Of a DNA stretch of 64,000 nucleotides, positions 1 through 64,000 are shown in pieces. Origin of the DNA: Natronobacterium texcoconense (GTDB lineage Archaea; Halobacteriota; Halobacteria; Halobacteriales; Natrialbaceae); contig NZ_FNLC01000001.1 of assembly GCF_900104065.1 (NCBI RefSeq), positions 124,001 to 188,000 on the forward strand, given 5' to 3'. Below the pieces are notes generated by a model that saw only the letters and a list, made by a program, of their open reading frames with translations, was not told the DNA's origin and ran no database searches. Each line of letters starts with the position of its first letter. Within the stretch, counting starts at the first letter, position 1. Both the position numbers and the translations under genes were made by a program.

Positions 1-548
1 TCGATCGTCCACTGGGCCATGACCTCCGCGATCTGTGCGGCGGACGTCTCGAACCGGAACACGTACTCGTTGCACTCCTCGCCGGTGATCGAGACGTCCG
101 CTGCACCGGGCGCGTAGACGACCTCGTTTTGCTGGGCGAAGTCGTTGATCGCGAGCGCCGCGGAACTGTTGATACAGCCACTGAGGAACTGTGCACCGTC
201 GGACTGGACGGCTGATTCGGCTTCTCGAGTCGCCGTCGCCGGATCGACCTGCGTGTCGTAGTCGTCGTACTCGATCGTGAAGTCGTACTCGTCGCTCTCG
301 TTGACGTGTTCGATGCCGAGTTCGGTTCCCTGGAGGTGCTCCTGGGCGAGATCGCTGAATTCGCCGGTGAGTGGCTCGAGGATACCGAACTGTACTGTCT
401 CGAACTCGTCGTCGTCGCCGTCGCCGGCGTCGGCTTCTTCGGGGTCGCCGACGCAACCGGCGATCCCCGACAATCCAGCGACGCTCCCTGCTGTGACGGC
501 CTTGAGAACCTGCCGCCGGCTCCCGTGGGCATTGCTATCCCGAGGCAT
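1..548 (-). CDS. ABC transporter substrate-binding lipoprotein, branched-chain amino acid type (partial, N-terminal part)
   Basis: The gene starts at 548 and runs off the left edge, so only about 182 residues are visible. The N-terminus has a twin-arginine signal (RRQVLKAVTAG) followed by a lipobox ending GIAGC, so the protein should be exported folded and lipid-anchored outside the membrane. The mature part contains FGILEPLTGEFSDLAQ, then an IEYDDYDTQVDPATATREAE segment and a GCINSSAALAI loop, which fits the LivK-type periplasmic-binding family that delivers branched-chain amino acids, amides or related ligands to an ABC importer. The ligand cannot be deduced. A TATA-like element lies 22-32 bases upstream of the ATG, indicating a leaderless transcript. 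Partner permease genes would lie beyond the window. Confidence 0.85.
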   Translation of the reverse strand, partial: MPRDSNAHGSRRQVLKAVTAGSVAGLSGIAGCVGDPEEADAGDGDDDEFETVQFGILEPLTGEFSDLAQEHLQGTELGIEHVNESDEYDFTIEYDDYDTQVDPATATREAESAVQSDGAQFLSGCINSSAALAINDFAQQNEVVYAPGAADVSITGEECNEYVFRFETSAAQIAEVMAQWTI

Positions 549-569
549 ACCGTCAGTAGATTACAACAC

Positions 570-580
570 ATTATAAAAAT
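570..580 (-). promoter_or_regulatory. TATA-like promoter of the substrate-binding protein gene
   Basis: On the minus strand this reads TTTTTATAAT and ends about 22 bases before the ATG at 548. That spacing is typical of haloarchaeal leaderless promoters. Inference from position and sequence only. Confidence 0.5.
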
Positions 581-768
581 CTACCCCGTTTTGTGGGGGT
601 TTTATATCAACAATGGGGCAATATTTGGCGGTTCTTTCGCTGATCGTTCGAAATATCGATCTGCCGGGGTCGACGTCGCCGACCGTCCCGTTCTCGTTTC
701 GGCGCGTTCTCGGCCATCGTCGTCGGGATTTCGGTCCGGGTACTCGTTCGTCTCCCGACGCTCGAAAT

Positions 769-850
769 ATAGTAGCTACTGAAAATCAGTGCGCACCCGA
801 TCGCACGACAGCGGTGCGATCGATGTGCAAACAGTTTCAGTTGTTACTAT
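769..850. repeat. 82-bp dispersed palindromic element, copy A
   Basis: An imperfect palindrome with outer arms ATAGTA (769-774) and TACTAT (845-850), middle arms ACTGAAA (778-784) and TTTCAGT (835-841), and an inner stem CGATCGCAC (798-806) / GTGCGATCG (814-822) around a 7-base loop. An equally long, similarly arranged copy lies at 9954-10035. The two copies differ at paired positions in a compensating way. It sits in the 358-bp spacer between the divergent substrate-binding and stress-protein genes. Its right end supplies a CTATAAAA sequence that could act as a TATA box for the downstream gene. The rest of the spacer holds only the leftward promoter. MITE-like or structured element; no family name assigned. 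Confidence 0.85.
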
Positions 851-906
851 AAAACCCGAGTAAATGGTGGGCGAACGTTATCCCACCCCATCACAAGCAT
901 CAACTC

Positions 907-1302
907 ATGTACCGGATACTGGTCGCACTCGATACCGATATCGACCGGGCGACCGCCCAGGCGTCGACCCTCGAGTCACTTCCAGCCGCATCCGAGGGGA
1001 TTACGACGATCCTGGCTCACGTCTTCCAGGAGAACCCCGAGGGACGGTCGGTCCACGACCTCGAGAGCGTCCGTCACGTCGCGTCAGCGTTCGACGAGGC
1101 GGGGATCGATTACGAGTATTACGAGGCGAGCGGTGAACCGGCGCCGGAACTGGTCGCTGCGGCCGAGGCAACTGACGCGGACATGATCTGTCTGTCGGGC
1201 CGGAAACGGACGCCGACAGGAAAGGTCCTCTTCGGAAGCGTCACGCAGTCGGTCATTCTCAGCACCGATATGCCGGTGGTCACGGTCAGTCCGGAGCAGT
1301 AG
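907..1302 (+). CDS. universal stress protein (UspA family)
   Basis: A 131-residue single-domain Usp protein, the usual length for the family. It opens with YRILVALDTDID, the first beta strand plus the nucleotide-facing acidic residue. It ends with a GKVLFGSVTQSVI segment and a final MPVVTVSPEQ strand, corresponding to the Gx2Gx9GS ATP-loop region. The first glycines of that loop are imperfect (SGRKRTPTGK), so ATP binding is likely but not certain. Usp proteins are cytoplasmic dimers linked to stress tolerance or to regulation of neighbouring transporters. The ATG at 907 follows a likely promoter within the right arm of the palindromic element. A second family member occurs at 46215-46643. Confidence 0.9.
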   Translation: MYRILVALDTDIDRATAQASTLESLPAASEGITTILAHVFQENPEGRSVHDLESVRHVASAFDEAGIDYEYYEASGEPAPELVAAAEATDADMICLSGRKRTPTGKVLFGSVTQSVILSTDMPVVTVSPEQ

Positions 1303-1344
1303 TAGGAACGACCACTGGTAGCGCCGTCGACGACGATTAAAAAG

Positions 1345-1360
1345 CCCACGCATACGTGGG
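1345..1360. promoter_or_regulatory. short perfect hairpin between stress-protein and acetyltransferase genes
   Basis: CCCACG (1345-1350) and CGTGGG (1355-1360) form a six-base inverted repeat with a four-base spacer. It follows an AT-rich GATTAAAAA element (1335-1343) that could be the promoter of the downstream gene. Its place between TATA and probable transcription start suits an operator; a terminator for the upstream gene is the alternative. Confidence 0.4.
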
Positions 1361-1396
1361 ACGACAGTGATGGAGCCATGCGTAGTATTCGGTAGC

Positions 1397-1993
1397 ATGA
1401 CGACCGAGACCTGTCCCGCCTGGGACCCGTCACAGTGTGCGGGGACGACGGGTTGTCCACCACGTTGCCCTCGCTTCATCGACAAGCACGGGGAGCCAGT
1501 CCTGGTCCAGCCCTACGAGCCCACTCGCTTCGACGCGCTCGTCTCCATGTACGTCGACTATCCCGAAGCCCACCGATCGATGGGCATCCCGCCGGTCACC
1601 CGCGACCGGATCGAGGGCTGGCTCGAGCGACTGATCGACCGCGGCTACAACGTCGTCGCCGTCCACGAGGGATCGGTCGTCGGCCACGCGGCTTACTCGC
1701 CGTGCTCGAGTCTCGAACCGCAGTTCATCGTGTTCGTCGATCCGGCAGACCACGAGCGCGGGATCGGCAGCGAACTCTGTCGCCACGTGATCGCATACGC
1801 GGCCGACGACGGACGCGAGGCGCTCGTCCTCGACGTCGACGCCGCGAACGAACGCGCAGTCCACGTCTACCGACGAATGGGGTTCGAGACGGTCGACCGG
1901 GCCGGAAACGACCTCCGGATGCGGCTCTCCTTCGACGAACCGGTCGTCGAACGGGTGCAGTTACCGCCCGCCGAGCGGCCGAGCGCGGCGTAG
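1397..1993 (+). CDS. GNAT-family N-acetyltransferase with cysteine-rich N-terminus
   Basis: About 198 residues from the ATG at 1397; an in-frame ATG at 1370 (GTG at 1367) would add nine residues and sits close to a TATA element, so the start is uncertain. The GNAT core spans roughly residues 35-180. It contains a region of the form DPADHERGIGSELCRHVI, the acetyl-CoA pyrophosphate-binding motif A (Q/R-x-x-G-x-G/A), and the motif-B segment AVHVYRRMGF. The first 25 residues hold four cysteines in a CX7CX5CX3C arrangement ahead of the fold, which may bind zinc or an Fe-S cluster. The substrate is unknown. The gene stands alone between two other transcription units. Confidence 0.85.
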   Translation: MTTETCPAWDPSQCAGTTGCPPRCPRFIDKHGEPVLVQPYEPTRFDALVSMYVDYPEAHRSMGIPPVTRDRIEGWLERLIDRGYNVVAVHEGSVVGHAAYSPCSSLEPQFIVFVDPADHERGIGSELCRHVIAYAADDGREALVLDVDAANERAVHVYRRMGFETVDRAGNDLRMRLSFDEPVVERVQLPPAERPSAA

Positions 1994-2093
1994 CCATCGT
2001 CCGGGTTTTTCGGCCGGCAACGGTTGCACCCTCTCGTAGGTTGTGTACACACCACATGATTTTTGATGGGGGATGAAGGATTGTCGAGTGACG

Positions 2094-3380
2094 ATGAGTT
2101 ATACGCAGATAGAGACAGCACCGCGGGAAGAGATCCGAGAGCGACAGAACGAGCGGCTCCGGGAAACCGTCGAACGGGCCTACGAGAACGTCGAGTTCTA
2201 CCGGAAAACGTTCGACGAGGCGGGCCTCTCCCCCGAGGACGTACGGACTGTCGACGACCTCCAGAAGCTCCCGTTTACGACCAAGGAGGACTTCCGCGAC
2301 GAGTACCCCGACGGCCTCTTCGCCGTCGACGACGACGACATCCTGCGTATCCACGCCTCCTCGGGCACCACCGGCAAACCCAAGATCGTTTCCTACACCG
2401 AGAGCGACCTGGACGTCTGGAGCGAGGTCGTCGCCCGCTGTCTGGCCGCGTCCGGCGTCGAACCCGGCGACACGGTCCAGAACGGCTACGGATACGGCCT
2501 GTTTACGGGCGGACTCGGTCTCCACTACGGCATCGAGGAACTCGGTGCGACGGTCATCCCGATCGGCGGCGGCCAGACGCAGCGCCAGATCGAACTGCTC
2601 GAGGATCTCGAGAGTGACGTACTCACCTGTACGCCATCGTACTCGCTGTACCTGGCCGAAACCGCCGAGGAGATGGGCGTCGACGTCTCCGAGTTGCCGG
2701 TGTCGACGGTGATCTTCGGCGCGGAACCCTGTACCGACCCGATGCGCGAGGAGATCGAAGAGCGCCTGGACGTCACCGGAATCGACATCTACGGCCTCTC
2801 GGAGATCATCGGCCCCGGAGTTTCAAACGAGTGTCACGAGGCACAGGAGGGGCTCCACATCTGGGAAGACCACTTCTACCCCGAAGTGATCGACCCCCAG
2901 ACCGGCGACCCGCTGCCGGAAGGGGAAGAGGGCGAACTCGTCCTGACGACGCTGACGAAGGAAGCACTACCGGCTCTTCGCTACCGGACGGGCGACCTCA
3001 CGACGCTCACCTACGAGGAGTGTGAGTGCGGTCGAACGATGGTCCGCATGGACAACGTCACCGGTCGCGCCGACGACCTGCTGATCGTCCGCGGCGTCAA
3101 CCTCTACCCCAGCGAGATCGAAGACGTCGTCCTCGAGTTCGATCGGGTTGCACCTCATTACCGGATCGACCTCTACCGCGAGGGGGAACTGGATCGACTC
3201 GAGCTCACGCTCGAACTCGCCGACAACTTCGACGGCGACCGGGCAGAACTCCGGGATCGCGTGCTCACCCGACTCGAGAACGTCCTCTCGTTTACCCCCG
3301 ACGAACTGGACCTCGTCGAGCAGGGATCGATCGAACGGACGGAAGTCGGCAAGGTAAAACGCGTCTACGACCACCGATAG
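2094..3380 (+). CDS. paaK: phenylacetate-CoA ligase-like AMP-forming acyl-CoA ligase
   Basis: A 428-residue adenylate-forming enzyme, close to the size of PaaK and much shorter than long-chain acyl-CoA synthetases. The ATP/AMP P-loop SSGTTGKPK is near residues 98-106. It is followed by YGLSEIIGPG, the PaaK-type A5 motif, then RYRTGDLTTLT and a C-terminal GRADDLLIVRGVNLYPSEIE hinge typical of PaaK. A short cysteine pair (CECG) lies just before the hinge, as in PaaK homologues. It would activate phenylacetate or a related aryl acid to its CoA thioester. The ATG at 2094 gives the family N-terminus (MSYTQIE); an upstream ATG at 2073 is possible. The MaoC and enoyl-CoA hydratase genes downstream fit an aromatic-acid or beta-oxidation context. 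Exact substrate is inferred. Confidence 0.85.
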   Translation: MSYTQIETAPREEIRERQNERLRETVERAYENVEFYRKTFDEAGLSPEDVRTVDDLQKLPFTTKEDFRDEYPDGLFAVDDDDILRIHASSGTTGKPKIVSYTESDLDVWSEVVARCLAASGVEPGDTVQNGYGYGLFTGGLGLHYGIEELGATVIPIGGGQTQRQIELLEDLESDVLTCTPSYSLYLAETAEEMGVDVSELPVSTVIFGAEPCTDPMREEIEERLDVTGIDIYGLSEIIGPGVSNECHEAQEGLHIWEDHFYPEVIDPQTGDPLPEGEEGELVLTTLTKEALPALRYRTGDLTTLTYEECECGRTMVRMDNVTGRADDLLIVRGVNLYPSEIEDVVLEFDRVAPHYRIDLYREGELDRLELTLELADNFDGDRAELRDRVLTRLENVLSFTPDELDLVEQGSIERTEVGKVKRVYDHR

Positions 3381-3563
3381 TCGCCGCTCGTCACGCTCAC
3401 GGACAGGTGCTGACACCGTCGTCGTCTTCCTTTCTCGAGGCGTACGCCGGGTAGCGATCGCGTCCTGCATGCGATCAGCGATCACTCGCCATCAATCCTC
3501 CGTCGCGTCGCCGATTCCCATAAGCGAGGTAATTTATTTGTGTCCCCATTGGGATGTTCACGT

Positions 3564-4022
3564 ATGGCATATAGCTACGAGCCACATCACTTCGAGGAGT
3601 TCGAGGAGGGCCAGGAGTTCCAGAGTGTCGGTCGAACAGTTACGGAGGCCGACTTCGTGATGCACTCGGCGCTGGCCGGCGACTGGACGGAACTGCACAC
3701 CAACAAGGAGTACGCCGAGGACGGCCCGTTCGACGGCCGCATCGCCCACGGCCCGATGACGTTCGTCCAGGCGACGGGATTCGTCTACCGCACCGGTATC
3801 GTCGAACGCACCGCCTACGCGTTCCTCGGGATGAACTACATGGACCTGCCGAACCCCGTCTACATCGGCGACACGCTCTCGCTCGAGATGGAGGTCAGCG
3901 AAAAGAAAGATGTCGACCACGAGGACGCGGGTATCGTCGTCCTCGATACGGTGATGACCAACCAGGACGACACCGTCGTCTTCGAGGGCGACATGAAGTT
4001 CCTCATCAAGCGCAAGGAGTGA
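3564..4022 (+). CDS. MaoC-like hotdog-fold dehydratase
   Basis: A 152-residue single-hotdog protein of the MaoC / (R)-specific enoyl-CoA hydratase group. The hydratase-2-like segment appears as DFVMHSALAGDWTELHTN followed by RIAHGPMTFVQATG, giving the catalytic Asp/His type residues in the expected order and the conserved AHG. It should hydrate an enoyl-CoA thioester. The ATG at 3564 (MAYSYEP) is preferred to the GTG at 3540, which adds eight unconserved-looking residues. The gene is followed after three bases by an enoyl-CoA hydratase gene, so the two are co-transcribed. The 183-bp gap from the paaK-like gene contains an AT-rich TAATTTATTTG element (3530-3540) that could be their promoter. 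Confidence 0.88.
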   Translation: MAYSYEPHHFEEFEEGQEFQSVGRTVTEADFVMHSALAGDWTELHTNKEYAEDGPFDGRIAHGPMTFVQATGFVYRTGIVERTAYAFLGMNYMDLPNPVYIGDTLSLEMEVSEKKDVDHEDAGIVVLDTVMTNQDDTVVFEGDMKFLIKRKE

Positions 4023-4025
4023 CAG

Positions 4026-4790
4026 ATGCGGATTCGCGACGAGAACGGCGTCCGGTATCTCGCGTTCGATCGGCCCGAAGTCCGAAACGCGTTCACCGCT
4101 GACGTCGCCCGCGAACTCGCGGAGTCACTCGAGGACCTCGACCACGAGACGCTCGACGCGGTCGTCCTCACGGGCGAGGGCGAGGCGTTCAGCGCCGGTG
4201 GCGACATCGAGGCGATGGCCGAACGCGACGAGACGACGGCGGAGGCCTACGACCGCGTCCGGGCGACGCTGGGACGGGTCGCCGAAGCAGTGTTGACCGC
4301 TCCGGTCCCCGTCGTGGCGAAAGTCGACGGCGACGCCGTCGGTGCCGGCCTCTCACTGGTCGCCGCCGCGGACTTCGCCTACGCCGCCGAATCCGCGAGG
4401 TTCGGTGCCTCGTTCATCAACGTCGGTCTCGTTCCCGACATGGGCGGGACCGTAACCCTGCCCCGACTGGTCGGCCTCCGGACGGCCAAAGAACTCGCCT
4501 TTACCGGGAAACTGATCGACGCCGAGACCGCCGCCGAATTCGACCTCGTCAACGAGACGGTCCCTGACGACGAACTCGACGACCGGATCGACGAGATTTG
4601 CGAGACGCTTGCTTCCCGACCCACCGAAAACGTCGGCCTCGCGAAGCGAGCGATCCACGACAATCTCGGTCGGTCCTGGCAGGACGGCCTCGAGCGCGAA
4701 GCGTACGTCCAGTCGCTGGCGTACGATACGCCGGCCCACGAGGAGGGTGTCGACGCCTTCCTGAACGATCGGCAACCGGAGTTCGACTAG
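4026..4790 (+). CDS. enoyl-CoA hydratase/isomerase (crotonase family)
   Basis: A 254-residue crotonase. The first oxyanion-hole segment is AFSAGGDIEAMAER (around residues 57-70). The second is GDAVGAGLSLVAAADFAYA with SARFGASFINVGLVPDMGG about 30 residues later. In canonical hydratases two glutamates act here. This protein has Asp in the VPDMGG position, so isomerase or another crotonase activity is possible, as in PaaG/PaaB-type enzymes. It starts three bases after the MaoC stop and is probably translationally coupled. Together with the ligase and MaoC genes it suggests a small aromatic- or branched-acid CoA-thioester pathway. Confidence 0.9.
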   Translation: MRIRDENGVRYLAFDRPEVRNAFTADVARELAESLEDLDHETLDAVVLTGEGEAFSAGGDIEAMAERDETTAEAYDRVRATLGRVAEAVLTAPVPVVAKVDGDAVGAGLSLVAAADFAYAAESARFGASFINVGLVPDMGGTVTLPRLVGLRTAKELAFTGKLIDAETAAEFDLVNETVPDDELDDRIDEICETLASRPTENVGLAKRAIHDNLGRSWQDGLEREAYVQSLAYDTPAHEEGVDAFLNDRQPEFD

Positions 4791-4843
4791 TGGGTCGAGT
4801 ATAGACACGAGGACTTATTGCATTACACCGACATTTCTACGCA

Positions 4844-5236
4844 ATGGTCCTCCGATCGTGGTATCCAGATCACCCTCCGACGTGGTCGACCGTCATCACT
4901 GGCTGTATCGCCCTGCTGTGGCTTCCGCTCAACTCGATTGCTCTCGAGACGATCGACTGGCTGTGGGTGTCGGGTGGAGCTATCGTCGGCGTGATTGCGC
5001 TGGGCCCCGTCGCTCGTTCGCTCGCCGAAACCCGTGTCAGTGCCTGGGACCGAGTCGGTAAGAACGGGCGACGGATCGTCGTTCTGTGTATCGTCGCCGC
5101 AGCGGTGGCTGCTGGTCTCTGGATCGACGCTCCGCCAGTCCCTACCGTCAGTTTCGTCGGCGGGTTCATGATCGCTATCTCCGTACACGTCGCGATGCAC
5201 GTCGTTCACTTCGGCGAGATCCGTGGCTGGCTATAA
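4844..5236 (+). CDS. small membrane protein of unknown function
   Basis: A 130-residue protein with four predicted membrane segments (roughly residues 17-34, 39-57, 78-95 and 101-121) joined by short loops. A basic loop between segments 2 and 3 (WDRVGKNGRR) suggests that face is cytoplasmic. No catalytic motif was recognised. The ATG at 4844 follows an AT-rich TTATTGCATT element about 30 bases upstream. The frame has haloarchaeal codon use and no overlapping competitor, so it is likely real, but its function is unknown. Confidence 0.7.
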   Translation: MVLRSWYPDHPPTWSTVITGCIALLWLPLNSIALETIDWLWVSGGAIVGVIALGPVARSLAETRVSAWDRVGKNGRRIVVLCIVAAAVAAGLWIDAPPVPTVSFVGGFMIAISVHVAMHVVHFGEIRGWL

Positions 5237-5575
5237 CTGGTCGCCTCGTCGCTGCTCTGAGATGCCTACCTGTCAGATACATAGTTTACTATCGAATGTG
5301 GCATTTTGGTGGGGTATGTGCCGTCCTGTTCCACACTTCGAACGGACGCTCGACCAATCGCTACGGAATCGACACTCATCCGCTCCAGTGCTCGAAATCC
5401 GAGAGCAGTATTACTCTGTGTCTTGGAAACTCAGACGTAGAAGACTGTGAACCCGGCTGGCAGCTCTCGTAGAAACAGATACCGAGAGACAGACGCGACT
5501 GAAAGTCCCAACCGTCGAGCGTAATTGGCCTGTGGGAGATGAACTATAGATTATGTATAGCAGATACTATCGAAG
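5237..5575. other. intergenic stretch without recognisable gene
   Basis: A 339-base spacer of visibly lower GC. Short frames in it have no recognisable motifs and poor codon bias. It ends in a CTATA/TATAG inverted pair (about 5544-5560) that could be a promoter for the small gene that follows. It could be a decayed gene, but nothing identifies it. Confidence 0.4.
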
Positions 5576-5773
5576 ATGAGTGATGAGAGACCGTCCTCGC
5601 TGGCAACACAATCACGTTCGTGGCCATCCAACACTCGACCGATCATGACGGATCGAGACCACGTCCAGAATCCGGTCGAATCGCTCCTCGAGCGAACCGT
5701 CGAACAGGACAATATCGTCGAAACGATCGTCGAAGACCCGGTCGAAAACGTGCTCGAACGCTCCGAAAAGTAG
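5576..5773 (+). CDS. putative small acidic protein with internal repeat
   Basis: A 65-codon frame. The TATA-like stretch at 5544-5560 ends about 16-30 bases before the ATG at 5576, consistent with leaderless initiation; an in-frame ATG at 5645 would give 42 residues. The C-terminal part contains two related nine-residue units, NPVESLLER and DPVENVLER, separated by a short acidic linker, which would form amphipathic helices. It ends 15 bases before the convergent acyl-CoA synthetase. No family recognised. Codon use is compatible with expression, but a frame this short could be fortuitous. Confidence 0.4.
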   Translation: MSDERPSSLATQSRSWPSNTRPIMTDRDHVQNPVESLLERTVEQDNIVETIVEDPVENVLERSEK

Positions 5774-5787
5774 TCGTTTCGCTCCCG

Positions 5788-7758
5788 TTACTCTGCTTCC
5801 GGCGCTTCGAGCTGGTCTTCGGCGTAGATCGACTCGACTTCGTCCTCGAACTCGTCGAGGATCGTCCGTCGCTTCTTCTTCATCGTCGGCGTCAGCATCT
5901 CGTTGTCCTCGGTGAACTCGACCGGCACCAGCCGGTACTCCTTGATCGTCTCGTGAGATTCGAACCGTTCGTTGACCGCTTCGACCTCCCGGTCGATCCG
6001 GTCTTTGACCCACTCGTGGTTACAGATCTCCTGGGCGCTGTCGGGGAGGTCGACGCCTTCGTCTTCCGCCATCCGCTCGAGGGCGTCGACGTTGGGCACG
6101 ATCAGCGCGCCGACGAACTTCTCGCTGTCGCCGACGACCATACACTGTTCGACGGGTTCCCGTGCGGCGAACGCGTCCTCGATCGGGGCCGGTGCGACGT
6201 TCTTCCCGGTCGAGAGCACCAGCAGTTGCTTGCGCCGTTCGTGGAAGACGATGTAGCCGTCGGGCTGGATGGTGACGATGTCGCCGGTCCGGAACCACCC
6301 ATCCTCGGTGAAGGCCCGATCGGTCGCTTCGGGTTTCTCCCAGTACCCCTCGGCCACGTTCGGCCCCGATACCAGCAGTTCGCCGGTCTCGCCCTCGGTG
6401 TCGGCGGCTTCGCCGTCGGGGACGACCGAGTCGTCGACTTTGACCTCGCAGTCGACGACCGACGGACCGACGGTCCCGATCTTCGGCTCTTCGGGCGGAT
6501 TCGTGGTGACGACCGGTGCCGTCTCGGTCAGGCCGTACCCCTCGAGGATGGGCAGCCCCATCCCGTGATAGAGCGTACAGAGGTCCGGCGAGAGGCTGCC
6601 ACCGCCGCTGACGAGCATTTCGATGTTACCGCCGAGTGCCTCCTTGACCTGGCTGAAGACCAGTTTGTCTGCAAGCGACTGTTTCGCCTCGAGAATCGGT
6701 CCTGGACTTTCGGCCCGGTGATACTCCCGGCCGACGTCGGTCGCCCAGTTGAAGATCCGCTCTTTGACCGGTGATTCGGTCGCCTGCTCGCGAATCGCGT
6801 CGTAGATCTTCTCGTAGACGCGCGGAACGCTCGTTGCCCCTGTCGGCTGGACGGCACTGAAGTCCTCCTTGAGCGTGTCGGAGCTTTCGGCGTAGGCGAT
6901 GGTCGAACCGGCCGCAAACGGCAGGAAGTGACCGGCCGTCCGCTCGAAGACGTGAGCTAGCGGCAGGTACGAAACCATCTTGCTGTCGCCGTCGATCGTC
7001 GGCGTCTCCTCGCCTTTGTCCGGTCGCGGGCCCACCCGTCGGTAGACCTGGTTGACGTTCGCCCGGAAGTTCCGGTGGGTGAGTTTGACGCCTTTCGGCT
7101 GCCCCGTCGTCCCGCTGGTGTAGATGATACTCGCCAGATCGTCCATCTCGGGTTCGTCGAGCCACTCCTGGTAGGCGTCCGAATCGAACGCCTCGTCGCC
7201 GAGTTCGTAGACGTCGGCCAGCGTGTAGACGTCGTCGCGGTCGTCGTACCCCTCGAGTTCGTCCATCGAGACGATGAACTCGAGGTCGAGGTCGTCTTCG
7301 ACCTCGAGAATCCGTTCGAGCAGTTCCTCGTTCTCGACGACGACGCCGTCCGCGTCCGGATCGTCCAGCAGGTACTGAGCTTTCTCGGGCGAGGAACTCT
7401 TGTAGACGGTGGTGACGACCGCGCCCGCGGACAGGAGGGCGAAGTCGGTGTGAGCCCACTCGAGACGCGTCTGGGCGAAGACGCCGACGCGGTCGCCGGT
7501 TTCGATCCCGAGTTCGCGGAAACCGGCCGTCAATGCTCGGACGATTTCACCCATCTCGGCATATGTGAGGCTCCGATACTCGCCGTCGGGGGCAGCAGGG
7601 AAGGCGACCTCGGAGAGGCTCCGGTCGTAGACACCGCCCTGGTACTGCTGGGCAACCGCGTCGGTGTTCCGAATTACCGTTTTCTCGAACATTCGGCCGA
7701 GCGGTTCCATTGCAATCACGTCGCTTTCGAACTCCCGTTCCGCAGTTTGCCAATCCAT
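5788..7758 (-). CDS. AMP-dependent long-chain acyl-CoA synthetase (FadD15-like), paralogue 1
   Basis: A 656-residue adenylate-forming enzyme. The ATG at 7758 (MDWQTAEREF) is preferred over the one at 7773 because the neighbouring paralogue starts the same way (MNWREAEREY). Motifs in order: YTSGTTGQPKGVKLTH (ATP loop), SYLPLAHVFERTAGH, GYGLTETAPVVTTNPP (A5), DGWFRTGDIV (A7) and STGKNVAPAPIEDAF carrying the C-terminal hinge. This is the long-chain type, with a large fatty-acid gate region. It activates fatty acids with ATP and CoA for beta-oxidation or acylation; haloarchaea make isoprenoid lipids, so catabolism is the likely role. It is followed on the same strand by a close paralogue, indicating tandem duplication. 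Confidence 0.92.
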   Translation of the reverse strand: MDWQTAEREFESDVIAMEPLGRMFEKTVIRNTDAVAQQYQGGVYDRSLSEVAFPAAPDGEYRSLTYAEMGEIVRALTAGFRELGIETGDRVGVFAQTRLEWAHTDFALLSAGAVVTTVYKSSSPEKAQYLLDDPDADGVVVENEELLERILEVEDDLDLEFIVSMDELEGYDDRDDVYTLADVYELGDEAFDSDAYQEWLDEPEMDDLASIIYTSGTTGQPKGVKLTHRNFRANVNQVYRRVGPRPDKGEETPTIDGDSKMVSYLPLAHVFERTAGHFLPFAAGSTIAYAESSDTLKEDFSAVQPTGATSVPRVYEKIYDAIREQATESPVKERIFNWATDVGREYHRAESPGPILEAKQSLADKLVFSQVKEALGGNIEMLVSGGGSLSPDLCTLYHGMGLPILEGYGLTETAPVVTTNPPEEPKIGTVGPSVVDCEVKVDDSVVPDGEAADTEGETGELLVSGPNVAEGYWEKPEATDRAFTEDGWFRTGDIVTIQPDGYIVFHERRKQLLVLSTGKNVAPAPIEDAFAAREPVEQCMVVGDSEKFVGALIVPNVDALERMAEDEGVDLPDSAQEICNHEWVKDRIDREVEAVNERFESHETIKEYRLVPVEFTEDNEMLTPTMKKKRRTILDEFEDEVESIYAEDQLEAPEAE

Positions 7759-7873
7759 GGTTTGGCGTACCATGAACCTGAACCTACATGAAAGGTGGGT
7801 ATAATACGCCGTTACTTGAACAAAATAAATGGTCTGGAAGAAAGAATAACCGATTCTGCCGCTCCGGGTGCAA

Positions 7874-9817
7874 TCAGTTTTCGTCGTAAATCCGATCGAC
7901 CCGATCCTCGAACCGCTCGAGGATGACGCGGCGTTTCTTCTTCATCGTCGGCGTCAGCATCTCGTTCTCCTCGGTGAACTCCTGTGGAACGAGTTCGAAT
8001 TGCTTGATCTTTTCGTACGACTCGAAGTCCTCGTTGACCCGGTCGACTTCCTCCTGGATGTACTCGTGGACGCGTTCGTCGTCACAGAGGTCTTCCGGAT
8101 CCTCGGGCAGATCGATTCCCTCCTCGTCAGCCCACTCGCGGACGTGTTCCGTGTTGGGGACGAGGAGTGCACCGATGAACTTCTCGTCGTTGCCGAGCAC
8201 CATCGCCTGTTCGACGACCTCGCTTGCCGCGAAGGCGTCCTCGAGCGGGCCGGGTGCGACGTTCTTCCCGGTCGAGAGGACGATGATCTGTTTGAGGCGG
8301 TCGCGGAACTCGACGTAGCCGTCGGGACGGAGATGGACGATGTCGCCGGTGCGGAACCAGCCATCCTCCGTGAACGCGCGATCGGTCGCGCTCGGTTTCT
8401 CCCAGTAGCCGTCGGTGACGTTCGGCCCCTTCGCGAGGAGTTCGCCGACCTCGCCGGGGTCGTCGAACGCATCCTGGTTTGCGACCGATTCGTCGATCCG
8501 AAGTTCGACGTCGGGCAGTGCCGGGCCGATCGTTCCGATCTGGGGTTCTTCGGGTGGGTTGACGGTGAGCACGGGCGCGGTCTCGGTCAGGCCGTACCCC
8601 TCGTAGATCGGCAGCCCCATCGCGTGATAGAGCGTACACAGTTCGGCCGAGAGGCTCCCGCCACCGCTGATCAGGATCTCGATGTTGCCACCCAGCGCCT
8701 CTCGAACCGTCGAGAAGACGAGTTTGTCCGCGAGTGCCTGTTTCGCCGAGAGGATCGGCCCCGGATCGTCGGCTTCCTGGTACTCGACGCCGACGTCGGT
8801 CGCCCAGTTGAAGATCCGCTCTTTGACCGGCGATTCGCTCGCCTGTTCGCGGATGGCGTCGTAGATCTTCTCGTAGACCCGTGGGACGCTCGTCGCCGTG
8901 TTCGGCTCGACGGCAGCGAAGTCCTCCTGGAGCGTGTCGGGATCTTCCGCATAGCCCACGCAGGCGCCGCTGGCGAACATCAGGAAGTGACCGGCTGTCC
9001 GCTCGAAGACGTGAGCCAGCGGCAGATACGAAACCGTCAGTGCGTCCTCGTCGATCGACGGCACGTCGTCGTCTCTATCCGGCCGCGGTGCCATCCGTTT
9101 TCGGATCTGGTTGACGTTCGCCCGGAAATTACCGTGTGTGAGCTGGACGCCCTTCGGCTGGCCCGTCGTTCCGCTCGTGTAAATCAGGCTCGCGAGATCG
9201 TCCATCTCGGGTTCGTCGACCCACCCCTGGTAGGCCTCGAGGTCGAAGGTGTCCTCACCGATCTCGTAGACGTCGGCCAGCGTGTAGACGTCGTCGCGGT
9301 CGTCGTACCCCTCGAGTTCGTCCATCGAGACGAAAAACTCGATGTCGAGGTCGTCTTCGACCTCGAGGACACGCTCTAGGACTTCCTCGTTCTCGACGAC
9401 TACGCCGTCGGCGTCGGGATCGTCGAGCAGGTAGCTGACTTGATCCGGGGAGGAGCTCTTGTAGACGGTCGTGATCACTGCGCCGGCCGTGAGCAGTGCA
9501 AAGTCCGTCTGCGCCCACTCCATCCGGGTGTTCGAGAAGATGCCGACGCGGTCGCCGGTTTCGACCCCCAGTTCGCGAAAGCCGGCCGCGAGATTGCGAA
9601 CGATGTCCCGCATCTCGGCGTAGGAGATAGTCCGGAACTCACCCGGTGCAGCGGCGGTCAGCACCGAGTCGGTCAGCGACCGCTCGTAGACACCCCCCTT
9701 GTACTTCTGGGCCGGACGGTTGGCGTTCCGCTCGGCCGCATTCTCGAACATTCGCCCGAGCGTCGTCTCACCGATTACCTCGTCGTCGTATTCTCGTTCG
9801 GCTTCCCGCCAGTTCAT
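7874..9817 (-). CDS. AMP-dependent long-chain acyl-CoA synthetase (FadD15-like), paralogue 2
   Basis: A 647-residue enzyme colinear with the gene at 5788-7758 and sharing long identical blocks, for example LIYTSGTTGQPKGVQLTH, the HVFERTAGHF region, YGLTETAPVL and STGKNVAPGPLEDAF. The ATG at 9817 is the family start; the longer frame to 9964 adds 49 unlikely residues and runs into the palindromic element region. The spacer to paralogue 1 is 115 bp and AT-rich, so each copy could have its own promoter. Divergence is concentrated in the C-terminal lid and in acidic loops, suggesting different chain-length preference or regulation. Reaction: fatty acid + ATP + CoA to acyl-CoA + AMP + pyrophosphate. 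Confidence 0.92.
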   Translation of the reverse strand: MNWREAEREYDDEVIGETTLGRMFENAAERNANRPAQKYKGGVYERSLTDSVLTAAAPGEFRTISYAEMRDIVRNLAAGFRELGVETGDRVGIFSNTRMEWAQTDFALLTAGAVITTVYKSSSPDQVSYLLDDPDADGVVVENEEVLERVLEVEDDLDIEFFVSMDELEGYDDRDDVYTLADVYEIGEDTFDLEAYQGWVDEPEMDDLASLIYTSGTTGQPKGVQLTHGNFRANVNQIRKRMAPRPDRDDDVPSIDEDALTVSYLPLAHVFERTAGHFLMFASGACVGYAEDPDTLQEDFAAVEPNTATSVPRVYEKIYDAIREQASESPVKERIFNWATDVGVEYQEADDPGPILSAKQALADKLVFSTVREALGGNIEILISGGGSLSAELCTLYHAMGLPIYEGYGLTETAPVLTVNPPEEPQIGTIGPALPDVELRIDESVANQDAFDDPGEVGELLAKGPNVTDGYWEKPSATDRAFTEDGWFRTGDIVHLRPDGYVEFRDRLKQIIVLSTGKNVAPGPLEDAFAASEVVEQAMVLGNDEKFIGALLVPNTEHVREWADEEGIDLPEDPEDLCDDERVHEYIQEEVDRVNEDFESYEKIKQFELVPQEFTEENEMLTPTMKKKRRVILERFEDRVDRIYDEN

Positions 9818-9953
9818 ATACTGTGTGAGGGAACCTCCCGTGCGATAAAACGTGGTGAAACGTGTTCCACCTGTACTCTCGTTTATTACCGGACGAAAGC
9901 CCGACGACGGTAGCGTGAGACGGAAATCAATCGTTTCGTGGAACGTCACAACT

Positions 9954-10035
9954 ATAGTAGCCACTGCAAGTCAATGCATGTCTGATCGCACGACGGCTGT
10001 GCGATCAGTGTGTAAATAGTTGCAGTTGTTACCGT
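9954..10035. repeat. 82-bp dispersed palindromic element, copy B
   Basis: Same length and architecture as 769-850: ATAGTA start (9954-9959), arms ACTGCAA (9963-9969) / TTGCAGT (10020-10026), and inner stem CTGATCGCAC (9982-9991) / GTGCGATCAG (9999-10008) with a 7-base loop. Relative to copy A, the A:T pair in the middle arm is C:G here and the C:G pair outside GATCGCAC is T:A here, so the pairing is preserved. It occupies the spacer upstream of the acyl-CoA synthetase at 9817 and downstream of the hydrolase stop at 10058. Confidence 0.85.
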
Positions 10036-10057
10036 AGCGACGAATGGTTTCCCCGGA

Positions 10058-10978
10058 CTACTCCGAATCGTCCAGATAGCCGAGCGCGCCACGAACGTTC
10101 AGTCTGGCCTCGGCACTGGCCTTGTGATCGCCCCACGTGTCGGCCATCTCCGTCGACGTCGCGAAGTGCTCGAGGACGGCCTCGTCGTCTGCGAGGTCTT
10201 CGCGTGTTTCCTCGACTGTCTCGACCCACTCCGAGAGAACGGTCGCGTACTCCTCGAGGGCCTCATCGAGGTCGTCGCCGACGTACCGTGGTCCGAAGTG
10301 CGTGTACAGTAAGACGTCGGGGTCGATCGTTTTCAGGGTCTCGAGATCCTCGAGACACTGCTCGAGGTCGAAATCGGACGGCGGCGAGGTCTCGACGATC
10401 CGTTCGCGGTCGGGAACCCAGATTCCTGCCGCGTCGCCGGTGAAGACCGCGTCGTTCGCGGGATCCTCGAAGACGACCTGGTGGAACGCGTGTCCCGGCG
10501 CAGCGTGGACGCGCAGTTCGTGGTCCTCGAGGTCGATTACGTCGCCGTCCTCGAGTTCGACGATGCGCTCTTCGGGGATCGGCTCCGGTTCGACGTAGTA
10601 CTGCCACTGCTCGCCGACGGCCGATTTCGTCCCTGCGACCAGCCGACCGGGGTCGGCAAGCAGGCTCGACCCTACTGCCGGAATACAGACGTCGGCGTTG
10701 GGACATGCCTCGGCGAGAAAGCCCGCGCCGCCGGCGTGATCGAGGTGGATGTGGGTCACGGCGATGACTGCGAGATCCTCGCGAGCGATGTCGAGTTCGT
10801 CCAGCGCCTCGAGAATCCGTTCGTGGTTGGTTCCGATCCCCGTCTCGACGACGGCGGGCCGATCCGCGTCGAGAATGTAGGCGGCACCGTAGCCGTTCGT
10901 ATCGTACATACCGGTGTCGACGTAGTAGAGGTCCGAACAGTCGCCGGCCGTCACTTCGGTGAGCGTACCGTCTTCCAT
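10058..10978 (-). CDS. metallo-beta-lactamase-fold hydrolase
   Basis: A 306-residue protein with the MBL zinc motif THIHLDHAGG (residues 75-84; His76, His78, Asp80, His81). Further metal ligands are probable in APGHAFHQ (about residue 160) and FTGDAAG (about 180), with a late His in LYTHFGPR. This gives a complete dinuclear site. Beta strands before the motif contain ETGIGTNHERILEAL, typical of glyoxalase-II/RNase-Z-like hydrolases. The C-terminal 80 residues form a helical extension. The substrate cannot be predicted; thioesters or lactones are common for this subgroup. It stands alone, with the palindromic element downstream. Confidence 0.88.
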   Translation of the reverse strand: MEDGTLTEVTAGDCSDLYYVDTGMYDTNGYGAAYILDADRPAVVETGIGTNHERILEALDELDIAREDLAVIAVTHIHLDHAGGAGFLAEACPNADVCIPAVGSSLLADPGRLVAGTKSAVGEQWQYYVEPEPIPEERIVELEDGDVIDLEDHELRVHAAPGHAFHQVVFEDPANDAVFTGDAAGIWVPDRERIVETSPPSDFDLEQCLEDLETLKTIDPDVLLYTHFGPRYVGDDLDEALEEYATVLSEWVETVEETREDLADDEAVLEHFATSTEMADTWGDHKASAEARLNVRGALGYLDDSE

Positions 10979-11026
10979 ACACCGATCAACCGATCGGCGA
11001 GGTAAAAGTTCTCGTGGTATCGGAAC

Positions 11027-11926
11027 TCAGTCTTCGGGGACGTCTTTCCACTCGCCAATACCCGACGGATCGAGGTGGACGTGTGCGTCGCCGACGTCCT
11101 CGAGGGCGCGCAGACGGTCGACGAGTTCGGATTCGATGTCGTGGGCCTGTCGGAACGGCATGTCGCCGTCGACCTCGACGTGGACCTCGACTTCGAGGAC
11201 GGTGCCGTCGTAGAAGACCGCGAGGTCGTGGACGCCCTCCACGTCGGGGTGGGATCGCAACGTTTCCGCGATCGTCGCTCGCTTCTCGGGGTCGGGCGCG
11301 GCACCGACCAGGTAGTCGAGGTTCTCGCGCCCGATCTCGACGCCCTGGTAGACGACCAGGATGCTGACCAGTCCGCCAGCGATCGGATCGAGCAGTGGCT
11401 GGCCGAGCAGGACGCCGACGATCCCGACGGCGGCGGCGATCGTCGTGTAGATGTCGTTCAGACAGTCGATCGCGAGCGCCTCGAGCGCGGTCGACCCGAG
11501 GTCGGCGTTGACGTACTCGGTGTAGCGATAGACGAGGTACATATCGACCATTGCAAACGCCAGCGCCGCGAGCAGGAGGGGGTTCGCCTCGGGCGGATCG
11601 AGGACGAGCAGCCCCTGGACGGACTCGTACAGCAGCGACAGTCCGAGCACGGCGAGGACGGCCCCGACGAACAGCGCCGTCAGGGGTTCGATCCGGTCGT
11701 GGCCGTGCGGATGTGTGTCGTCCGGTTCGTCGTAGGCACTCTTTCCCCAGACGAGGACGACCACGCTCGAGATCAGGTCCGCGACGGAGTGAGCCGCGTC
11801 CGCGAGCAGAGCGACGCTGCCGAAAACCAGGCCGGCAGCGCCCTCGACGACGATCTTCGCGGCGTTACCGAGAACGTTCACCCACGCTGCCCGCGCGAAC
11901 CCGGTCCTCCCGTCGCGGTCGACCAT
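11027..11926 (-). CDS. cation diffusion facilitator (CDF) family metal efflux transporter
   Basis: A 299-residue protein starting at the ATG at 11926 (MVDRDGRTGF). The longer frame to 11989 is rejected because it would run through an upstream palindrome. The metal site motif in TM2 is DAAHSVAD (residues 43-50, HxxxD type). A second His/Asp set, DDTHPHGHDRIEP, lies in the loop before TM3. Six membrane segments are followed by a cytoplasmic ferredoxin-like domain of about 90 residues with repeated VEVHVEVDGD. It exports Zn, Mn, Fe or Co in exchange for protons; the metal is not determinable. An inverted repeat GTTTAGA-5-TCTAAAC lies 7 bases upstream of the start, suggesting control by a metal-responsive repressor. 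Confidence 0.92.
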   Translation of the reverse strand: MVDRDGRTGFARAAWVNVLGNAAKIVVEGAAGLVFGSVALLADAAHSVADLISSVVVLVWGKSAYDEPDDTHPHGHDRIEPLTALFVGAVLAVLGLSLLYESVQGLLVLDPPEANPLLLAALAFAMVDMYLVYRYTEYVNADLGSTALEALAIDCLNDIYTTIAAAVGIVGVLLGQPLLDPIAGGLVSILVVYQGVEIGRENLDYLVGAAPDPEKRATIAETLRSHPDVEGVHDLAVFYDGTVLEVEVHVEVDGDMPFRQAHDIESELVDRLRALEDVGDAHVHLDPSGIGEWKDVPED

Positions 11927-11932
11927 GAGTTG

Positions 11933-11951
11933 GTTTAGAGAGAGTCTAAAC
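11933..11951. promoter_or_regulatory. inverted repeat, probable operator of the CDF transporter gene
   Basis: GTTTAGA (11933-11939) and TCTAAAC (11945-11951) form a perfect seven-base inverted repeat separated by GAGAG, 7-25 bases upstream of the CDF start. A related TTAGA/TCTAA pair occurs at 14158-14171 before the MgtE unit. The TTAGa/tCTAA character resembles sites of DtxR/MntR-class regulators; that assignment is inferred. Confidence 0.6.
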
Positions 11952-12036
11952 TTGTGTCTTTCCCTATACGAACGGGCCCGGTTCCGCAATCCTCATGGCG
12001 ATCCTGTTAGAATTGTGGGCTAACGCGCTCGACGCC

Positions 12037-12105
12037 GGGCGATGGGGCCCGCCCGATCCAACTGCCGCGCTCGCACGACCTCGTGGGCGGCTGACGGTCC
12101 CTGTC
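12037..12105 (+). ncRNA. fluoride riboswitch (crcB motif)
   Basis: The segment begins GGGCGATGGGGCCCGCCC (12037-12054), continues through AACTGCC (12060-12066), and closes with GGCTGACGGTCCCTG (12089-12103). This matches the crcB-motif layout known from the Thermotoga petrophila fluoride riboswitch: stem 1, the AACTGCC bulge, the GGCTGA segment, and a pseudoknot. Here GGGGCC (12043-12048) can pair with GGTCCC (12096-12101). Between the conserved blocks is an extra hairpin CACG/CGTG (about 12074-12085). The element ends 12 bases before the ATG of the first fluC gene, so fluoride should control expression of the channel pair. It also explains why the start is 12118 and not 11995. Confidence 0.9.
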
Positions 12106-12117
12106 TACCAGTCAGCT

Positions 12118-12531
12118 ATGGCAACGGACCACCCACTCGTTCGACTCGAGACGCTCGCACTGATCGCCATCGGCGGGTTCGCCGGTTCGAACCTCCGCTT
12201 TTTCACGCTCGGCGTGTTCGGCGAGATTCCGGCCGTGTTGCTCGTCAACGTCCTCGGCAGTTTCGCGCTCGGCTTCCTGGTCTACGAGGCCGAGTACGCG
12301 GGGCTCGTCGGGAAACAGTCGCGGGTCGTCTTCACGACCGGCTTTCTCTCCTCGCTGACGACCTACAGTACGTTCGCGGTCCAGACCGCTACCGCTGGGG
12401 ACCCACTGGCCGTGCTCGTCATCGTCGCCGGTAACTACGGTCTCGGCTTCACGGCCGTCATCGCGAGTCGGTCGGTCGCGCGTCGCGTCACTGCCGGCAC
12501 CCGGTCGGCTCCCGGAGGTGAGACGGCGTGA
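12118..12531 (+). CDS. crcB: fluoride channel subunit FluC/CrcB 1
   Basis: A 137-residue four-helix membrane protein. Family motifs are visible: GGFAGSNLRF in helix 1, NVLGSFALGF in helix 2 (the conserved Asn lines the fluoride path), and TTGFLSSLTTYSTFAVQ in helix 3 with the Na+-site break and polar track. FluC exports fluoride passively and protects enolase and pyrophosphatase. The gene overlaps the next crcB by four bases; the two are only moderately similar. This fits a heterodimeric dual-topology pair, as described for organisms with two adjacent crcB genes. The ATG lies 12 bases after the fluoride riboswitch. Confidence 0.95.
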   Translation: MATDHPLVRLETLALIAIGGFAGSNLRFFTLGVFGEIPAVLLVNVLGSFALGFLVYEAEYAGLVGKQSRVVFTTGFLSSLTTYSTFAVQTATAGDPLAVLVIVAGNYGLGFTAVIASRSVARRVTAGTRSAPGGETA

Positions 12532-12932
12532 GCGTCGCCGCCTCGCCGCTGCTCGCCGACGCACTCGCGGTCACGTTCGACCCCGAACCCGCACACCTCG
12601 TCGGCACCGGCGGCGCCATCGGCGCACTGTTGCGCCACTGGGTCTACCTGCAGTTCTCGAGCGAGGAGTTCCCGTGGCCGACGCTCGCGGTGAACGTGAT
12701 CGGCAGTTTCGTCTTCGGGCTGGCAATCTTCGCCGGTGCGGGCGAGTCGGCGATCCAGTTGATCGGCATCGGTGCCTGTGGCTCCTTTACTACGTTCTCG
12801 TCGTTCTCCGTCGAGACCGTCCAGCTGTACGAACGCGGCGACCGGCTGCGTGCGGTCGTAAACGCCGCCGCGAACCTGCTCGTCTCGCTCGCGGCGATCG
12901 GGCTCGCGTGGGGGATCGTCGCCGTCGTCTAA
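12528..12932 (+). CDS. crcB: fluoride channel subunit FluC/CrcB 2
   Basis: A 134-residue partner of the preceding gene, starting at a GTG within the four-base overlap GTGA. Motifs: GGAIGALLRHW (helix 1), NVIGSFVFGLA (helix 2), GACGSFTTFSSFSVET (helix 3), then a fourth helix AANLLVSLAAIGLAWG. Its N-terminus is about 15 residues longer than that of partner 1, which suits an inverted orientation in the membrane. The overlap implies translational coupling and equal production of both halves under the riboswitch. It is convergent with the MgtE gene, whose stop is 17 bases away. Confidence 0.95.
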   Translation: MSVAASPLLADALAVTFDPEPAHLVGTGGAIGALLRHWVYLQFSSEEFPWPTLAVNVIGSFVFGLAIFAGAGESAIQLIGIGACGSFTTFSSFSVETVQLYERGDRLRAVVNAAANLLVSLAAIGLAWGIVAVV

Positions 12933-12948
12933 AAAACGGGCTCCGGAA

Positions 12949-13989
12949 CTACAGCAGTTCCGCGAGCAAGATTGCTGCCAGTCCGAAGTAGATCAACAGT
13001 GCGGTGACGTCCTTGACCGTCGTGATCAGCGGGTCGGATGCGGCGGCCGGGTCGAAGCCCAGTTTGTTCATGAGCCAGGGGATCACGTAGCCGACGATCG
13101 ACGCGACCACACAGACCGTGACGAGGCCGACGAAGACGACCAGCGCCAGCTCGAACGCGTACGGCTCGTTCATCTGCCAGACGTACGCAGCCGAGGCACC
13201 GATACCGCCGATGATCAGGCCGATCAGTAGACCGATCAGCCCCTCGCGGGCGAAGTGACGCATCGCGTTCCGGTCGTCGATCTGTCCCAGCGCCAGCCCA
13301 CGGACGAAGATGGTCGACGCCTGCGTACCGACGTTACCGCCCATGTCCATGATCACCGGGACGAAGAACGCAAGCGCGACGACGCCCTCGAGCGTTTCCT
13401 CGTGATGTTCGATCACGCCACCAGCGAGCAGCCCGCCCGCCAGCGCGACGATGAGCCACGGCAGTCGCAGCCGGAGGATACGCGGAATCGAGGACTCGAG
13501 GATCGCCGTGCTTCGGGACTGCTCGATGTCGGCGAAGGAAAAGCCCGCGCTCTTGAGGATGTCCTCGGTCGCCTCCTCTTCGACGACCTCGATCATGTCG
13601 TCGGTCCGGAGGACGCCGACGAGGACGCCGTCGTCGTCGACGACGGGCATCGCGGGGAAGTCCCGATCGACGATCTCGTCGACAGCGAACTCGGGGTCGG
13701 CGTCGGCGTTGATCGTCACGAGGTCGGTGACCATGTGGTCCTCGACGACGTCGTCCTCGGGAGCGTTGAGCAGTTCCCGGAGGGACATGACGCCGACGAG
13801 TCGCCCCGCGTTGTCGGTGACGTAGAGGTAGTAAACGGTCGTTTCCTCGGCGGTCGGTTCGAACTTGCGGAACTCTTCGATTGCCGGCCCGACGAACGTC
13901 TCCTGGGTGACGGCGACGTACTCGTCGTCGGTGAGTTCGCCGGCGCGATCCGCGTGGAACTCGAGGTCGCGGCCGCTAGCAGCCCCCAT
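12949..13989 (-). CDS. mgtE: MgtE-type magnesium/divalent cation transporter with CBS pair
   Basis: A 346-residue protein from the ATG at 13989, which is preceded by an AGGTGA Shine-Dalgarno six bases upstream. Two CBS domains occupy about residues 40-155 (YLYVTDNAGRLVGVMSLREL; VVDDDGVLVGVLRTDDMIEV). Five membrane helices follow, with the MgtE signature VIMDMGGNVGTQAS (about residue 215) whose Asp lines the Mg2+ pore. The superhelical MgtE_N regulatory domain of bacterial MgtE is almost absent, only about 35 residues preceding the CBS pair. CBS domains normally sense cytosolic Mg2+ and gate the pore. A 55-codon frame overlaps its start, and a TTAGA/TCTAA inverted repeat lies further upstream. 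Confidence 0.93.
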   Translation of the reverse strand: MGAASGRDLEFHADRAGELTDDEYVAVTQETFVGPAIEEFRKFEPTAEETTVYYLYVTDNAGRLVGVMSLRELLNAPEDDVVEDHMVTDLVTINADADPEFAVDEIVDRDFPAMPVVDDDGVLVGVLRTDDMIEVVEEEATEDILKSAGFSFADIEQSRSTAILESSIPRILRLRLPWLIVALAGGLLAGGVIEHHEETLEGVVALAFFVPVIMDMGGNVGTQASTIFVRGLALGQIDDRNAMRHFAREGLIGLLIGLIIGGIGASAAYVWQMNEPYAFELALVVFVGLVTVCVVASIVGYVIPWLMNKLGFDPAAASDPLITTVKDVTALLIYFGLAAILLAELL

Positions 13990-14143
13990 AGGTCTCACCT
14001 CGTACGTGCGACCGGATGACGCCTGCGAACTCGCCCTCGAGAAGGTCGAGAATCAGTTCCTCGAGCGTCGGAAGCCGCTCGCGAGCACGCTCGTTGATTG
14101 CCGTATCGATTCGAAGTCCACTGCTGTGGTTAGTGTCCAGCAT
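13976..14143 (-). CDS. putative 55-residue small protein coupled to mgtE
   Basis: A frame on the minus strand from the ATG at 14143 to a stop at 13976, overlapping the mgtE start by 14 bases. The product is acidic and helical (for example LPTLEELILDLLEGEFAGV) with haloarchaeal codon preferences (GAG, CTC, GAC). The TTAGA/TCTAA inverted repeat lies 15 bases upstream of its ATG, as at the CDF gene, which supports it as the first gene of the mgtE transcript. It could supply part of the missing N-terminal regulatory region in trans, or be a coupling leader. No family recognised. Confidence 0.45.
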   Translation of the reverse strand: MLDTNHSSGLRIDTAINERARERLPTLEELILDLLEGEFAGVIRSHVRGETYGGC

Positions 14144-14157
14144 ACAGACGCAATTCT

Positions 14158-14171
14158 TTAGACGTCTCTAA
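14158..14171. promoter_or_regulatory. TTAGA/TCTAA inverted repeat upstream of the mgtE unit
   Basis: TTAGA (14158-14162) and TCTAA (14167-14171) with a four-base spacer, followed by an overlapping CTAATTAG palindrome (14168-14175). It lies 15 bases before the small frame at 14143. The half-site is the same as in the CDF upstream repeat, but the spacer is one base shorter. Proposed metal-regulator operator. Confidence 0.5.
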
Positions 14172-14327
14172 TTAGGATTTTCCTTTGTGACTAACACTGG
14201 ATTTAATTCACATGAGGGTCGTTCACATAACTGTCGCCTCCGTTTTATTTCGACCCGGCAACAGTTTCGGGGATCGGTAGTTCCGTCAGTCCCACACGTT
14301 TAACAGGACACTGAGTGATGGTCTGAT

Positions 14328-14897
14328 ATGAGCGTTCGGCGCGACTTCTGGTCGATCTATCGCGAGGCACTCCCGATCCTACTGATCGCACTCGGCGGCG
14401 GACTCTTTGCCGGGTTAGTGCTCGAGGGCATCCTCGAGAGCGTCGAGCGGTTCCCAGGGTTGCTCGTGATGGTCCCCGTCTTCCTCGCGACCCGGGGGAA
14501 CGTCTACGGCGCGCTCGGCGGTCGCATCTCGAGTGGACTTCACCAGGGACTGCTCGAGCCACGTTTCGAGCGGAACGAACGGCTCGTCAACGCAGTTCTC
14601 GCCTCGTTCATCAACGGAATCGGCATCTCGATCGTCATCGGCGTCGTCACCTGGCTCGCCTTGCTGGTGATCGGCTGGGAGGTTGCGGCGCTGTACGAAC
14701 TGGTCGGCATCATGTTGATCGCTGGTGTTCTAACGTCGGTCGTCCTCATCTTCGGCCTGCTCGCGCTGATTTTCGCGGGCTACAAGTACGGCTACGACCC
14801 CGACAACCTCGTCGGTCCGATCGTCACCACGCTCGGCGACATCTTCGGGATGCTCTTTATGCTGTTCGCGATCACCTTCGTGGAGGTGCTCGTCTGA
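14328..14897 (+). CDS. MgtE-like membrane-domain protein, half A (SLC41-like pair)
   Basis: A 189-residue protein with five predicted membrane helices, corresponding to the MgtE membrane domain without CBS or N domains. At the position of the MgtE pore signature it has MVPVFLATRGNVYGALGGRISSGL, so the acidic DMGGN residue is replaced by ATRGN. Helix 5 contains DPDNLVGPIVTTLGDIFGMLF, the expected final-helix sequence with Asp residues. The stop codon is immediately followed by the start of half B. Two tandem MgtE domains of this kind form one polypeptide in eukaryotic SLC41 Mg2+ carriers; here they are separate genes, presumably forming a heterodimer. Confidence 0.88.
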   Translation: MSVRRDFWSIYREALPILLIALGGGLFAGLVLEGILESVERFPGLLVMVPVFLATRGNVYGALGGRISSGLHQGLLEPRFERNERLVNAVLASFINGIGISIVIGVVTWLALLVIGWEVAALYELVGIMLIAGVLTSVVLIFGLLALIFAGYKYGYDPDNLVGPIVTTLGDIFGMLFMLFAITFVEVLV

Positions 14898-15476
14898 ATG
14901 GTCGTCACGCAGGGTTCGCTCGGGACGTGGAACTGGAAGTCGATCGTCAGCAACATGTTCCCGCTGCTCGTCGTCCTCTCGATCATCGTCCTCTGGGCGG
15001 GGATCACCCTCGAGGGCGCCGAGGCAATGTTAGAGCAGTACGCCATCCTCGCGGTGATGGTGCCGACGATGGTCGACATGGGCGGAAACCTCGGCGCAAT
15101 CTTGAGTTCGCGACTCTCGACGCGGTTCCACCTGGGGACGACGGAACTCGACCCGACCGACCGCGTGCTGTGGGCGAACGTGGGTGCGATCCTCGCGCTC
15201 GCGGCGACGATCTTCACGGCGCTTGCGATCGGTGCCTACGCGCTGGGGATCGTCATCGGGTCGCCGCTGCCGCTTGCGACCTTGCTTCTCATCTCGCTGG
15301 TCAGCGGGATGTCGGTCGCAGTCATCGCGATCGTCTTCAGTTTCGCAGCGACCTACGGTTCGTATCGGATGGGGATCGACCCCGACGACACGACGATCCC
15401 GATCGTCACCAACGTCGTCGACGTCTTCGGGATGGTCATCTTTATCGGCGTCTCCGCGGTCGTACTCGGATTCTAA
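14898..15476 (+). CDS. MgtE-like membrane-domain protein, half B (SLC41-like pair)
   Basis: A 192-residue five-helix MgtE membrane domain whose ATG directly follows the stop of half A. It keeps the pore signature MVDMGGNLGAILSSRLS and the helix-5 segment DPDDTTIPIVTNVVDVFGM. The intact DMGGN here and its loss in half A suggest functional asymmetry, with this subunit contributing the acidic pore residue. No CBS domain is present, so control must differ from the mgtE gene at 12949-13989. Predicted role: Mg2+ or other divalent cation transport across the cytoplasmic membrane. Confidence 0.9.
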   Translation: MVVTQGSLGTWNWKSIVSNMFPLLVVLSIIVLWAGITLEGAEAMLEQYAILAVMVPTMVDMGGNLGAILSSRLSTRFHLGTTELDPTDRVLWANVGAILALAATIFTALAIGAYALGIVIGSPLPLATLLLISLVSGMSVAVIAIVFSFAATYGSYRMGIDPDDTTIPIVTNVVDVFGMVIFIGVSAVVLGF

Positions 15477-15572
15477 ATCCCCGTCATCCTCCCGTCATAC
15501 TGTCGTCTGACGCAGTCTCAGGGCTCGAGTGTCTGACTGAGGTTCAAGTAGTCCGGTGTTGCCGTCGTGGGT

Positions 15573-15644
15573 ATGTCAGTCGACACGGCCCACGAACGCA
15601 ACCGACTCCGCTACGACCTCCTCCACCGGGTGATCGCACGATGA
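15573..15644 (+). CDS. possible 23-residue leader peptide
   Basis: A short frame whose TGA overlaps the ATG of the next gene (ATGA). The product is basic and helical (RNRLRYDLLHRVIAR). Exact four-base overlap and same-strand position suggest a translationally coupled leader or microprotein; the frame is short enough to be accidental. Confidence 0.3.
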   Translation: MSVDTAHERNRLRYDLLHRVIAR

Positions 15645-15841
15645 CGACGACGATGACGATCGCCGTCACGGTGGCGCTGACGCTTCTCGACCTGTTCCGG
15701 ACGATGCCAGTCCGAACGCGAGTCCGGGCCCGCGAACGGTTCCGACTGGTCGTCTCCTTCGCTCTCGCGGTGGCCGTCGTGGTCCTCGGGACCCTGCTGT
15801 ATCTCGAACTCGTCGGCCTGATCCTCGAGCTCCTCGGGTGA
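15641..15841 (+). CDS. small two-helix membrane protein
   Basis: A 66-residue protein with a first hydrophobic segment (residues 4-18), a highly basic loop (RTRVRARERFR, cytoplasmic by the positive-inside rule), and a long second hydrophobic segment (residues 36-64) ending at the C-terminus. The ATG at 15641 lies inside the stop of a 23-codon leader. A longer frame open upstream from 14927 is only an out-of-frame reading of the SLC41-like gene. No family recognised; it lies 70 bases upstream of the proline dehydrogenase gene, so co-transcription is possible. Confidence 0.55.
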   Translation: MTTTMTIAVTVALTLLDLFRTMPVRTRVRARERFRLVVSFALAVAVVVLGTLLYLELVGLILELLG

Positions 15842-15910
15842 ACGACGCGACCGTCCCGTCCCCGCCGAAACGTGTGACTAACTATCACTCGTCCTGACGG
15901 AGGGAGAGAT

Positions 15911-16843
15911 ATGCTTCCGCCGGTCGCGAACCGCTTCGTCGCGGGCGAAACCGCGGCCGAAGCGATCGACCACGCCCGCCGGCAGGCGAAGCTCGGTATC
16001 GATCCGATGGTCAACCTGCTCGGGTCTCACCACGCCGACCGACCGGCTGCCGAGGCCGACGCCGCCGAGTACCGCCTGCTCGTCGAAGACCTCGCCGAAG
16101 CCGACCTCGAGGGCGAACCCGCCATCTCCGTGAAACCGACACAGATCGGACTCGACTGCGGCGAGACGGTCTTTCGTGACCTGCTCGGCGGCGTCCTCGA
16201 GGCGGCCGTCACCCACGACGTTTTCGTCTGGCTCGACATGGAAGAGCATACGACCGTCGACGCCACGCTCGCGGCCTACGAACGGTTCGCCCGACTCTCC
16301 GACGGTCGGGTCGGCGTCTGCCTTCAGGCCGACCTCGAGCGCACGCTCGACGACCTCGAGCGGCTCGCGGACGTTCCGGGCAAGCTACGGCTCGTGAAAG
16401 GCGGCGCCTACGACCGTCCGTCAGAGATCGCGTACACGACGGATACACGGATCGACCAGGCCTACCGACGACTCCTCGATCGAGCGTTCGAGACGGTCGA
16501 GGGACCCGTCGTCGTCGCCACCCACGACCCCGAAATGATCGAGTACGCGACCGACCGCGCCGACGGGACCGACCTCGAGTTCCAGTTCCTGATGGGCGTC
16601 CGGCCGCGGGCACAGCGAACGCTCGCGACGGAGTACGACGTCTGTCAGTTCGTCCCCTACGGCACGCGCTGGAAGCGGTGGGCGATAAACCGGGCGAAAC
16701 GCAACGTCGGGTTCACCGCGCGAGCCGTCGCAGAGACGCTGGTTCCGCTCGGCAACGGGGAGACGTTCGAAGAAGAGGTCGGCGTATCGGTGCCGGTCCA
16801 CGAATCGCCGGCGACGTCAGGGCTCGAGTCGACGGGTGAGTGA
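15911..16843 (+). CDS. proline dehydrogenase
   Basis: A 310-residue monofunctional FAD-dependent proline dehydrogenase, the size of bacterial and archaeal PRODH. Typical barrel motifs are SVKPTQIGLD (strand with the catalytic Lys region), FVWLDMEEH, KLRLVKGGAYD, LEFQFLMGVRP and CQFVPYGTRWKRWAINR, the last matching the C-terminal helix that contacts proline with paired arginines (YxxRR-like). It oxidises L-proline to pyrroline-5-carboxylate, feeding electrons to the quinone pool, as the first step of proline catabolism. Its 3' end overlaps the convergent FemAB-like gene by 27 bases. No P5C dehydrogenase gene is adjacent. Confidence 0.93.
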   Translation: MLPPVANRFVAGETAAEAIDHARRQAKLGIDPMVNLLGSHHADRPAAEADAAEYRLLVEDLAEADLEGEPAISVKPTQIGLDCGETVFRDLLGGVLEAAVTHDVFVWLDMEEHTTVDATLAAYERFARLSDGRVGVCLQADLERTLDDLERLADVPGKLRLVKGGAYDRPSEIAYTTDTRIDQAYRRLLDRAFETVEGPVVVATHDPEMIEYATDRADGTDLEFQFLMGVRPRAQRTLATEYDVCQFVPYGTRWKRWAINRAKRNVGFTARAVAETLVPLGNGETFEEEVGVSVPVHESPATSGLESTGE

Positions 16844-17833
16844 CCGGCCGACGTTCAGTACCGACAGGGCCGGCGCCGGCCGTCCGCGTTCGTAGACGAG
16901 CAGCGGGATGGTCTCGGCGCCGAAGTACTCCTTGAACCGGAAGACACCGTTACGAAAGTCCGGCGGCGAGCCCCGGAGTTCGTACGTCTCGTACCCCTCG
17001 TCGATACCCCACTTGATCGCGTGCTCGTGGAGCAGTTCGGGTGCGTGGTACTCGAACTGATCCTCGGTAACGCCAGTGAACAGGTGTTGCAGCGTCGACT
17101 GCTCCTCGTCGAGCAGGTACATGTACTGGCCGCGGGCTTCGCCGTCGACCTCGAGGGTGAACAGCTTCAGCCGATCCTCGAGCCGAGGGAGTTCCCGGAA
17201 GAACGCAAGGGGGTGAGTCGGCAGTCCCACGCGGTCGGCGACGGTCGCGTAGTCCTCGTAGAACGCCACGCAGTTCTCCTCGCTGATCGCCTCGTCGACG
17301 ACCTCGAACTCGTAGTCGTGACCACGTCTGATCCCGCGACGGCGCTCGCTGTCCATCTCCGAAAAGAGCGCGTCCCACCCCCGCGTCAGGTCGAGCGTGA
17401 ACCGACACGAGAGGATCGTCGGCTGGTATCCCTTCGACTCGAGGAAGTGGTTGTAGCGGACGTAGTTCTGGTCGTAGACCCGGAGTTCGTTGTAGAGGAC
17501 GGTGCCCCGACAGACGTCGCCGACGGCGTCTAGCAGCATCTCGAGGGCGTCTTCCTCGTCGGTCATGGTGACCGGGCCGCCGTAGCCGGGCCGGATCGAA
17601 CTCAGTCGCTTCACTCGGCCGAGGTCCGTGACGAAGTTCGGGAAGACGGCGACGGGGTTGCCTTTCTTCGAGACCAGCAGGTGGTGTGGCTCGTGGCCGA
17701 TCCCCTCCTCGACCGCCCGCAGCCACTCGTAGCGGTGGTAGACACACCCCAGTTCGGACTGTTCGACCACGTTGTTCCACTGGTTCCGGTTTGCCTCCGC
17801 GACGGAACCCAGCCGTTCTACCTCGAGAGCCAT
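16817..17833 (-). CDS. FemAB-like GNAT (BioF2/GNAT_6) acyl- or aminoacyl-transferase
   Basis: A 338-residue protein with two GNAT-like halves, as in FemAB aminoacyltransferases. It begins with NQWNNVVEQSELGCVYHRYEW and continues with the conserved VSKKGNPVAVFPNFV. The C-terminal half has DGEARGQYMYLLDEEQSTLQHLF and HEHAIKWGIDEGYETYELRGSPPDF, ending with FRFKEYFGAE, a segment common to the family. Haloarchaea lack peptidoglycan, so the product is probably a modified surface glycan, lipid or peptide. It lies upstream-to-downstream on the same strand as the helical-barrel and ATP-grasp genes. The three together look like a surface-polymer decoration set, although the gap to the next gene is 94 bases. 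Confidence 0.8.
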   Translation of the reverse strand: MALEVERLGSVAEANRNQWNNVVEQSELGCVYHRYEWLRAVEEGIGHEPHHLLVSKKGNPVAVFPNFVTDLGRVKRLSSIRPGYGGPVTMTDEEDALEMLLDAVGDVCRGTVLYNELRVYDQNYVRYNHFLESKGYQPTILSCRFTLDLTRGWDALFSEMDSERRRGIRRGHDYEFEVVDEAISEENCVAFYEDYATVADRVGLPTHPLAFFRELPRLEDRLKLFTLEVDGEARGQYMYLLDEEQSTLQHLFTGVTEDQFEYHAPELLHEHAIKWGIDEGYETYELRGSPPDFRNGVFRFKEYFGAETIPLLVYERGRPAPALSVLNVGRSLTRRLEP

Positions 17834-17927
17834 CGTGGAGGTCCTTTCAGGTAATTTCTCATAACTACGTTCACACTACCCCTCGTTTGGTGAGCCGTAC
17901 ACGCCGACGACGGGGTGTATTCGCCGC

Positions 17928-19172
17928 TTACACCGTCTCTGACTCTCCGTCGCACGCCCTCGCGTACGTCGACAGCGCGTAGGCCATCCAGGCCTGACAC
18001 CACCGCATCAGGGTGAACCGTTTCGTGTAGAAGCGCCGCTGCTGGTAGTAGAACTGGCCGTCGCCGGCGTACAGCGCGTCGGTCGCCCAGTCGATGATCC
18101 GACGGGCGAACTCGAGGTCGCCCGCCTCGGTGAACGTGATAATTCCCTGGGCGGCCGCGTGGGTATCTCGGGGGTACACGCTCGACTCGTCCCAGTTGGA
18201 CGCGCCGTCGTCCTCGAACAGCTCTTCACGGTAGAACGACAGTCCGCGTTCGATCGTCGCGTCGAACCGACTCGAGCCTGTAAGCTCCTGGTACCGGAGC
18301 AGCGACTCGAGGATGAAGCCGTTGTGGAAGTTGTCCATCGAGAGGTGAGAGGCCGTCGGCGGATCGGTGTACATCCAGCCGCCCGTCGCGGTCTGTTTGC
18401 TCGCGACGTAGTCGAGGATCGCCTCGCCCGCCTCGCACCATCGCGGCTCGTCGAAGTACGCTCCGAGTTCGAGCAGGAGCCGCGCGCCGAGTGCGTTCGC
18501 GTTGAGGGTGTAGGGTTCGCTCACCTCGTTTCCCCCACCGTTCTCGGCCGTATAGTTGATTCGCGCACCCTCGTCGAACTCGGTGTAGTCGAGGTCCTCG
18601 AAGACGAACTCGGTCGCCGTCCGCGCGACTCGTGCGTACGTCGGTTCCTCGAGCGCGTCCGCGGCCTGGAGCAGCGCTTGCACCGCGTAGGTGGTCGAGA
18701 CGACGCCCGACACCTCGCCCGGCGTCGAGGCCGTCTCGCTCGAGAGGTCCTGCAGGGGGTGTCTGTGCCCGCCGCCACAGAAGCCGCGACACCAGTCGTT
18801 GTCTTCCGCGAGCAGCCACTCGACGAGATTCTGTGCCTCTCGAGCGTACGTCTCGTCGCCAGTCAGCGTGTAGATGTCGAGGTTCGCCATCGCGAACAGC
18901 GCCGCACCCTTGTAGTTGCGCCGTTGCTCGACCTCGAAGTACGGACGCAGGTTGATCGGCGCTCGCTTGATCCCCTCCTGGACCGCGAGGTTCAGCAGTT
19001 TGCTCTCGAACGGAAGTCGCTGGAGGTAGACGCTGCTCAGCCCGTCGGCGTAGTCCCAGCCGGTGTAGTCTCGCTCGCGTGCGTACGCGAGCGTCTCGCG
19101 ACAGCGCCGGACGATGGGATCGCTCGAGGCCGATTCGTCTCTCCGTCGCTCGGTCGTTCGCGTCGCGTTCAT
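17928..19172 (-). CDS. alpha/alpha-barrel (six-hairpin glycosidase/epimerase-like) protein
   Basis: A 414-residue protein starting at the ATG at 19172, which overlaps the stop of the ATP-grasp gene by four bases. It consists of repeated helix pairs with aromatic-glycine turns: NYKGAALFAMANLDIY, WLLAEDNDWCRGFCGGGH, YAVQALLQAADAL, ARLLLELGAYF, ASKQTATGGWMYTDPP, MDNFHNGFILESLLRYQELTG and WCQAWMAYALSTYAR. This pattern is seen in uronyl epimerases, lyases and unsaturated glucuronyl hydrolases. No signal peptide, so it acts in the cytoplasm unless exported otherwise. Databases often give related haloarchaeal proteins an unsupported transporter name. Coupling to the ATP-grasp gene suggests a joint role in building or trimming a glycan. 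Confidence 0.75.
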   Translation of the reverse strand: MNATRTTERRRDESASSDPIVRRCRETLAYARERDYTGWDYADGLSSVYLQRLPFESKLLNLAVQEGIKRAPINLRPYFEVEQRRNYKGAALFAMANLDIYTLTGDETYAREAQNLVEWLLAEDNDWCRGFCGGGHRHPLQDLSSETASTPGEVSGVVSTTYAVQALLQAADALEEPTYARVARTATEFVFEDLDYTEFDEGARINYTAENGGGNEVSEPYTLNANALGARLLLELGAYFDEPRWCEAGEAILDYVASKQTATGGWMYTDPPTASHLSMDNFHNGFILESLLRYQELTGSSRFDATIERGLSFYREELFEDDGASNWDESSVYPRDTHAAAQGIITFTEAGDLEFARRIIDWATDALYAGDGQFYYQQRRFYTKRFTLMRWCQAWMAYALSTYARACDGESETV

Positions 19173-20395
19173 CGTCGACTCCGGGTCGGGTTCGGCAGTC
19201 GTTTCTCCGCCTGCTCTGCGGACGATCGCGGTACAGACGTCCCCGGAAGCTGCTCCAGGAGTGATGCCGGCGGCGTCAGCCACGCGCCGAGATCTGTCGG
19301 CTCGAGATCCCAGCTCGCCCCGGGCGAGAGCAGCGTCGACAGCGACTCCCGGAGCGTCTCCCGATCCCTGTTCGTCGCCGCGAACTGCAGTTCCCGGAGC
19401 GGGAACACCATCTCGCCTCTCGGTTCCGGCGAGCCGACGGGCAACTCGTGGCCGAGGTCGAGTCGGTCGGCGACCAGCGTCGAGGCGAACCGATAGCCGA
19501 ACTCGCTGGCCAGCGCGTACGACGCCCAGAACTTCGGGTTGATTTCCATAAGTACGGGCGTCCCGTCCGTCCGGCGTTTGAACTCGACGAGTGCGACGCC
19601 GTGCCAGCCGACCTCCTCGAGCAACCGCCGTGCGGCCGTCGCGACCGCCGCATCCGGCTCGAGCCGGAGGTGCGTCCCGCTGCCGCCGTGACGGGGCACC
19701 GACCGAAGTTCCTCGTGTGTCATCGTGAGTGCGACCTCGCCGTCGACACAGAGTAACCCACAGGCGTGGGTCGAACCGGAGCCGTCGACGTACTCCTGGA
19801 CCAGTACCTCGCCGTCCGGAGCGACGCTCGCGATCCGATCGTAGGTCTTCCAGAACTCGCCCGGGTCGTCGACCGGTGCCGTCGTCACGCCGCCGTTCTC
19901 CCACCGTGCCTTCAGGAAGAGGGGAAAGGGGAGGACGCCGTCGGGGGTCGCCCGGCCGTCCGCCTCGAGGTTGGCGACGACGTCCGAGTACTCCATCGGC
20001 GTCTCGAGACCGAGCCGTTGGCCCCGCCGCAACGTCTCTTCTTTGTCCGCCGCAGCACGGAAGGCGTCTCTCGAAGGGAGACAGAGCGCGACGTCTCCAG
20101 GAATCGATTCCCGGATCGTCTGGACTGCCGCCATCGAGTCGTAGCCGACCGGAAGGACGACGTCCGGTCGATCCCGCTCGATCGTCTCGAGCAGGGCCGT
20201 CGGATAGTCCGGATCGTCAGGAGGTGGAAGGACTCGGCCAGCGTCGCAGTACGTCGAGCGCAGAAGCCTGCTGTGTGGCGACGTCCCGACGCCGACCACC
20301 GTCGCCTCGAGGTCCTCGCTTAGCTCCGTCGCGATCGCCAGGGCGTTGTCGTAATCGCCGTCGAGCAGGAGGACCGTCGGTGGAACCGCGTGCAT
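19169..20395 (-). CDS. ATP-grasp carboxylate-amine ligase
   Basis: A 408-residue ATP-grasp protein. The N-terminal Rossmann-like part has TVLLLDGDYDNALAIATEL and PVGYDSMAAVQTIRE. The ATP-grasp core has ADKEETLRRGQRLGLETP, PFPLFLKARWENGG and VLVQEYVDGSG, with the metal-binding end VLMEINPKFWAS (Glu and Asn ligands). It should join a carboxylate to an amine through an acyl phosphate, as in CarB-like or amino-acid ligases. The product could be an amino-acid conjugate of a glycan or lipid. Its stop overlaps the next gene's start by four bases. The C-terminal 60 residues after the core are poorly conserved and basic. Confidence 0.88.
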   Translation of the reverse strand: MHAVPPTVLLLDGDYDNALAIATELSEDLEATVVGVGTSPHSRLLRSTYCDAGRVLPPPDDPDYPTALLETIERDRPDVVLPVGYDSMAAVQTIRESIPGDVALCLPSRDAFRAAADKEETLRRGQRLGLETPMEYSDVVANLEADGRATPDGVLPFPLFLKARWENGGVTTAPVDDPGEFWKTYDRIASVAPDGEVLVQEYVDGSGSTHACGLLCVDGEVALTMTHEELRSVPRHGGSGTHLRLEPDAAVATAARRLLEEVGWHGVALVEFKRRTDGTPVLMEINPKFWASYALASEFGYRFASTLVADRLDLGHELPVGSPEPRGEMVFPLRELQFAATNRDRETLRESLSTLLSPGASWDLEPTDLGAWLTPPASLLEQLPGTSVPRSSAEQAEKRLPNPTRSRR

Positions 20396-20574
20396 GGACG
20401 GGGCCGCATCGCCCAGTTCAAAAAGTAACAGGTTGATGAGATGCTGGTCGATCCACCTACTCCAGCCGGAGTGGGGCTATCGGGCTGCGTTCGGTTCGTA
20501 ACGCCGCCGTACGTGTCGGACTGTCCGCGAGACCCGAACTCGAGACGTCGACTGCTACTCTCGGCTTATCGTCT

Positions 20575-21780
20575 CTAGCTCGCTGCTAACTCCTCGAACG
20601 CTGTCGCAGCCGTCCGCGTCCCTTTCGAGATAAGCACGTCGCCACCCTGGATCTCGGCATCGGCGTCGCCGACCAGCAGCCAACCCTCGTCGGGTCGGCG
20701 GATGGCGATTACGGACATCGTCGACTCGGTATCGGGGACGCCGCCAACGATCGTCGTCCCATCGAGATCGCTTTCCGGCGCGACCTCGACGCGGGTGATG
20801 ATCTCGTCGCTCTCCTCGACGGCCAACTGGACGACCGGGTGGACGTCGATCTCTCGAAGAACGCCCTCGCTGATGTCGATCGCGGCGTCGCTGATGACTT
20901 CGGTGGCACTGCCGAGGTGGATCAGTCCCCGCAGCGCGACCGGATCTGAGGCGTCCGCCGCTGCCCGGAGCGTCCAGGCCTCGAACCGCGACTCGAGCGC
21001 GTCGACTTCCACCTCGAGGTTCTGGACCTCCTCCGCCAGCGCGTCGCTGTCGAAGAGGACGGCGCTGTAGGCCAGGTCGACGGCCAGTTCCGAGAGGTTC
21101 TTCATGTGGACGATGGTGTCGACCGCCCGTTCGAGGTCCTCGATGTCGGGCGCGTCGACGACCGGCGGCTCGTAGGTCGTCCCGGTCATCGTCTCACAGA
21201 CGTCGCCGATCGCGACGTCCGGGCCACGCAGGAGCGCGACGTCGTCGGCCTCGATCGTCGTCTCCGGGCCGGGGTTGAGCAGCCACTCCTCGCCACGACG
21301 AAGCGCGATAACGCGAACGCCGGTCTCGGACTCGAGGTCGATGTCGGCAAGCGTTCGTCCAACGTAGGACGAGTCGGGAGCGACGACCCCACGGACGAGC
21401 GTCTCGACGGCCTCGGGAAGCGCCGCCCGCATCGCCTCCGGGAGCCCGATGTCCTCTAAGACGACCTTCGCGATGTCGCCGGCCGCGTCACTGATGTCGT
21501 CGGCGGCGGTGACGATTCCCAGAACGGGCGCGAGCTGTTCGGCGTCGTCCGGGTTCCGGACCGCCATCATCAGCCCCATTCGCGCCCGCATCTCGAGGAG
21601 GTCCATCCGTTCCTCGAGGCGCAGTACCTCGTGGGCGATCTCCTCGCTCGAGTGCAAGACCGCGGAGTACGAGAGGTCGATGAGCAGCTCCGCTGTGTCT
21701 TTCATCTCGACGAGCACGTCTTTGACGTTGACTGGCTCGTACTCGATCGGTACCGACGCCTCGCCCTCGAGCGGGTCCAT
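20575..21780 (-). CDS. PhoU-TrkA_C tandem protein (potassium/anion channel-associated regulator)
   Basis: A 401-residue protein made of two repeats of PhoU-like helical domain plus TrkA_C (RCK_C) domain. Repeat 1 is PhoU at about 18-110 (VKDVLVEMKDTAELLIDLSY) and TrkA_C at about 125-205 (VAPDSSYVGRTLADIDL ... VALLRGPD). Repeat 2 is PhoU at about 220-310 (VHMKNLSELAVDLAYSAVLF) and TrkA_C at about 320-395. TrkA_C domains bind small ligands such as cyclic di-AMP or nucleotides and gate K+ transporters; PhoU helices regulate transport or signalling. There is no membrane segment, so it acts in the cytoplasm, perhaps on a channel encoded elsewhere. Monocistronic, divergent from serS with a 99-bp spacer. 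Confidence 0.88.
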   Translation of the reverse strand: MDPLEGEASVPIEYEPVNVKDVLVEMKDTAELLIDLSYSAVLHSSEEIAHEVLRLEERMDLLEMRARMGLMMAVRNPDDAEQLAPVLGIVTAADDISDAAGDIAKVVLEDIGLPEAMRAALPEAVETLVRGVVAPDSSYVGRTLADIDLESETGVRVIALRRGEEWLLNPGPETTIEADDVALLRGPDVAIGDVCETMTGTTYEPPVVDAPDIEDLERAVDTIVHMKNLSELAVDLAYSAVLFDSDALAEEVQNLEVEVDALESRFEAWTLRAAADASDPVALRGLIHLGSATEVISDAAIDISEGVLREIDVHPVVQLAVEESDEIITRVEVAPESDLDGTTIVGGVPDTESTMSVIAIRRPDEGWLLVGDADAEIQGGDVLISKGTRTAATAFEELAAS

Positions 21781-21879
21781 ATGTAATCAACTCTCGGCCG
21801 GTCCAAAAAACGTTTGCCGCTCGTCCGGCCACACTGCCTTCCGATACGGTTTTGGACGGCCGTCATGAATCAACGACTA

Positions 21880-23259
21880 ATGCTCGACCGGACGTACGTA
21901 CGAGAGAACCCCGACGAGGTTCGCGACGCCCTCGACAATCGGGGCGCCGACGTCGACCTCGACGAGATTCTCGAGATCGACGAACGGTGGCGAGAACTGA
22001 AAGCCCGTGGTGACGAACTGCGCCACGAACGCAACGAGATCACCGACCGGATCGGCAAACTGGTCTCGGAGGGTAAACGAGACGAGAAAGACGAGGCTAT
22101 CGAGAAATCGAGAGAGCTCAAGGCCGAAATCGAGGACGTCGAGGCGGAGGCCATCGAACTCCAGGCCGACCTCGAGCAGCGAATGCTCGAGATCCCTCAG
22201 GTCCCTCACGAGAGCGTCCCACTGGGCGTCGACGAACGCCACAACGTCGAGGATCGGCGCTGGGGATTCGACGACCTGCGTGACCTGCCCGAGGACGTGA
22301 CGCCACACTACGAACTCGGCGAGGAGATGGACATCATCGACGAGGCTCGCGGAGCCAAAACGACCGGCTCCGGCTTCTACTTCCTCAAAGGCGACGGCGC
22401 ACGCCTCGAGCACGCCCTGATCCAGTTCATGATGGATATCCACCGCGAACAGGGCTATGTCGACCTCTTCCCACCGGTGCCGGTCAAGAGCGAGTCGATG
22501 CGTGGCACCGGTCAGCTCCCCAAGTTCGCCGACGACGCCTACCGACTCGGCGGCAGCAACGAGGAGGAATACGAGGACGACGACCTCTGGCTCTGTCCGA
22601 CCGCGGAGGTGCCGGTCACCAACATGTACGCCGACGATATCCTGCTCAAGGACGACCTCCCGCTGAAACACCAGGCCTACACGCCGAACTTCCGGCGCGA
22701 AGCCGGCGAACACGGAACCGAAACCCGCGGCATCGTCCGCGTTCACCAGTTCAACAAGGTCGAACTCGTCAACTTCGTCGAACCCGAGAACAGCTACGAT
22801 CGACTCGAGGGCCTGCTCGACGAAGCCGAGGAAGTCCTCCAGCGACTCGGCCTACCCTATCGCATCCTCGAACTCTGTACCGGCGATCTCACGTTCGCCA
22901 GCGCCAAGACCTACGACATCGAGGTCTGGGCACCCGGCGACGACATGGACGACGGCCCCGACCGCGGCGGCCGCTGGCTCGAGGTCTCGTCGGCCTCGAA
23001 CTTCGAGGACTTCCAGGCCCGCCGTGCGGGTCTTCGCTACCGGCCCGAGCGCCACGAATCGGCCGAGTACCTCCACACCCTGAACGCGTCGGGAGTCGCA
23101 CTGCCCCGCGTGATGGTCGCGCTCCTCGAGTACTACCAGAACGAGGACGGCACGGTGACGGTTCCCGAAGCCCTGCAGCCGTACATGGGCGGTCAGGAAG
23201 TCATCGAGGGCCACGAGAAGGTCGGCGAGGCTGCACTGGGTGCCGGCGAACGCGAATAG
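21880..23259 (+). CDS. serS: seryl-tRNA synthetase
   Basis: A 459-residue class II synthetase of the standard (bacterial-like) SerRS type. The N-terminal coiled-coil arm spans about residues 25-105. Motif 1 is FPPVPVKSESMRGTGQLPKFADDAY, motif 2 lies in YTPNFRREAGEHGTETRGIVRVHQFNKVEL, and motif 3 in LNASGVALPRVMVALLEYYQ. The TAEVPVTN loop binds the serine substrate. The start at 21880 (MLDRTYVREN) aligns with family N-termini; an ATG at 21865 would add five residues. It charges tRNA-Ser and tRNA-Sec-type substrates. The convergent aEF-2 stop lies 462 bp downstream. Confidence 0.96.
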   Translation: MLDRTYVRENPDEVRDALDNRGADVDLDEILEIDERWRELKARGDELRHERNEITDRIGKLVSEGKRDEKDEAIEKSRELKAEIEDVEAEAIELQADLEQRMLEIPQVPHESVPLGVDERHNVEDRRWGFDDLRDLPEDVTPHYELGEEMDIIDEARGAKTTGSGFYFLKGDGARLEHALIQFMMDIHREQGYVDLFPPVPVKSESMRGTGQLPKFADDAYRLGGSNEEEYEDDDLWLCPTAEVPVTNMYADDILLKDDLPLKHQAYTPNFRREAGEHGTETRGIVRVHQFNKVELVNFVEPENSYDRLEGLLDEAEEVLQRLGLPYRILELCTGDLTFASAKTYDIEVWAPGDDMDDGPDRGGRWLEVSSASNFEDFQARRAGLRYRPERHESAEYLHTLNASGVALPRVMVALLEYYQNEDGTVTVPEALQPYMGGQEVIEGHEKVGEAALGAGERE

Positions 23260-23721
23260 CCGCTGTCTCGCGGAACTCGAGTCGAACCGACGCGTCTCCC
23301 TAATCGTATTGTAATTCGCGCTGGCGGCAGTGATCTCGTTTTCCAACGTCCTCGCGACGTAAGTTCGATGTGAATTTAACGGCACGAGAGGGGATGAAAC
23401 CGTCTATTGTATGCTTTCGGCGGCTAATCCGAGTCAGCCAGACGGACTGTCTAACCACAAAGCATATTCCACATGCCTCTGACTGACTCGATAGGACGGT
23501 GGACAGCCGGGTAGGGGTACTCGCGGTTTCTGTCCACCGATTTATCACCCCTCGAGAGACACGTCTGTCCCCGTTTAGTGGTTCTTCGCGCGAGTCTGAG
23601 CTGTGACGTCGCGCCGAACGCGATCCGGACTATCAGCGAAGTCGGCGTAAAAGACGCGAGTGGTGGTTTCTTCGAACGGTGCACGAACGAAGAGGGCGCA
23701 CCGAAGAAACTACCGAGACCG
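23260..23721. other. 462-bp convergent spacer between serS and aEF-2 genes
   Basis: No convincing coding frame. It contains a strong hairpin at 23497-23539 and otherwise unremarkable sequence with lower GC than its neighbours. Terminator sequences for both genes and possibly a small RNA would lie here. Checked for tRNA-like T-loops, none found. Confidence 0.5.
23497..23539. other. long hairpin, possible small RNA or terminator structure
   Basis: CGGTGGACAG (23497-23506) and CTGTCCACCG (23530-23539) form a perfect ten-base stem around a 23-base loop that is itself G-rich with GGGGTAC. It is the strongest secondary structure in the serS/aEF-2 spacer. No T-run follows within a few bases on either strand, so it is not a typical archaeal terminator. 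Confidence 0.45.
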
Positions 23722-25908
23722 TTAGATGTAGTCGATCGTTTCCGGCAGCTCGAGCTTCATGCCCTTGCGCTCGCGGATCTCCATGATCTTCTCGCGCTGG
23801 AGCGAGTCGGACATGACCTCGAAGCCGGCGTTTTCGGTGTTCCAGGAGGCACGACCCTCGGTCGCGGAGCGAATGTCGCTCGCGAATCCGATCATCTCGC
23901 CGACGGGTGCGATACCCTCGACGACCATGAGGTCACCTTCCTGGTACATGTCGTCGACGCGGCCACGACGACCCTGGATCTCGCCCGAGGCGGCACCCAT
24001 GTGGTCGTTAGGCACGTCGATACGGACGTCCTGCATCGGCTCGAGCATCTTGATCGTCCCGTCGATCAGGGCGTTGTGAAGCGCCTGTCGGGTTGCGGGG
24101 ATGACCTGTGCCGGGCCACGGTGGATGGTGTCCTCGTGGAGTCGAGCGTCGTGCAGACGGATGAGCGTCCCCTGGACTGGCTCGTTCGCGAGTGGGCCGT
24201 TGTCCAGTGCTTCCTCGAACCCTTCGATCACCAGCTCCATCGTCTCGTTCAGGTGCTGGATACCCTTCGTCTGGTCGAGCAGGATGTTCGTCCCGTGGAT
24301 GTGCTCGACGTTCTGGGAATCGTCTTTCTCCATGCCGGCGTCCTGCAGGGCCTCACGGCGTTCCTGCTCGGGCATGTCCATCGACGCCTCGCCGAGCTGG
24401 ATCGTCTCGACGAGTTCGTTCGCCATCGGTTCGATGGAGATGTAGAAGCGGTTGTGGCGGTTCGGCGAGATACCCTCGACCTCCGCGCTCGCTTCCTGGG
24501 GCTGTTCGCGGAAGACGACGATCGGTTCACCGGTGTTGACCGGGATCCCCTGGTTCTTCTCGATACGCTGGGTGATGACCTCGAGGTGAAGCTCACCCTG
24601 TCCGGAGATCAGGTGCTCGCCGGTGTCCTCGTTGATGTTGATCTGGATCGTCGGGTCTTCCTTGGAGACCTGACGCAGCGTCTCGATCAGCTTCGGCAGG
24701 TCGTCCATGTTCTGTGCCTCGACGGACTTCGTAATGACGGGCTCGGAGATGTGTTCGATCGACTCGAACGGCGTCATCTCCGTGCTCGAGACGGTCGAGC
24801 CGGCGATGGCGTCCTTGAGGCCGGTGACGGCTGCGATGTTACCCGCAGGTACCTCCTCGACTTCCTCGCGTTCGCCACCCATGTAGATGCCGACGGACTG
24901 GACGCGGTTCTTGCCCGCAGTCCCGGAGACGTACAGCTCCTGGCCCTTCTCGAGGCTACCCGAGAAGACGCGGCCGGAAGCGACTTCGCCGGCGTGTGGG
25001 TCCATCGCGATGTCGGTGACCATGAAGACGACCTCGCCGTCCTCGTCGACGAGGCGCATCTCCTCGGCGAGACCGGACTCGGCGTCACCACGCCAGATAC
25101 GTGGCACACGGCGGGGCTGTGCGTCGACAGGGTTCGGGAAGTGCTCACAGACCATGTCGAGCACGACGTCCGACAGCGGCGTCTTCTCGTGAAGCTCCTG
25201 ACGCTTGTCCGACCGCTCGAGTTCCATGATCTCGGCGAAGTCCATCCCGGTGCGCTGCATCGAAGGCATCGAGACGCCCCACTTGTAGAGAGCGGATCCG
25301 AAGCCGACGGTCCCGTCCTCGACGGAGACGGTCCAGTCGTCGACATCGTCCATGTCCTCGGTCATGCCGCGGATGAGTTCGTTGACGTCGCGGATGACGG
25401 CGAGGAGCCGCTCCTGCATCTCCTCGGGACCTTCCTGCAGTTCGGAGATCAGGCGGTCGACCTTGTTGATGAACAGGGTCGGCTTGACGCCTTCGCGCAG
25501 TGCCTGGCGCAGGACGGTCTCGGTCTGGGGCATCGCGCCTTCGACGGCGTCGACGACCACCAGTGCACCGTCGACGGCACGCATCGCTCGGGTGACGTCG
25601 CCACCGAAGTCGACGTGGCCCGGCGTGTCGATGAGGTTGATGAGGTGGTTCTCGCCCTCGTACTCGTGGGTCATCGAAACGTTTGCCGCGTCGATGGTGA
25701 TCCCACGTTCCTGTTCGTCTTCCTCCGTGTCCATCGCGAGCTGTTCGCCGGCAGTCTCGTCGGAGATCATGCCCGCGCCAGCCAGCAGGTTGTCGGAGAG
25801 GGTTGTTTTCCCGTGGTCGACGTGAGCGGCGATGGCGATGTTCCGGATGTTCTCCGGTTCGTCCATCAGCCGTTCACACTCTTGGACGATCTTCTTGCGT
25901 CGGCCCAT
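23722..25908 (-). CDS. fusA: translation elongation factor aEF-2
   Basis: A 728-residue GTPase from the ATG at 25908 ([14 protein letters not shown]); longer frames upstream are not conserved-looking. G1 is [14 protein letters not shown] (about residues 28-41), switch [11 protein letters not shown]3 [12 protein letters not shown], and G4 NKVDR. Domain IV carries [12 protein letters not shown], where the His near residue 596 is the expected diphthamide site. The C-terminus [10 protein letters not shown] is typical. It drives ribosomal translocation. In this genome it is separated from rpsG by the metallopeptidase-like gene and a 5.3-kb island. Its promoter region is shared with the divergent HEFAH-protein gene. 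Confidence 0.97.
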
Positions 25909-26129
25909 ATACACCCTGTTACCGGTAGCGGGGTCAAAAGGGTAGTGTTTCGTCGTCGGGAGAATCCGACGCGTATCCCGGTTGGGACGCGTGAATATCC
26001 GGATTGCGTGAGGTAACAACACACATGAATCGGCAGCAGTTTCCGGAAACACCGCTTGTACGTCCCGTCTCGCGGCCTGCGCAACCGGGCGTAAGAGACA
26101 TACTTCGAGGGCACTTGGTAGGGATACAC

Positions 26130-26888
26130 ATGGATATTCGCGTCCAGGGTCCAGGCCCAACCTCCCCGTTTCTCAGCGCCCGCGACCTCTTCGAAACCGA
26201 ACACGACCTCTCGTTGCCGGTCTACGTTCGTCTGCAGGACGACCCCGACGAACGCACCTGGGCCGGCCACTACGACGACCGCCACGTCCTGAACATCTCG
26301 AGACAGGCCGCCTCGAGCGCGATGGCCCGCGAACTCGCCCTCCACGAGTTCGCACACATGGCCCGGTACGAACAGGAACACCCCTCCCACATCCAGTCGA
26401 CCGAGGAAGTGCTCTTTCTCGCGCTGGCCGGCAAGAGCGTCGAACGGCGCAAACTCTCCCACTGCTACCAGATCGCCAACCACATGAAAGACATCTACGC
26501 CGACGACATCACGCTCGCCGTCGGCCCCGGCGAAAAACTGCTCGCCTATCTCGAGTCGAGTCTCGCTGCCGCCGTCGCTGACCGTCCCGACACCCCTTCC
26601 CGGCCGGGCCTCGAGCGACTCTCCGCGAGCGCCGACCCCGACATCACGGCCGTCAACGCCGCGTTCGCGCTCGCGCTCGCGGAACGACACGGCCTCGTCA
26701 CCGACGAGAGTCACCGACTGTACGACCTCGCACACGCCGCCGCACTCGACGCCCCCAACGTCGACTTCGAGGGGTTCAAGCGCCGCTTCCGGGAACTCGC
26801 AGCGGATCCCGACTCGAGTAGCTACCGGCAGGTGCTCGTCGACGCGACGCGGGACTACGTCGGTGGGGAAGGACCTGCGGCGGACTGA
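26130..26888 (+). CDS. HEFAH zinc-metallopeptidase-like protein (probably DUF5781 group)
   Basis: A 252-residue soluble protein starting at the ATG at 26130 ([10 protein letters not shown]). Residues 72-76 are HEFAH, an HExxH zinc motif in a helix ([15 protein letters not shown]). The region around residues 90-125 contains [22 protein letters not shown], which may give the third ligand. The rest is helical and acidic, with no signal peptide. I recall related haloarchaeal proteins under DUF5781; activity is unproven. The last ~110-128 bp of the gene, including the C-terminal [20 protein letters not shown], are repeated at 32031-32158, so the gene's 3' end is the boundary of the adjacent island. 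The copy here keeps the frame open to its own TGA. Confidence 0.8.
26761..26888 (+). repeat. left copy of the gene-3'-end duplication bounding the island
   Basis: This stretch aligns base for base with 32031-32158 at a constant offset of 5270. Positions 26787-26851 are identical to 32057-32121 (65 bases). Differences after that are mostly silent third positions (GGT/GGC, GAA/GAG, GGA/GGC), and the stop is TGA here but TAA on the right. The first ~18 bases match weakly. Confidence 0.9.
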
Positions 26889-27083
26889 TTCGAGAGTGGT
26901 GGACGGCCCCGGGTGATCCTGACTTCGATGCTGCGGAGGAACCGGTCTTGAGATCCAGACGGTCTGTTTTCGTCAATTGAGTGCTCATTAGACACCACGT
27001 CAGTCCTGCGGGTGTGACACTCGACATCGCAGTGTTGGTCCATGTCGTACGTCGACCAACGTCGTTCGTCACGAATTATATTC

Positions 27084-27097
27084 ATTAGATTTCTAAT
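27084..27097. promoter_or_regulatory. ATTAGA/TCTAAT inverted repeat before the exported-protein gene
   Basis: ATTAGA (27084-27089) and TCTAAT (27092-27097) with a two-base spacer lie 17-30 bases upstream of the ATG at 27114, within AT-rich sequence that must also hold the TATA box. Possible operator. The half-site resembles those at 11933 and 14158, but the spacing differs, so a shared regulator is doubtful. Confidence 0.4.
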
Positions 27098-27113
27098 ATT
27101 CTCGTAAAATGCA

Positions 27114-28073
27114 ATGTCCGATGATAGTCACGGACGGTTGAATCTCGACCGACGAACGTTACTTAAACGAACGAGCGCCGCATCTGCCGTTGCACTTCTC
27201 GGAGCGACCGGAAGTGCTGTCGCAACGGACGACCTGCAGGAGGGTGTAGTAAACGAGGTCTCACTCGATACTGACGGGTACGACGATCTGGAAGAAGCTT
27301 CGATAATCTTTTTGAAACGTAAAGAGCGCGAAATCGTCCGCACTAAAATCCATTCGGCGCACGAAGTGAACCCGGAGGGAGCAGACGAAGACGCCGATCC
27401 AACGAAGGTTAGTTACAGCCTCTCTTACGACGATACGACCGGAGTCGAAGTCACTGAAGCGCAGGACGTGGCTCGGCTGGAAAGCGGTGATTTCACGCTT
27501 GAGCGGACCGAGACTACGACGACTCTGACGGAGCATTTGCGTGATAATTCGCTACAACAGAGTGACGACGTTAAAATAAACATCCCTGAGGAACCGGAAC
27601 TTGGAAATCTCGGTGACGCGGCAACGTGGGTTCAAACCGAATCGAGCGAGTGTGGTCCTCTTGCTCGAACGAACCTCGCGATTGAGTATACGCCGACTAG
27701 CGGTGATTACGATATCGACGACTCTATTGGCATTTTCGAAACGGCTGACGGGGAGACGTGTGACGGCGAAGAGTTCGGCGATCGGTTCCCCTGTAGTGAT
27801 CTTCCGCCGGGAGTCGACTGTGATATTCCGGATGCATTCAACACGACGTGGCACGTCGACAGCTCAGACGACTCTCTTACGTCTGCGGAAGCTGAATACT
27901 ACAACAATGATTTCCCCATCATTCCGGAATCGACCGCTGATCACAGTCAAGATACGTGGTTTGATGGGAACGAACTGAACGTGGAAGGAACAGTTGATCA
28001 CTCGGGTACACTTGGGTTCCGTACAATAATTGATTTCCTCTTAGGAAGTGACGCTGGCGTCCTCTTTTACTGA
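27114..28073 (+). CDS. Tat-exported protein of unknown function (island)
   Basis: A 319-residue protein with a clear twin-arginine signal, RRTLLKRTSAASAVALLGATG, ending SAVAT, probably cleaved after residue ~38. There is no lipobox, so it should be released or retained at the surface. The mature part is acidic and beta-rich. It has four cysteines clustered in the second half (SECGPL, ETCDGEE, FPCSDL, VDCDIP) and a hydrophobic C-terminus (GFRTIIDFLLGSDAGVLFY). It matches no family I recognise. Size, Tat signal, C-terminal hydrophobic segment and a neighbouring ABC exporter with regulator resemble the layout of halocin C8-type loci, but the ten-cysteine C-terminal peptide of halocin C8 is absent. 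Function is open: secreted antimicrobial, immunity factor or surface protein. Confidence 0.75.
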   Translation: MSDDSHGRLNLDRRTLLKRTSAASAVALLGATGSAVATDDLQEGVVNEVSLDTDGYDDLEEASIIFLKRKEREIVRTKIHSAHEVNPEGADEDADPTKVSYSLSYDDTTGVEVTEAQDVARLESGDFTLERTETTTTLTEHLRDNSLQQSDDVKINIPEEPELGNLGDAATWVQTESSECGPLARTNLAIEYTPTSGDYDIDDSIGIFETADGETCDGEEFGDRFPCSDLPPGVDCDIPDAFNTTWHVDSSDDSLTSAEAEYYNNDFPIIPESTADHSQDTWFDGNELNVEGTVDHSGTLGFRTIIDFLLGSDAGVLFY

Positions 28074-28156
28074 TTTCCCTCCGATTTTCGAGAAGTCACC
28101 TGACTTCCCGAGACATTCTGTGTCTCGTGTTTGATACCCATCCTCGAGCTTTCGGC

Positions 28157-29083
28157 TTACACGTTTTCCGTATCTGCGTACGCAGCGAAGACATCTTCAA
28201 GTGATGCACGTTCGGTCTCGAAATCGATGACGTCGATTCCAGCTTCTTCGAGAGCGACGAGCACGTCGGTTCGAACGCTCGCGGATTCACAGCTGACAAT
28301 CACTCGGCTCTCGTCGACCCACGCATCTTCGACGCCCTCGACTGCCATTACGGCGTCAGGAACCGATACAGGCCCGTCCGCCAATGTGATGACGAGCCGT
28401 GGCCCTCCGTCGATACGGGCCTGAAGTTCCGAAACGGATGCTTCGGCGACCATCGTCCCTTCAGAGATGATGCCGACTCGATCACAAATAGTCTCGACTT
28501 GGGCAAGCTGGTGCGACGAAACGAATACAGTGGCTCCGCGCTCGTTCTGTTCACGGATCAGTTCTCGGATGCGAGCTGCGCCGCTCGGATCGAGTCCGGC
28601 GATCGGCTCATCCAAAATTAACAGGTCGGGCTCGCCGACAAGCGCCATCGCAAACCCAAGCCGACGGACCATTCCCTGTGAGTACCCATTTGCCTTTTGT
28701 TCCGCAGCATCTAGTAATCCAACGCGTTCGAGGACGTCTTCAGGGTCAGTGTCGACTCCGCGAACCGAACACGCGAACTCGAGATGTTCGTATCCCGTGA
28801 GATTCGAGTATGGTGTAAATCCCTGTGGGAGAGCACCCGTTCGGGACTTCACTGCAAGTTCGTTTGACTGTACGTTCCGACCGAAAACGCGAACTGTTCC
28901 ATCAGTTGGACGCAGGAAGTTCAACAACAAGCCGATGGCTGTCGTTTTTCCGGCACCGTTCGGACCGAGAAAGCCGTATCGTTCTCCGGGATGGACCTCA
29001 AGTGAGAGGTCCGAAAGGGCAGTAATGTGACCGAACGTTTGAGTTACTGACTCGAACTCTATTGCGGGAGTATCGTTTGTCAT
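28157..29083 (-). CDS. ABC transporter ATP-binding protein (ABC-2 exporter type, island)
   Basis: A 308-residue ATPase. Walker A is GPNGAGKTT (residues 40-48), Q-loop ALPQGFTPY (about 84-92), signature YSQGM (134-138) in place of LSGGQ, Walker B LLILDEP (154-160), and H-loop FVSSHQ. About 85 C-terminal residues form an extra domain with LEDVFAAYADTE, common in CcmA/NatA/BcrA-type exporters. It pairs with two ABC-2-like permeases immediately upstream on the same strand, the nearer one six bases away. Such exporters give resistance to peptides or drugs or extrude Na+ or lipids. In this setting, self-protection against or export of the product of 27114-28073 is a reasonable guess, not shown. Confidence 0.9.
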   Translation of the reverse strand: MTNDTPAIEFESVTQTFGHITALSDLSLEVHPGERYGFLGPNGAGKTTAIGLLLNFLRPTDGTVRVFGRNVQSNELAVKSRTGALPQGFTPYSNLTGYEHLEFACSVRGVDTDPEDVLERVGLLDAAEQKANGYSQGMVRRLGFAMALVGEPDLLILDEPIAGLDPSGAARIRELIREQNERGATVFVSSHQLAQVETICDRVGIISEGTMVAEASVSELQARIDGGPRLVITLADGPVSVPDAVMAVEGVEDAWVDESRVIVSCESASVRTDVLVALEEAGIDVIDFETERASLEDVFAAYADTENV

Positions 29084-29089
29084 TGTGAA

Positions 29090-30067
29090 TTACGTAAGTG
29101 ATAGCCGTCGGAGTCTGTTGTACGTGATTACCAGCGGGACGAAAATCCACAACCCGAGGACGCAGACGGCGACCGGCCAAGAAAGATGTAGCGGCACCGC
29201 GGCTACCTCCGCGATCTGTGTTCCGACAACGGTGGTACCGAAGCCGTCGATATCCTCGTGGGGCGCGAGGTGGACCTTCGGGATGATTTCTTCGTAGGGG
29301 GCCGAAGCAAGTATTAGATACGCCTGTCGTGGGTCGACACTATACGCGTCAGGGAATAGCCCAAGAGCGTTAACGGCGATTTCGTGCCAGTTGAACGTGA
29401 AGCCGATAAACACCGTGAACACTGCAGCCGCCACTCGTCGTGGCGTCGCGAATAGCGACGACAGAGCGAACCCAATACTCAACCAGACGAATCCGTACCC
29501 GATCGTCGCCGCGGAGAACGCGGCGTAGAATCCGGCTTGGGCCGTCTCGAATTGAACGAGAATCGTTATCCAGCCGACGAGGAGACCAGTACCGATCACG
29601 GCTGTAAGAATGATTCCTCTGCCAAGCAATGTTCCAATTAGTATGGCCGCGCGCGAACAGGGAAATGCAAGTACGGTTTTGAGTTGTCCGGTCGCTCGAG
29701 GAGTAACGACCGCTCCGTACCCGAGCACTAAGCCCAGTAGCGGAACGAGGAACACAAACGAATTCACGTGGAACGTATAACTCATGAACCCGTACACGGC
29801 GTAGACGGCATCGTACGTCTCCGGATATTCGAGGAACGTATACCGGCTGCCTCTTCCTCCTTCACCTTCTACGGGGCGAATACTGCTTACAATTCGCCAA
29901 GCAGAGAACCCGAAGAAAGCGATGAACAGAGCAACTAGCCGCGACCATCGAAACTGGCGAATTTCCATCTTGGCGATTGCAGCCGTTATTCTCGCTTGTG
30001 CGACTGTGTCTGCCGGTGTCGTCCGACCAGACCCATCGGACGAGTCGACGAAAGGAGCCAACTTCAC
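29090..30067 (-). CDS. ABC-2-type permease (island), second of pair
   Basis: A 325-residue membrane protein starting at GTG 30067, which overlaps the stop of the upstream permease (GTGA) and is preceded by a strong Shine-Dalgarno, GGGAGGTGAT, six bases before it. The 407-codon open frame to 30313 is a read-through and is rejected. Six membrane segments follow MEIRQFRWSRLVALFIAFFGF. A large external loop carries VEGEGGRGSRYTFLEYPETYD, and a helix contains LVPLLGLVLGYGAVVTPRATG, the NosY/ABC-2 motif region before the third helix. It should form the transmembrane pore with the next permease and the ATPase. Confidence 0.85.
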   Translation of the reverse strand: MKLAPFVDSSDGSGRTTPADTVAQARITAAIAKMEIRQFRWSRLVALFIAFFGFSAWRIVSSIRPVEGEGGRGSRYTFLEYPETYDAVYAVYGFMSYTFHVNSFVFLVPLLGLVLGYGAVVTPRATGQLKTVLAFPCSRAAILIGTLLGRGIILTAVIGTGLLVGWITILVQFETAQAGFYAAFSAATIGYGFVWLSIGFALSSLFATPRRVAAAVFTVFIGFTFNWHEIAVNALGLFPDAYSVDPRQAYLILASAPYEEIIPKVHLAPHEDIDGFGTTVVGTQIAEVAAVPLHLSWPVAVCVLGLWIFVPLVITYNRLRRLSLT

Positions 30068-30978
30068 GACAGAATCACCTCCCGTCGAAATCCGAGGTAT
30101 CCGATCGCGAGTGGACCGCAGATCCAGGCAAAGAGAACGAGGATGGCAACTGGTCCCGTTACGAACAACAACAGTGTGTCCGGTGATTGGCTTCCGCTCG
30201 AGAGGGCGACTTCGAGTGATGGATACATCGTGTCGAAGAGTGTTGCAATCACCGTTGAATATCCGTGAAACGGATGTCCGACGATTGCCAGTGGGGCAGA
30301 CCCGAGCGTCCACACTGCGCCAAATACAAGTCCGAAATAGCCCACAATCGCGCCGCTCAATGCGTGTAACCGACTGGAAAGAAGTGAAGACACGGCGATA
30401 GCGATGGAGACGAGCGCAGTGCCGAAAAGCACAGTCGGAACACTTGCCAGTAAGTGGCCGTACGGTGACGCCATCATCGGATTCGTTACGAATATCCCGA
30501 ACAATCCGGCAAGGACGCCGACAAAAATAATTCCTGAAAAGACGAGTATTCGCGCGAGCGCCTTTCCAATGTATATATCGAATCGAGTTACCGGAAGTGA
30601 TCCGAGTACCGTAAGCGTCCCGTCATCTCGTTCTGAGGCAATTGTGCCGTAACCGAAAAGGAACGCGAACAGCGGAAGCAAAACGACATAAATGTCGATG
30701 CCGTGAAACCAGTAGGCGGCTGAAACCGTGTGCCCTTCCTCGAGAACGACGAAGGTTGCCCCTTCGGACGACCCGATCGTATCTTCCGAAACCCATACAA
30801 TTGGTGCAACGAAAGCAACGAACACGGCGGCAGCAATAACGCGATTTGTCGTCGATCGACTGATCAACTGGCACTCAAGTAGAAACACTTGATACGGCCG
30901 GCGGAGGTCGTAGTTCCTCGGCCACCTCTTCCAGTAAGTTTTGTCCGAACACTTATTTGAAACTCTCCAACGTTCCAT
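30064..30978 (-). CDS. ABC-2-type permease (island), first of pair
   Basis: A 304-residue membrane protein from the ATG at 30978 (MERWRVSNKC). It has about six membrane helices, an external loop after helix 1 (VSEDTIGSSEGATFVVLEEGH), and the ABC-2 permease segment LLPLFAFLFGYGTIASERDDGTLTVL, in which a SERDDGTL-type motif faces the ATPase. It is homologous in layout to the next permease, so the pair forms a heterodimer. AT-rich sequence (30979-31070) separates it from the regulator gene and could hold its promoter. Confidence 0.85.
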   Translation of the reverse strand: MERWRVSNKCSDKTYWKRWPRNYDLRRPYQVFLLECQLISRSTTNRVIAAAVFVAFVAPIVWVSEDTIGSSEGATFVVLEEGHTVSAAYWFHGIDIYVVLLPLFAFLFGYGTIASERDDGTLTVLGSLPVTRFDIYIGKALARILVFSGIIFVGVLAGLFGIFVTNPMMASPYGHLLASVPTVLFGTALVSIAIAVSSLLSSRLHALSGAIVGYFGLVFGAVWTLGSAPLAIVGHPFHGYSTVIATLFDTMYPSLEVALSSGSQSPDTLLLFVTGPVAILVLFAWICGPLAIGYLGFRREVILS

Positions 30979-31070
30979 TAGCCGTAATCTAATTTGAATA
31001 TAGTGTAATAAAACTATACCGATTATAATATATCTTTTGAGGGAATTGCCATCTAACGCAGGATCTATAT

Positions 31071-31840
31071 TCAAAAATTAGTCGATGAAACAACGGTGGC
31101 ATTTTTGCGATACTTTTCATAGAGTGATGCTCCCCACGTTCGGAATTGATCGTGGTTTCCAAAAACAATTCCGTGAACTGTACCGTGCTCATCGTAGACT
31201 AGCACAATTACGTGATCGTCCGTACGAACGAGACCGATCGGCTCTGTGGGCCCATCGTATACGTATATTACACCATTGAACGCAGTAGAAAGGTCGATCA
31301 CGCTGCTGGATCGGATGCCTTCTAATCCGGCTGATCCGATAACCAACTCGACTGACTGGTGTTGCTCCAAGACTGTTCGATGCGCATCAAGGAATTGCTG
31401 TGTAACGGTCGGTGCGAACGTGTATACCTCAGTTGCGGATTGAACAATTTCGATAACTTTCTCGAGTGGCCCGTTCGGATATCCTGATTCTCGAATATTC
31501 ACTTCACACTGCATAAGGATTTCTGCAGGGATATCTTCGAAGCAATTTGGCGCATATTTAGCAATCGTGGTTAACCTTTGAAGGTGTTCTGCACGCTCGA
31601 TCTCCTCAATAAAATCAGTCATAGCCGCTTCTACGAGCGATACAAGACAAATTTGGTTATTTGATTGCTGAATCCACCCTTCCTTTTCGAGCTGGTTCAG
31701 ATTACGTAGGATCGTCCGTCGTGTCGCATCGATGTCGCTTCGAGTTCCGAAACCGTCTTCGGTGACTGTGTGAGCGCTCGCAATATCTCGTACCGCGCTG
31801 ATGAACCAAATAGTTTCGCGAGTGCGACACCACCACCCAT
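31071..31840 (-). pseudogene. frameshifted HTH/FilR1-type transcriptional regulator
   Basis: The frame from the ATG at 31840 encodes the start of a winged helix (GGGVALAKLFGSSARYEILRALTQSPKTVSELEA) and then stops at 31697 after 47 residues. Shifting frame by one base restores the DNA-recognition helix and wing, DIDATRRTILRNLNQLEKEGW, and runs through to the ATG at 31622 used by the remaining 183-codon frame. That frame holds the C-terminal FilR1-like domain (VIYVYDGPTEPIGLVRTDDHV; FRTWGASLYEKYRKNA). A single-base deletion near 31728 would explain this. The intact relative at 57230-58036 shows the expected architecture. Either a real inactivating mutation or an assembly error. Confidence 0.75.
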
Positions 31841-32030
31841 ATCTATCAGCTATATCGTAAAAATGTATATTCTTTAACCCTAATTGAATAAACCGATGAT
31901 ACTACGAATAGCAGAACACAAATAAAGTGATTGGGGATATCACACTTTTCAGTCGCATCACTCCTGTCCGTCGGGGTTTTGAAATAAATTGGCGTTATAG
32001 AATGGTTCCTTCAAGATCAACAGCGACGGC
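31841..32030. other. AT-rich spacer inside the island
   Basis: 190 bases, among the most AT-rich of the window (runs such as AAATGTATATTCTTTAA). No frame of interest. It probably contains the regulator's promoter. The duplicated gene end follows directly. Confidence 0.5.
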
Positions 32031-32158
32031 TCGACGTTGAGATTTTCAAACGCCGATTCCGGGAACTCGCAGCGGATCCCGACTCGAGTAGCTACCGGCA
32101 GGTGCTCGTCGACGCGACGCGTGACTACGTCGGCGGCGAGGGCCCTGCGGCGGACTAA
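32031..32158 (+). repeat. right copy of the gene-3'-end duplication
   Basis: A remnant of the HEFAH-protein gene's 3' end: in frame it reads [20 protein letters not shown] through to the same C-terminus and a TAA stop, with no start codon. Offset to the left copy is 5270 bases; 65 central bases are identical. The codon choices here (GGC GGC GAG GGC) look more like the host's, so this is probably the original end of the gene and the left copy came with the inserted DNA. Confidence 0.9.
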
Positions 32159-32176
32159 CGGGGAGTGACTATCGAT

Positions 32177-32614
32177 CTAGCACGGATCGATAATATCCGA
32201 ATCGGGATCGTCTATCGCGCCCATAGTCAAATCCGGATTGCCATTTTCATCTTCGAATACGTAAACGACGGCTCCGAGAGGATCGGCGTCGAATTCAGCC
32301 AGGTTCCAGCTTCGCAACCACTCGTCGTCACCGTCGAACCGACCCTGAACGGTGTACGAAACCTGTTCGGGTCCCCAGCGACAATCGAACACGGATTCCC
32401 AGAACTCCTCTTCGTTTACCGTCCGTTCTGCGACAACGTTTCCGTCGTCCACGACACGGATCTCGATAGGCGGAGGGTCGTCGACAGGGTCTATTGCATG
32501 ACGACGGCAGGTAATCCAGGATAACTCGACACCGGTCTCGAGACGGGACGTACATCCTGCTGTACTGATCGTCGAACCCGCTCCGAGCGAGACCAATAGT
32601 TGGCGGCGTTTCAT
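32177..32614 (-). CDS. small Tat lipoprotein of unknown function
   Basis: A 145-residue protein with the N-terminus MKRRQLLVSLGAGSTISTAGC, combining a twin-arginine motif with a lipobox, so it is exported and lipid-anchored. The mature part is acidic and beta-rich (PPPIEIRVVDDGNVVAERTV; VSYTVQGRFDGDDEW), suggesting a single sandwich domain. It has four further cysteines. No family recognised. It lies just outside the right repeat, convergent with it, so it belongs to the host side. Lower GC than the ribosomal genes next to it may mean it is itself a late arrival. Confidence 0.7.
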   Translation of the reverse strand: MKRRQLLVSLGAGSTISTAGCTSRLETGVELSWITCRRHAIDPVDDPPPIEIRVVDDGNVVAERTVNEEEFWESVFDCRWGPEQVSYTVQGRFDGDDEWLRSWNLAEFDADPLGAVVYVFEDENGNPDLTMGAIDDPDSDIIDPC

Positions 32615-32721
32615 GTTCTCACCGAAATGTGGGTGGATGAGTATTTCCTGAAACTATATTTGTCATTCGAAAGCAACGCTGTCGCTACTGGTCCGCGAAA
32701 AACGAATAAGAAACCGCGTAG

Positions 32722-33330
32722 TTAGCGTGCGGCAGCCGCGACGCGCTCTTTCTCCTCTTTCTGACTGACGGCGTACGTCTGGACGTCGTAGTTGGCCGCG
32801 CCGATGAGCTGGCTCGCGATCGCTTCCTCGACGGACGTGGCCGTCTTGAACGAGTCGTTGTGAACGCCTTCGGCCAGGAACTTCAGTGCCTGGTCGACTC
32901 GGCGCTGTGGGGCGACGTCGACGGCCTTCGGGACGGAGATGCCACCGTACTTCAGGCGGACGGTCTCCTCTCGAGGTGCCGCGTTCTCGACGGCGGTCAC
33001 GAGCACCTGGATCGGATTGTCCTCGGTGCGCTCGTGGATGATGTCGAAGGCGTCACGGACGTAGTTGAGCGTCTTCTGCTTCTTGCCCGTGTTCTCCTCG
33101 GTCTGCATCAGACGGTTGATGAAGCGCTCGACGATCGAGATCTGGGACTTCTTGAACTGCTTGCTGGCGTGTCGGCCAGCGGTGTGTGCGACCGGCGTCA
33201 CCGTGATGTAACGCTCGGTCGAAGGGTCCGAATACTCGATCTCGCCGATCTCCCACTCGCCGAAGAGGTCCGCCGAGACGTCCGCACCGCCCGCGGGGGC
33301 GTCCGGGTCCGGCTGATCTTCTGCCGACAT
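32722..33330 (-). CDS. rpsG: 30S ribosomal protein S7 (uS7)
   Basis: A 202-residue archaeal uS7 with the acidic haloarchaeal N-terminal extension (about 25 residues). The core has RHASKQFKKSQISIVERFINRLM, TLNYVRDAFDIIHERTEDNPIQVLV, GGISVPKAVDVAPQRRVDQAL and a basic C-terminus with SQKEEKERVAAAAR. It binds 16S rRNA 3' major domain near the decoding site. It starts two bases after the rpsL stop and is co-transcribed with it. In many archaea aEF-2 follows directly; here other genes and the island intervene. Confidence 0.97.
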   Translation of the reverse strand: MSAEDQPDPDAPAGGADVSADLFGEWEIGEIEYSDPSTERYITVTPVAHTAGRHASKQFKKSQISIVERFINRLMQTEENTGKKQKTLNYVRDAFDIIHERTEDNPIQVLVTAVENAAPREETVRLKYGGISVPKAVDVAPQRRVDQALKFLAEGVHNDSFKTATSVEEAIASQLIGAANYDVQTYAVSQKEEKERVAAAAR

Positions 33331-33332
33331 GG

Positions 33333-33761
33333 TTATCGCACCGGCTTCTCCGCGTTTCCGCGAACGAGTTCCTTCAGCGCGACGCCGTTGACCTTGTCGA
33401 CCTTGTAGTTGACACCGGAGAGGTCACCCATCGCACGACCCTTCGCCCCACCGATACCGGCGATGGTCACTTCGTCGTGCTCGTCGATGAACGAGATGGC
33501 ACCGTCACCGGGACAGAACGCGGTGACCTGCTTCCCGTTCTTGATCAGCTGCACTCGAACGCACTTTCGGATCGCCGAGTTAGGCTGCTTTGCTTCGATG
33601 CCGACTTTCTCGAGTACGATACCTCGACCCTGTGGTGCGCCCTCGAGCGGGTCGGACTTCTCGCGAAGCCCACGGGCGCGGCGCGCGTAGTCAGAGTCGG
33701 ACCACCGCTGGTTCTGGCGGTCCTTCTTGAGCTTGCGCGCGGCGTATTTGCCGTTTGCCAT
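33333..33761 (-). CDS. rpsL: 30S ribosomal protein S12 (uS12)
   Basis: A 142-residue archaeal uS12. The start at 33761 ([16 protein letters not shown]) gives the usual length; the longer frame is a shadow of the upstream oxidase gene. Conserved decoding-centre loops are [20 protein letters not shown] and [20 protein letters not shown] promoter-like CTTAAG lies about 25-30 bases upstream, consistent with transcription independent of the RNA polymerase genes. It forms an operon with rpsG. Confidence 0.97.
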
Positions 33762-33940
33762 AGGAGCCGCTATCCGTCGGAGCCACTTAAGCGACCCGTT
33801 TCGAATCGGCGTTACGGCTCGAGAGCGCTCGAGGTACCCCGCTCGAGGGATCTGAGCGCGTTTCACGAATCGAGTTACGGCCGGAGAATCGGTTAGCGTC
33901 CCTCGGAAACCGAGAGGTTTCCGAACGCGGGGAGACCGTC

Positions 33941-35143
33941 TCAGCCCGTACGTTCGACCAACAGCGACCGATCGAGGTCTCCAACGGAGTCGCGTCCGGA
34001 GAGCCCCATCGTCAGGTCCAGATCCGCGAGGAAGTTCCGACAGACCTCCCGGACGCCGTCCTCGCCGTCGATCGCGAGCCCGTAGGCGTACGGTCGTCCG
34101 AGAAGGACCATCTCCGCACCGAGTGCCAGCGTGACGACGGCGTCCGCGCCGCGCCTGATCCCGCTGTCGAACAGTACCGGCGCGTCGCCGTACCCCTCCG
34201 ACTCGAGGTGATCCACTACCCGCGGCAGCGCCTCGATCGCCGGCAGCGCGTTGTCGACCTGTCGCCCGCCGTGGTTCGAGACGATCACGCCGTCCGCACC
34301 CGACTCGAGCGCCAGTACCGCATCCTCGTGGTGGACGATTCCCTTCACCAGGATCGGGAGGTCCGTCAGTCCGGCGAGCCACTCGAGGTCGTCCCATGTG
34401 AGCGAGGCGTCGCCGAAGACGTCGACGAACTGCATGACGGCGCTGTCCTGGTTCTCCTGGGGGTCGCCGCCGACCAGATCCTCGAAGACGGGGTCGGTGA
34501 AGTAGTTGCCGACGCCCTCGCCGTCGAGGAAGGGGAGATAAGCCTGTTCGACGTCGCGTTCCCGCCAGCTGATGACGGGCGTGTCGACGGTGACGACGAG
34601 CGCGTCGTACCCCGCGTCCTCGGCACGCTCGACGAAGCTCTGCGTCAGGTCGCGGTTCGAACTCCAGTATAACTGGAACCAGGCGGGCTCGTCGCCGACG
34701 GCTTCGGCCACGTCCTCGAGCGGGTCCGTCGCGGCCGTACTCTGGACGAACGGCAGCCCGAGGTCGGCGGCGGCCCGCGCTGCTCCCGTCTCTGCCTCCT
34801 CGTGGAGGATCGACTGGACGCCGATCGGTGCGAGGCCGACCGGTGCCTCGTACGTCTCGCCGAATAACTCGACCGAGAGGTCCCGGTCCTCGACCCCCTG
34901 TAACATCCGGGGAACGATCCGCCACTTCGAGAACGCCTCGCGGTTCTCGCGTTCGGTCCGTTCGGCGCCCGCACTACCGGCGACGTAAGCGTAGGCTTCG
35001 GGCTCGAGTGTCTCGCGTGCTTCGGCCTCGAGGTCTTCGAACCGTGGCGGTAGCGTCGGCGTTCTATCGGCCAGCATCCCCTCGGTATAGACTTCTACCA
35101 GCCGTTCGCGACCGTACGACGGCGAGTTCGCGTCGTTGCTCAT
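33941..35143 (-). CDS. FMN-dependent alpha-hydroxy-acid oxidase (lactate oxidase/monooxygenase-like)
   Basis: A 400-residue TIM-barrel flavoenzyme. Motifs are [21 protein letters not shown] (N-terminal FMN contact), [70 protein letters not shown] (the His of the SNHGGRQ motif is the catalytic base) and [16 protein letters not shown]. It oxidises L-lactate or a related 2-hydroxy acid. The insertion loop ([18 protein letters not shown]) resembles lactate 2-monooxygenases. It sits between nusA and rpsL in the polymerase/ribosomal cluster, with spacers of 241 and 179 bases, so it has its own promoter. Confidence 0.92.
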
Positions 35144-35384
35144 GAGCCCGGGATTCGAAACCCGGCGGAAAATAGGTTGTGGTGAGTTACCACGCAGCTC
35201 GTTTGGTTACACGAGCCGAACGTCGTCCACGCTAAAGGGGTGTATTGTTCCGATAACGAAGCACAGGGAATTCGAGCGTATCAGTACGACCTGTTGTTGA
35301 CGAGGTACTTCTGTGAACATCACGACACCGATGTAGCCGACGGTGAATAGTCGATATCGTTCCGTCGGACACGACCGAGGATGG

Positions 35385-35813
35385 CTAAATCAACTGGATG
35401 TCGTCGATCCCGAAGTGCCGATCGACCAGCCGCCGGGCCGCGTCGATCGTCCGGCCGTTCGAACCGATCGCGACACCGCGGTCCTCCTGGGCGACCTCGA
35501 CGTAGGCGACCGTGTCCTCGTTCTCGCTGATCGTGACGTTGTACACTGCGGCGGGCGCGAGGGTGTTCGCGACGAATGTCTCGGGGTCGTCGGCCCCTTC
35601 CACGAGTCGAACCGGCATACCGACCCGTTCCTCGAACCGTGAGACGGTTCGCCCACCGGGACCGATCGCCTCGCCGATACGGTCGTTTTCGACGACGATC
35701 AGCAGGCGGTTCTCGCTCTCGCCAGTGACGATGCAATCCCGACCGTTTACCCCCGTCACGTCTTCGAACGCGGCGAGGTACTGGCGGGTGTCGTCGTCGA
35801 GCGTGACACCCAT
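35385..35813 (-). CDS. nusA: archaeal NusA-like transcription factor (two KH domains)
   Basis: A 142-residue protein of two KH domains, the short archaeal NusA form without the S1 and N-terminal domains. KH1 contains IGEAIGPGGRTVSRFEERVG (GxxG loop) and KH2 contains GVAIGSNGRTIDAARRLVDRHFG. It binds RNA and is thought to help transcription termination or elongation. It starts three bases after the rpoA2 stop, the conserved archaeal arrangement. Confidence 0.95.
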   Translation of the reverse strand: MGVTLDDDTRQYLAAFEDVTGVNGRDCIVTGESENRLLIVVENDRIGEAIGPGGRTVSRFEERVGMPVRLVEGADDPETFVANTLAPAAVYNVTISENEDTVAYVEVAQEDRGVAIGSNGRTIDAARRLVDRHFGIDDIQLI

Positions 35814-35816
35814 CTA

Positions 35817-37022
35817 TTAGTCGGCCTGACCGCCGGCATCGCCGCCGGAATTGATCGATCCCATCCGCAGATCCACGTCGCCCGTTCCGAGCTTGATCGG
35901 TTTGCCGACGATGACGTTCTCGGTGACGCCGTGCAGTTCGTCGACCTCGCCGTGGATCGCAGCGTTGAGCAGGTGGTTGACCGTCACCTCGAACGCCGCA
36001 CGCGCGAGGACGGACTCCTTCGAACCCGAGATACCGTGGCGACCAATCGACTCGATCTCGCCGCGGTTGGTCATGATGTCTGCGACCAACATCAGGTGCC
36101 GGACGTTGACGTCGTCCAGACCCTGCTCTGCGAGCGTGTTGTTCGTCTCCTCGATGATCGCCTCACGAGCGGCCTCGATGCCGAGGTTGTGGTGGATCTC
36201 GTGGATGTTGTTACACGTGGTCCGGGAGGCGTCGACGCCCTCGATATCGAGTACGTCGCCGAAAGCCGATCCTTCAGTGTAGAGGACGAACTCCTCGCTG
36301 CCGTCGTCCATCTCTTCCCGTCGAATGACGACGCGGGAGATGTCCTCGATCCCCTTGAACGTGATGTCGCGCAGTTCCTCGACGAGCTGGAGCAAGTCGC
36401 GATAGGACGGTTCCTCGGGGCCAAACTGGATCTCGGTTCCCTGCTGGACCGTCTCCACGCCAAGCGAGTCCTCGATGATCTCGGCGACTTCCTCCGGTTC
36501 GATCATCCGCTCCTCTAAGGTGTCCTCGTTGAGCGAGATCTGAACGCGCATGTCCGCGACGTTCGTCGAGACGTCACCCAGCGCGAGGATCTTCGTCGCC
36601 TCGATGTTCCAGACGACCTCGTGGGCCTTCTCGCGCTCGGTGGCGTACTCGTCCTCGAGGTGGACCGTCATCATCGGCGTGTCCGGGGTCTTCCGGGCGT
36701 CGACCAGCTCGATCAGCCGCGGCAGCCCCTGGGTCACGTCAATCTCTGCGACCCCCGCGTAGTGGAACGTGTTCATCGTCAGCTGCGTTCCCGGCTCCCC
36801 GATGGACTGGGCCGAGACGGTGCCGACGGGGTCGAGCGGTTCGACGCGCGTATCGACGTAGCGCGTCTCGACGGCCTTCGCGAGTTCGTCAGCGTCTTCG
36901 ACGGTCGCGTCCTCGCGGCCCTCGAGTTCCTCGTAGACCTTGTCCTTGAGTCGCCGTGGGAGGTCGGCGTCCTCGACGACTGCGATCGTGTCGTCGTCGA
37001 CGTCGTACTCGACTTCAGTCAT
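35817..37022 (-). CDS. rpoA2: RNA polymerase subunit A'' (Rpo1C)
   Basis: A 401-residue subunit equivalent to the C-terminal part of Rpb1. The trigger-loop/bridge region [32 protein letters not shown] is intact. Later segments such as [26 protein letters not shown] and the C-terminal [14 protein letters not shown] are typical. It overlaps rpoA1 by eight bases, the split found in all archaea. It forms the active-site cleft with A' and B. Confidence 0.98.
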
Positions 37023-39942
37023 CGGAGGTCACCTCCGGTCCGTCGACGGAGAGACGATCGTCCGCATGCTCCGAGAGGTTCGTCGGTCGCGGCCTCGAGC
37101 CGAGGAACTCCTGTTTGTCCTCTTCGGAGTCGAACTCGGAGTCGAGCACGCGGTCGGCGATCTGTGCGACGTCGATATCGTTGTCCTCGCCGGAGGAAAC
37201 CTTCACGGGCGAGGTGCCGTCTTCGCCGAACTCAAACTGGACGATGGTGTCCGACGTGTCGCGGACGGTGCCGTCGTACTGGGTCTCGAGTTCGGAGAGG
37301 GCGTTGATCAGTCGGCGCTGCAGATACCCGGACTTGGAGGTACGGACTGCAGTGTCGACCAGCCCCTCGCGGCCGCCCATCGCGTGGAAGAAGAATTCCC
37401 GTGGGGTAAGGCCCGAGGTGTAGGAGTTCTCGACGAACCCGTGTGCCTCCGCGGAGAGGTCGTTCTCCGCGTAGTGGCTGAGCGTCCGGTTCTCGTAGCC
37501 GCGGTTGATTCGCTCGCCTCGAACTGCCTGCTGGCCGACACAGCCGGCCATCTGGGTCAGGTTCAGCATCGACCCACGCGCACCGGACTCGGCCATGACG
37601 ACCGCCGGGTTGTCGTCGGTGAAGTGTTCGTCCGCGATGTTCCCGGCGTTGTCACGCGCACGCGAGAGCGTCTGCATGATCTTCATCTCGAGGGTCTCGT
37701 CGATCGTTCGGCCCGGCAGGGACTCGAGTTCGTTCCGTTCGTAGGCCTCGATGAGTTCTTCGACGCGGTCGTAAGCGTCGTCGATCGTCTCGTTGATGCG
37801 GGCCTGTGCTTCCTCGGGGATGGTCTCGTCGTCGATGCCGATCGAGAACCCGAAGTGCATGATCGAGCGCATCGCGAGCGTCGAGACCTCGTTGATGAAG
37901 ATCCGGGCGCGGGTCTTGCCGTAGATCTTCGTGATGGTGTCGACGATTTCTCCGCCGAACTCGCCGACTTCGTCCTCGGCGATGGTGCCCTCGATCAGCT
38001 GGCCGTCTTCGATGACGACCTTCTCGCCGACGGTGCCCGTGAACTCGAGGTTGAGGTCGTCGGGCAGCAGCTCCGAGAAGACGTCGTAGCCGGTCCAGAA
38101 CGGCTTGTCCTCGTCGTCGATGCCGCTGGGTTCGGGCAGTTCGTCGATGCGGGTTGCCCGAAGTAGGTCCAGCGCCTGGGTCTCGTTGAACCGTGGATTG
38201 TCGTGGGTCAGCAGGTAGGTGCCGGAGATGTGGTCCTGGATTGCGCCGATGATGTTCTCACCGAACCGTGGCGAGAGGATCTGTTCTTGCACGCGCATGA
38301 GGACGCGGGCCTCGGCGCGGGCCTCCTCGTTCTGGAGGGCGTGCATGTTCATCTCGTCGCCGTCGAAGTCGGCGTTGTACGGCGGGCAGACGACGGTGTT
38401 CAGCCGGAACGTCTTGTACGGCATGACCACGACCTCGTGGGCCATGATCGACATCCGGTGCAGCGACGGCTGGCGGTTGAAGATGACGATGTCGCCGTCG
38501 ATGAGATGGCGGTTGACCTCCCAGCCGGCTTCGACCTTCTCCGCGAGCTGTTCGCAGTTCTTCTCGGTCACCTTCAGTCGGCGACCGTCCGGTCGGCGGA
38601 CGTAGTTCGCACCGGGGTGACCCTCGGGGCCGTTGGAGACGAACCGGCGGGCCTTCTCTACGTTGCGCTCGGTGACGTTCATCGTCTGGGTCATCTCCTT
38701 GGCCACGCGGTCCGGGACGCCGACCTCGTTGAGCGAGAGTGTCGGGTCCGGCGAGATGACGGTACGTGCCGAGAAGTTCACGCGCTTCCCGGACAGCGAG
38801 CCACGGAAACGACCCTCCTTCCCCTTGAGACGCTGTGAAAGGGTCTTCAGCGGGCGACCGGAGCGGTGTCGCGCCGGCGGCGTTCCCGAAATCTCGTTGT
38901 CCATGAAGGTGGTGACGTGGTACTGCAGCAGTTCCCAGAGGTCCTCGATGATCAGCTGTGGCGCGCCGGCCTCACGATTCTCCATGAACCGCTGGTTGAT
39001 CCGGATGATGTCGACCAGCTTGTGGGTGAGGTCGTCCTCGCTGCGCTGGCCGTTGTCCAGCGTGATCGACGGCCGCGCCGTCACGGGCGGTACCGGCAGC
39101 ACGGTTAGGATCATCCACTCGGGCCGGGAGCGTTCGGGGTTGATGCCGAGCACCTCGATGTCCTTGTCCGGAATGTTTTCGAACCAGTCCCGGATATCGC
39201 TCGGCATCAGCTTGTTCGTGTCCTCCTCCGTGAGGTCGATGTCCAGAGCTTTCTCGATGGCCTTGCGCTGGCTCTCGCGGGGTCGGAACGAGCCCGAGAG
39301 GATTTCGTTGACCCGGCTGAGGTCGATGTCGGTCTCCTCGGCGAGTTCGTCCGGCGACATCCGCTCGGCGTCTTCGGCCTGGCCCTGCATCGCGGCGGCG
39401 ATGCGCTGGGAGTACTCGCTCGTGAGCACCTGCTGGACCTCGTAGTACGTCGTCGGCTTTTCGTGGTCGATGTCGTACTGAATCTCGCCACAGAACGGAC
39501 AGCGGTCCTTCTTGCGTGCCTGCCGGATCGCGGCCTTGGTGACGTCGTTCAGGTCGCGACTGAGCTTCCGGGCCTCGTCGATCTGGCCGTGGAACTCCTC
39601 GCGTTCGTCTTCGGTCAACAGCAGCCGGGAACACTCCCGACAGGTTCCCCGAAGCAGCCGCCGAATGAGCTTCGTGAAGCCGACGTGGATCACCGGCGCG
39701 GCCAGTTCGATGTGACCGAAGTGGCCGTTACACGACCCCGAGTGCTTCCCGCAGGTCTTGCACTCGAGGCCGGGGTCGATGACCCCGAGCCGCGGATCCA
39801 TCAGCCCCATGTCGATGGGGAAGCCGTCGTCGTCGTAGGTGTCCGCGGTGATGATCTTCGTCGCGCTCATCTCCCGGTACTCCTCGGGCTCCATGAGCCC
39901 GAAGTTGATCGCTCCGATGTCTTTGGGTGTGGTGTTTCGCAT
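37015..39942 (-). CDS. rpoA1: RNA polymerase subunit A' (Rpo1N)
   Basis: A 975-residue subunit, the catalytic N-terminal part of Rpb1. The clamp zinc ribbon is [21 protein letters not shown] second zinc site is made by CRECSRL and CPFCGEI. The catalytic metal loop is [13 protein letters not shown], with three aspartates binding Mg2+. Rudder and lid regions surround [20 protein letters not shown]. An acidic insertion typical of halophiles follows residue 170. The start at 39942 follows the rpoB1 stop by six bases. Confidence 0.98.
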
Positions 39943-39948
39943 TGTGGG

Positions 39949-41778
39949 TTAGACGGCGTCCTCCAGTTCCAGTCGCGGTGCGATACCGAGGGCCTTCATC
40001 TCGTCGAGCAAGAGCTTGAACGCGTAGCTCATCTCGATCTCGTGGATGTCGGTCTCCTCGTCACAGTTCGGACAGTAGACCCGCCGTTGTTCGACGTTCT
40101 CGACCGCACTCATCCCACACTGTGCACAGATCGGGATGTACTCGCGGTCGGACTCGTCCAGCAGTCGTTCTTTCAGCGTCATCGCCGCACCGTGGCCGAT
40201 GAAGACGTCCCGCTCCATCTCCCCGATACGGAGACCGCCCTCGCGGGCACGACCCTCGGTGGGCTGGCGGGTAAGCACCTGCACGGGCCCGCGAGAACGG
40301 GCGTGCAGCTTGTTCGAGACCATGTGGTAGAGCTTCTGGTAGAAAATGATCCCGACGAAAATCTCGGCCTCGATCTTCTCGCCCGTGATGCCGGAGTACA
40401 TCGTCTCCTTGCCCGCGGAGTCGAAGCCGGCCTCCTCGAGCCCTTCGCGAAGCGCGGACTCGTCTTCGCCGAGGAACGGCGTCCCGTCGACGCGCCGTCC
40501 CTCCATCGCGCCGAGTTTACCGCCGATCATCTCGAGGATGTGTCCGACGGTCATTCGCGAGGGCAGCGCGTGTGGGTTCAGCACGAGGTCGGGGACGACT
40601 CCGTCCTCGGTAAACGGCATGTCCTCCTGTGGCGCGAGGTGGCCGACGACCCCCTTCTGGCCGTGTCGCGACGCGAACTTGTCTCCGAGTTCGGGGATCC
40701 GTTCGTCACGAACGGAGACCTTCGAGAGCTTCGAGCCGTCCTCTCCTTCCATCAGCGTGACGGTGTCGACGACGCCCGATTCGCCGGAGCGCATCGTGAC
40801 GGAGGTCTCGCGTCGCTTCTGGGGTGAGAGACCGCCCATGTCGTCGGGCTCCTCGAGGAATCGTGGCGGGCTCGTCTTCCCGAGCAGCACGGAGTTCTCG
40901 TCGACTCTCGTCTCGGGGTTGACGAGGCCGTCCTCGTCGAGGTGGGAGTAGGCTTCCTCGCCGCGTGCTCCGCGAACGTCCTGGGAAGGAATCTCGAAGC
41001 GGTCCTCCTGGCCGCCGGGGTAGCGGCGTTCCTCGCCCTCGTAGGTCCGGAAGAAGTGCGAGCGGGCGAGTGCGCGTTCGACGCTGGCCTTGTTCATGAC
41101 CAGGGCGTCCTCGATGTTGAACCCCTCGTAGCTCATTACGGCGACGACGAAATTCTGGGCTGCAGGTCGGTCGTCGAAGCCGATCTGCTCGGTCGTCTGG
41201 GTCTTGACCATCGAGAGCTGCGGGTAGTGCAGCAGGTGCTGGCGCGTGTCCGGGCGAATGCGGTAGTTCGCGCTGGGCAGTCCCAGCGACTGCTTGATCA
41301 TCCCCGCACCCATCGTAATACGCGGACTGGCGTTGTGCTCGGGGTAGGGGATCATCCCCGCACCGATCCCGAAGATCAGCTGCGGGTCGATCTCGAGGTG
41401 TGTGTGGTCCTCGGTGAGGTCGTCTTCGTCGACGGCGACGAGGATGTCCTCTTCCTCCTCGGCGTCGATGAACTCGACGTAGCCGTGGTCGACGAGGTCC
41501 TCGAACTCGAGGTCGTCGTCCTGCAGTGCCTCGATCTCTTCCTGAGAGATGCGGGGCTCGCCGTCCTCGACGACCAGCAGCGGTCGCCGGGCACGGCCCG
41601 CGTCGGCGTTGATGATCACTTCCCGCGTGCGATCCTTGACGGAGACGTTCACCATCTCGCTGACGTCGCCGATCCGTCGCGCTTCGCGGATCTGTTCTGC
41701 AAGCTCGTGGGGGTTCGGATGGGTGCCCACGAGCGACCCGTTGACGTATACCTTGGCTTCTCGTTGTTGGCTACTCAT
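39949..41778 (-). CDS. rpoB1: RNA polymerase subunit B' (Rpo2C)
   Basis: A 609-residue subunit equivalent to the C-terminal half of Rpb2. It contains [19 protein letters not shown] (including the ED that binds Mg2+ with A'), [17 protein letters not shown], the hybrid-binding [20 protein letters not shown], and the C-terminal zinc ribbon [22 protein letters not shown]. Separation of B into B'' and B' is characteristic of haloarchaea and some methanogens. Three bases separate it from rpoB2. Confidence 0.98.
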
Positions 41779-41781
41779 TGT

Positions 41782-43359
41782 TTAGTCGTCTGCCGGCGTC
41801 GTTCGTTCGATTCCCTCGATACCCGGAATGCCCTCGACGCCCATCGAGGCCAGTTCACGCTTGAGCGCCTGTTCGTCCTCGATGTTCTGTGAGAGCTCCA
41901 TCGCCTGCGCGAAGTTCTTCACCAGGCCACAGTTCGGTCCCTCGGGCGTCTCGGAGGGACAGATGCGACCCCACTGGGTCGCGTGCAGGTCCCGTGCCTC
42001 GAAGTGCGGTTGCGAGCGCGACAGCGGCGAGCGCAGCCGCCGGAGGTGCGAGAGAACGCCCATGAAGTCCGTCCGGTCGACAAGCTGGCTCACACCGGAG
42101 CGGCCGCCGACCCAGTTACCCGTCGCGATCGGGTGCTCGAGTCGCTCGGTCAGGACGTCCGAGCGGACGACCGTCGAGACCGAGAGGTTCCGGTTTCGCA
42201 TGTTCGCGCGCTCGAGCTGGTACTTCACGTCCCGGGCCAGCTTGTTGAGTGCGGTCCGGAACAGGTCTCTCATCAGGTCGCCGCTGACCTTCAGGCGCTT
42301 GTTGGCGTAGTGGTCCTTGTCGTCGGACTCGCGTCGACCCAGCGCGAGTTCGAAACAGGCTTCGGCCATCCGACAGAGGTAGTGGGCCTTGTTGATCCGG
42401 ACGTCCTCTTCGTCGACACCCTCCTCGTGGAGGTGCGGCAGGAGATAGCGGTCGATGACGTAGTTGGCTCGCTTGAGCTGGTAGTTTTTCCCCTGGCCCG
42501 AGGCGACGCGTTTCCCGAGTGCCTCGATCGCTTCTTCCTCGGTCTGGACGTCCGCCTCCTCCAGATTCTCGAGCATGTACTTGACGACCTCGGGGTCGTT
42601 CGAGACCTTGTGGACGATCTCCTCGTCGCTCTCGAGGCCCAGCGCACGCACGAGCGTGACGAAGTTGATCGATCCCGACACCGAGGGGAACGATACTTCG
42701 AGCAGTCCGTCGCGGGTTCGCTCACACAGCACCAGTGCGCGGTAGCCACGGCGCTGCGAGAAGGTCTTTGCGACCTGAATCTCGTCGCCGTACTTGGTGT
42801 CGTACTCCGCGAGGATCTTGTTCGGCGCGAGGTCCTCGCTGGTCATCAGCACGCGCTCGGAGCCGTTGACGATGAAGTAGCCGCCCGGGTCGGCTGGGTC
42901 TTCACCGATCTCGATCAGTTCCTCGTCGGAGAAGCCGGCGATGTTACACTTGTCGGAGCCGACCATGATCGGCATCCGGCCGATCTTCGTCTCCGTGGAG
43001 TCGACGACCCGCTGGTCGCCCTCCTCACCCTTGACGATCGACATCTCCATGAAGACCGGCGCGGAGTAGGTGATGTTACGAAGCCGGGCTTCCTGCGGAT
43101 AGAGCAGTTCCTCCGAGCCGTCGGCCTCCCGAACCCGGGGCGTGACGACGCGAACGTCGCCGAGTTCGACGTGTACTGGCTCCTCGCCTTCCTTGTCGCC
43201 GATGTCCGTATCGATCGTCTCCTTCTCGTCGACGACCTCCTGCATCCCCCGGTTGAGGAAGGCGTTGAACGAGCGATAGTGATGTTCGGCGAGCCGTTCC
43301 CTCGAGAAGTATTCGCGCGAAATGTCCCGTCGTTTGTCTCGGTCGAGTTCAATTGCCAT
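41782..43359 (-). CDS. rpoB2: RNA polymerase subunit B'' (Rpo2N)
   Basis: A 525-residue subunit corresponding to the N-terminal half of Rpb2 (protrusion and lobe). Recognisable segments are FIVNGSERVLMTSEDLAPN, the fork region TGNWVGGRSGVSQLVDRTDFMG with SHLRRLRSPLSRSQPHFEARDLH, and WGRICPSETPEGPNCGLVKN, all part of the Rpb2 core. The ATG at 43359 directly abuts the rpoH stop. Confidence 0.98.
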   Translation of the reverse strand: MAIELDRDKRRDISREYFSRERLAEHHYRSFNAFLNRGMQEVVDEKETIDTDIGDKEGEEPVHVELGDVRVVTPRVREADGSEELLYPQEARLRNITYSAPVFMEMSIVKGEEGDQRVVDSTETKIGRMPIMVGSDKCNIAGFSDEELIEIGEDPADPGGYFIVNGSERVLMTSEDLAPNKILAEYDTKYGDEIQVAKTFSQRRGYRALVLCERTRDGLLEVSFPSVSGSINFVTLVRALGLESDEEIVHKVSNDPEVVKYMLENLEEADVQTEEEAIEALGKRVASGQGKNYQLKRANYVIDRYLLPHLHEEGVDEEDVRINKAHYLCRMAEACFELALGRRESDDKDHYANKRLKVSGDLMRDLFRTALNKLARDVKYQLERANMRNRNLSVSTVVRSDVLTERLEHPIATGNWVGGRSGVSQLVDRTDFMGVLSHLRRLRSPLSRSQPHFEARDLHATQWGRICPSETPEGPNCGLVKNFAQAMELSQNIEDEQALKRELASMGVEGIPGIEGIERTTPADD

Positions 43360-43587
43360 TTATTCCACCACGAGTCGGTATACGACTGCCTGGTCGGTTG
43401 TTCGTGAATCCCGAACGATCTTGATGACGTCGCCGACCTCTGCCTCGTCCGGCAGGGCAGCGTCGTTGCGTTTGATCTTCGGTAGGTCTGTACGGTCGAT
43501 GTCGTACTCGGCGAGCACCTCCTCGAGTGTCTCCTCCTCGAGGACGGTGTGGTCCGGCACGAGTTCGTGTTGGCTTACGTCTACCAT
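43360..43587 (-). CDS. rpoH: RNA polymerase subunit H (Rpo5)
   Basis: A 75-residue archaeal Rpb5 C-terminal domain homologue: [22 protein letters not shown] at the start and [27 protein letters not shown] with the conserved DPI/GDVIKI-type ending. First gene of the polymerase operon rpoH-B2-B1-A1-A2-nusA. Its promoter should lie in the 289-bp spacer to the divergent deacylase gene, where a GTTAAATGG element (about 43667-43675, minus strand) is a candidate. Confidence 0.96.
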
Positions 43588-43876
43588 GTTGTTGTGATGT
43601 GCGTGTGGGCTATCGGGAGAGAAGCGGCTGTCACGAGATACTACAGCCAGATAACGGTGGGAACCATTTAACGGTTACTAAATCGCACGAAAAGCACAGC
43701 TAACCGGCCTGGCGAACCTGACCGGAGGGAACGATCACACGTGTCAATAGCCAGTTCTCGGTTAAATTCCTTGGGGTAGTGAGAGTCGTCACCAATCGTG
43801 CTGTGTGTCGGCGTGACACGTTACGGCCGGGAGTTGCCGGCAAAGTCTTCAGAACGCTCCTTCCGGAACTCCAATC

Positions 43877-44713
43877 ATGGATCACGACTTCGGCCCGTTA
43901 GACGTGACCGTCCGCGGGCCCGGTGACCTCGAGGTCGTCGTCGTCGGCGGCGTCCACGGCGACGAGCGAAACGGGATCCGTGCAGTTCGTCGCCTGCGGG
44001 AAGCCGATCTCGACCTGCAACGGAGAGTCGCGTTCGTCCTCGCGAACCCGCCCGCAATCGAGGCCGGCGAGCGCTACCTCGAGTCGGATCTCAACCGTTC
44101 GTTTCCCGGCGATCCGGACGGTAATCGGGAAGAACGGATCGCCGCCAGACTCTGCGAGCTGGTCGACGGCCGGACGACGCTCTCGTTGCACGCGACCGAG
44201 GCCGAGCCTACGCCGTTCGCGCTCGTTCACAGCTCGCAGGAACGCGAGTTCGAACTGGCCGCGGAGTTGCCCGTCCCGTACGTCGTCGACCACTGGGGCG
44301 TCAACGAGCAGACGATCACGACGTGTGGGTTCACCGTCGAAATCGAACTCGCTGCGGAGAACACAGAGCGGGAGACGCTGGCCGCACAACACCAGGCTCG
44401 CTCGTTTCTCAGGCGAGTGGACGCGCTTCCCGGTGAGCCACCCGAGTCCGATCCGGACTTCTTCCACATGGGCGAACCGATTTCCAGACCCGACGGCGAC
44501 TCCTACGAACTGTTCGTCGAGAACTTCGAACGCGTCCCCGAGGGAACGGCCTACGCGAGCGTGGACGGCCGCGAGCTAACCGCAGACGAGACCTTCTGGC
44601 CGATACTGATGTCCGAGAGTGGTTCCGAAGGCATCCTCGGGTACAGCGGTCGGCAGATCGGCGAGTCACTCGAAGACGTACGAGAGACGTGGCTAGACGA
44701 AGACGGCGAATAA
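43877..44713 (+). CDS. succinylglutamate desuccinylase/aspartoacylase-family zinc hydrolase
   Basis: A 278-residue protein of the M14-like AstE/AspA family. The zinc motif GGVHGDERNG (about residues 24-33) gives His and Glu ligands. YLESDLNRSFPGDPD carries the substrate-binding Asn-Arg pair, and LSLHATEAEPTP supplies the third His. A Glu in TTCGFTVEIEL is the likely catalytic base. A C-terminal beta domain of about 75 residues follows, as in AspA. It should cleave an N-acyl amino acid, giving a carboxylic acid and free amino acid. It is divergent from the rpo operon and one base from the convergent membrane protein. Confidence 0.88.
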   Translation: MDHDFGPLDVTVRGPGDLEVVVVGGVHGDERNGIRAVRRLREADLDLQRRVAFVLANPPAIEAGERYLESDLNRSFPGDPDGNREERIAARLCELVDGRTTLSLHATEAEPTPFALVHSSQEREFELAAELPVPYVVDHWGVNEQTITTCGFTVEIELAAENTERETLAAQHQARSFLRRVDALPGEPPESDPDFFHMGEPISRPDGDSYELFVENFERVPEGTAYASVDGRELTADETFWPILMSESGSEGILGYSGRQIGESLEDVRETWLDEDGE

Positions 44714-44714
44714 C

Positions 44715-46127
44715 CTAGAGATATCCCAGCAACGTCCCGACGAGCACCACGACCCACAGTCCGACGCCGACGAGTAGCATGTCGTTGATCCGGCCGGTCC
44801 GGACCGCTCGCCGCGTCCCGCCGGCGGCGATCAGTCCGAGTGCGATGACGACGAGCATCCGCTGGAACACGACGTCGATCGGCAGTACGTCGACGCCGAC
44901 GAGCCCGTAGTCGAGCCAGATCGCGACCGCCAGCGAGACCGAGGCGGCGACTGCCGCGTCGAGTCGTCGCTCGAGACCGCTCGCGATGACGTAGGTCGCC
45001 ACCGGAAGCCCGACGGCGATGAACGGGTAAAGCATCGCTGCGATCATGTGGGGCGTAAGCACGTCGACGGTTCGATCCAGCGCGATACCGCCGATCCGGA
45101 CGCCCAGGATCACCGCGATGATCGTCCCCGCCAGGATCAGGTGACGCGGCTCGAGGCGGTCGGCTGCGGCCGCGAGTCGGGCACGATCCGAATCGGTCAA
45201 CTGGTCGTCGATCCGGTCGCCGGTTCGCTCGAGGACGGTGCCGTCGCCCTGCTTTCGGTTCCGCCCGGAGGCGAGTGCGAGTCCGGCCGACACCGTCGCC
45301 ATCGCCGTCAGGTCGACCTTCGTCGCCCAGCCGTCGGCGTCGGAGGGGCCGCTGTTGTCGAGGTAGATCCGCTGGACGTCCTCCTGGACGTCGACGCCGG
45401 GAATCGCCATCAGGTCGTTCTCGAGGCGCAACTGTGCCTCTTCGACGCCGTCGACGCGGTGACGAAGCGTGAACCAGTCGAAGTGTTCGGAGTGAGTCTG
45501 CATGACGACCCACCGGTCATCGGGATCTGGACTCTCGTAGGCTCGGATGTGGTACCGGTAGCCGTAGTACTCGCCGTCCTCGAACTGGGTGGTCTCGGTG
45601 GTCCAGTAGGACTCCTCGTCCGGGCCGGGGTCGACGTACGCGTAACGGGTCGCGCCGTCGGCCTGCGACCACGGGATGTCGGTCGGCGAGACGGGACGTA
45701 GCGGGTCGTCGGTCTCAGTTCCGACGCCCGCAGACCCGTTCGTCTCGCCCGTTTCGGCCCCGTTCTCGTCCGTTTCGTGTTCGTGTTCGTCGTCAGCTAA
45801 TCCGACCAGTTCGTCGGCGTCGAAGTGGTCGTGATCAGCTTCTTCCCACTCGCCCTCGCCGTGTTCGGCCAGTAACTGGAGCGTCTCCTCGGCGTCGCCT
45901 CGTACGACGACGTTCAACGGACTCCGTTTCTCGTGGGTCTGTCGCTGGTTGAGGTACGGCCAGAAGCCGCTCTCGCTGTCCTCGAGCGTGACGATTTCCG
46001 GTTCGTGTCGATCCGTTTCGTCGGGCGCGACTCGCTCCGTCGACGGCGAGAACAGCAGCGACGGGCCGCCTACGAACAGGAACGTGACCGCGAGGACGGC
46101 GATTCCGACTCCGATGGAACGTCGCAT
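44715..46127 (-). CDS. membrane protein with external domain, unknown function
   Basis: A 470-residue protein. Residues 4-26 are a signal anchor. Residues ~30-300 form an acidic external domain rich in Asp, Glu and His, containing SPLNVVVRGDAEETLQLLAEHG and YYGYRYHIRAYESPDPDDRW, weakly reminiscent of LssY C-terminal domains. Five membrane helices fill the last 150 residues. The stop is one base from that of the convergent deacylase gene. A perfect palindrome CTCTATATAGAG at 46148-46159 overlaps the TATA position 21-32 bases before the ATG. No function can be given. Confidence 0.75.
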   Translation of the reverse strand: MRRSIGVGIAVLAVTFLFVGGPSLLFSPSTERVAPDETDRHEPEIVTLEDSESGFWPYLNQRQTHEKRSPLNVVVRGDAEETLQLLAEHGEGEWEEADHDHFDADELVGLADDEHEHETDENGAETGETNGSAGVGTETDDPLRPVSPTDIPWSQADGATRYAYVDPGPDEESYWTTETTQFEDGEYYGYRYHIRAYESPDPDDRWVVMQTHSEHFDWFTLRHRVDGVEEAQLRLENDLMAIPGVDVQEDVQRIYLDNSGPSDADGWATKVDLTAMATVSAGLALASGRNRKQGDGTVLERTGDRIDDQLTDSDRARLAAAADRLEPRHLILAGTIIAVILGVRIGGIALDRTVDVLTPHMIAAMLYPFIAVGLPVATYVIASGLERRLDAAVAASVSLAVAIWLDYGLVGVDVLPIDVVFQRMLVVIALGLIAAGGTRRAVRTGRINDMLLVGVGLWVVVLVGTLLGYL

Positions 46128-46147
46128 TTTGAACGACTAACGAGTGA

Positions 46148-46159
46148 CTCTATATAGAG
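46148..46159. promoter_or_regulatory. palindromic TATA region of the membrane-protein gene
   Basis: CTCTATATAGAG is a perfect 12-base palindrome centred about 26 bases upstream of the ATG at 46127, where a leaderless haloarchaeal promoter would place its TATA box. Confidence 0.5.
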
Positions 46160-46214
46160 ATGATGATAGCTGGAACGAGCCAGGGGAGATCGAGTCGGCG
46201 GAGTGAGCCGTAAC

Positions 46215-46643
46215 TCAGGCGTCCGGACCGACGGTCAACACGGGAACGGGAGACTCACGAACGACTCGCTGGGAGACGCTTCCGACGACGTTGTTCTCGT
46301 AGTCGTCGCCGCTCGTCCCCATCACGATCAGGTCGACGTCGTGAGCGTCGGCGTAGTCGATGATGCGTTCTGCGGGATGGCCCGTATCGACCGCCGTCTC
46401 GACGTCGATACCTCGGTCGGCCGCTCGAGTCGCCGCCTCGTCGGTCGCCTCGCGCGCGGTTTCCTCGAGGTCCGTTCGAACCTGTTCGACGCGTTCGTCG
46501 TCGAGGACGAGAAACGCGCGGTCGTCGACGACCGAGAGGACGTGTACCGTCGCGTCCCGCGTCGTCGCGACGTCGAACGCGTGGTCGGCAACGGTCGCGG
46601 CGTGGTCGCTCCCGTCGGTGGGAAAGAGGATCGTCTCGTACAT
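46215..46643 (-). CDS. universal stress protein (UspA family)
   Basis: A 142-residue Usp protein with the full nucleotide motif: MYETILFPTDGSDHA at the N-terminus and DLIVMGTSGDDYENNVVGSVSQRVVRESPVPVLTV at the end, close to the Gx2Gx9GS pattern. ATP binding is therefore more likely than in the relative at 907-1302. Short spacer to the next gene on the same strand (amphi-Trp protein). Confidence 0.92.
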   Translation of the reverse strand: MYETILFPTDGSDHAATVADHAFDVATTRDATVHVLSVVDDRAFLVLDDERVEQVRTDLEETAREATDEAATRAADRGIDVETAVDTGHPAERIIDYADAHDVDLIVMGTSGDDYENNVVGSVSQRVVRESPVPVLTVGPDA

Positions 46644-46721
46644 CTAGTCGAACCACTGGCGCGGGAGGAAAAAGACCTTCTCAATTGCCGCCACCCTTCG
46701 CTGCGTTCCGTTCGTGTCCGC

Positions 46722-46979
46722 TCACGACCGTGGCTTCCAGGTTACCTCGATTTCGATCGTCTCGCGTGTCCCCCGAAACATCGGGGAGCGTTCGACGACA
46801 TCGACGCTGAGGTCGACGGTCTCGGGTGGATTGAGTGCGACCGTCTTGTTGCCGACCGACACGCGCACCTCTTCGCCGTCGCCGACCTCTCCCTCGCGAA
46901 ACTCCTCGCCGAGGTGTTCGAAGTACGCCGCCAGTTCGTCCCGTGAAAGCGTCACGTCGGCCGTCGTCCGGTCTGCCAT
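46722..46979 (-). CDS. amphi-Trp domain protein
   Basis: An 85-residue protein matching the amphi-Trp domain: alternating hydrophobic/acidic strand VTLSRDELAAYFEHLGEEFREGEV, followed by EVRVSVGNKTVAL and ending with IEIEVTWKPRS, where the terminal Trp gives the family its name. Found widely in haloarchaea and some bacteria, often in sensor or envelope-linked operons; biochemical role unknown. 78 bases upstream of the stress protein on the same strand. Confidence 0.8.
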   Translation of the reverse strand: MADRTTADVTLSRDELAAYFEHLGEEFREGEVGDGEEVRVSVGNKTVALNPPETVDLSVDVVERSPMFRGTRETIEIEVTWKPRS

Positions 46980-47151
46980 GCGCTCGACTCACGACCCGCC
47001 GCGTAAAAGTATGGAGGGCGAACGCGTTTCTAACTCCGATTTACTGCTCGAGACACGCGTGAAATATCGGCCTACGCTGTCGTCGAGACCGGGAGAGACA
47101 CTACCGGAACGAGGCGTGGCTTTTTGACCGCGGACCGGCAACCTGTTGACG

Positions 47152-47997
47152 ATGGACGTAGCCGCTACCGTCGGAATCGTCGCCCAGCGCGACAACGAGC
47201 GTGCACATCGCCTCGCCGCCACGCTCGTCGACGACCTCGAGGAGTCGTTCGACGTGACCGTCGCCGTCGACGAACTCACCGGCGAGGCGATCGACGCGGA
47301 CGGAATCCCGGTCGACGCCATGGCGGGACGTGACCTCGTCGTGAGCATCGGCGGCGACGGGACCCTTCTGTTCGTCGCCCGCGAAATCGGCTCGACGCCC
47401 CTGGTTGGCGTCAATCTCGGCGAGGTGGGCTTTCTCAACGCCGTTTCCCCCGACGACGCCCTCGAGGTCGTCGACGACCTCGTCGGGACCCTCGTTTCGG
47501 GAGATGATCTCGAGGAACGCGAACTTGCCCGCCTGCAAGCGACCGGCGAGGACGCCGACTGGACGCTCGAGCCTGCGCTCAACGAGGTGCTGGTCCACGG
47601 CCCACGCCGGGGACCGGGTGGCGGCGTGACGGTCGAGGTCCGCGTCGACGGCGACCGCTACGCCGAGAGCCACGCCGACGGCGTGCTGGTCTCGACGCCG
47701 ACCGGATCGTCGGCGTACAACCTGAGCGAGGGTGGCCCGCTGATCCGGCCGTCGGCCGACGCCCTCGTCGTCACCCAGATGGCCGCTACCGATCCACTGC
47801 CGCCACTGGTCGTCGACGCCGACGCGACGCTAACGCTCTCCCTCTCGGGCCCCGACGTCGGCTACGTAATCAGCGACGGTCGCAATCGGCAACGCCTCGA
47901 GTTGCCCACGACGGTGTCGGTCTCGCTGGCCGACGAACCAGTGACACTCGTCGGTCCAGAGCCGGACTTCTTCGAGGGACTCGAGAAATTGGGCTAG
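47152..47997 (+). CDS. nadK: NAD kinase
   Basis: A 281-residue ATP-NAD kinase. The start at ATG 47152 (MDVAATVGIVAQ) is preferred over an upstream TTG. The diphosphate-binding loop is VVSIGGDGTLLFVARE (GGDG). LVGVNLGEVGFLNAV (NxGxxGFL) and ADGVLVSTPTGSSAYNLSEGGPLI (TPTGSTAY, SxGGP) follow, all key for NAD and ATP binding. It makes NADP+ from NAD+. The stop lies one base from that of the convergent DsbA-like gene. Confidence 0.95.
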   Translation: MDVAATVGIVAQRDNERAHRLAATLVDDLEESFDVTVAVDELTGEAIDADGIPVDAMAGRDLVVSIGGDGTLLFVAREIGSTPLVGVNLGEVGFLNAVSPDDALEVVDDLVGTLVSGDDLEERELARLQATGEDADWTLEPALNEVLVHGPRRGPGGGVTVEVRVDGDRYAESHADGVLVSTPTGSSAYNLSEGGPLIRPSADALVVTQMAATDPLPPLVVDADATLTLSLSGPDVGYVISDGRNRQRLELPTTVSVSLADEPVTLVGPEPDFFEGLEKLG

Positions 47998-47998
47998 T

Positions 47999-48625
47999 TC
48001 AGTTCCCCTCGACCAGCCGCTCGAGTTGCTCCGGCGGCACGGCTCCCCGCGCAGCGTAGCCGTCGTGGACGAACGTCGGGACGCCGGTGATGCCCTCCCC
48101 TCTGGCGTCGTCGAATCGTTCCTCGAGTTCCGCTCGGAGGTCCTCGTCGTCGATCGCGGACTGTATCTCGTCGGCCGGGAGTCCGACGTCCGCCGCGAGT
48201 TCGAGCAGGACTTCCTCGTCGCCGATATCCCGCCCGTCTTCCCACAGCGCCGCGTAGATCGCCTCGTCGAACGCTTCCCACTGGCCGGGGAACTCCTGTG
48301 CGACGTACCACGACGCGAGCTGTGCGTGCAACGAATCCACCTCGACCGCGATTTCCTGGGCCATCTCGACACCGTACTCGTCCTGAAGCCGGCGGACGTT
48401 CTCCCTGGCTTGCTCGAAGTACTCCTCGTCTTTCCCGTCGTCGACGTCGTGATCGATCGATCCGTCGGAATTTCGCTTCCCGGCACGGAGGTCGTACGGT
48501 TGCCACTCGATCTCGAGTGGTTCGTCTCGCCGCTCACGGTACTGCTCGAGTGACTGTCTCCCCAGGTAACAGAACGGACAGACGTAGTCGGCGTACAGCT
48601 CGAGCCGATCGGCAGTATCGCTCAT
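47999..48625 (-). CDS. DsbA/FrnE-family thiol oxidoreductase
   Basis: A 208-residue protein with a thioredoxin fold split by a helical insertion. The active site is CPFC (residues 16-19) in LYADYVCPFCYLGRQSLEQY. GITGVPTFVHDG contains the cis-Pro loop. This pattern is typical of FrnE/2-hydroxychromene-2-carboxylate isomerase-like DsbA proteins. No signal peptide, so it acts in the cytoplasm, probably as a redox enzyme in stress response. 49 bases downstream of the putative RNAP epsilon gene. Confidence 0.9.
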   Translation of the reverse strand: MSDTADRLELYADYVCPFCYLGRQSLEQYRERRDEPLEIEWQPYDLRAGKRNSDGSIDHDVDDGKDEEYFEQARENVRRLQDEYGVEMAQEIAVEVDSLHAQLASWYVAQEFPGQWEAFDEAIYAALWEDGRDIGDEEVLLELAADVGLPADEIQSAIDDEDLRAELEERFDDARGEGITGVPTFVHDGYAARGAVPPEQLERLVEGN

Positions 48626-48673
48626 GTGAGCAGTTACGTCTCGGCACGCAAAAGTCGGGCGGCAGCGGCGTCG

Positions 48674-49432
48674 TTACCCAGTACTCTCGGTCTCCGGTTC
48701 CTCTGTCGTCCCCGTCGACTCCGGCAGGTTGGGATCCCGGTACGGATTCCGACCGTACGCCGGCAGTTCGTCCTCGAGTTGCGCTTTCAGGACGCGCCGA
48801 AGCCGGTTCAGGCTCGTCGTGTCGAGCCCGTACTGGGCGGCCAGCCGCTCGAACGTTTCCTCTTCGGTGATGTCGTGGGCGCGATACTGGCCGAACAGTT
48901 CCTCCATCCGATCGGGCGACAGCGACTGGACGTCGACGTCGTCCAGTCCGAAGTACGAGCGTCGGTCGACGTCGACGACGTGGCGGATCACGACGAGTGC
49001 AACCTTCGGAATCGCCCGCTGACTGCCGAACTCGGTGAGGTCGATCTCGTCCATGACGCCGAGTGCAAGGTCTCGCTGCCACGGCGTCAACTCGAGGGCG
49101 TTACACAGCGCCTGGGTCGTCCGGAGCCGGTCCAGCCGGTGTGCGCGCTCGCTGTAGCCAGGCGTCGCCGCGTGCTGTTCGTCGTGGAGGCGGCGGACGC
49201 TCTCCGAGAGGTCCGCGTCGGCCGACTCCGCCCGGCCGATGACGGTCGCACTCGGGGTCACGACGCCCCACTGTCGCACGGTCGAATCCCGCTGTACGTC
49301 CGCTCTCGAGAGGGAACCGGAGCCGGGACGCGTCTCGAGGCGGCGCTCGGAGCGAACGTCGCCCCCGGAGCCACCGGCGACGGCTCCCGCCGATTCGCGT
49401 CCTGGAGGGTGGTCGACACCGTCGTCTCTCAT
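48674..49432 (-). CDS. putative haloarchaeal RNA polymerase epsilon subunit
   Basis: A 252-residue protein. The first ~70 residues are low-complexity and variable. The core (about 85-225) has SVRRLHDEQHAATPGYSERAHRLDRL, RTTQALCNALELTPWQRDLALGVMDEI, AIPKVALVVIRHVVDVDRRS and a C-terminal MEELFGQYRAHDITEEETFERL. I recall this as the protein annotated as RNA polymerase subunit epsilon in Halobacterium and relatives. The helical core looks like a cyclin/TFB-type fold. The family assignment is from memory. Upstream of its start is the first repeat pair. Confidence 0.6.
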   Translation of the reverse strand: MRDDGVDHPPGRESAGAVAGGSGGDVRSERRLETRPGSGSLSRADVQRDSTVRQWGVVTPSATVIGRAESADADLSESVRRLHDEQHAATPGYSERAHRLDRLRTTQALCNALELTPWQRDLALGVMDEIDLTEFGSQRAIPKVALVVIRHVVDVDRRSYFGLDDVDVQSLSPDRMEELFGQYRAHDITEEETFERLAAQYGLDTTSLNRLRRVLKAQLEDELPAYGRNPYRDPNLPESTGTTEEPETESTG

Positions 49433-49570
49433 CTCGTGTGTCGGTGAGAGAGGGAGACTGAAAAAGGCTCGTACCCGCTACAGTATCGGATACTGCGACT
49501 ACTAGCCGTACTAACCCGTTTGACCGGCGTCCGAACCGATCGCTACCGACGTAATAGCCACGAAAAGCCC

Positions 49571-49606
49571 TTCGTAGCTTCACCTTGTGACCAGAGATAC
49601 TTAAAG
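49571..49606 (+). repeat. CTTAAAG repeat family, copy 1 (TTCGTAGC subtype)
   Basis: 36-base copy ending ACTTAAAG, starting TTCGTAGCTTCACCTTGTGA. The 12 preceding bases (CACGAAAAGCCC) are also shared with copy 3 except the first few. Lies between the epsilon-subunit and nucleotidyltransferase genes. Confidence 0.9.
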
Positions 49607-49661
49607 GAGTTCGACCGTCTCGAGAGAGCAACGGCTCGGACCTCGAGAGCCAGAGAACGAA

Positions 49662-49703
49662 TCTCCCGTCGTATCTCTACCTTGTAACGGGAAGCACTTA
49701 AAG
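49662..49703 (+). repeat. CTTAAAG repeat family, copy 2 (divergent CCCGTCGTATC subtype)
   Basis: Core CCCGTCGTATCTCTACCTTG as in copies 4-7, but with ACGGGAAG in place of ACCAGAG. Its last six bases overlap the 3' end of the nucleotidyltransferase gene. Spaced 91 bases start-to-start from copy 1. Confidence 0.85.
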
Positions 49704-50642
49704 ACGAGTGGGGGCAGCCGAATCGATGATTTCGTCGACGAACTCGTCCAGCCGACCAGGGTCGGGACCGTCGCAGGCGTGTACCGCCGGATCGATCTCG
49801 CGTTCCGGGTGGGCGAACTCGCGACCGACGGCGTCACCGATCTCCTCGTCTCCGTCGCCGGTTCGTTTCCGCTCGAGCAGGTCGCGAACGAGTTCGAGCC
49901 GCTCGTCGTCGAAGACGGTCGGGGCCTGTTCGGAGAGAAACTCCGCGAAGGAAATGGCCGGCAGGTCGTGCTCGCCGCGCTCGCCGGTCGTCCGGAGGTA
50001 ACGGGCGTACATCGCCGCACGACAGATCGTGAGGTTGCGCTTGACGGTGGGACGCGTTTGCGTCTCGGCGTACCGTTTGTCGTCGGCCGCGACGGTTTCC
50101 GTTCCGTCGTCGGTGCGGACGACGTACTCGAGGGCGTCGCCGTCGTCCTCTCGTCTCTCGACGATCGGATAGGTCTCGCCGTCGCGCACCAGGTGTTCCG
50201 AGAGGTACTTGCGGTAGTTCGTACCTGCGATCGCACGCCAGTCGTGGTAGAGGTCTATCGGGTTGTAACTCCGTTCCACGTACGCGCTCAGGTCCCGAGG
50301 ATCGTACTCCTCGCGGTAGCGAATCGGGCTCCGAACTATATCGATGGCACTCTCGTTCGAGTCGGCGAGCAACTCCGCGAACCGTCGAATGTCCAGCCCC
50401 TGAAACTCGAGGTCGTCGCGGTCGTCGACGATCGTCTCCTCGGGGCCCTCGAGGTGTGCGTACTGTCGTAGATCCCTGGGGACGAAGACGAACGCGACGT
50501 CGTAATCGCTGTCCGGCCCGGCCCCGCCCCAGCCGTGGCTGCCGTGGGCGACAGCCAGCGGGATCACGATCTCGTGACGCTGCTCGAGAGTAGATAGCGC
50601 CTCGTCGACAGCCTCGAAGACGTGCTGTGGGACGGTGCTCAC
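49698..50642 (-). CDS. RlaP-like nucleotidyltransferase (DNA polymerase beta superfamily)
   Basis: A 314-residue protein of the family built on the RlaP (PF10127-type) nucleotidyltransferase domain. The nucleotide site GSHGWGGAGPDSDYDVAFVFV (residues 34-54) has the GS and the Asp-x-Asp pair for metal binding. LDIRRFAELLADSNESAIDIVRSPIRYREEYD is the characteristic RlaP helix and SPI.Y segment. This family is linked to RNA repair in bacteria, usually with an RNA ligase; none is seen nearby. The C-terminal 120 residues are helical and acidic. The gene is bracketed by repeats, with copy 2 overlapping its end and copies 3-5 upstream of its start. Confidence 0.85.
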   Translation of the reverse strand: MSTVPQHVFEAVDEALSTLEQRHEIVIPLAVAHGSHGWGGAGPDSDYDVAFVFVPRDLRQYAHLEGPEETIVDDRDDLEFQGLDIRRFAELLADSNESAIDIVRSPIRYREEYDPRDLSAYVERSYNPIDLYHDWRAIAGTNYRKYLSEHLVRDGETYPIVERREDDGDALEYVVRTDDGTETVAADDKRYAETQTRPTVKRNLTICRAAMYARYLRTTGERGEHDLPAISFAEFLSEQAPTVFDDERLELVRDLLERKRTGDGDEEIGDAVGREFAHPEREIDPAVHACDGPDPGRLDEFVDEIIDSAAPTRL

Positions 50643-50675
50643 GGCTGTACTCGAGTAGCGTCCCGGGAAAAGCCC

Positions 50676-50711
50676 TTCGTAGCTTCACCTTGTGACCAGA
50701 GACACTTAAAG
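50676..50711 (+). repeat. CTTAAAG repeat family, copy 3 (TTCGTAGC subtype)
   Basis: Same sequence as copy 1 over 35 of 36 bases, including the preceding AAAAGCCC. It lies 34 bases before the start of the divergent nucleotidyltransferase gene. Confidence 0.9.
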
Positions 50712-50779
50712 AGAGACCGCGATCACTCGCGGTGCCAGCGGGTAGCCGCCGCTCGAGAGTCGATAGCGACGGCAGGAAT

Positions 50780-50820
50780 TTCCCGTCGTATCTCTACCTT
50801 GTAACCAGAGGCACTTAAAG
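50780..50820 (+). repeat. CTTAAAG repeat family, copy 4
   Basis: 41-base copy TTCCCGTCGTATCTCTACCT...ACTTAAAG. 104 bases start-to-start from copy 3 and 127 from copy 5. The spacer to copy 5 contains ACGGCTCGAA, also found before copy 7. Confidence 0.9.
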
Positions 50821-50906
50821 AAACGAACCTGGACGATCTGGGGGGCTCTCGAGAACGACACAGCCACGGCTCGAATGCGAATCACCAGGAGAACGCAGTC
50901 GACGAC

Positions 50907-50947
50907 TTCCCGTCGTATCTCTACCTTGTAACCAGAGGTACTTAAAG
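50907..50947 (+). repeat. CTTAAAG repeat family, copy 5
   Basis: 41-base copy preceded by GTCGACGAC. Its ACTTAAAG end lies 52 bases before the ATG of the lipoprotein gene at 50999 and could be the TATA box of that gene. Confidence 0.9.
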
Positions 50948-50998
50948 AACCGTTCGGATACCCAACTGTTTACTCGCCGGGCCCCCATTCCGAGACTG

Positions 50999-51763
50999 AT
51001 GTCACGCGCTGCCCACTGGTCCCTCCTGCTCGCACTCGCCCTCGTCGTCCTGCTCGCGGGCTGTACTGCCTTCGGCGACGAACCGACTCGGGACGACCGT
51101 GCGGTCGCCGCCCTCGAGAATGCGACCGAATCGGTCGAGGACGCCGAAACGTACCGGTACGAGACCGAAATCACCGTTATCGGTGCACCCGGTGAACTCA
51201 TCGAGGGCGACTCGACCGGCGTCGTCGACCACGACGAGCGGTCGATACACGCGAACACGACCTTCCAGGGCGAGACGCTCGAATCCTACACGATCGACGA
51301 CACCGTCTACCAGGAGTGTCCGTCGCCGTGGGGCAGCTGGGAGGTCGACGACGTGATGGGCGACGACTGGACGTCCGAAGCACCTGCCCACTCGCAGCTC
51401 GCCCTGTTCGAGAGCGGCGACCTCCACTGGAACGGGACCGAGACGATCGACGACCGGGAGGTGGTTCGGCTGACCGGTTCGCCGTCGGAAGACGCTCTCG
51501 ACACCGACGACACTGCCGGTCCAGTCTTCGACTTCGGCGGCCCGAGCATCGAGAACGCAGCGACGACGCTCCTGATCGACGCCGAGACCGACCGGCCAAT
51601 CGAGACGACCCTCGAGTTCGAGGTCGCCGACGGCGACGAGACGGTGTCGGCGTCGTCGACGACGACCTACTCGGCGTACGACGAAGACGTCTCGATCGAG
51701 GTGCCGGACGAGGTCCACGACGATCAGTACGAACTCGGCTGTCCACAGGGTTGGCGCTACTGA
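50999..51763 (+). CDS. Sec-type lipoprotein of unknown function
   Basis: A 254-residue protein with a Sec signal and lipobox, WSLLLALALVVLLAGC, so it is anchored outside the membrane. After a Thr/Asp-rich linker, the mature part is a large beta domain (YRYETEITVIGAPGELIEGD; TTLLIDAETDRPIETTLEFEV) resembling LppX/LolA-like or DUF6612-type sheets that often bind lipids. Cysteines at the start of the loop ECPSPWGSWE and near the end (LGCPQGWRY) may pair. Copies of the repeat lie on both sides. No specific function recognised. Confidence 0.8.
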   Translation: MSRAAHWSLLLALALVVLLAGCTAFGDEPTRDDRAVAALENATESVEDAETYRYETEITVIGAPGELIEGDSTGVVDHDERSIHANTTFQGETLESYTIDDTVYQECPSPWGSWEVDDVMGDDWTSEAPAHSQLALFESGDLHWNGTETIDDREVVRLTGSPSEDALDTDDTAGPVFDFGGPSIENAATTLLIDAETDRPIETTLEFEVADGDETVSASSTTTYSAYDEDVSIEVPDEVHDDQYELGCPQGWRY

Positions 51764-51803
51764 TGGTGCTGTCGCTCGGAATCTAAGGCCTCGAGAAGAC
51801 GAC

Positions 51804-51844
51804 TTCCCGTCGTATCTCCATCTTGTAACCAGAGACACTTAAAG
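51804..51844 (+). repeat. CTTAAAG repeat family, copy 6
   Basis: 41-base copy differing from the consensus by one base in the middle (CTCCATCTTG for CTCTACCTTG). It follows the lipoprotein stop by 40 bases. Confidence 0.9.
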
Positions 51845-51939
51845 GACGAAACGGGACGTTTTCGCTCGACTACCATACCCTCTCGGAACGGCGTAGTCAC
51901 GGCTCGAACGCAGATCACGCGAAGAATACAGCCGACGAC

Positions 51940-51980
51940 TTCCCGTCGTATCTCTACCTTGTGACCAGAGACACTTAAAG
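51940..51980 (+). repeat. CTTAAAG repeat family, copy 7
   Basis: 41-base copy 136 bases after copy 6, with TTGTGACC instead of TTGTAACC. Its ACTTAAAG end is 70 bases before the ATG of mptA and is a candidate promoter for it. Confidence 0.9.
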
Positions 51981-52050
51981 ACCGGTCGGCTCGAGGGGAT
52001 CGGGTACGCCTTCCGAAAGGTTGAATCGCTCCCTACCCTGAATGCGGGCA

Positions 52051-52983
52051 ATGAGTCACCAGCTTCCGGACGTGCAGGCAACGTCCCCCGAGGTCACCGT
52101 CGGGCTGAGTCAGGTCGGTGTCACCGGCGTCGAGAAACTCGTCAAGATCGCCCGCGAGGACAAGCGCCCGATCGTCCTCACCGCCGAGTTCGAGGTCTTC
52201 GTCGACCTCCCCGCGTGGCGCAAGGGTGCGGACATGAGCCGCAACATGGAGGTCATCGACGAAATTCTCGAGGACGCGACCCGCGAGGAGGCCTACCGCG
52301 TCGAAGAGGTCTGTGGCGACGCCGCCGAACGACTGCTCGAGAAACACGACTACACCTCTACCGCGAAGGTCGCGATGGAAGCGGAGTTCATGCGCCGCGA
52401 GCAGACGCCCGCGAGCGACCGCGAGACCCAGCACACCGTCGACATCATCGCCTCTGCGACCGCGACCGAGGAGGGCACGCGCGAGGAGATCGGCGCGGAA
52501 GTCACCGGAATGACCGTCTGTCCCTGCTCGCAGGGGATGTCGGCCGCACGCGCGAAGCAGACGCTCGAAGATCTGGGCGTCGAGGAAGAGACGATTACGG
52601 AATTCCTCGATCAGGTGCCACAGCCGGGCCACTCCCAGCGCGGACACGCGACGCTGACCGTCGAAGCGAACGGTGATCCGGACGTCGACCTCAACGACGT
52701 CATCGATCTCGCCCGTGACTCGATGAGCGCACGAATCTACAACCTTGCAAAGCGACCCGACGAGGACCACATGACCTACGAGGCCCACGCGGACGCAAAG
52801 TTCGTCGAGGACTGCGTTCGCTCGATGGCCGAAGGAGTCGTCGACGAGTTCGACCATCTGGACGACGACGCGGTGATCACGATGAAACAGTCCAACGACG
52901 AGTCGATCCACCAGCACAACGCCCACGCCGAGCGCGTCGTCGAGATGACGACGTTGCGTGAAGAAGTCAACGGCGACGAGTAG
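52051..52983 (+). CDS. mptA: GTP cyclohydrolase MptA (GTP cyclohydrolase IV)
   Basis: A 310-residue FolE2-family enzyme from the ATG at 52051 (MSHQLPDVQ); a nearer ATG at 52042 would add three residues. Typical segments are [33 protein letters not shown], the metal site in [17 protein letters not shown] (Cys ligands), and [11 protein letters not shown]. It opens GTP to a 7,8-dihydroneopterin 2',3'-cyclic phosphate, the first step of archaeal pterin and archaeosine/queuosine-type base synthesis. A candidate promoter lies in repeat copy 7. Confidence 0.95.
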
Positions 52984-53069
52984 TACTAGTCCCGTTCCAA
53001 ACGTCGACTGGAGGGCCGAATCGAACTGCACCGACGGATTCGACCCTGCAGTTCAGGCCTGGACCGCCA

Positions 53070-53873
53070 CTAGAACGTCAATGGCTCCCCTTCTTCCCAG
53101 CGGGGTACGAACTCTTCCTGGACGTTCGCGGCGAACTCCGGGTCCTTCAGGTCGATCATTCCGAACGCATCACCAGAGGCGAGCGGATTTGGAATCTGGA
53201 TACAGACCTCGACGCCGTCGATGACGTTGAACGATCCCGTGACGTTGTCGTTGGTCCGGACGTGGAAGTCGTCCCGGCCCTGCAGCGAATTCCGGTACCG
53301 CTGGCCGACGTTTTCCGACAGCGCGTCGACCAGACTACGGCTCATCAATACGTTAACCGTTACACCACGGTCGAGTGCATCCTCTAGCTGTGCGAGAACG
53401 TCTTCCCCGGCGGTTTGCATGTCCCGCTGGGGGACCGGGTTCGCGGCGATCATCACGATGTCCTGGTCGGCTGCCGCGAGCCGTTCTAACAGCAGATCTT
53501 TCGTCTCGTCGGGGCCGACTGCGGCGGTCCAGAACTTCTCCTCGACGGGTTCGGCCGCGTCGAGTTCGTCCGAGAGTTCGTCGACGATCGACTCGTACTG
53601 GTCGGCTTTCTCGTCGAGTTCCCGTTTCTTGTCCTCGAGTAGCCGGTCGAGCGCGGTCGCAGGCTCGACGGCGACGTACTTTTTGGGTCGACTCGCGGTC
53701 TGGCTCCGGACGAGGTTGTACTGCTCGATGCTGTTCAGGACGTCGTAGATTCGCCCCATCGGAACGTCGCTCGCGCGCGACAACTCTTTGGCCGTTGTGG
53801 GGCCGGTGTTCAGCAGCGATCGGTACGCTCGAGCCTCGTACTCCGAGAGCCCGAGATCCCTGAGACTGGCCAT
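53070..53873 (-). CDS. TrmB-family transcriptional regulator
   Basis: A 267-residue protein. The N-terminal winged helix (about 1-75) has LGLSEYEARAYRSLLNTGPTTAKELSRASDVPMGRIYDVLNSIEQ. A coiled-coil linker rich in Glu and Lys (80-115) leads to a PLD-like TrmBL domain containing LLERLAAADQDIVMIAANPVP and NVTGSFNVIDGVEVCIQIPNP. TrmB proteins sense sugars or other metabolites and regulate metabolic genes in haloarchaea. It is 81 bases upstream, on the same strand, of the DUF255 protein's stop and 86 bases from mptA on the other side; its targets are unknown. Confidence 0.92.
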   Translation of the reverse strand: MASLRDLGLSEYEARAYRSLLNTGPTTAKELSRASDVPMGRIYDVLNSIEQYNLVRSQTASRPKKYVAVEPATALDRLLEDKKRELDEKADQYESIVDELSDELDAAEPVEEKFWTAAVGPDETKDLLLERLAAADQDIVMIAANPVPQRDMQTAGEDVLAQLEDALDRGVTVNVLMSRSLVDALSENVGQRYRNSLQGRDDFHVRTNDNVTGSFNVIDGVEVCIQIPNPLASGDAFGMIDLKDPEFAANVQEEFVPRWEEGEPLTF

Positions 53874-53954
53874 GTTCGAAACGAACCGGCCGAAGAAACA
53901 TAAACACTGTGGTAGTTTGATGGGAGAGCTATTCGAGCGTGTCAGGCCACAAAT

Positions 53955-55598
53955 CTACTCTAGAACGGACTGGACACGTTCGCTCAACTCCTCTGGAGTT
54001 TCGGCCGGTGTCGAGGTCTCGTCGCCGTGTTCGACGCGTGCCGTTCCCTCCTCGAGGTCGTCCGTCGCGTCCGGAACGACGACCTTCTCGTGGTCGGCCA
54101 TCCGGAGCGCCGCGCGGTGAAGATCCGAACCTGGGTCGTCCGCGACGTAAACGACGAGCGGCCCCTCGAGCAGTCGGGAGACTGCCGTCGCGTACTGTGC
54201 GATCTGGACGCCGAACCGTTCGCTCGCGCCCGCGAAGGCCTCGAGCGTCTCGCGTGCGTACTCGCGGTACTCGTCGTCGCCGGTCAGCGCTGCGAGGTCG
54301 ATCAAGGCGTCCGCGAGGGCGACGTTCGCGTCCAGCGGCCGGAGCGGTCGTTCGACCAGTCCGACGCCCTCCGTCGTTCCGTCGAGGAACGAGTCCCCGT
54401 CGTGGAGTCGATCGATCGTCGTATCCGCGACAGCCGTCGCCTCCTCGAGGACGCCGGTATCGAGCGTGCTCGCGGTCGTCGTCAGCGCCGTCAGCGCGCG
54501 GGCCTGATTCGTCAGCAGCGGATCGTTCTCGTCGCTCGAGTCAGTATTCGCGTGGGCGTGTGCGACGACGCCGTCGGAGATGAGGCCCTCGCGTAGCGTC
54601 TCGAGTGCGCGCTCGGCGTACCGGCGTGCGCGTTCGTCGTCGGTGTAGGCGTAGTAGGTGAGCAGGCCGTCGATCGCCAGCGCGTTCGGCCCGGCGAAGA
54701 CGCCGTCGTCGACCGGCGGGTCGTCCGCAGCCTCGCGGTTGGTTGCGTCGATGCCGTGAGCCGCTGCCTCGCCGGGTGCTTGGCTGTTGGCGAAGGCGTC
54801 GACGTCGCCGTTCCACAGCGTCGTCGTCAGGAACTCGATCGTCCGTTCGGCGGGCTCACGGTACTCGTTGCTGCCGGTGAGTAGGTAGGCGTTCGCGAAC
54901 GCGCGCACGAGCGCGCCGTTGGAGTCCAGCAGTTTCTCGTGTTGCAGTCCGGACCAGTCGCGATCCGTCGCGAACCGGTAGAAGCCGCCGTCGTACTCGT
55001 CGAGCAGGTTCGCGCTCACCGCGTCGAACGACCGTAATGCCATCTCGCGGTCGCGCTTGAGCGCGAACTCGAGGGCGTCGGGTAGCGGGAACTTCGGACT
55101 CTCGCCCCAGCCGCCGGCGACCTCGTCGTAGGTATCGGTGAGGTGGCCGAGCATGCCGGTTTCGATCTCTGCGGTGAGTTTACCCGCTGGTGGCTCGTCC
55201 TCCCGGAGCGGTCGGGGGATACGGGCCGCGCCGCTGCCTTTCGTCTGCCACATGGTCCGGACGCTATCGAGTACCTGCCGCATCCCGTCGGGGCCGAGAT
55301 AGCCCGCGCCCGTGAGGACCTTTCCATCGGGAGCGAGGAAGACGGTCGACGGGAACCCACCCATATTGTATCGGTCGCGGACGCGCGGGTAACGGTCGAC
55401 GTCGACCCGAATCGGGACGAAACTGTCGTTGACGTTCGCCGCGATGCGTGGCTCCCCGTAGGTCTCGTCGTCCATCTCGTGGCAGTGATCGCACCACGTC
55501 GCAGTCAGCGAGAGCAACACCGGGATATCGGCCTCCGCAGCCTCGTCGAAGGCCGCCTGTCCCCACTCGCGCCACTCGACGCGCGTCGTATCGTTCAT
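53955..55598 (-). CDS. DUF255 thioredoxin-domain / alpha-barrel protein (YyaL-like)
   Basis: A 547-residue protein. The N-terminal thioredoxin-like domain (about 1-130) has TATWCDHCHEMD with a CDHC active site (residues 36-39) and GGFPSTVFLAPDG. The rest is an alpha/alpha barrel like N-acylglucosamine epimerases (KFPLPDALEFALKRD; GGFYRFATDRDWSGLQHEKLL; NALAIDGLLTYYAY). Related bacterial YyaL and human SPATA20 are full-length near 680 residues, so this is somewhat shorter. Function unresolved. Monocistronic. Confidence 0.88.
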   Translation of the reverse strand: MNDTTRVEWREWGQAAFDEAAEADIPVLLSLTATWCDHCHEMDDETYGEPRIAANVNDSFVPIRVDVDRYPRVRDRYNMGGFPSTVFLAPDGKVLTGAGYLGPDGMRQVLDSVRTMWQTKGSGAARIPRPLREDEPPAGKLTAEIETGMLGHLTDTYDEVAGGWGESPKFPLPDALEFALKRDREMALRSFDAVSANLLDEYDGGFYRFATDRDWSGLQHEKLLDSNGALVRAFANAYLLTGSNEYREPAERTIEFLTTTLWNGDVDAFANSQAPGEAAAHGIDATNREAADDPPVDDGVFAGPNALAIDGLLTYYAYTDDERARRYAERALETLREGLISDGVVAHAHANTDSSDENDPLLTNQARALTALTTTASTLDTGVLEEATAVADTTIDRLHDGDSFLDGTTEGVGLVERPLRPLDANVALADALIDLAALTGDDEYREYARETLEAFAGASERFGVQIAQYATAVSRLLEGPLVVYVADDPGSDLHRAALRMADHEKVVVPDATDDLEEGTARVEHGDETSTPAETPEELSERVQSVLE

Positions 55599-55734
55599 AT
55601 CCGACCCTCGTCTGTCGCGGGCGTAAGCCCTTCGTTCGTCTCCTCGGCCCCGGTTCTGTCAACTCGGTCCCGGCGCCTTCAGCGCGAGCGACCGAGAGTA
55701 AAGGGTTTTCAGGCTCGGTCGGCTATATTCCGTC

Positions 55735-56319
55735 ATGCTCCGGTGGATCTTCGCGCTGTTGCTCATCCCGTTTCTCGATGCGATGTTGCTCGGCATCGTC
55801 GTCTGGGAGCTCGCCGCTATCACCTGGGTCGGGATGGTACTACTCGTCGTCCTGACCGGACTGATCGGAATGCTACTCGTCCGTGCGGAGGGACGGCGAA
55901 CGATACGGAAGATGCAACGCTCGCTGGCTCAGGGAGAGCCGCCGACGAACGAACTGTTAGACGGCGGGCTGTTGATCGCCGCCGGAGCCTTCCTCCTGAC
56001 TCCGGGACTGGTGACGGACCTGATCGGATTCCTGCTGGTGATCCCGCTCACCAGGATCCCGATCCGTGCCGGCCTCAAGCGGTACGTGATCGTTCCCTAC
56101 GCCGACAAGAAGACGGGCGGTCTCGCGAGCGGCCAGGTCTGGACGGTCGGTTTCCCCGAGGACGTCGACCCGACCCAGGGCGGCGGACCGGCGGGATCGT
56201 CCGGGTCCTCGAGTAGCGGTGGGACGTACGACCTCGGTGAGGACTCTTACACGGTTGATCTCGGTGAGAGTGACACGACTGACGAGGAACCGGACGACAG
56301 CGACCCCTTCGCTCGGTAG
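55735..56319 (+). CDS. FxsA family membrane protein
   Basis: A 194-residue protein. Two N-terminal membrane helices (about 4-24, 28-48) carry IFALLLIPFLDAMLLGIVV. ELLDGGLLIAAGAFLLTPGLVTDLIGFLLVIP is the FxsA core. The C-terminal 60 residues are Gly/Ser/Asp-rich and disordered, a halophilic addition. FxsA relieves phage-exclusion toxicity in E. coli; its archaeal role is unknown. It precedes the tRNA-Ile gene by 67 bases on the same strand. Confidence 0.9.
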   Translation: MLRWIFALLLIPFLDAMLLGIVVWELAAITWVGMVLLVVLTGLIGMLLVRAEGRRTIRKMQRSLAQGEPPTNELLDGGLLIAAGAFLLTPGLVTDLIGFLLVIPLTRIPIRAGLKRYVIVPYADKKTGGLASGQVWTVGFPEDVDPTQGGGPAGSSGSSSSGGTYDLGEDSYTVDLGESDTTDEEPDDSDPFAR

Positions 56320-56348
56320 GGGTTCGCACGGAACGATCGGAAAGAAAC

Positions 56349-56358
56349 GCTTAAACAT
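56349..56358 (+). promoter_or_regulatory. promoter element of the tRNA-Ile gene
   Basis: GCTTAAACAT ends 28 bases before the mature tRNA 5' end, the position expected for a haloarchaeal TATA box. Confidence 0.5.
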
Positions 56359-56386
56359 ACCACCGCGCAATGAACGAGTGCGAAGC

Positions 56387-56460
56387 GGGCCGATAGCTCA
56401 ATTAGGTTGAGCGCCACTCTGATAAGGTGGAGGCTCTCGGTTCAAATCCGAGTCGGCCCA
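56387..56460 (+). tRNA. tRNA-Ile (anticodon GAT)
   Basis: A 74-base cloverleaf without intron: acceptor stem GGGCCGA / TCGGCCC with discriminator A at 56460, D-arm GCTC/GAGC, anticodon stem CCACT/GGTGG with loop CTGATAA (anticodon GAT at 56421-56423), T-arm CTCGG-TTCAAAT-CCGAG. CCA is not encoded. The 3' end from the T-arm onwards is repeated 137 bases downstream, which points to past element integration at this gene. Confidence 0.97.
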
Positions 56461-56506
56461 TATTCTCGCGGCGAACAAATTCGTGAGCCGCGGATATGGA
56501 ATCCGA
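56440..56506 (+). repeat. tRNA-Ile 3' end plus flank, left copy of attachment-like duplication
   Basis: The 23 bases at 56440-56462 (GTTCAAATCC...CCCATA) are identical to 56577-56599. Beyond them both copies continue with related sequence (TTCT, GGCGA, CAAA, TCG, GAGC, GGAATCC) for about 40 more bases. Confidence 0.85.
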
Positions 56507-56576
56507 TCGGATTTGAAGTAGAGAAGTCGCAGTCCGCGCAACGAGCGAAGCGAGTGAGCAGAACCGTCTTCGCGTA

Positions 56577-56639
56577 GTTCAAATCCGAGTCGGCCCATAC
56601 TTCTGGGGCGAGCAAACTCGAGAGCGACTACGGAATCCA
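56577..56639 (+). repeat. tRNA-Ile 3' end plus flank, right copy
   Basis: A direct repeat of the tRNA 3' half-arm and its flank without the rest of the tRNA. The 114 bases between the two exact cores hold an AATCCGATCGGATT palindrome (56501-56514) and a REP-like GCGAAGCGAGTGAGC string, but no gene. It looks like attL/attR left after most of an integrated element was lost. Confidence 0.8.
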
Positions 56640-56695
56640 ACTTGAGGTGAGCAATAATAGAAATCGCCGAATCGTCGGCGACGATCACGCGTCGA

Positions 56696-57097
56696 TCAGT
56701 CGTCTGCGGCCGCGGCTTCTCCTTCCTTGATGTGGTCGACGATCTCGTCGGTCTCGGCGACGAACTCGTCGACGTCGACCTCGTTCCCGTGAAGGATCGT
56801 CGAGAAGTACCGCGTCTCGCTTGCGATGTTGACCGTCTCCTCGAGTTCGACCTCCGACACCTCGTCCAGTCGTGCCTCTTGCTTGTGGAAGTAGGTGCAG
56901 TACGGACAGCTGATAGCGGCTGCGACGCCGACGCCGACGAGGGCCTTCTCGCGTGCGGTCAGTTCGGTCTCGCCAAACGTGAGGTCTCGAAAGAGCCCCC
57001 AGCTGTGGTCGCCTGCCGGTTCCGCGATCGTTTCCATCCAGCTCGGAACCTGTCCGAGGGACTCTTCGATCTCCATTCGTGCTTGTTCTGATACCAT
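56696..57097 (-). CDS. AhpD-like / carboxymuconolactone decarboxylase-family protein
   Basis: A 133-residue helical protein with the redox motif CPYCTYFH (Cys64, Cys67, His71) in VGVAAAISCPYCTYFHKQEA, and a preceding TAREKALVGVG. This is the AhpD-type active site, used to reduce peroxiredoxin partners or handle peroxides. A carboxymuconolactone decarboxylase role is less likely given the CxxC. It is 132 bases from the neighbouring regulator gene on the same strand. Confidence 0.88.
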   Translation of the reverse strand: MVSEQARMEIEESLGQVPSWMETIAEPAGDHSWGLFRDLTFGETELTAREKALVGVGVAAAISCPYCTYFHKQEARLDEVSEVELEETVNIASETRYFSTILHGNEVDVDEFVAETDEIVDHIKEGEAAAADD

Positions 57098-57229
57098 AAT
57101 GATAGTCCTCCGCAGAAACGGCTACGATTCGGTACGTCACGTAGCTATCTGGCGGGATTTCGTCACCGGTTACCGTCGATGCAGACAATGATTCCCGTTC
57201 ACCACCTGCAACTGAACTGATCCGCGTCC

Positions 57230-58036
57230 TCATTCCGACGAGTCGGCAGCCAGTTGTCGCGCGTCCCGTCGGTAAGAGGCGTAGATCGATTCCGCCCACT
57301 CGCGGGCCTCGGGCGCATCCGTGTCGACGAACGCCTGTACCGTTCCGTTGATCGGGTTGTAACAACTGATCCCGATCCGGTCATCGAAGAGACAGACGCC
57401 GTACGGCGGGAGGTCGTCGTGAACCAGTATGGTGAGGTTCCCGCTCTCGAGCGGGCCGGTGCAGTGGTCAGGATACTGCGAGCGGACGTACCTGGCGACA
57501 CTCGGCGGATCGACGATTTCCGCGTCCATTCCCTCGAGAACGCGATTCCGAAACTCGTCGCGGCAGGGCTCGAGCAGGGCCAGGTCGGAGCCGACGAACC
57601 GGAATCTGTCGGTCTCCCCTAGCAGGGAAGTAAAGCGGTTTATCGGCTGATACGGTCCGTCAGCGTCGGCGACCGTTACGACGGCGTCCGACGCCATGTC
57701 GATCGTAAAGCCGTCCGCTTCGTTCGGTAGCCGCTCCCAGACGTCCCGGAGTTTGTGCTCGGTGTCGATCCGCTCGAGGAGGTCCCGCATTCCTGACGCG
57801 ACGAACGCTCCCAGTTCCGTCGCCTCGTACTGATGACCGTTCCTGACGACCCAGTGGCGTTGCTCGAACTGCCGTACCAGTCGGCTGACTGTCGACGACG
57901 ATGCGCCGGTCACGTCTCGAAGCTGGGATCGACTTCGGGGTCGGTCGGCTAACGCAACGAGGGCACTGACCCTGTGTTCCGACCGAGCGAGGAACGCGAT
58001 GTCCTCGAGCGACGTATCTGCAGGGCTCTGTAACAT
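57230..58036 (-). CDS. HTH/FilR1-domain transcriptional regulator
   Basis: A 268-residue protein. The N-terminal winged helix (about 12-85) has EHRVSALVALADRPRSRSQLRDVTGASSSTVSRLVRQFEQRHWV. The C-terminal FilR1-type domain has PYGVCLFDDRIGISCYNPINGTVQAFVDTDAPEAREWAESIYASYRRDA, ending the same way as the broken regulator at 31071-31840. These regulators are common in haloarchaea; ligands are mostly unknown. It could control the AhpD-like gene downstream or the divergent/nearby lactate dehydrogenase. Confidence 0.9.
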   Translation of the reverse strand: MLQSPADTSLEDIAFLARSEHRVSALVALADRPRSRSQLRDVTGASSSTVSRLVRQFEQRHWVVRNGHQYEATELGAFVASGMRDLLERIDTEHKLRDVWERLPNEADGFTIDMASDAVVTVADADGPYQPINRFTSLLGETDRFRFVGSDLALLEPCRDEFRNRVLEGMDAEIVDPPSVARYVRSQYPDHCTGPLESGNLTILVHDDLPPYGVCLFDDRIGISCYNPINGTVQAFVDTDAPEAREWAESIYASYRRDARQLAADSSE

Positions 58037-58192
58037 AGTGGTCGTACGTCAGGGAGTATCATAGCTTTAGGCCACGATTCGAGTGTATTTCTCCGCAACA
58101 GCCACTATCTCGACATCAAAACTCCAATTTAGTACGACGATTCGAAAACGATAGCTCTGCCTCGTCGGCTCGAGTTCCGCTCTCGAAGAGCG

Positions 58193-61100
58193 TTACTCGA
58201 GCGCGTCGGCGACGACCTCGATCGGCGTCGGTGGCTTCTCGCCTGCGGGTCGGTTCTCGAGTTGGGTACGACAGGATGCGCCGGGGGCGACGACGCGGTC
58301 GCCGTCGCTGTTTGCGACCTGGTCGTAGAGGATGCTCGCGATGGCGTCGCTCATCGAGCCGTGTTCGGCCTCGTAGCCGAAGGAGCCGGCCATGCCACAG
58401 CAGCCCGAGTCGAGCGGGTCGACTCCGTACCCGGCCCGGCGGAGGACGCCGACGGCGTGGTGGTCTTTCGCTGTCGCCTTCTGGTGGCAGTGTCCGTGGT
58501 AGGTCAGGTCCTCGTCGGTCGCGTCGAACGCGATGGACTCGTCCAGCCGGAACGTGTCCACGTACTCGCAGACGCCGTACGTTGCGCTTGCGACCGTCTC
58601 GACTGTCTCGTCGTCGAGCAGGTCGAGGTAGTCCGACTGCAGCATGACGGCGTCGGAGGGTTCGACGACGACCACATCGTACCCGTCTGCAACCTCCGGC
58701 GCGAGGTGCTCGACGTTCTCGACGGCGGTGTCGCGGGCCTGCTCGAGAAAGCCCTTCGAGAAGGCAGGGCGGCCGGTATCGCCCAGTTCGTCGGGGACGG
58801 CGACGTGGACGCCCGCGGCCTCGAGGACGCGAACGGCGGCTCTGCCGGCGTCGGGATTGCTGTAGTTAGTGTAGGTGTCGGGGTAGAGGACGACCTTCCG
58901 TTCGGCCTCCGATTCCGGAACTGTACAGCCGCCGCGTTCGTCGAACCAATCGCGGAACGTCTGTCCGTGGAACGTCGGCAGCGGCCGGTTAGAATCGATG
59001 CCGAGCGTGGTTTCGAGCAGCCAGCGTGCGCCGGGCACTTTGGGAAGGATATTCGACAGCGGCGCGAACCGGCTACCGAGCCTCGAGAGCGAGTCGACGT
59101 TCGCGAAGAGCCGATCCCGGAGCGTCGCGCCGTTTCGCTCGTGGTACTCGTGAGTCACTTCGGCCTTGAGCTTCGCCATGTCGACCTCGCTCGGACAGTC
59201 AATGGCACAGCCCTTGCAGCCGATACAGAGCCCCATCACCTCCTCGACGAACTCGTCGGAGAAGGCCTCACCGGGCTCGAGGTCGCCGCTCATCGCCTGC
59301 CGAAGGGCGTTCGCTCGGCCGCGGGTGGCCGTGATCTCCTCCTGGCTGGCCCGGTAGGTCGGACACATCACGCCGCCGGTCGTCGACTGCTCGCCGCGAC
59401 AGCCACCACAGCCGTGACAGAGTTCGACCATCCCCTGGAACCCGTTGTCGTTGTCCCACTCGAGGGTCGGCTCGAAGCCGGAGTCGAACTCGTAGTCGGG
59501 GTCGAACCGGAGGTTCTCTCGCAGATCTGTCGGGTTTTCCTCGCGGAAGACGACCTGGCCCGGATTCAGGATCCAGTCGGGATCGAACGCGGTCTTGAGA
59601 TCCTGGAACGTCTCCCAGAGTTCCTCGCCGTACCGTTTTCGGTTCCACTGGGTGCGGGCGCGACCGTCGCCGTGTTCGCCCGAAACGGAGCCGTCCAGTT
59701 CGACCACGAGGTCGGTCACGTCGTCGGCGATGCCGTGCAACTGGTCGAGTCCGGTTTCGGTCTTCGTGTTGATCAGCGGCCGGACGTGAAGGACACCGGG
59801 GCCCGCGTGGGCGTAGAAGGTGGCGTACGTGTCGTGTTTCTCGAGGATCGCCTCGAACCGCTCGACGAACGTCGGGAGGTTCTCGGGTGGGATCGCGGTG
59901 TCCTCGATGAACGAGATGTGTTTCTCGTCGGTGGTTCGCGAGAGCAAGATCGGGAGCCCCGACTTGCGCAGTTTCCACAGTTTCGCGCGTTCGGCGTCGT
60001 CGTAGGCCTCGAGCGCGTCGATCGCCAGCGCGTCGGCCTCGAGTGTGGGCGCATCGCCGGCTGGCTCGCCGTCCGCGGTTGCGTCGGGACAGCGATCCGC
60101 GAGCAGTCCCGCGACCTGTTCGCGGCCGTGGTCTGCGTCGTCGGCGTAGAATTCGACGAGGAGGACGGCGTTCGTTCCCTCCGGCAGGATTTCGGTGACG
60201 GGACCGAACTCCGCGGTACCCCGGGCCAGGTCGATCAGCACGTCGTCTAACACTTCTACCGCCGCTGGATCGTGCTCGAGGATCGGTGCGACGTCTTCCA
60301 TCGCGTCGTGGAGGTCCCGGTAACACAGCAGGGAGACGGCCTTCGTTTCGGGAACCGGCTCGAGCGAGACGGTCGCTTCGGTGACGATCGCGAGCGTCCC
60401 CTCGCTGCCGGCCAGCAATCGTGCGAGGTTGACGGTGCCGGGTTCGCCGGTTTCTTCGCCACCCGGAAGGGTATCCCCTCGAGCCTCGGCGACGAGTCGA
60501 TCCAGGTTGTAGCCGGAGACGTTGCGTTTGAGGTCGGGATAGGTCTCGTCGATCAGATCGTCCTTCTCCGCTACGATGCGTTGCACCTCGGCGTAGATCC
60601 GCCCCTCGAGGTCGCCGTCGGGGTCGGCGCGCTCGTCGATCTCCTCGAGCGTGACCTCGCCAAACTCCGTGACGGTCCCGTCGGCGAGCACGACCTCCGC
60701 GGATTCGACGTAGGCGTCGGTCTTGCCGTACTTCAGCGAGTGTGATCCGGTCGAGTTGTTGCCGATCGCGCCGCCGATCGCGCTCTTGTCACCCCATGCG
60801 GGGTCGGGCGCGAACTTCAGGCCGTGGGGGGAAAGCGCCTCGTTGAGCGTCCCGAGGACCGTTCCGGGCTGGACCGTCGCGAGCGCCTCGTCGGGATCGA
60901 TCGCCCGAATCTCGTCCATGTGCCGCGTAAAGTCCAGGACGACGGCTCGGTTGACCGTCTGTCCGGCCAGACTCGTCCCACCGCCACGCGGGAGGACCGG
61001 AATCTGTCGCTTCGAACAGTACTCGAGAACGGCGGCGACGTCGTCGGTCGACTCCGGGAAGACGACGGCGATTGGCGTCATCTCGTAGGCGCTGGCGTCC

Positions 61101-61258
61101 GTTGCGTACAGCTGGCGGGAGTACGAATCCGCCCGGACGTCACAGCCGACGAGTTTCTCGAGGTCGGCGACCAGCGCCGGCCGATCGACGTCGTCGCTCC
61201 GGTAATCGTAGTTCGTACGCCGGTCCGTCGCTGGATCGGCGCTCGGCTCGAGGGACAT
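58193..61258 (-). CDS. FAD/Fe-S D-lactate dehydrogenase-type oxidoreductase
   Basis: A 1021-residue fusion. The FAD-binding PCMH domain (about 45-230) has PVLPRGGGTSLAGQTVNRAVVLDF, and the FAD-oxidase C domain follows (about 290-560). Ferredoxin-type sites include CHGCGGCRGEQS and CIGCKGCAIDCPSEVDM (4Fe-4S). The C-terminal CCG domains contain YHGHCHQKATAKDH and DSGCCGMAGSFGYEAEH. The arrangement matches membrane-associated D-lactate (or glycolate/2-hydroxyglutarate) dehydrogenases that pass electrons to quinone. Substrate is inferred. Monocistronic, transcribed away from gcdH. Confidence 0.9.
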   Translation of the reverse strand: MSLEPSADPATDRRTNYDYRSDDVDRPALVADLEKLVGCDVRADSYSRQLYATDASAYEMTPIAVVFPESTDDVAAVLEYCSKRQIPVLPRGGGTSLAGQTVNRAVVLDFTRHMDEIRAIDPDEALATVQPGTVLGTLNEALSPHGLKFAPDPAWGDKSAIGGAIGNNSTGSHSLKYGKTDAYVESAEVVLADGTVTEFGEVTLEEIDERADPDGDLEGRIYAEVQRIVAEKDDLIDETYPDLKRNVSGYNLDRLVAEARGDTLPGGEETGEPGTVNLARLLAGSEGTLAIVTEATVSLEPVPETKAVSLLCYRDLHDAMEDVAPILEHDPAAVEVLDDVLIDLARGTAEFGPVTEILPEGTNAVLLVEFYADDADHGREQVAGLLADRCPDATADGEPAGDAPTLEADALAIDALEAYDDAERAKLWKLRKSGLPILLSRTTDEKHISFIEDTAIPPENLPTFVERFEAILEKHDTYATFYAHAGPGVLHVRPLINTKTETGLDQLHGIADDVTDLVVELDGSVSGEHGDGRARTQWNRKRYGEELWETFQDLKTAFDPDWILNPGQVVFREENPTDLRENLRFDPDYEFDSGFEPTLEWDNDNGFQGMVELCHGCGGCRGEQSTTGGVMCPTYRASQEEITATRGRANALRQAMSGDLEPGEAFSDEFVEEVMGLCIGCKGCAIDCPSEVDMAKLKAEVTHEYHERNGATLRDRLFANVDSLSRLGSRFAPLSNILPKVPGARWLLETTLGIDSNRPLPTFHGQTFRDWFDERGGCTVPESEAERKVVLYPDTYTNYSNPDAGRAAVRVLEAAGVHVAVPDELGDTGRPAFSKGFLEQARDTAVENVEHLAPEVADGYDVVVVEPSDAVMLQSDYLDLLDDETVETVASATYGVCEYVDTFRLDESIAFDATDEDLTYHGHCHQKATAKDHHAVGVLRRAGYGVDPLDSGCCGMAGSFGYEAEHGSMSDAIASILYDQVANSDGDRVVAPGASCRTQLENRPAGEKPPTPIEVVADALE

Positions 61259-61806
61259 ATCCGTCCCTTGCCGCTTGGTAACTTAAACCGTCGGCTTCTC
61301 GGCCGTCGACCCATCGGACAAACAAGGTTCGTCCCCCAGCGTCGATTCCAGTGTCGTGTCACCCTCACGGAACGACGCGGTCCGTCCCCGACCAATTCAT
61401 AGATAATATATCTATATCTGATTATTTACTATATGTTGTTGGTGGGTAGGGTGTTCGAAAAGGCTGTCTTGAACACTATGAAAGAAGGTATGAACCGAAC
61501 CCTATTATCAGGTTGCCTCCAATTTATGTGGATATTGGAAGCAAAGGAGTTGTAGGGCCAATATATGCGCCATTCCGAAATAGTGTCTGTAGGTCGGCAG
61601 TTGGACAGATATACAAAATATATTACTGTATTCGTCTCGTCGAAGCGATGGGAACGATTGCGTCCGAGTACGGCACTGGTTTCGTCCGCTCGAGCACCGA
61701 AATCCCTCAGCTTCTTCTCGACTCGACAACAAATCAGCTATCGAGGCTGTTTCCCGCTCGATTCGATCACCGCAATACCTATTGTGCTATTGACGGAGTA
61801 TCACGT
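61259..61806. other. 548-bp divergent spacer with AT-rich segment
   Basis: Holds the promoters of the lactate dehydrogenase-type gene and gcdH. 61395-61640 is strikingly AT-rich. It includes a perfect TAGATA-3-TATCTA inverted repeat (61400-61414). A frame across 61513-61806 is open into gcdH (for example LPPIYVDIGSKGVVGPIYA) but lacks halophilic codon bias. It may be a remnant of foreign DNA; no transposase was recognised. Confidence 0.45.
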
Positions 61807-62970
61807 ATGCTGGATTTCGTTCAGCTCGAGGCGGACCTCGACCAGGAAGAGCGGATGATCCGCGACACCGCCCGGGAGTTCGTCGACGAACACGTCAGGC
61901 CCGATATCGGCGACCACTTCGAGGAGGGAACCTTCCCGACGGAGCTGATCCCGAAGATGGGTGAGCTCGGGTTTTACGCGCCGAACCTCGAGGGATACGG
62001 CTCGCCGAACGTCTCCGAGACGGCCTACGGACTCCTGATGCAGGAACTCGAGGCCTGTGACTCGGGACTGCGGTCGATGGCCTCGGTCCAGGGCGCGCTG
62101 GTGATGTACCCGATCCACGCCTACGGCAGCGAGGAACAGAAAGAAGAGTGGCTGCCGAAACTCGGGCAGGGCGAGGCGGTCGGCTGTTTCGGTCTGACCG
62201 AACCCGAACACGGCTCGAACCCCTCGGGGATGGAGACCTACGCCACTGAGGACGGCGACGGCTACGTACTCAACGGCTCGAAGACCTGGATCACGAACTC
62301 GCCGATCGCGGACGTCGCCGTCGTCTGGGCTCGCGACCGCTCCGCGGACGAGGAGCCGGTGCGTGGATTCCTGGTCGAGACCGACCGCGACGGCGTCACG
62401 ACCAACAAGATCACCGAAAAGCTCTCGCTGCGGGCCTCGATCACGGGCGAGATCGGGCTGAACGACGTCTCCGTCCCCGAAGAGAACGTCCTGCCGGGCG
62501 TCTCCGGGATGAAGGGGCCGCTGTCCTGTCTCACGCAGGCTCGCTACGGCATCGCCTGGGGTGCGGTCGGCGCGGCTCGAGACGCCTTCGAGGAGGCGCG
62601 CCAGTACGCCCAGGACCGCGAGCAGTTCGGCGGACCGATCGGTCGGTTCCAGCTCCAGCAGGGGAAACTCGCGGAGATGGCGACCCAGATCACGCTCGCC
62701 CAGTTGCTCGCCTACCGGCTGGCCGAACTCAAGGAACGCGGCGACATGCAGCCACAGCACGTCTCGATGGCCAAACGCAACAACGTCCGGATGGCCCGCG
62801 ACCAGTCACGAGTCGCCCGCGAGATGCTCGGTGGCAACGGGATCACGACCGACTACTCGCCGATGCGACACATGGCCAACATGGAGACGGTCTACACCTA
62901 CGAAGGAACCCACGACATCCACACGCTGGTCCTGGGCGAAGAACTGACTGGTATCCCGGCGTACCAGTAA
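61807..62970 (+). CDS. gcdH: acyl-CoA dehydrogenase, glutaryl-CoA dehydrogenase type
   Basis: A 387-residue flavoprotein from the ATG at 61807 (MLDFVQLEADLDQEE); the open frame upstream to 61513 has no family character. Key residues: Arg in DSGLRSMASVQGALVM, matching the Arg that binds the free carboxylate in glutaryl-CoA dehydrogenase; FGLTEPEHGSNPSGMET (flavin contacts); and MANMETVYTYEGTHDIHTL, with the catalytic Glu in YEG. It oxidises and decarboxylates glutaryl-CoA to crotonyl-CoA in lysine/tryptophan or aromatic breakdown, feeding beta-oxidation. The RdfA gene follows after 68 bases. Confidence 0.9.
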   Translation: MLDFVQLEADLDQEERMIRDTAREFVDEHVRPDIGDHFEEGTFPTELIPKMGELGFYAPNLEGYGSPNVSETAYGLLMQELEACDSGLRSMASVQGALVMYPIHAYGSEEQKEEWLPKLGQGEAVGCFGLTEPEHGSNPSGMETYATEDGDGYVLNGSKTWITNSPIADVAVVWARDRSADEEPVRGFLVETDRDGVTTNKITEKLSLRASITGEIGLNDVSVPEENVLPGVSGMKGPLSCLTQARYGIAWGAVGAARDAFEEARQYAQDREQFGGPIGRFQLQQGKLAEMATQITLAQLLAYRLAELKERGDMQPQHVSMAKRNNVRMARDQSRVAREMLGGNGITTDYSPMRHMANMETVYTYEGTHDIHTLVLGEELTGIPAYQ

Positions 62971-63038
62971 CTCGCCCTCCCGCTCGAACACCGACCGAAG
63001 GAAAACGACTTTGCTCGCTCTCTCGGAACCACACCCCG

Positions 63039-63656
63039 ATGGCCGACTCGAACGCCAGCCCGGGGCCGAAACCGAAGGTCGCACGTCTCATCGAGAAGTA
63101 CGACCTCGAGGGAGTCGGTGCCGACCTCGAGGCTCGCTGGACGCGGACCGAGAACCGCGAGAGCCTCCGTTCGCTCGCTGCGTCGTTCAACGAACGGCTG
63201 CTCCGGGCGGCACTCGCCGAGGCGGACGTCGATACGATCACGGCAGACGTCTCCCACCTGTACGAACTCCTGAGCGGCGAGACCGGGAGTCGTGGCGAAC
63301 GAACGCAGGTCGAACGACGCCTCGAGCGCGAGGGAATAGACGTCGCGACGCTCACCGACGAATTCGTCTCCTACGGCGCGATCCGATCATATCTCACCGG
63401 CTATCGAGACGTTACGCCGCCGTCGAACGACGACGACGGTCACGATCGAGGAAACGTCGCGGGGACCATCGAAGGGCTGCGCCAGCGGACCGTGTCGGTC
63501 ACCGAGAGCAAACTCGAGTCGCTTCGCGAATCCGACCGCCTCGAACTCGGGCCACACCGAGTGCTCGCCGACGTTCAGGTCCTCTGTGAGGGATGTGGCA
63601 AACAGTACGACGTCGCCGACCTGCTCGAGTCGGGCACCTGTGACTGCTTCGAGTAG
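63039..63656 (+). CDS. rdfA: RdfA-family protein (rod-determining factor-like)
   Basis: A 205-residue protein matching the haloarchaeal RdfA family: KVARLIEKYDLEGVGADLEARWT, ESLRSLAASFNERLLRAAL, a short linker, VERRLEREGIDVATLTDEFVSYGAIRSYL, and a C-terminal zinc-ribbon-like CEGCGKQYDVADLLESGTCDC with four cysteines. RdfA is required for rod-shaped cells in Haloferax volcanii; many paralogues exist, so this one may have another role. It is convergent with the SMC-related gene at 63813. Family assignment is from memory. Confidence 0.75.
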   Translation: MADSNASPGPKPKVARLIEKYDLEGVGADLEARWTRTENRESLRSLAASFNERLLRAALAEADVDTITADVSHLYELLSGETGSRGERTQVERRLEREGIDVATLTDEFVSYGAIRSYLTGYRDVTPPSNDDDGHDRGNVAGTIEGLRQRTVSVTESKLESLRESDRLELGPHRVLADVQVLCEGCGKQYDVADLLESGTCDCFE

Positions 63657-63812
63657 TAGTCGTCACACACCATGACATAACAGACGTACTGATGTTACGG
63701 GTTAGATCGTCGTTCGGATACAGTACCAGACGAGGACGGAAACGGACGGAAACGAACGTGAGGCGGCGAAAACCGGTCGAAAGACGGCGAGAAAAACACT
63801 CGAGTGACGTCG

Positions 63813-64000
63813 CTATATCTCGGTGATCCGGTCGTGGCTGTCGTCGATCGCCTCGGCGTCCTCGGGGAGCAAGGCGACGACGAGGAAGTCGGTGTACTCC
63901 TCGAAGTACTCGACGAGCGCGGCGATGCGGTTCGAGTCCAGCGCCTCGAGGGAGTCCAGGAGCATGAACGGCACCTCGTCGTAGACCTCGTGGACGAGGT
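63813..64000 (-). CDS. archaea-specific SMC-related protein (C-terminal end only)
   Basis: The last 62 codons of a gene that runs off the right edge. The visible end reads VPFMLLDSLEALDSNRIAAL and then EYTDFLVVALLPEDA, which fits the Walker B helix of the haloarchaeal SMC-related (Sph-like) ATPases and ends DRITEI. The conserved Walker B aspartate is followed by Ser rather than the Glu expected in canonical SMC proteins, as far as can be seen. Such proteins probably act on DNA or cell shape. I recall this family next to RdfA genes in related genomes. Confidence 0.65.
   Translation of the reverse strand, partial: LVHEVYDEVPFMLLDSLEALDSNRIAALVEYFEEYTDFLVVALLPEDAEAIDDSHDRITEI

Follow-up and report, generated by a model that had tools for sequence, protein, structure and literature searches.

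A probable fluoride riboswitch of a divergent, Natrialbaceae-specific type in the fluC1-fluC2 leader of Natronobacterium texcoconense

Introduction

The crcB motif (RF01734), the fluoride riboswitch, was described in 2010 in both bacteria and archaea (PMC2864571). Among the archaea, the fluoride switch of Thermococcus kodakarensis is named in a 2021 paper as the only experimentally determined natural archaeal riboswitch, with a presumably translational output, and the same paper describes a synthetic riboswitch that regulates by start-codon masking in Haloferax (PMC8241225). A search of the open-licence literature returned no report of a haloarchaeal fluoride riboswitch, which does not prove that there is none. 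The locus described here lies in a stretch of 64,000 nucleotides of N. texcoconense DNA (NCBI RefSeq assembly GCF_900104065.1, contig NZ_FNLC01000001.1, positions 124,001 to 188,000), called the window below, whose numbering is used throughout. An initial annotation had proposed for it a fluoride riboswitch controlling two FluC channel genes.

Results

A complete fluoride aptamer spans positions 12037-12103 of the forward strand. Its parts, with position numbers inside the aptamer after PMC8752731 and PMC11077080, and the surrounding features are as follows.

11985-11996, forward strand: BRE/TATA-like promoter motif CGCAATCCTCAT, with transcription start inferred near 12020
12037-12054, forward strand: P1 hairpin, 12037-12041 with 12050-12054 (from the RF01734 alignment and the P1 pairs in 114 leaders, see below)
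12042-12049, forward strand: P1 loop, with A6-U7-G8 at 12042-12044 and the pseudoknot 5' strand at 12044-12049
12062-12092, forward strand: P3 and insert, 12064-12068 with 12087-12091, with a clade-specific insert hairpin at about 12069-12086
12092-12103, forward strand: linchpin and pseudoknot 3' region, with A40 at 12094, C41 at 12095, the pseudoknot 3' strand at 12096-12101 and U48 at 12102
12107-12117, forward strand: proposed start-site mask ACC-A-GUCAGCU, complement of 12089-12098, abutting the AUG
12118-12531, forward strand: fluC1, fluoride channel subunit of 137 aa (PF02537, 58.4 bits, E 1e-15)
12528-12932, forward strand: fluC2, fluoride channel subunit of 134 aa (PF02537, 88.5 bits, E 4.2e-25)

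RF01734 was the only Rfam family to match positions 11900-12300 up to an E value of 10 (cmscan, all of Rfam 15), and the match, at 12029-12110 of the forward strand, covers the full model (1-64) with 27.2 bits and an E value of 1.3e-5. Across the whole 4.0-Mb genome the element is the best of 13 RF01734 matches with an E value of 3.0e-5, the runner-up being at 0.96. The covariance search named as a check in the initial annotation thus gave a significant, full-length match, the best in the genome, but one below the gathering score of 34 bits, an outcome that the initial annotation had listed as refuting its proposal; this score is a curation threshold and not a biological feature. Because of this shortfall a standard Rfam scan, which applies gathering scores, listed in the window only a tRNA and missed the element. 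The P3 insert and clade-specific letters are the likely cause, since relatives with a short insert and the same core score 34.7-38.6 bits. That the sequence is a real fluoride riboswitch aptamer is very nearly certain, and from the sequence we infer a fluoride-responsive function. It is a divergent Natrialbaceae-type variant of the RF01734 kind and is filed outside the over-threshold members, because its score lies below 34 bits and position 41 is not U.

The pseudoknot halves, predicted to be able to pair, do so in the window by five Watson-Crick pairs and one G-U (12044-12049 with 12096-12101, GGGGCC/GGUCCC), and the linchpin pair A40-U48 is present in register, at 12094 and 12102. The claim that all conserved crcB-motif blocks are present stood for P1, P3, pseudoknot and linchpin, but not for U41 beside the linchpin, replaced by C at 12095, nor for the UAC that usually comes after the pseudoknot, which reads UGU. 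The extra hairpin insertion proved real, lying in P3 at about 12069-12086, and the end assigned to the element, 12105, is indeed 12 bases before the first fluC gene, whose AUG is at 12118.

Both downstream genes encode proteins of the CrcB family above the PF02537 (CRCB) cut-off of 32.9 bits, which bears out the two-gene FluC target. FluC1 scored 85.6 bits against NF010820, under the cut-off of 105, and FluC2 81.2 bits against TIGR00494 (cut-off 80.45); solved FluC chains are related to both (FluC1 E 0.0008, FluC2 E 2.5e-11). The genes overlap by four bases (GTGA), an overlap that recurs in nearly all riboswitch loci checked. FluC1 reads TTYSTF where FluC2 reads TTFSSF, and Y83 is near-invariant in 12 haloarchaeal FluC1 proteins; we take this stretch to be the Phe box of the FluC pore, in which the two subunits would thus differ. 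Metal and fluoride transport genes adjoin at this locus, the fluC pair being flanked by a divergent CDF cation efflux gene (11027-11989, reverse strand) and a gene for an MgtE magnesium transporter (12949-13998, reverse strand), and two more reading frames at 14328-15476 of the forward strand resemble MgtE membrane parts by eye.

The closest FluC1 relatives belong by name to the Natrialbaceae (Halobiforma, Natronorubrum, Natrialba, Natrinema, Natronococcus and others), and an RF01734 element lies upstream of fluC1 across this family. Genomes with an RF01734 match over the cut-off numbered 43 of 392 in the order, 8 of 125 in the family and 61 of 392 in the phylum; these sets overlap, and many more elements lie under the cut-off. 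Archaeal examples, which the initial annotation had called far fewer than bacterial ones, are therefore not so rare. Of 161 FluC1 leaders that differ from one another in the first 100 residues of the encoded protein, 114 had intact cores, 14 had traces and 33 were without trace by pattern; because the sample was enriched for riboswitch matches, it gives no prevalence. Masking pairs were counted in 110 leaders and later counts used 114, L013, L023, L112 and L113 having been added by a second pattern. The control for the leader-composition test comprised 30 leaders, without the 14 trace or decay leaders and L207, L208 and L233 (L233 being a truncated contig), and trees were made with FastTree on FluC1 proteins.

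Aptamers partly broken or vanished form a decay series (L155, L183, L191, L192, L196, L265, L160, L267, L271 and L283), and several decayed leaders have GGCCGA for GGCUGA, with U38 changed. Within the window's genus, the window itself and L055 have an intact core, which is gone in L155 (also G380), L160 (also G347) and L265; intact and lost switches inside one genus amount to a ready natural experiment. Two loci of the Natrialbaceae, L016 (G300) and L044 (G117), carry fluoride aptamers of the U41 type with 53.9 and 31.6 bits, downstream of which no intact fluC1 start was recognised by script. In non-haloarchaeal archaea of the same phylum, clusters of seven fluoride-riboswitch matches, each within about 13 kb, occur at G659:C16 70098-82052 and G719:C3 201740-214613, and close divergent pairs are also found, for example G458:C3 26750 and 26902.

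Over the 114 leaders with intact cores the six pseudoknot pairs were 99.7% standard, compared with 92.3% and at most 93.7% in 1000 column shuffles, and with the register slid by one or two bases pairing was only 33-73%. Pair 10-45 is G-C in 73, A-U in 29, G-U in 8 and C-G in 4 of these leaders, and pair 12-43 is C-G in 76 and U-A in 37, with one mismatch; the joint state changed six times on the FluC1 tree for the former and three times for the latter. Judged by these counts, the pseudoknot is kept with compensatory changes in the relatives.

Position 41 is C in all 73 Natrialbaceae-type leaders and U in all 41 other haloarchaeal leaders, a single change on the FluC1 tree, and U41 was also found in each of the 18 loci parsed among 28 other archaeal loci examined. 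The C41 leaders have GGCGATGGGGCCCGCC and GGCTGACGGTCCC in common almost letter for letter, with free variation in inserts and linkers; their cores lie 19-190 nt apart (median 57, above 30 in 61 of 73), as against 17-57 nt (median 21) in U41 leaders. The Rfam gathering score is passed by only 7 of the 73 C41 leaders, every one with a short insert, and 66 go unreported. In Natrialba (L188, L193 and L269) tandem copies of an 8-base repeat, TCGGCTGG, enlarge the P3 insert, with 10.4 copies in L193 (1347-1429) and up to 190 nt between the cores. The continued conservation of the core speaks for function of the C41 aptamers. Codon 2 is GCA in 23 of 28 C41 leaders with U23 but in 16 of 45 with C23 (p 1e-4, uncorrected for the tree), an association for which the tree-corrected pairs were too few.

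In the window, 41 nt separate the end of the promoter-like motif from the aptamer core. Among the 73 C41 leaders 48 have a CGCAANNCTCAT-like motif, which in 32 of them stops 30 nt short of the core, and 25 have none; transcription seems to begin at the aptamer. From the 3' core to the AUG the median is 16-17 nt, and a run of four T is present in none of 73 C41 tails and in 9 of 41 U41 tails. None of the 114 haloarchaeal leaders has a Shine-Dalgarno-like word in the last 20 nt before the start, so that a haloarchaeal mask must cover the start site itself. Such a word lies within 45 nt past the core in 8 of 18 parsed aptamers of non-haloarchaeal archaea (L127-L154, 28 examined).

In folds of the window leader predicted up to 12150, the mask pairs 12089-12098 with 12107-12117 at probabilities of 0.95-0.99 each, except the outermost G-U at 0.19, and UGCC at 12063-12066 pairs with GGCA at 12120-12123 (of AUGGCA) at 0.80-0.88. 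The masking hairpin alone has -13.2 kcal/mol (z -2.66), with 3 of 200 shuffles as good, although the whole leader has no extra stability against shuffles (z 0.04). When 12022-12130 was folded, P1 and the insert hairpin stayed while the P3 base and the pseudoknot opened; with the fold extended to 12150 the 5' strand of P1 paired with coding bases 12132-12142 and P1 was not formed. By nearest-neighbour energies, on which this fold comparison rests, the free ensemble of 12024-12130 has -44.6 kcal/mol, compared with -34.9 kcal/mol when P1 and P3 are imposed and the pseudoknot bases kept single-stranded, and the pseudoknot duplex can contribute up to -9.8 kcal/mol. The two modelled folds of the window leader are near balance, and given these energies the bound fold would compete only with the help of pseudoknot and ligand, as a switch requires.

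Of the 114 intact leaders 65 have the sequence CAGCY directly 5' of the start, as have 5 of the 14 that retain traces and 3 of the 33 that show none (L268, L283 and L291, the first two of which look decayed). A simple rule that fluC1 leaders with no riboswitch lack CAGCC was rejected as too simple: 11 of 51 leaders outside the first pattern carried CAGCC, among them three intact switches missed by that pattern (L023, L112 and L113) and several decayed ones. Compared with the preceding bases, information content jumps at -5 to -1, to 1.1-1.5 bits in C41 and 0.6-1.0 bits in U41 leaders, and CAGCC still stands before the AUG in L040 and L080 despite 97 and 64 nt after the core. Expected pairs between the 3' core and the 9 nt before the AUG were 3.08 versus 0.53 in shuffled sequence for C41 leaders, 3.44 versus 0.73 for U41 leaders and 7.16 versus 1.17 for the window. 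At least three expected masking pairs were found in 49 of 110 leaders (30 of 73 C41 and 19 of 37 U41), leaving 43 of 73 C41 leaders without a predicted mask fold, and Natrialba and many Natrinema leaders fall short. Covariation of position 41 with its partner before the AUG was not found (C41 partners A 9, G 7, C 3, U 1), and the association of CAGCY with the riboswitch was not significant when tree-corrected on the FluC1 tree, a test of little power with too few pairs. In U41 leaders the two cores are equally good partners for the stretch before the AUG (-6.87 kcal/mol for the 5' core, -6.46 kcal/mol for the 3' core). L038 and L223 carry before the AUG CCATCGCC, which is exactly complementary to GGCGATGG, so the other aptamer half may serve for masking in some lineages.

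Discussion

Our preferred reading, which we hold to be probable, is that the fluC1-fluC2 leader contains a fluoride riboswitch of a Natrialbaceae-specific type, with C41 and a variable P3 insert, whose output is most likely translational. An aptamer core, a covarying pseudoknot, clade-wide conservation before fluC1 and a short stretch from aptamer to AUG can all be read from the sequences compared. The view of the initial annotation that the position suits translational control agrees with an AUG at 12118, shortly past the aptamer, and an expression platform can now be proposed. Without ligand, the 3' strand of P3, the linchpin and the pseudoknot strand would pair with GUCAGCU directly 5' of the AUG and bury the start codon. 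The freed UGCC of the P3 5' side would bind GGCA, making the start codon part of a three-way junction whose third arm is the insert hairpin. Fluoride with Mg2+ would stabilise P1, P3, the pseudoknot and the A40-U48 linchpin, and the stabilised aptamer would reclaim its strands, free the start codon and raise FluC synthesis.

An aptamer that works on transcription, by premature termination or polymerase pausing, or on mRNA stability appears improbable. Transcriptional output is described as the best studied mode in bacteria (PMC11077080, PMC13273304), and the start-site mask is not folded in more than half of the leaders. The mask of the window is strongly predicted, however, and a terminator before the gene was ruled out for the C41 tails, which with a median of 16-17 nt between core and AUG have no room for it and lack any run of four T in all 73. 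It is in turn quite unlikely that C41 killed the ligand response and left a relic that is decaying or kept as a constitutive leader only. The change U41A is reported to make the Bacillus cereus fluoride switch unresponsive, and its authors call U41 highly conserved (PMC11077080), the substitution being to A there and to C here; repeated loss, with 21 presence/absence changes on the FluC1 tree and broken copies in existence, points the same way. Against this, a dead element would not hold cores near letter-identical in 73 leaders, where inserts and linkers are free to vary, nor keep its pseudoknot pairing, and in structure 4ENC it is the phosphates of A6, U7, U41 and G42 that bind Mg2+ (PMC11205036), at U41 and G42 only the phosphates.

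A clade-wide change at a ligand-site position might also mean that the aptamer now senses another ligand, but where a relative has an intact core and the start was identified, fluoride channel genes lie downstream, and we regard a change of ligand as highly improbable. The chance that the stretch is coding, as an N-terminal extension of FluC1 from ATG 11995, is negligible. Although a frame of 178 aa is open from 11995 through the aptamer in the window, this ATG sits at the end of the promoter-like motif, an in-frame stop falls between aptamer and AUG in 32 of 73 C41 and 20 of 41 U41 leaders, and the distance from core to AUG in C41 leaders, taken modulo 3, divides 22/22/29; the stops and mixed lengths in relatives led to its rejection.

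To return to the fluoride riboswitch with translational output, a further and doubtful step would be to see in the Natrialbaceae elements a subclass of their own, in which C41 gives the ligand site an altered affinity or selectivity and switching proceeds by exchange of both P3 strands, the 3' strand taking the bases before the AUG and the 5' UGCC taking AUGGCA, with the insert hairpin as a fixed third arm. If the preferred reading is true, haloarchaea have here a natural riboswitch for which a mechanism independent of any Shine-Dalgarno sequence is proposed, and a ligand-site position deemed highly conserved changed once and was then fixed in a whole lineage. It would also account for Rfam seeing about a tenth of these elements.

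With the crcB motif of RF01734 the element shares P1, P3, the six-pair pseudoknot, A6-U7-G8, A40 and U48 in register and its place before fluC; it differs in its score of 27.2 bits (gathering score 34), in C41, in UGU for UAC and in a P3 insert of variable length. The T. kodakarensis switch (Speed et al. 2018, via PMC8241225) is likewise archaeal and presumed translational, a likeness by description, but belongs to a hyperthermophile and lies upstream of TK0513, not directly of crcB (PMC4247193). The fluoride switches of Pseudomonas syringae and Burkholderia pseudomallei are described as having a translational output, as proposed here, although they are bacterial (PMC13273304); the haloarchaeal leaders differ further in that 0 of 114 has a Shine-Dalgarno word near the start. 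In the theophylline riboswitch E of Haloferax volcanii the AUG is masked in the ligand-free state, as it would be here, but that switch is synthetic, responds to another ligand and masks a Shine-Dalgarno sequence as well (PMC8241225).

What the first reader, a model, noticed from the sequence alone, without database searches (positions are those of the whole stretch)
26761..32158. 5.3-kb island bounded by a duplicated protein-gene 3' end that preserves the host gene
The last ~110-128 bp of the HEFAH-protein gene occur twice, at 26761-26888 and 32031-32158 (offset exactly 5270, 65 identical bases, other differences mostly silent). The DNA between is AT-richer and carries an exported protein, an ABC exporter and a regulator. 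This is the geometry of an element integrating at a protein gene's end while carrying a replacement end. The insertion lies between rpsG and aEF-2, a cluster normally kept intact.
Basis: partly seen in the sequence, partly recalled or inferred. Interest (0 to 1): 0.85.

Follow-up and report, generated by a model that had tools for sequence, protein, structure and literature searches.

The report
Imported island beside decayed gene copy
A 5-kb block of foreign transport genes sits beside a housekeeping gene in a salt-loving archaeon, and the repeat at its far end looks like the eroded remains of a second copy of that gene, left when DNA from a related genus was added by ordinary recombination rather than by a specialised jumping element.

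Summary
The repeat is real: 126 nt at 90% identity, offset 5270, with a 65-bp identical core. The gene is DUF5781 (PF19093). In a family-wide survey (117 testable loci) a second DUF5781 fragment in the DUF5781-rpsG interval occurs in five genomes, all carrying the same kind of cargo (Tat-exported protein, ABC exporter, FilR1-like regulator; hypergeometric P about 1.5e-6). Empty-site relatives show that the right copy marks the original host junction. So the insertion, and the foreign origin of the left tail, hold up. The proposed mechanism does not. Right copies are not fixed-length attachment scars: in G080 the copy begins at the DUF5781 start codon with an internal deletion; in G066 it begins near codon 91-97, fused to a foreign rpsG 3' end. 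No recombinase is present. Best reading: donor DNA was added by one homologous exchange in DUF5781 plus an end-joined junction, leaving two DUF5781 copies; the redundant one decayed and the window keeps its last 126 bp. The island then moved between genera (island dS 0.17-0.23 against 0.34-0.60 in flanking genes). The interval is variable, not normally intact (26 of 115 loci under 500 bp).

The parts
23722..25908 (-). aEF-2 gene, divergent to DUF5781; conserved left flank
   Evidence: ORF; orthologues beside DUF5781 in the relatives
26130..26888 (+).
   Evidence: PF19093 E 1e-131
26761..26888 (+). left copy of the repeat; its last ~45 bp match the island-bearing genomes G080 (96%) and G004 (89%) better than any other of the loci compared
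26787..26851 (+). 65-bp core identical to 32057-32121 (conversion tract or exchange region)
27114..28073 (+). Tat-signal exported protein, 319 aa, no known family; dN/dS about 0.11-0.13
28157..29083 (-). ABC exporter ATPase (DrrA-like)
   Evidence: PF00005, PF13732; TIGR01188 below its cut-off
29090..29959 (-). ABC-2 permease 1 (5' end approximate)
   Evidence: PF12679; homologues in G004, G080
30064..30999 (-). ABC-2 permease 2 (5' end approximate)
   Evidence: PF12679
31071..31840 (-). FilR1-type regulator; open part 31071-31622, N-terminal winged-helix part in another frame (frameshift); G004 copy intact, G080 has a different frameshift
   Evidence: PF08350; frames and alignment
32031..32158 (+). 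right copy: remnant of a second DUF5781 gene at the original host junction (TAA stop)
   Evidence: kin copies
32057..32121 (+). 65-bp core, right
32177..32614 (-). small exported/lipobox-like ORF between the remnant and rpsG; no convincing relative in the loci examined
32722..33330 (-). rpsG (S7), conserved right flank
   Evidence: PF00177

Best explanation
The island is the trace of an additive recombination event at a variable locus. Donor DNA with the order DUF5781 - cargo (in one lineage reaching the rpsG 3' end) joined the recipient's DUF5781-rpsG locus by one homologous exchange inside DUF5781; its other end was tied in by end-joining, either because the fragment recircularised before a single crossover or by homology-facilitated illegitimate recombination. 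The result is a working hybrid DUF5781, the cargo, an illegitimate junction, and the recipient's own DUF5781 with its original downstream DNA. The redundant right-hand gene then decayed by deletion; in the window the last 126 bp remain, with a 65-bp core kept identical by conversion or repeated exchange with the left copy. The whole block later moved between genera by exchange in flanking conserved genes. SHOWN: the repeat; the empty/occupied pairs; the right copies' origin from more than the 3' end in G080 and G066; a foreign rpsG remnant in G066; the foreign block in G080; the lower dS of the island. INFERRED: the single-crossover or HFIR step, the donor, conversion as the cause of the core, and that the window's own remnant was once a full gene (by kinship with G080/G004).
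For: (1) DUF5781 remnants in 5 of 117 intervals, all with the cargo. (2) Downstream of the right copy equals the empty site in G004/G003 and G015/G068. (3) G080's right copy holds DUF5781 from its start codon to about codon 24, then a deletion to about codon 212: local score 91 against a shuffle maximum of 26; G004's right copy aligns with G080's through the start region. (4) G066's right copy starts at about codon 91-97 with an open frame and is preceded by an rpsG 3' end plus about 35 bp; this fits foreign rpsG genes (94, 93) better than G066's own (63), shuffle maximum 31. (5) Genomes with simple DUF5781-cargo-rpsG order exist as donor types (G092, G099, G110, G046, G047). (6) G080's aEF-2 and rpsG are native to its genus (aEF-2 DNA 93-100%; rpsG dS 0.12 to G078) but its DUF5781 is not (dS 0.96), and its right copy is nearest to the window's genus (91 against 35-44 for its own genus). 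(7) Island dS G000-G080 0.17-0.23 (Tat protein and transporter genes) against aEF-2 0.34, rpsG 0.50, DUF5781 0.60. (8) Precedents: 56 of 60 E. coli clones selected for HFIR carried a duplication of the homologous segment, 109-950 bp in 14 sequenced, read as single crossover of a recircularised fragment (PMC3240628); displaced gene ends in Vibrio modules (PMC5361080).
Against: The window's junction itself shows neither a DUF5781 5' end nor an rpsG remnant above shuffle level; the full-gene origin is read from kin. Left and right copies are partly homogenised in G000, G004 and G066, which blurs which tail is donor and which recipient; G004's right tail is not G003-like although its downstream DNA is. 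G015's rpsG remnant is too short to test. A duplication of DUF5781 before the cargo arrived is not strictly excluded in the G000/G004/G080 lineage. The sharing of the ~45-bp left tail among the three island carriers is also what an element-borne 3' end would give.
Confidence: 0.68

Rival explanations
1. Site-specific integration (tyrosine recombinase in trans or lost) at the 3' end of DUF5781 by an element carrying a replacement 3' end; the right copy is the displaced host end.
For: Gene end restored, displaced end at the far side, precise empty sites; the left tail goes with the island; thaumarchaeal elements integrate at protein-gene 3' ends (PMC6563490).
Against: No recombinase in the island. 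Right-copy boundaries differ in all five genomes; two copies hold upstream gene parts, one fused to a foreign rpsG end. No fixed core; the 65-bp core occurs only twice in the genome. No plasmid or viral-contig counterpart found.
Confidence: 0.14
2. DUF5781 was tandemly duplicated first, and the cargo was later inserted between the two copies by unrelated means.
For: Would also give a full second copy that decays (G080, G004).
Against: No genome among 117 has a second DUF5781 copy in this interval without the cargo; the foreign rpsG 3' end in G066 implies that a longer donor segment came with the cargo; two lineages would have to repeat the two steps.
Confidence: 0.1
3. A recombinase-free cassette: the direct repeats let the island loop out and re-enter any DUF5781 gene by homologous recombination, so that it moves repeatedly as a unit.
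For: 65-bp perfect core, homogenised copies in G004 and G066, recurrence at one locus in separate genera, recent inter-genus transfer.
Against: In G080 both copies and the whole left gene were imported together, which is flank-to-flank exchange and not re-entry; a 65-bp identity is short for efficient homologous excision (general knowledge); no circle seen.
Confidence: 0.08

Closest known systems
Module displacement by proposed homology-facilitated illegitimate recombination in Vibrio cholerae T6SS clusters (PMC5361080)
   Same: Homologous anchor on one side, illegitimate junction on the other, an old gene or its 3' end shifted behind the new module.
   Different: Archaeal housekeeping locus; the displaced piece is a decayed second copy of the anchor gene, not an immunity gene; only some genomes keep it.
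Single crossover of recircularised linear DNA in E. coli (PMC3240628)
   Same: Gives a duplication of part of the homologous segment (109-950 bp in 14 sequenced clones) flanking the inserted DNA.
   Different: Laboratory conjugation; here inferred from natural genomes and followed by decay.
Replacement flexible genomic islands exchanged by homologous recombination (PMC4033161)
   Same: Variable gene content between conserved flanks, sharp identity changes at the borders, exchange between lineages (clear for G080).
   Different: Here the first step was additive and left a duplicate flank gene.
Integrative elements in 3' ends of archaeal protein genes (PMC6563490)
   Same: Gene end conserved, displaced original end, empty sites.
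   Different: No recombinase, no fixed attachment core, displaced copies contain more than the gene's end.

Membership tests
Site-specific integrative element at a protein-gene 3' end | Encodes a tyrosine or serine recombinase | tested here: not met
   Island ORFs against Pfam, NCBIfam and PHROGs: transporter and regulator only
Site-specific integrative element at a protein-gene 3' end | Constant attachment core across insertions | tested here: not met
   Right copies begin at -45, -84, -126 and about -456 nt, and at the start codon with an internal deletion in G080
Site-specific integrative element at a protein-gene 3' end | Displaced copy holds only the gene's end | tested here: not met
   G080 and G066
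Site-specific integrative element at a protein-gene 3' end | Empty site continuous across the target in relatives | tested here: met
   G004/G003 and G015/G068
Additive one-crossover or HFIR integration | Duplication of the homologous anchor gene around the insert | tested here: met
   DUF5781 in five genomes
Additive one-crossover or HFIR integration | Illegitimate junction at the non-homologous end | tested here: met
   Met in G066: foreign rpsG 3' end joined to DUF5781 at about codon 91-97; in the window the junction is decayed and could not be read
Additive one-crossover or HFIR integration | RecA/RadA-dependent exchange | not testable with these tools
   needs strains
Replacement flexible genomic island | Alternative gene content between the same conserved flanks | tested here: met
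   DUF5781-rpsG distance ranges from under 100 bp to nearly 10 kb; 26 of 115 under 500 bp
Replacement flexible genomic island | New content replaces the old | tested here: not met
   In G004 and G015 the old downstream DNA is kept behind the island

The most novel reading that the evidence does not exclude
DUF5781 serves as a recurrent homology port: a recombinase-free cassette of exporter genes carries DUF5781 sequence, enters any haloarchaeal DUF5781 by single crossover, restores the gene each time and can loop out again through the direct repeat.
Probability: 0.1. Interest if true: 0.65.

Novelty: new member of a known kind. Interest (0 to 1): 0.4.

Why it matters
It separates two look-alikes: a gene-end duplication that signals a site-specific element, and one that is the eroded stump of a whole redundant gene left by additive recombination. 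Catalogues of genomic islands that use 'regenerated gene end plus displaced fragment' as proof of an integrase would call this locus wrongly. It also gives a natural haloarchaeal case in which foreign genes were added, not swapped, at a conserved locus and then passed between genera.

Tried and rejected
tRNA as target: the only tRNA in the window is at 56387, far away. DNA match of the island to phages: none; to plasmids: only ABC ATPase similarity. DUF5781 or the Tat protein on plasmids: none. DUF5781 in viral contigs: none. rpsG or DUF5781 5' remnant in the window's own junction: not above shuffles. rpsG remnant in G015: suggestive by eye, not testable. The Tat protein: no Pfam, NCBIfam, PHROG or PDB relative; an AlphaFold model from two sequences was useless (mean pLDDT 30), so no fold search was made.

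Full report
OBSERVATION. The window holds a direct repeat, 26761-26886 and 32031-32156, 126 nt at 90% identity, offset exactly 5270. The longest identical run is 65 bp (26787-26851 = 32057-32121). Mismatches avoid this core: 0 of 65 against 13 of 63 flanking positions, Fisher P 5e-5. Seven of nine differing sense codons are synonymous; the stops differ (TGA left, TAA right). The gene is DUF5781, PF19093, present in 124 of 125 genomes of the family. Between the copies lie a Tat-signal protein without known family, an ABC ATPase, two ABC-2 permeases and a FilR1-type regulator.

SURVEY. I took the DUF5781-to-rpsG interval from 118 family genomes and the window, 117 loci of which were testable. 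A second DUF5781 piece is found in the interval in exactly five: the window, G004 (same genus; Halobiforma nitratireducens by contig), G080 (another genus), and G015 and G066 (a third genus). All five carry the same kind of cargo; a Tat-protein gene lies in this interval in ten genomes, so the chance of five in five is about 1.5e-6 if loci were independent (they are partly related, so this is a guide only). Searching the intervals with all DUF5781 and rpsG genes gave no other hit. The interval is not normally intact: 26 of 115 loci are under 500 bp, 73 have 2 kb or more.

DIRECTION. The DNA right of the right copy is the original downstream DNA. In G004 it aligns with G003 from 59 nt before the stop to 2.5 kb beyond, 84% over 2583 columns; in G015 with G068 from 46 nt before the stop to 1.25 kb beyond, 84%, including a shared TAG stop. 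The last ~45 bp of the left gene in the window, G080 and G004 resemble each other (89-96%) more than any of the other loci, although upstream parts of G004's gene are G003-like (90-93% over most 100-bp blocks). So an insertion with an imported gene tail is right.

WHY NOT A SITE-SPECIFIC ELEMENT. The right copies have no common boundary: about 45 nt in G015, 84 in G004, 126 in the window, about 456 in G066. In G080 the right copy begins at the DUF5781 start codon, runs to about codon 24 and jumps by internal deletion to about codon 212 (local score 91; shuffle maximum 26). G004's right copy shares the upstream sequence and start region with G080's. In G066 the right copy is an open frame from about codon 91-97 and is preceded by an rpsG 3' end with about 35 bp of its downstream DNA; this stub fits rpsG of other genera (scores 94, 93) better than G066's own rpsG (63), shuffle maximum 31. 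These are remnants of a second, longer DUF5781 gene, and in one lineage of a donor segment reaching rpsG. No recombinase is present, and the core has no third copy in the genome.

MECHANISM. Donor DNA of the order DUF5781-cargo(-rpsG) exists as a chromosomal arrangement in other genera (G092, G099, G110, G046, G047). One homologous exchange in DUF5781 plus an end-joined junction gives: hybrid DUF5781, cargo, junction, old DUF5781, old downstream DNA. A laboratory precedent is E. coli conjugation, where 56 of 60 clones selected for one-sided recombination carried a duplication of the homologous segment (109-950 bp in the 14 sequenced), read by the authors as a single crossover of a recircularised fragment (PMC3240628). 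A natural precedent is the displacement of effector genes in Vibrio cholerae (PMC5361080). Haloarchaea mate by cell fusion (PMC5496957, abstract) and show efficient gene conversion (PMC8223754), which fits the homogenised core. These steps are inferred, not shown.

SPREAD. G080's aEF-2 is 93-100% identical in DNA, per 100-bp block, to three relatives of its genus, and its rpsG has dS 0.12 to G078, but its DUF5781 has dS 0.96 to G078. Its right copy is nearest to G004 (score 91 against 35-44 for its own genus). So both copies and the cargo came in together. Between the window and G080 the Tat-protein and transporter genes have dS 0.17-0.23, the flanking genes 0.34 (aEF-2), 0.50 (rpsG) and 0.60 (DUF5781). 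The cargo genes other than the regulator and permease 2 have dN/dS of about 0.10-0.19, so they are kept by selection. The regulator's DNA-binding part is frameshifted in the window and, differently, in G080, but intact in G004.

LIMITS. The window's own junction has lost any 5' or rpsG remnant; its reading rests on its kin. Homogenisation of the copies blurs which tail came from which parent; G004's right tail is not G003-like. A prior tandem duplication and a homology-driven cassette are less likely but open.

FUNCTION OF THE CARGO. An exported protein with its own ABC exporter and regulator could be a secreted antagonist with export or self-protection (the ATPase scores against lantibiotic-protection and DrrA models below their cut-offs). 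This is a guess; no structure or family supports it.

Noticed in passing
31622-31840 (-): The FilR1-type regulator is frameshifted in its winged-helix part in the window and at a different base in G080, but intact in G004: the regulator is being lost while transporter genes stay under selection.
   Followed up: partly
L176 8347-8700 and L182 1833-2372 (G057): DUF5781 is split between two contigs in G057: codons 1-118 followed by what looks like a TnpB-type ORF, codons 72-252 beside rpsG elsewhere, with a 129-bp overlap 100% identical; a rearrangement or an assembly fault.
   Followed up: partly
L172 4453-5633 (G066): About 1.2 kb of extra DNA between aEF-2 and DUF5781 in G066, against about 180 bp in most relatives.
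   Followed up: no
L064, about 0.1-2 kb after the right copy (G080): A gene in the DUF5781-rpsG interval of G080 looks interrupted by an insertion sequence with a transposase-like reading; read by eye only.
   Followed up: no
32177-32614 (-): Small lipobox-bearing exported ORF between the right copy and rpsG with no convincing relative in any locus examined.
   Followed up: partly
L179 8388-13119 (G178), L178 2779-6485 (G018): The same kind of module (Tat protein, two permeases, ATPase; FilR1 in G178) lies with no DUF5781 or rpsG in the fetched region, so it is not tied to this locus.
   Followed up: partly
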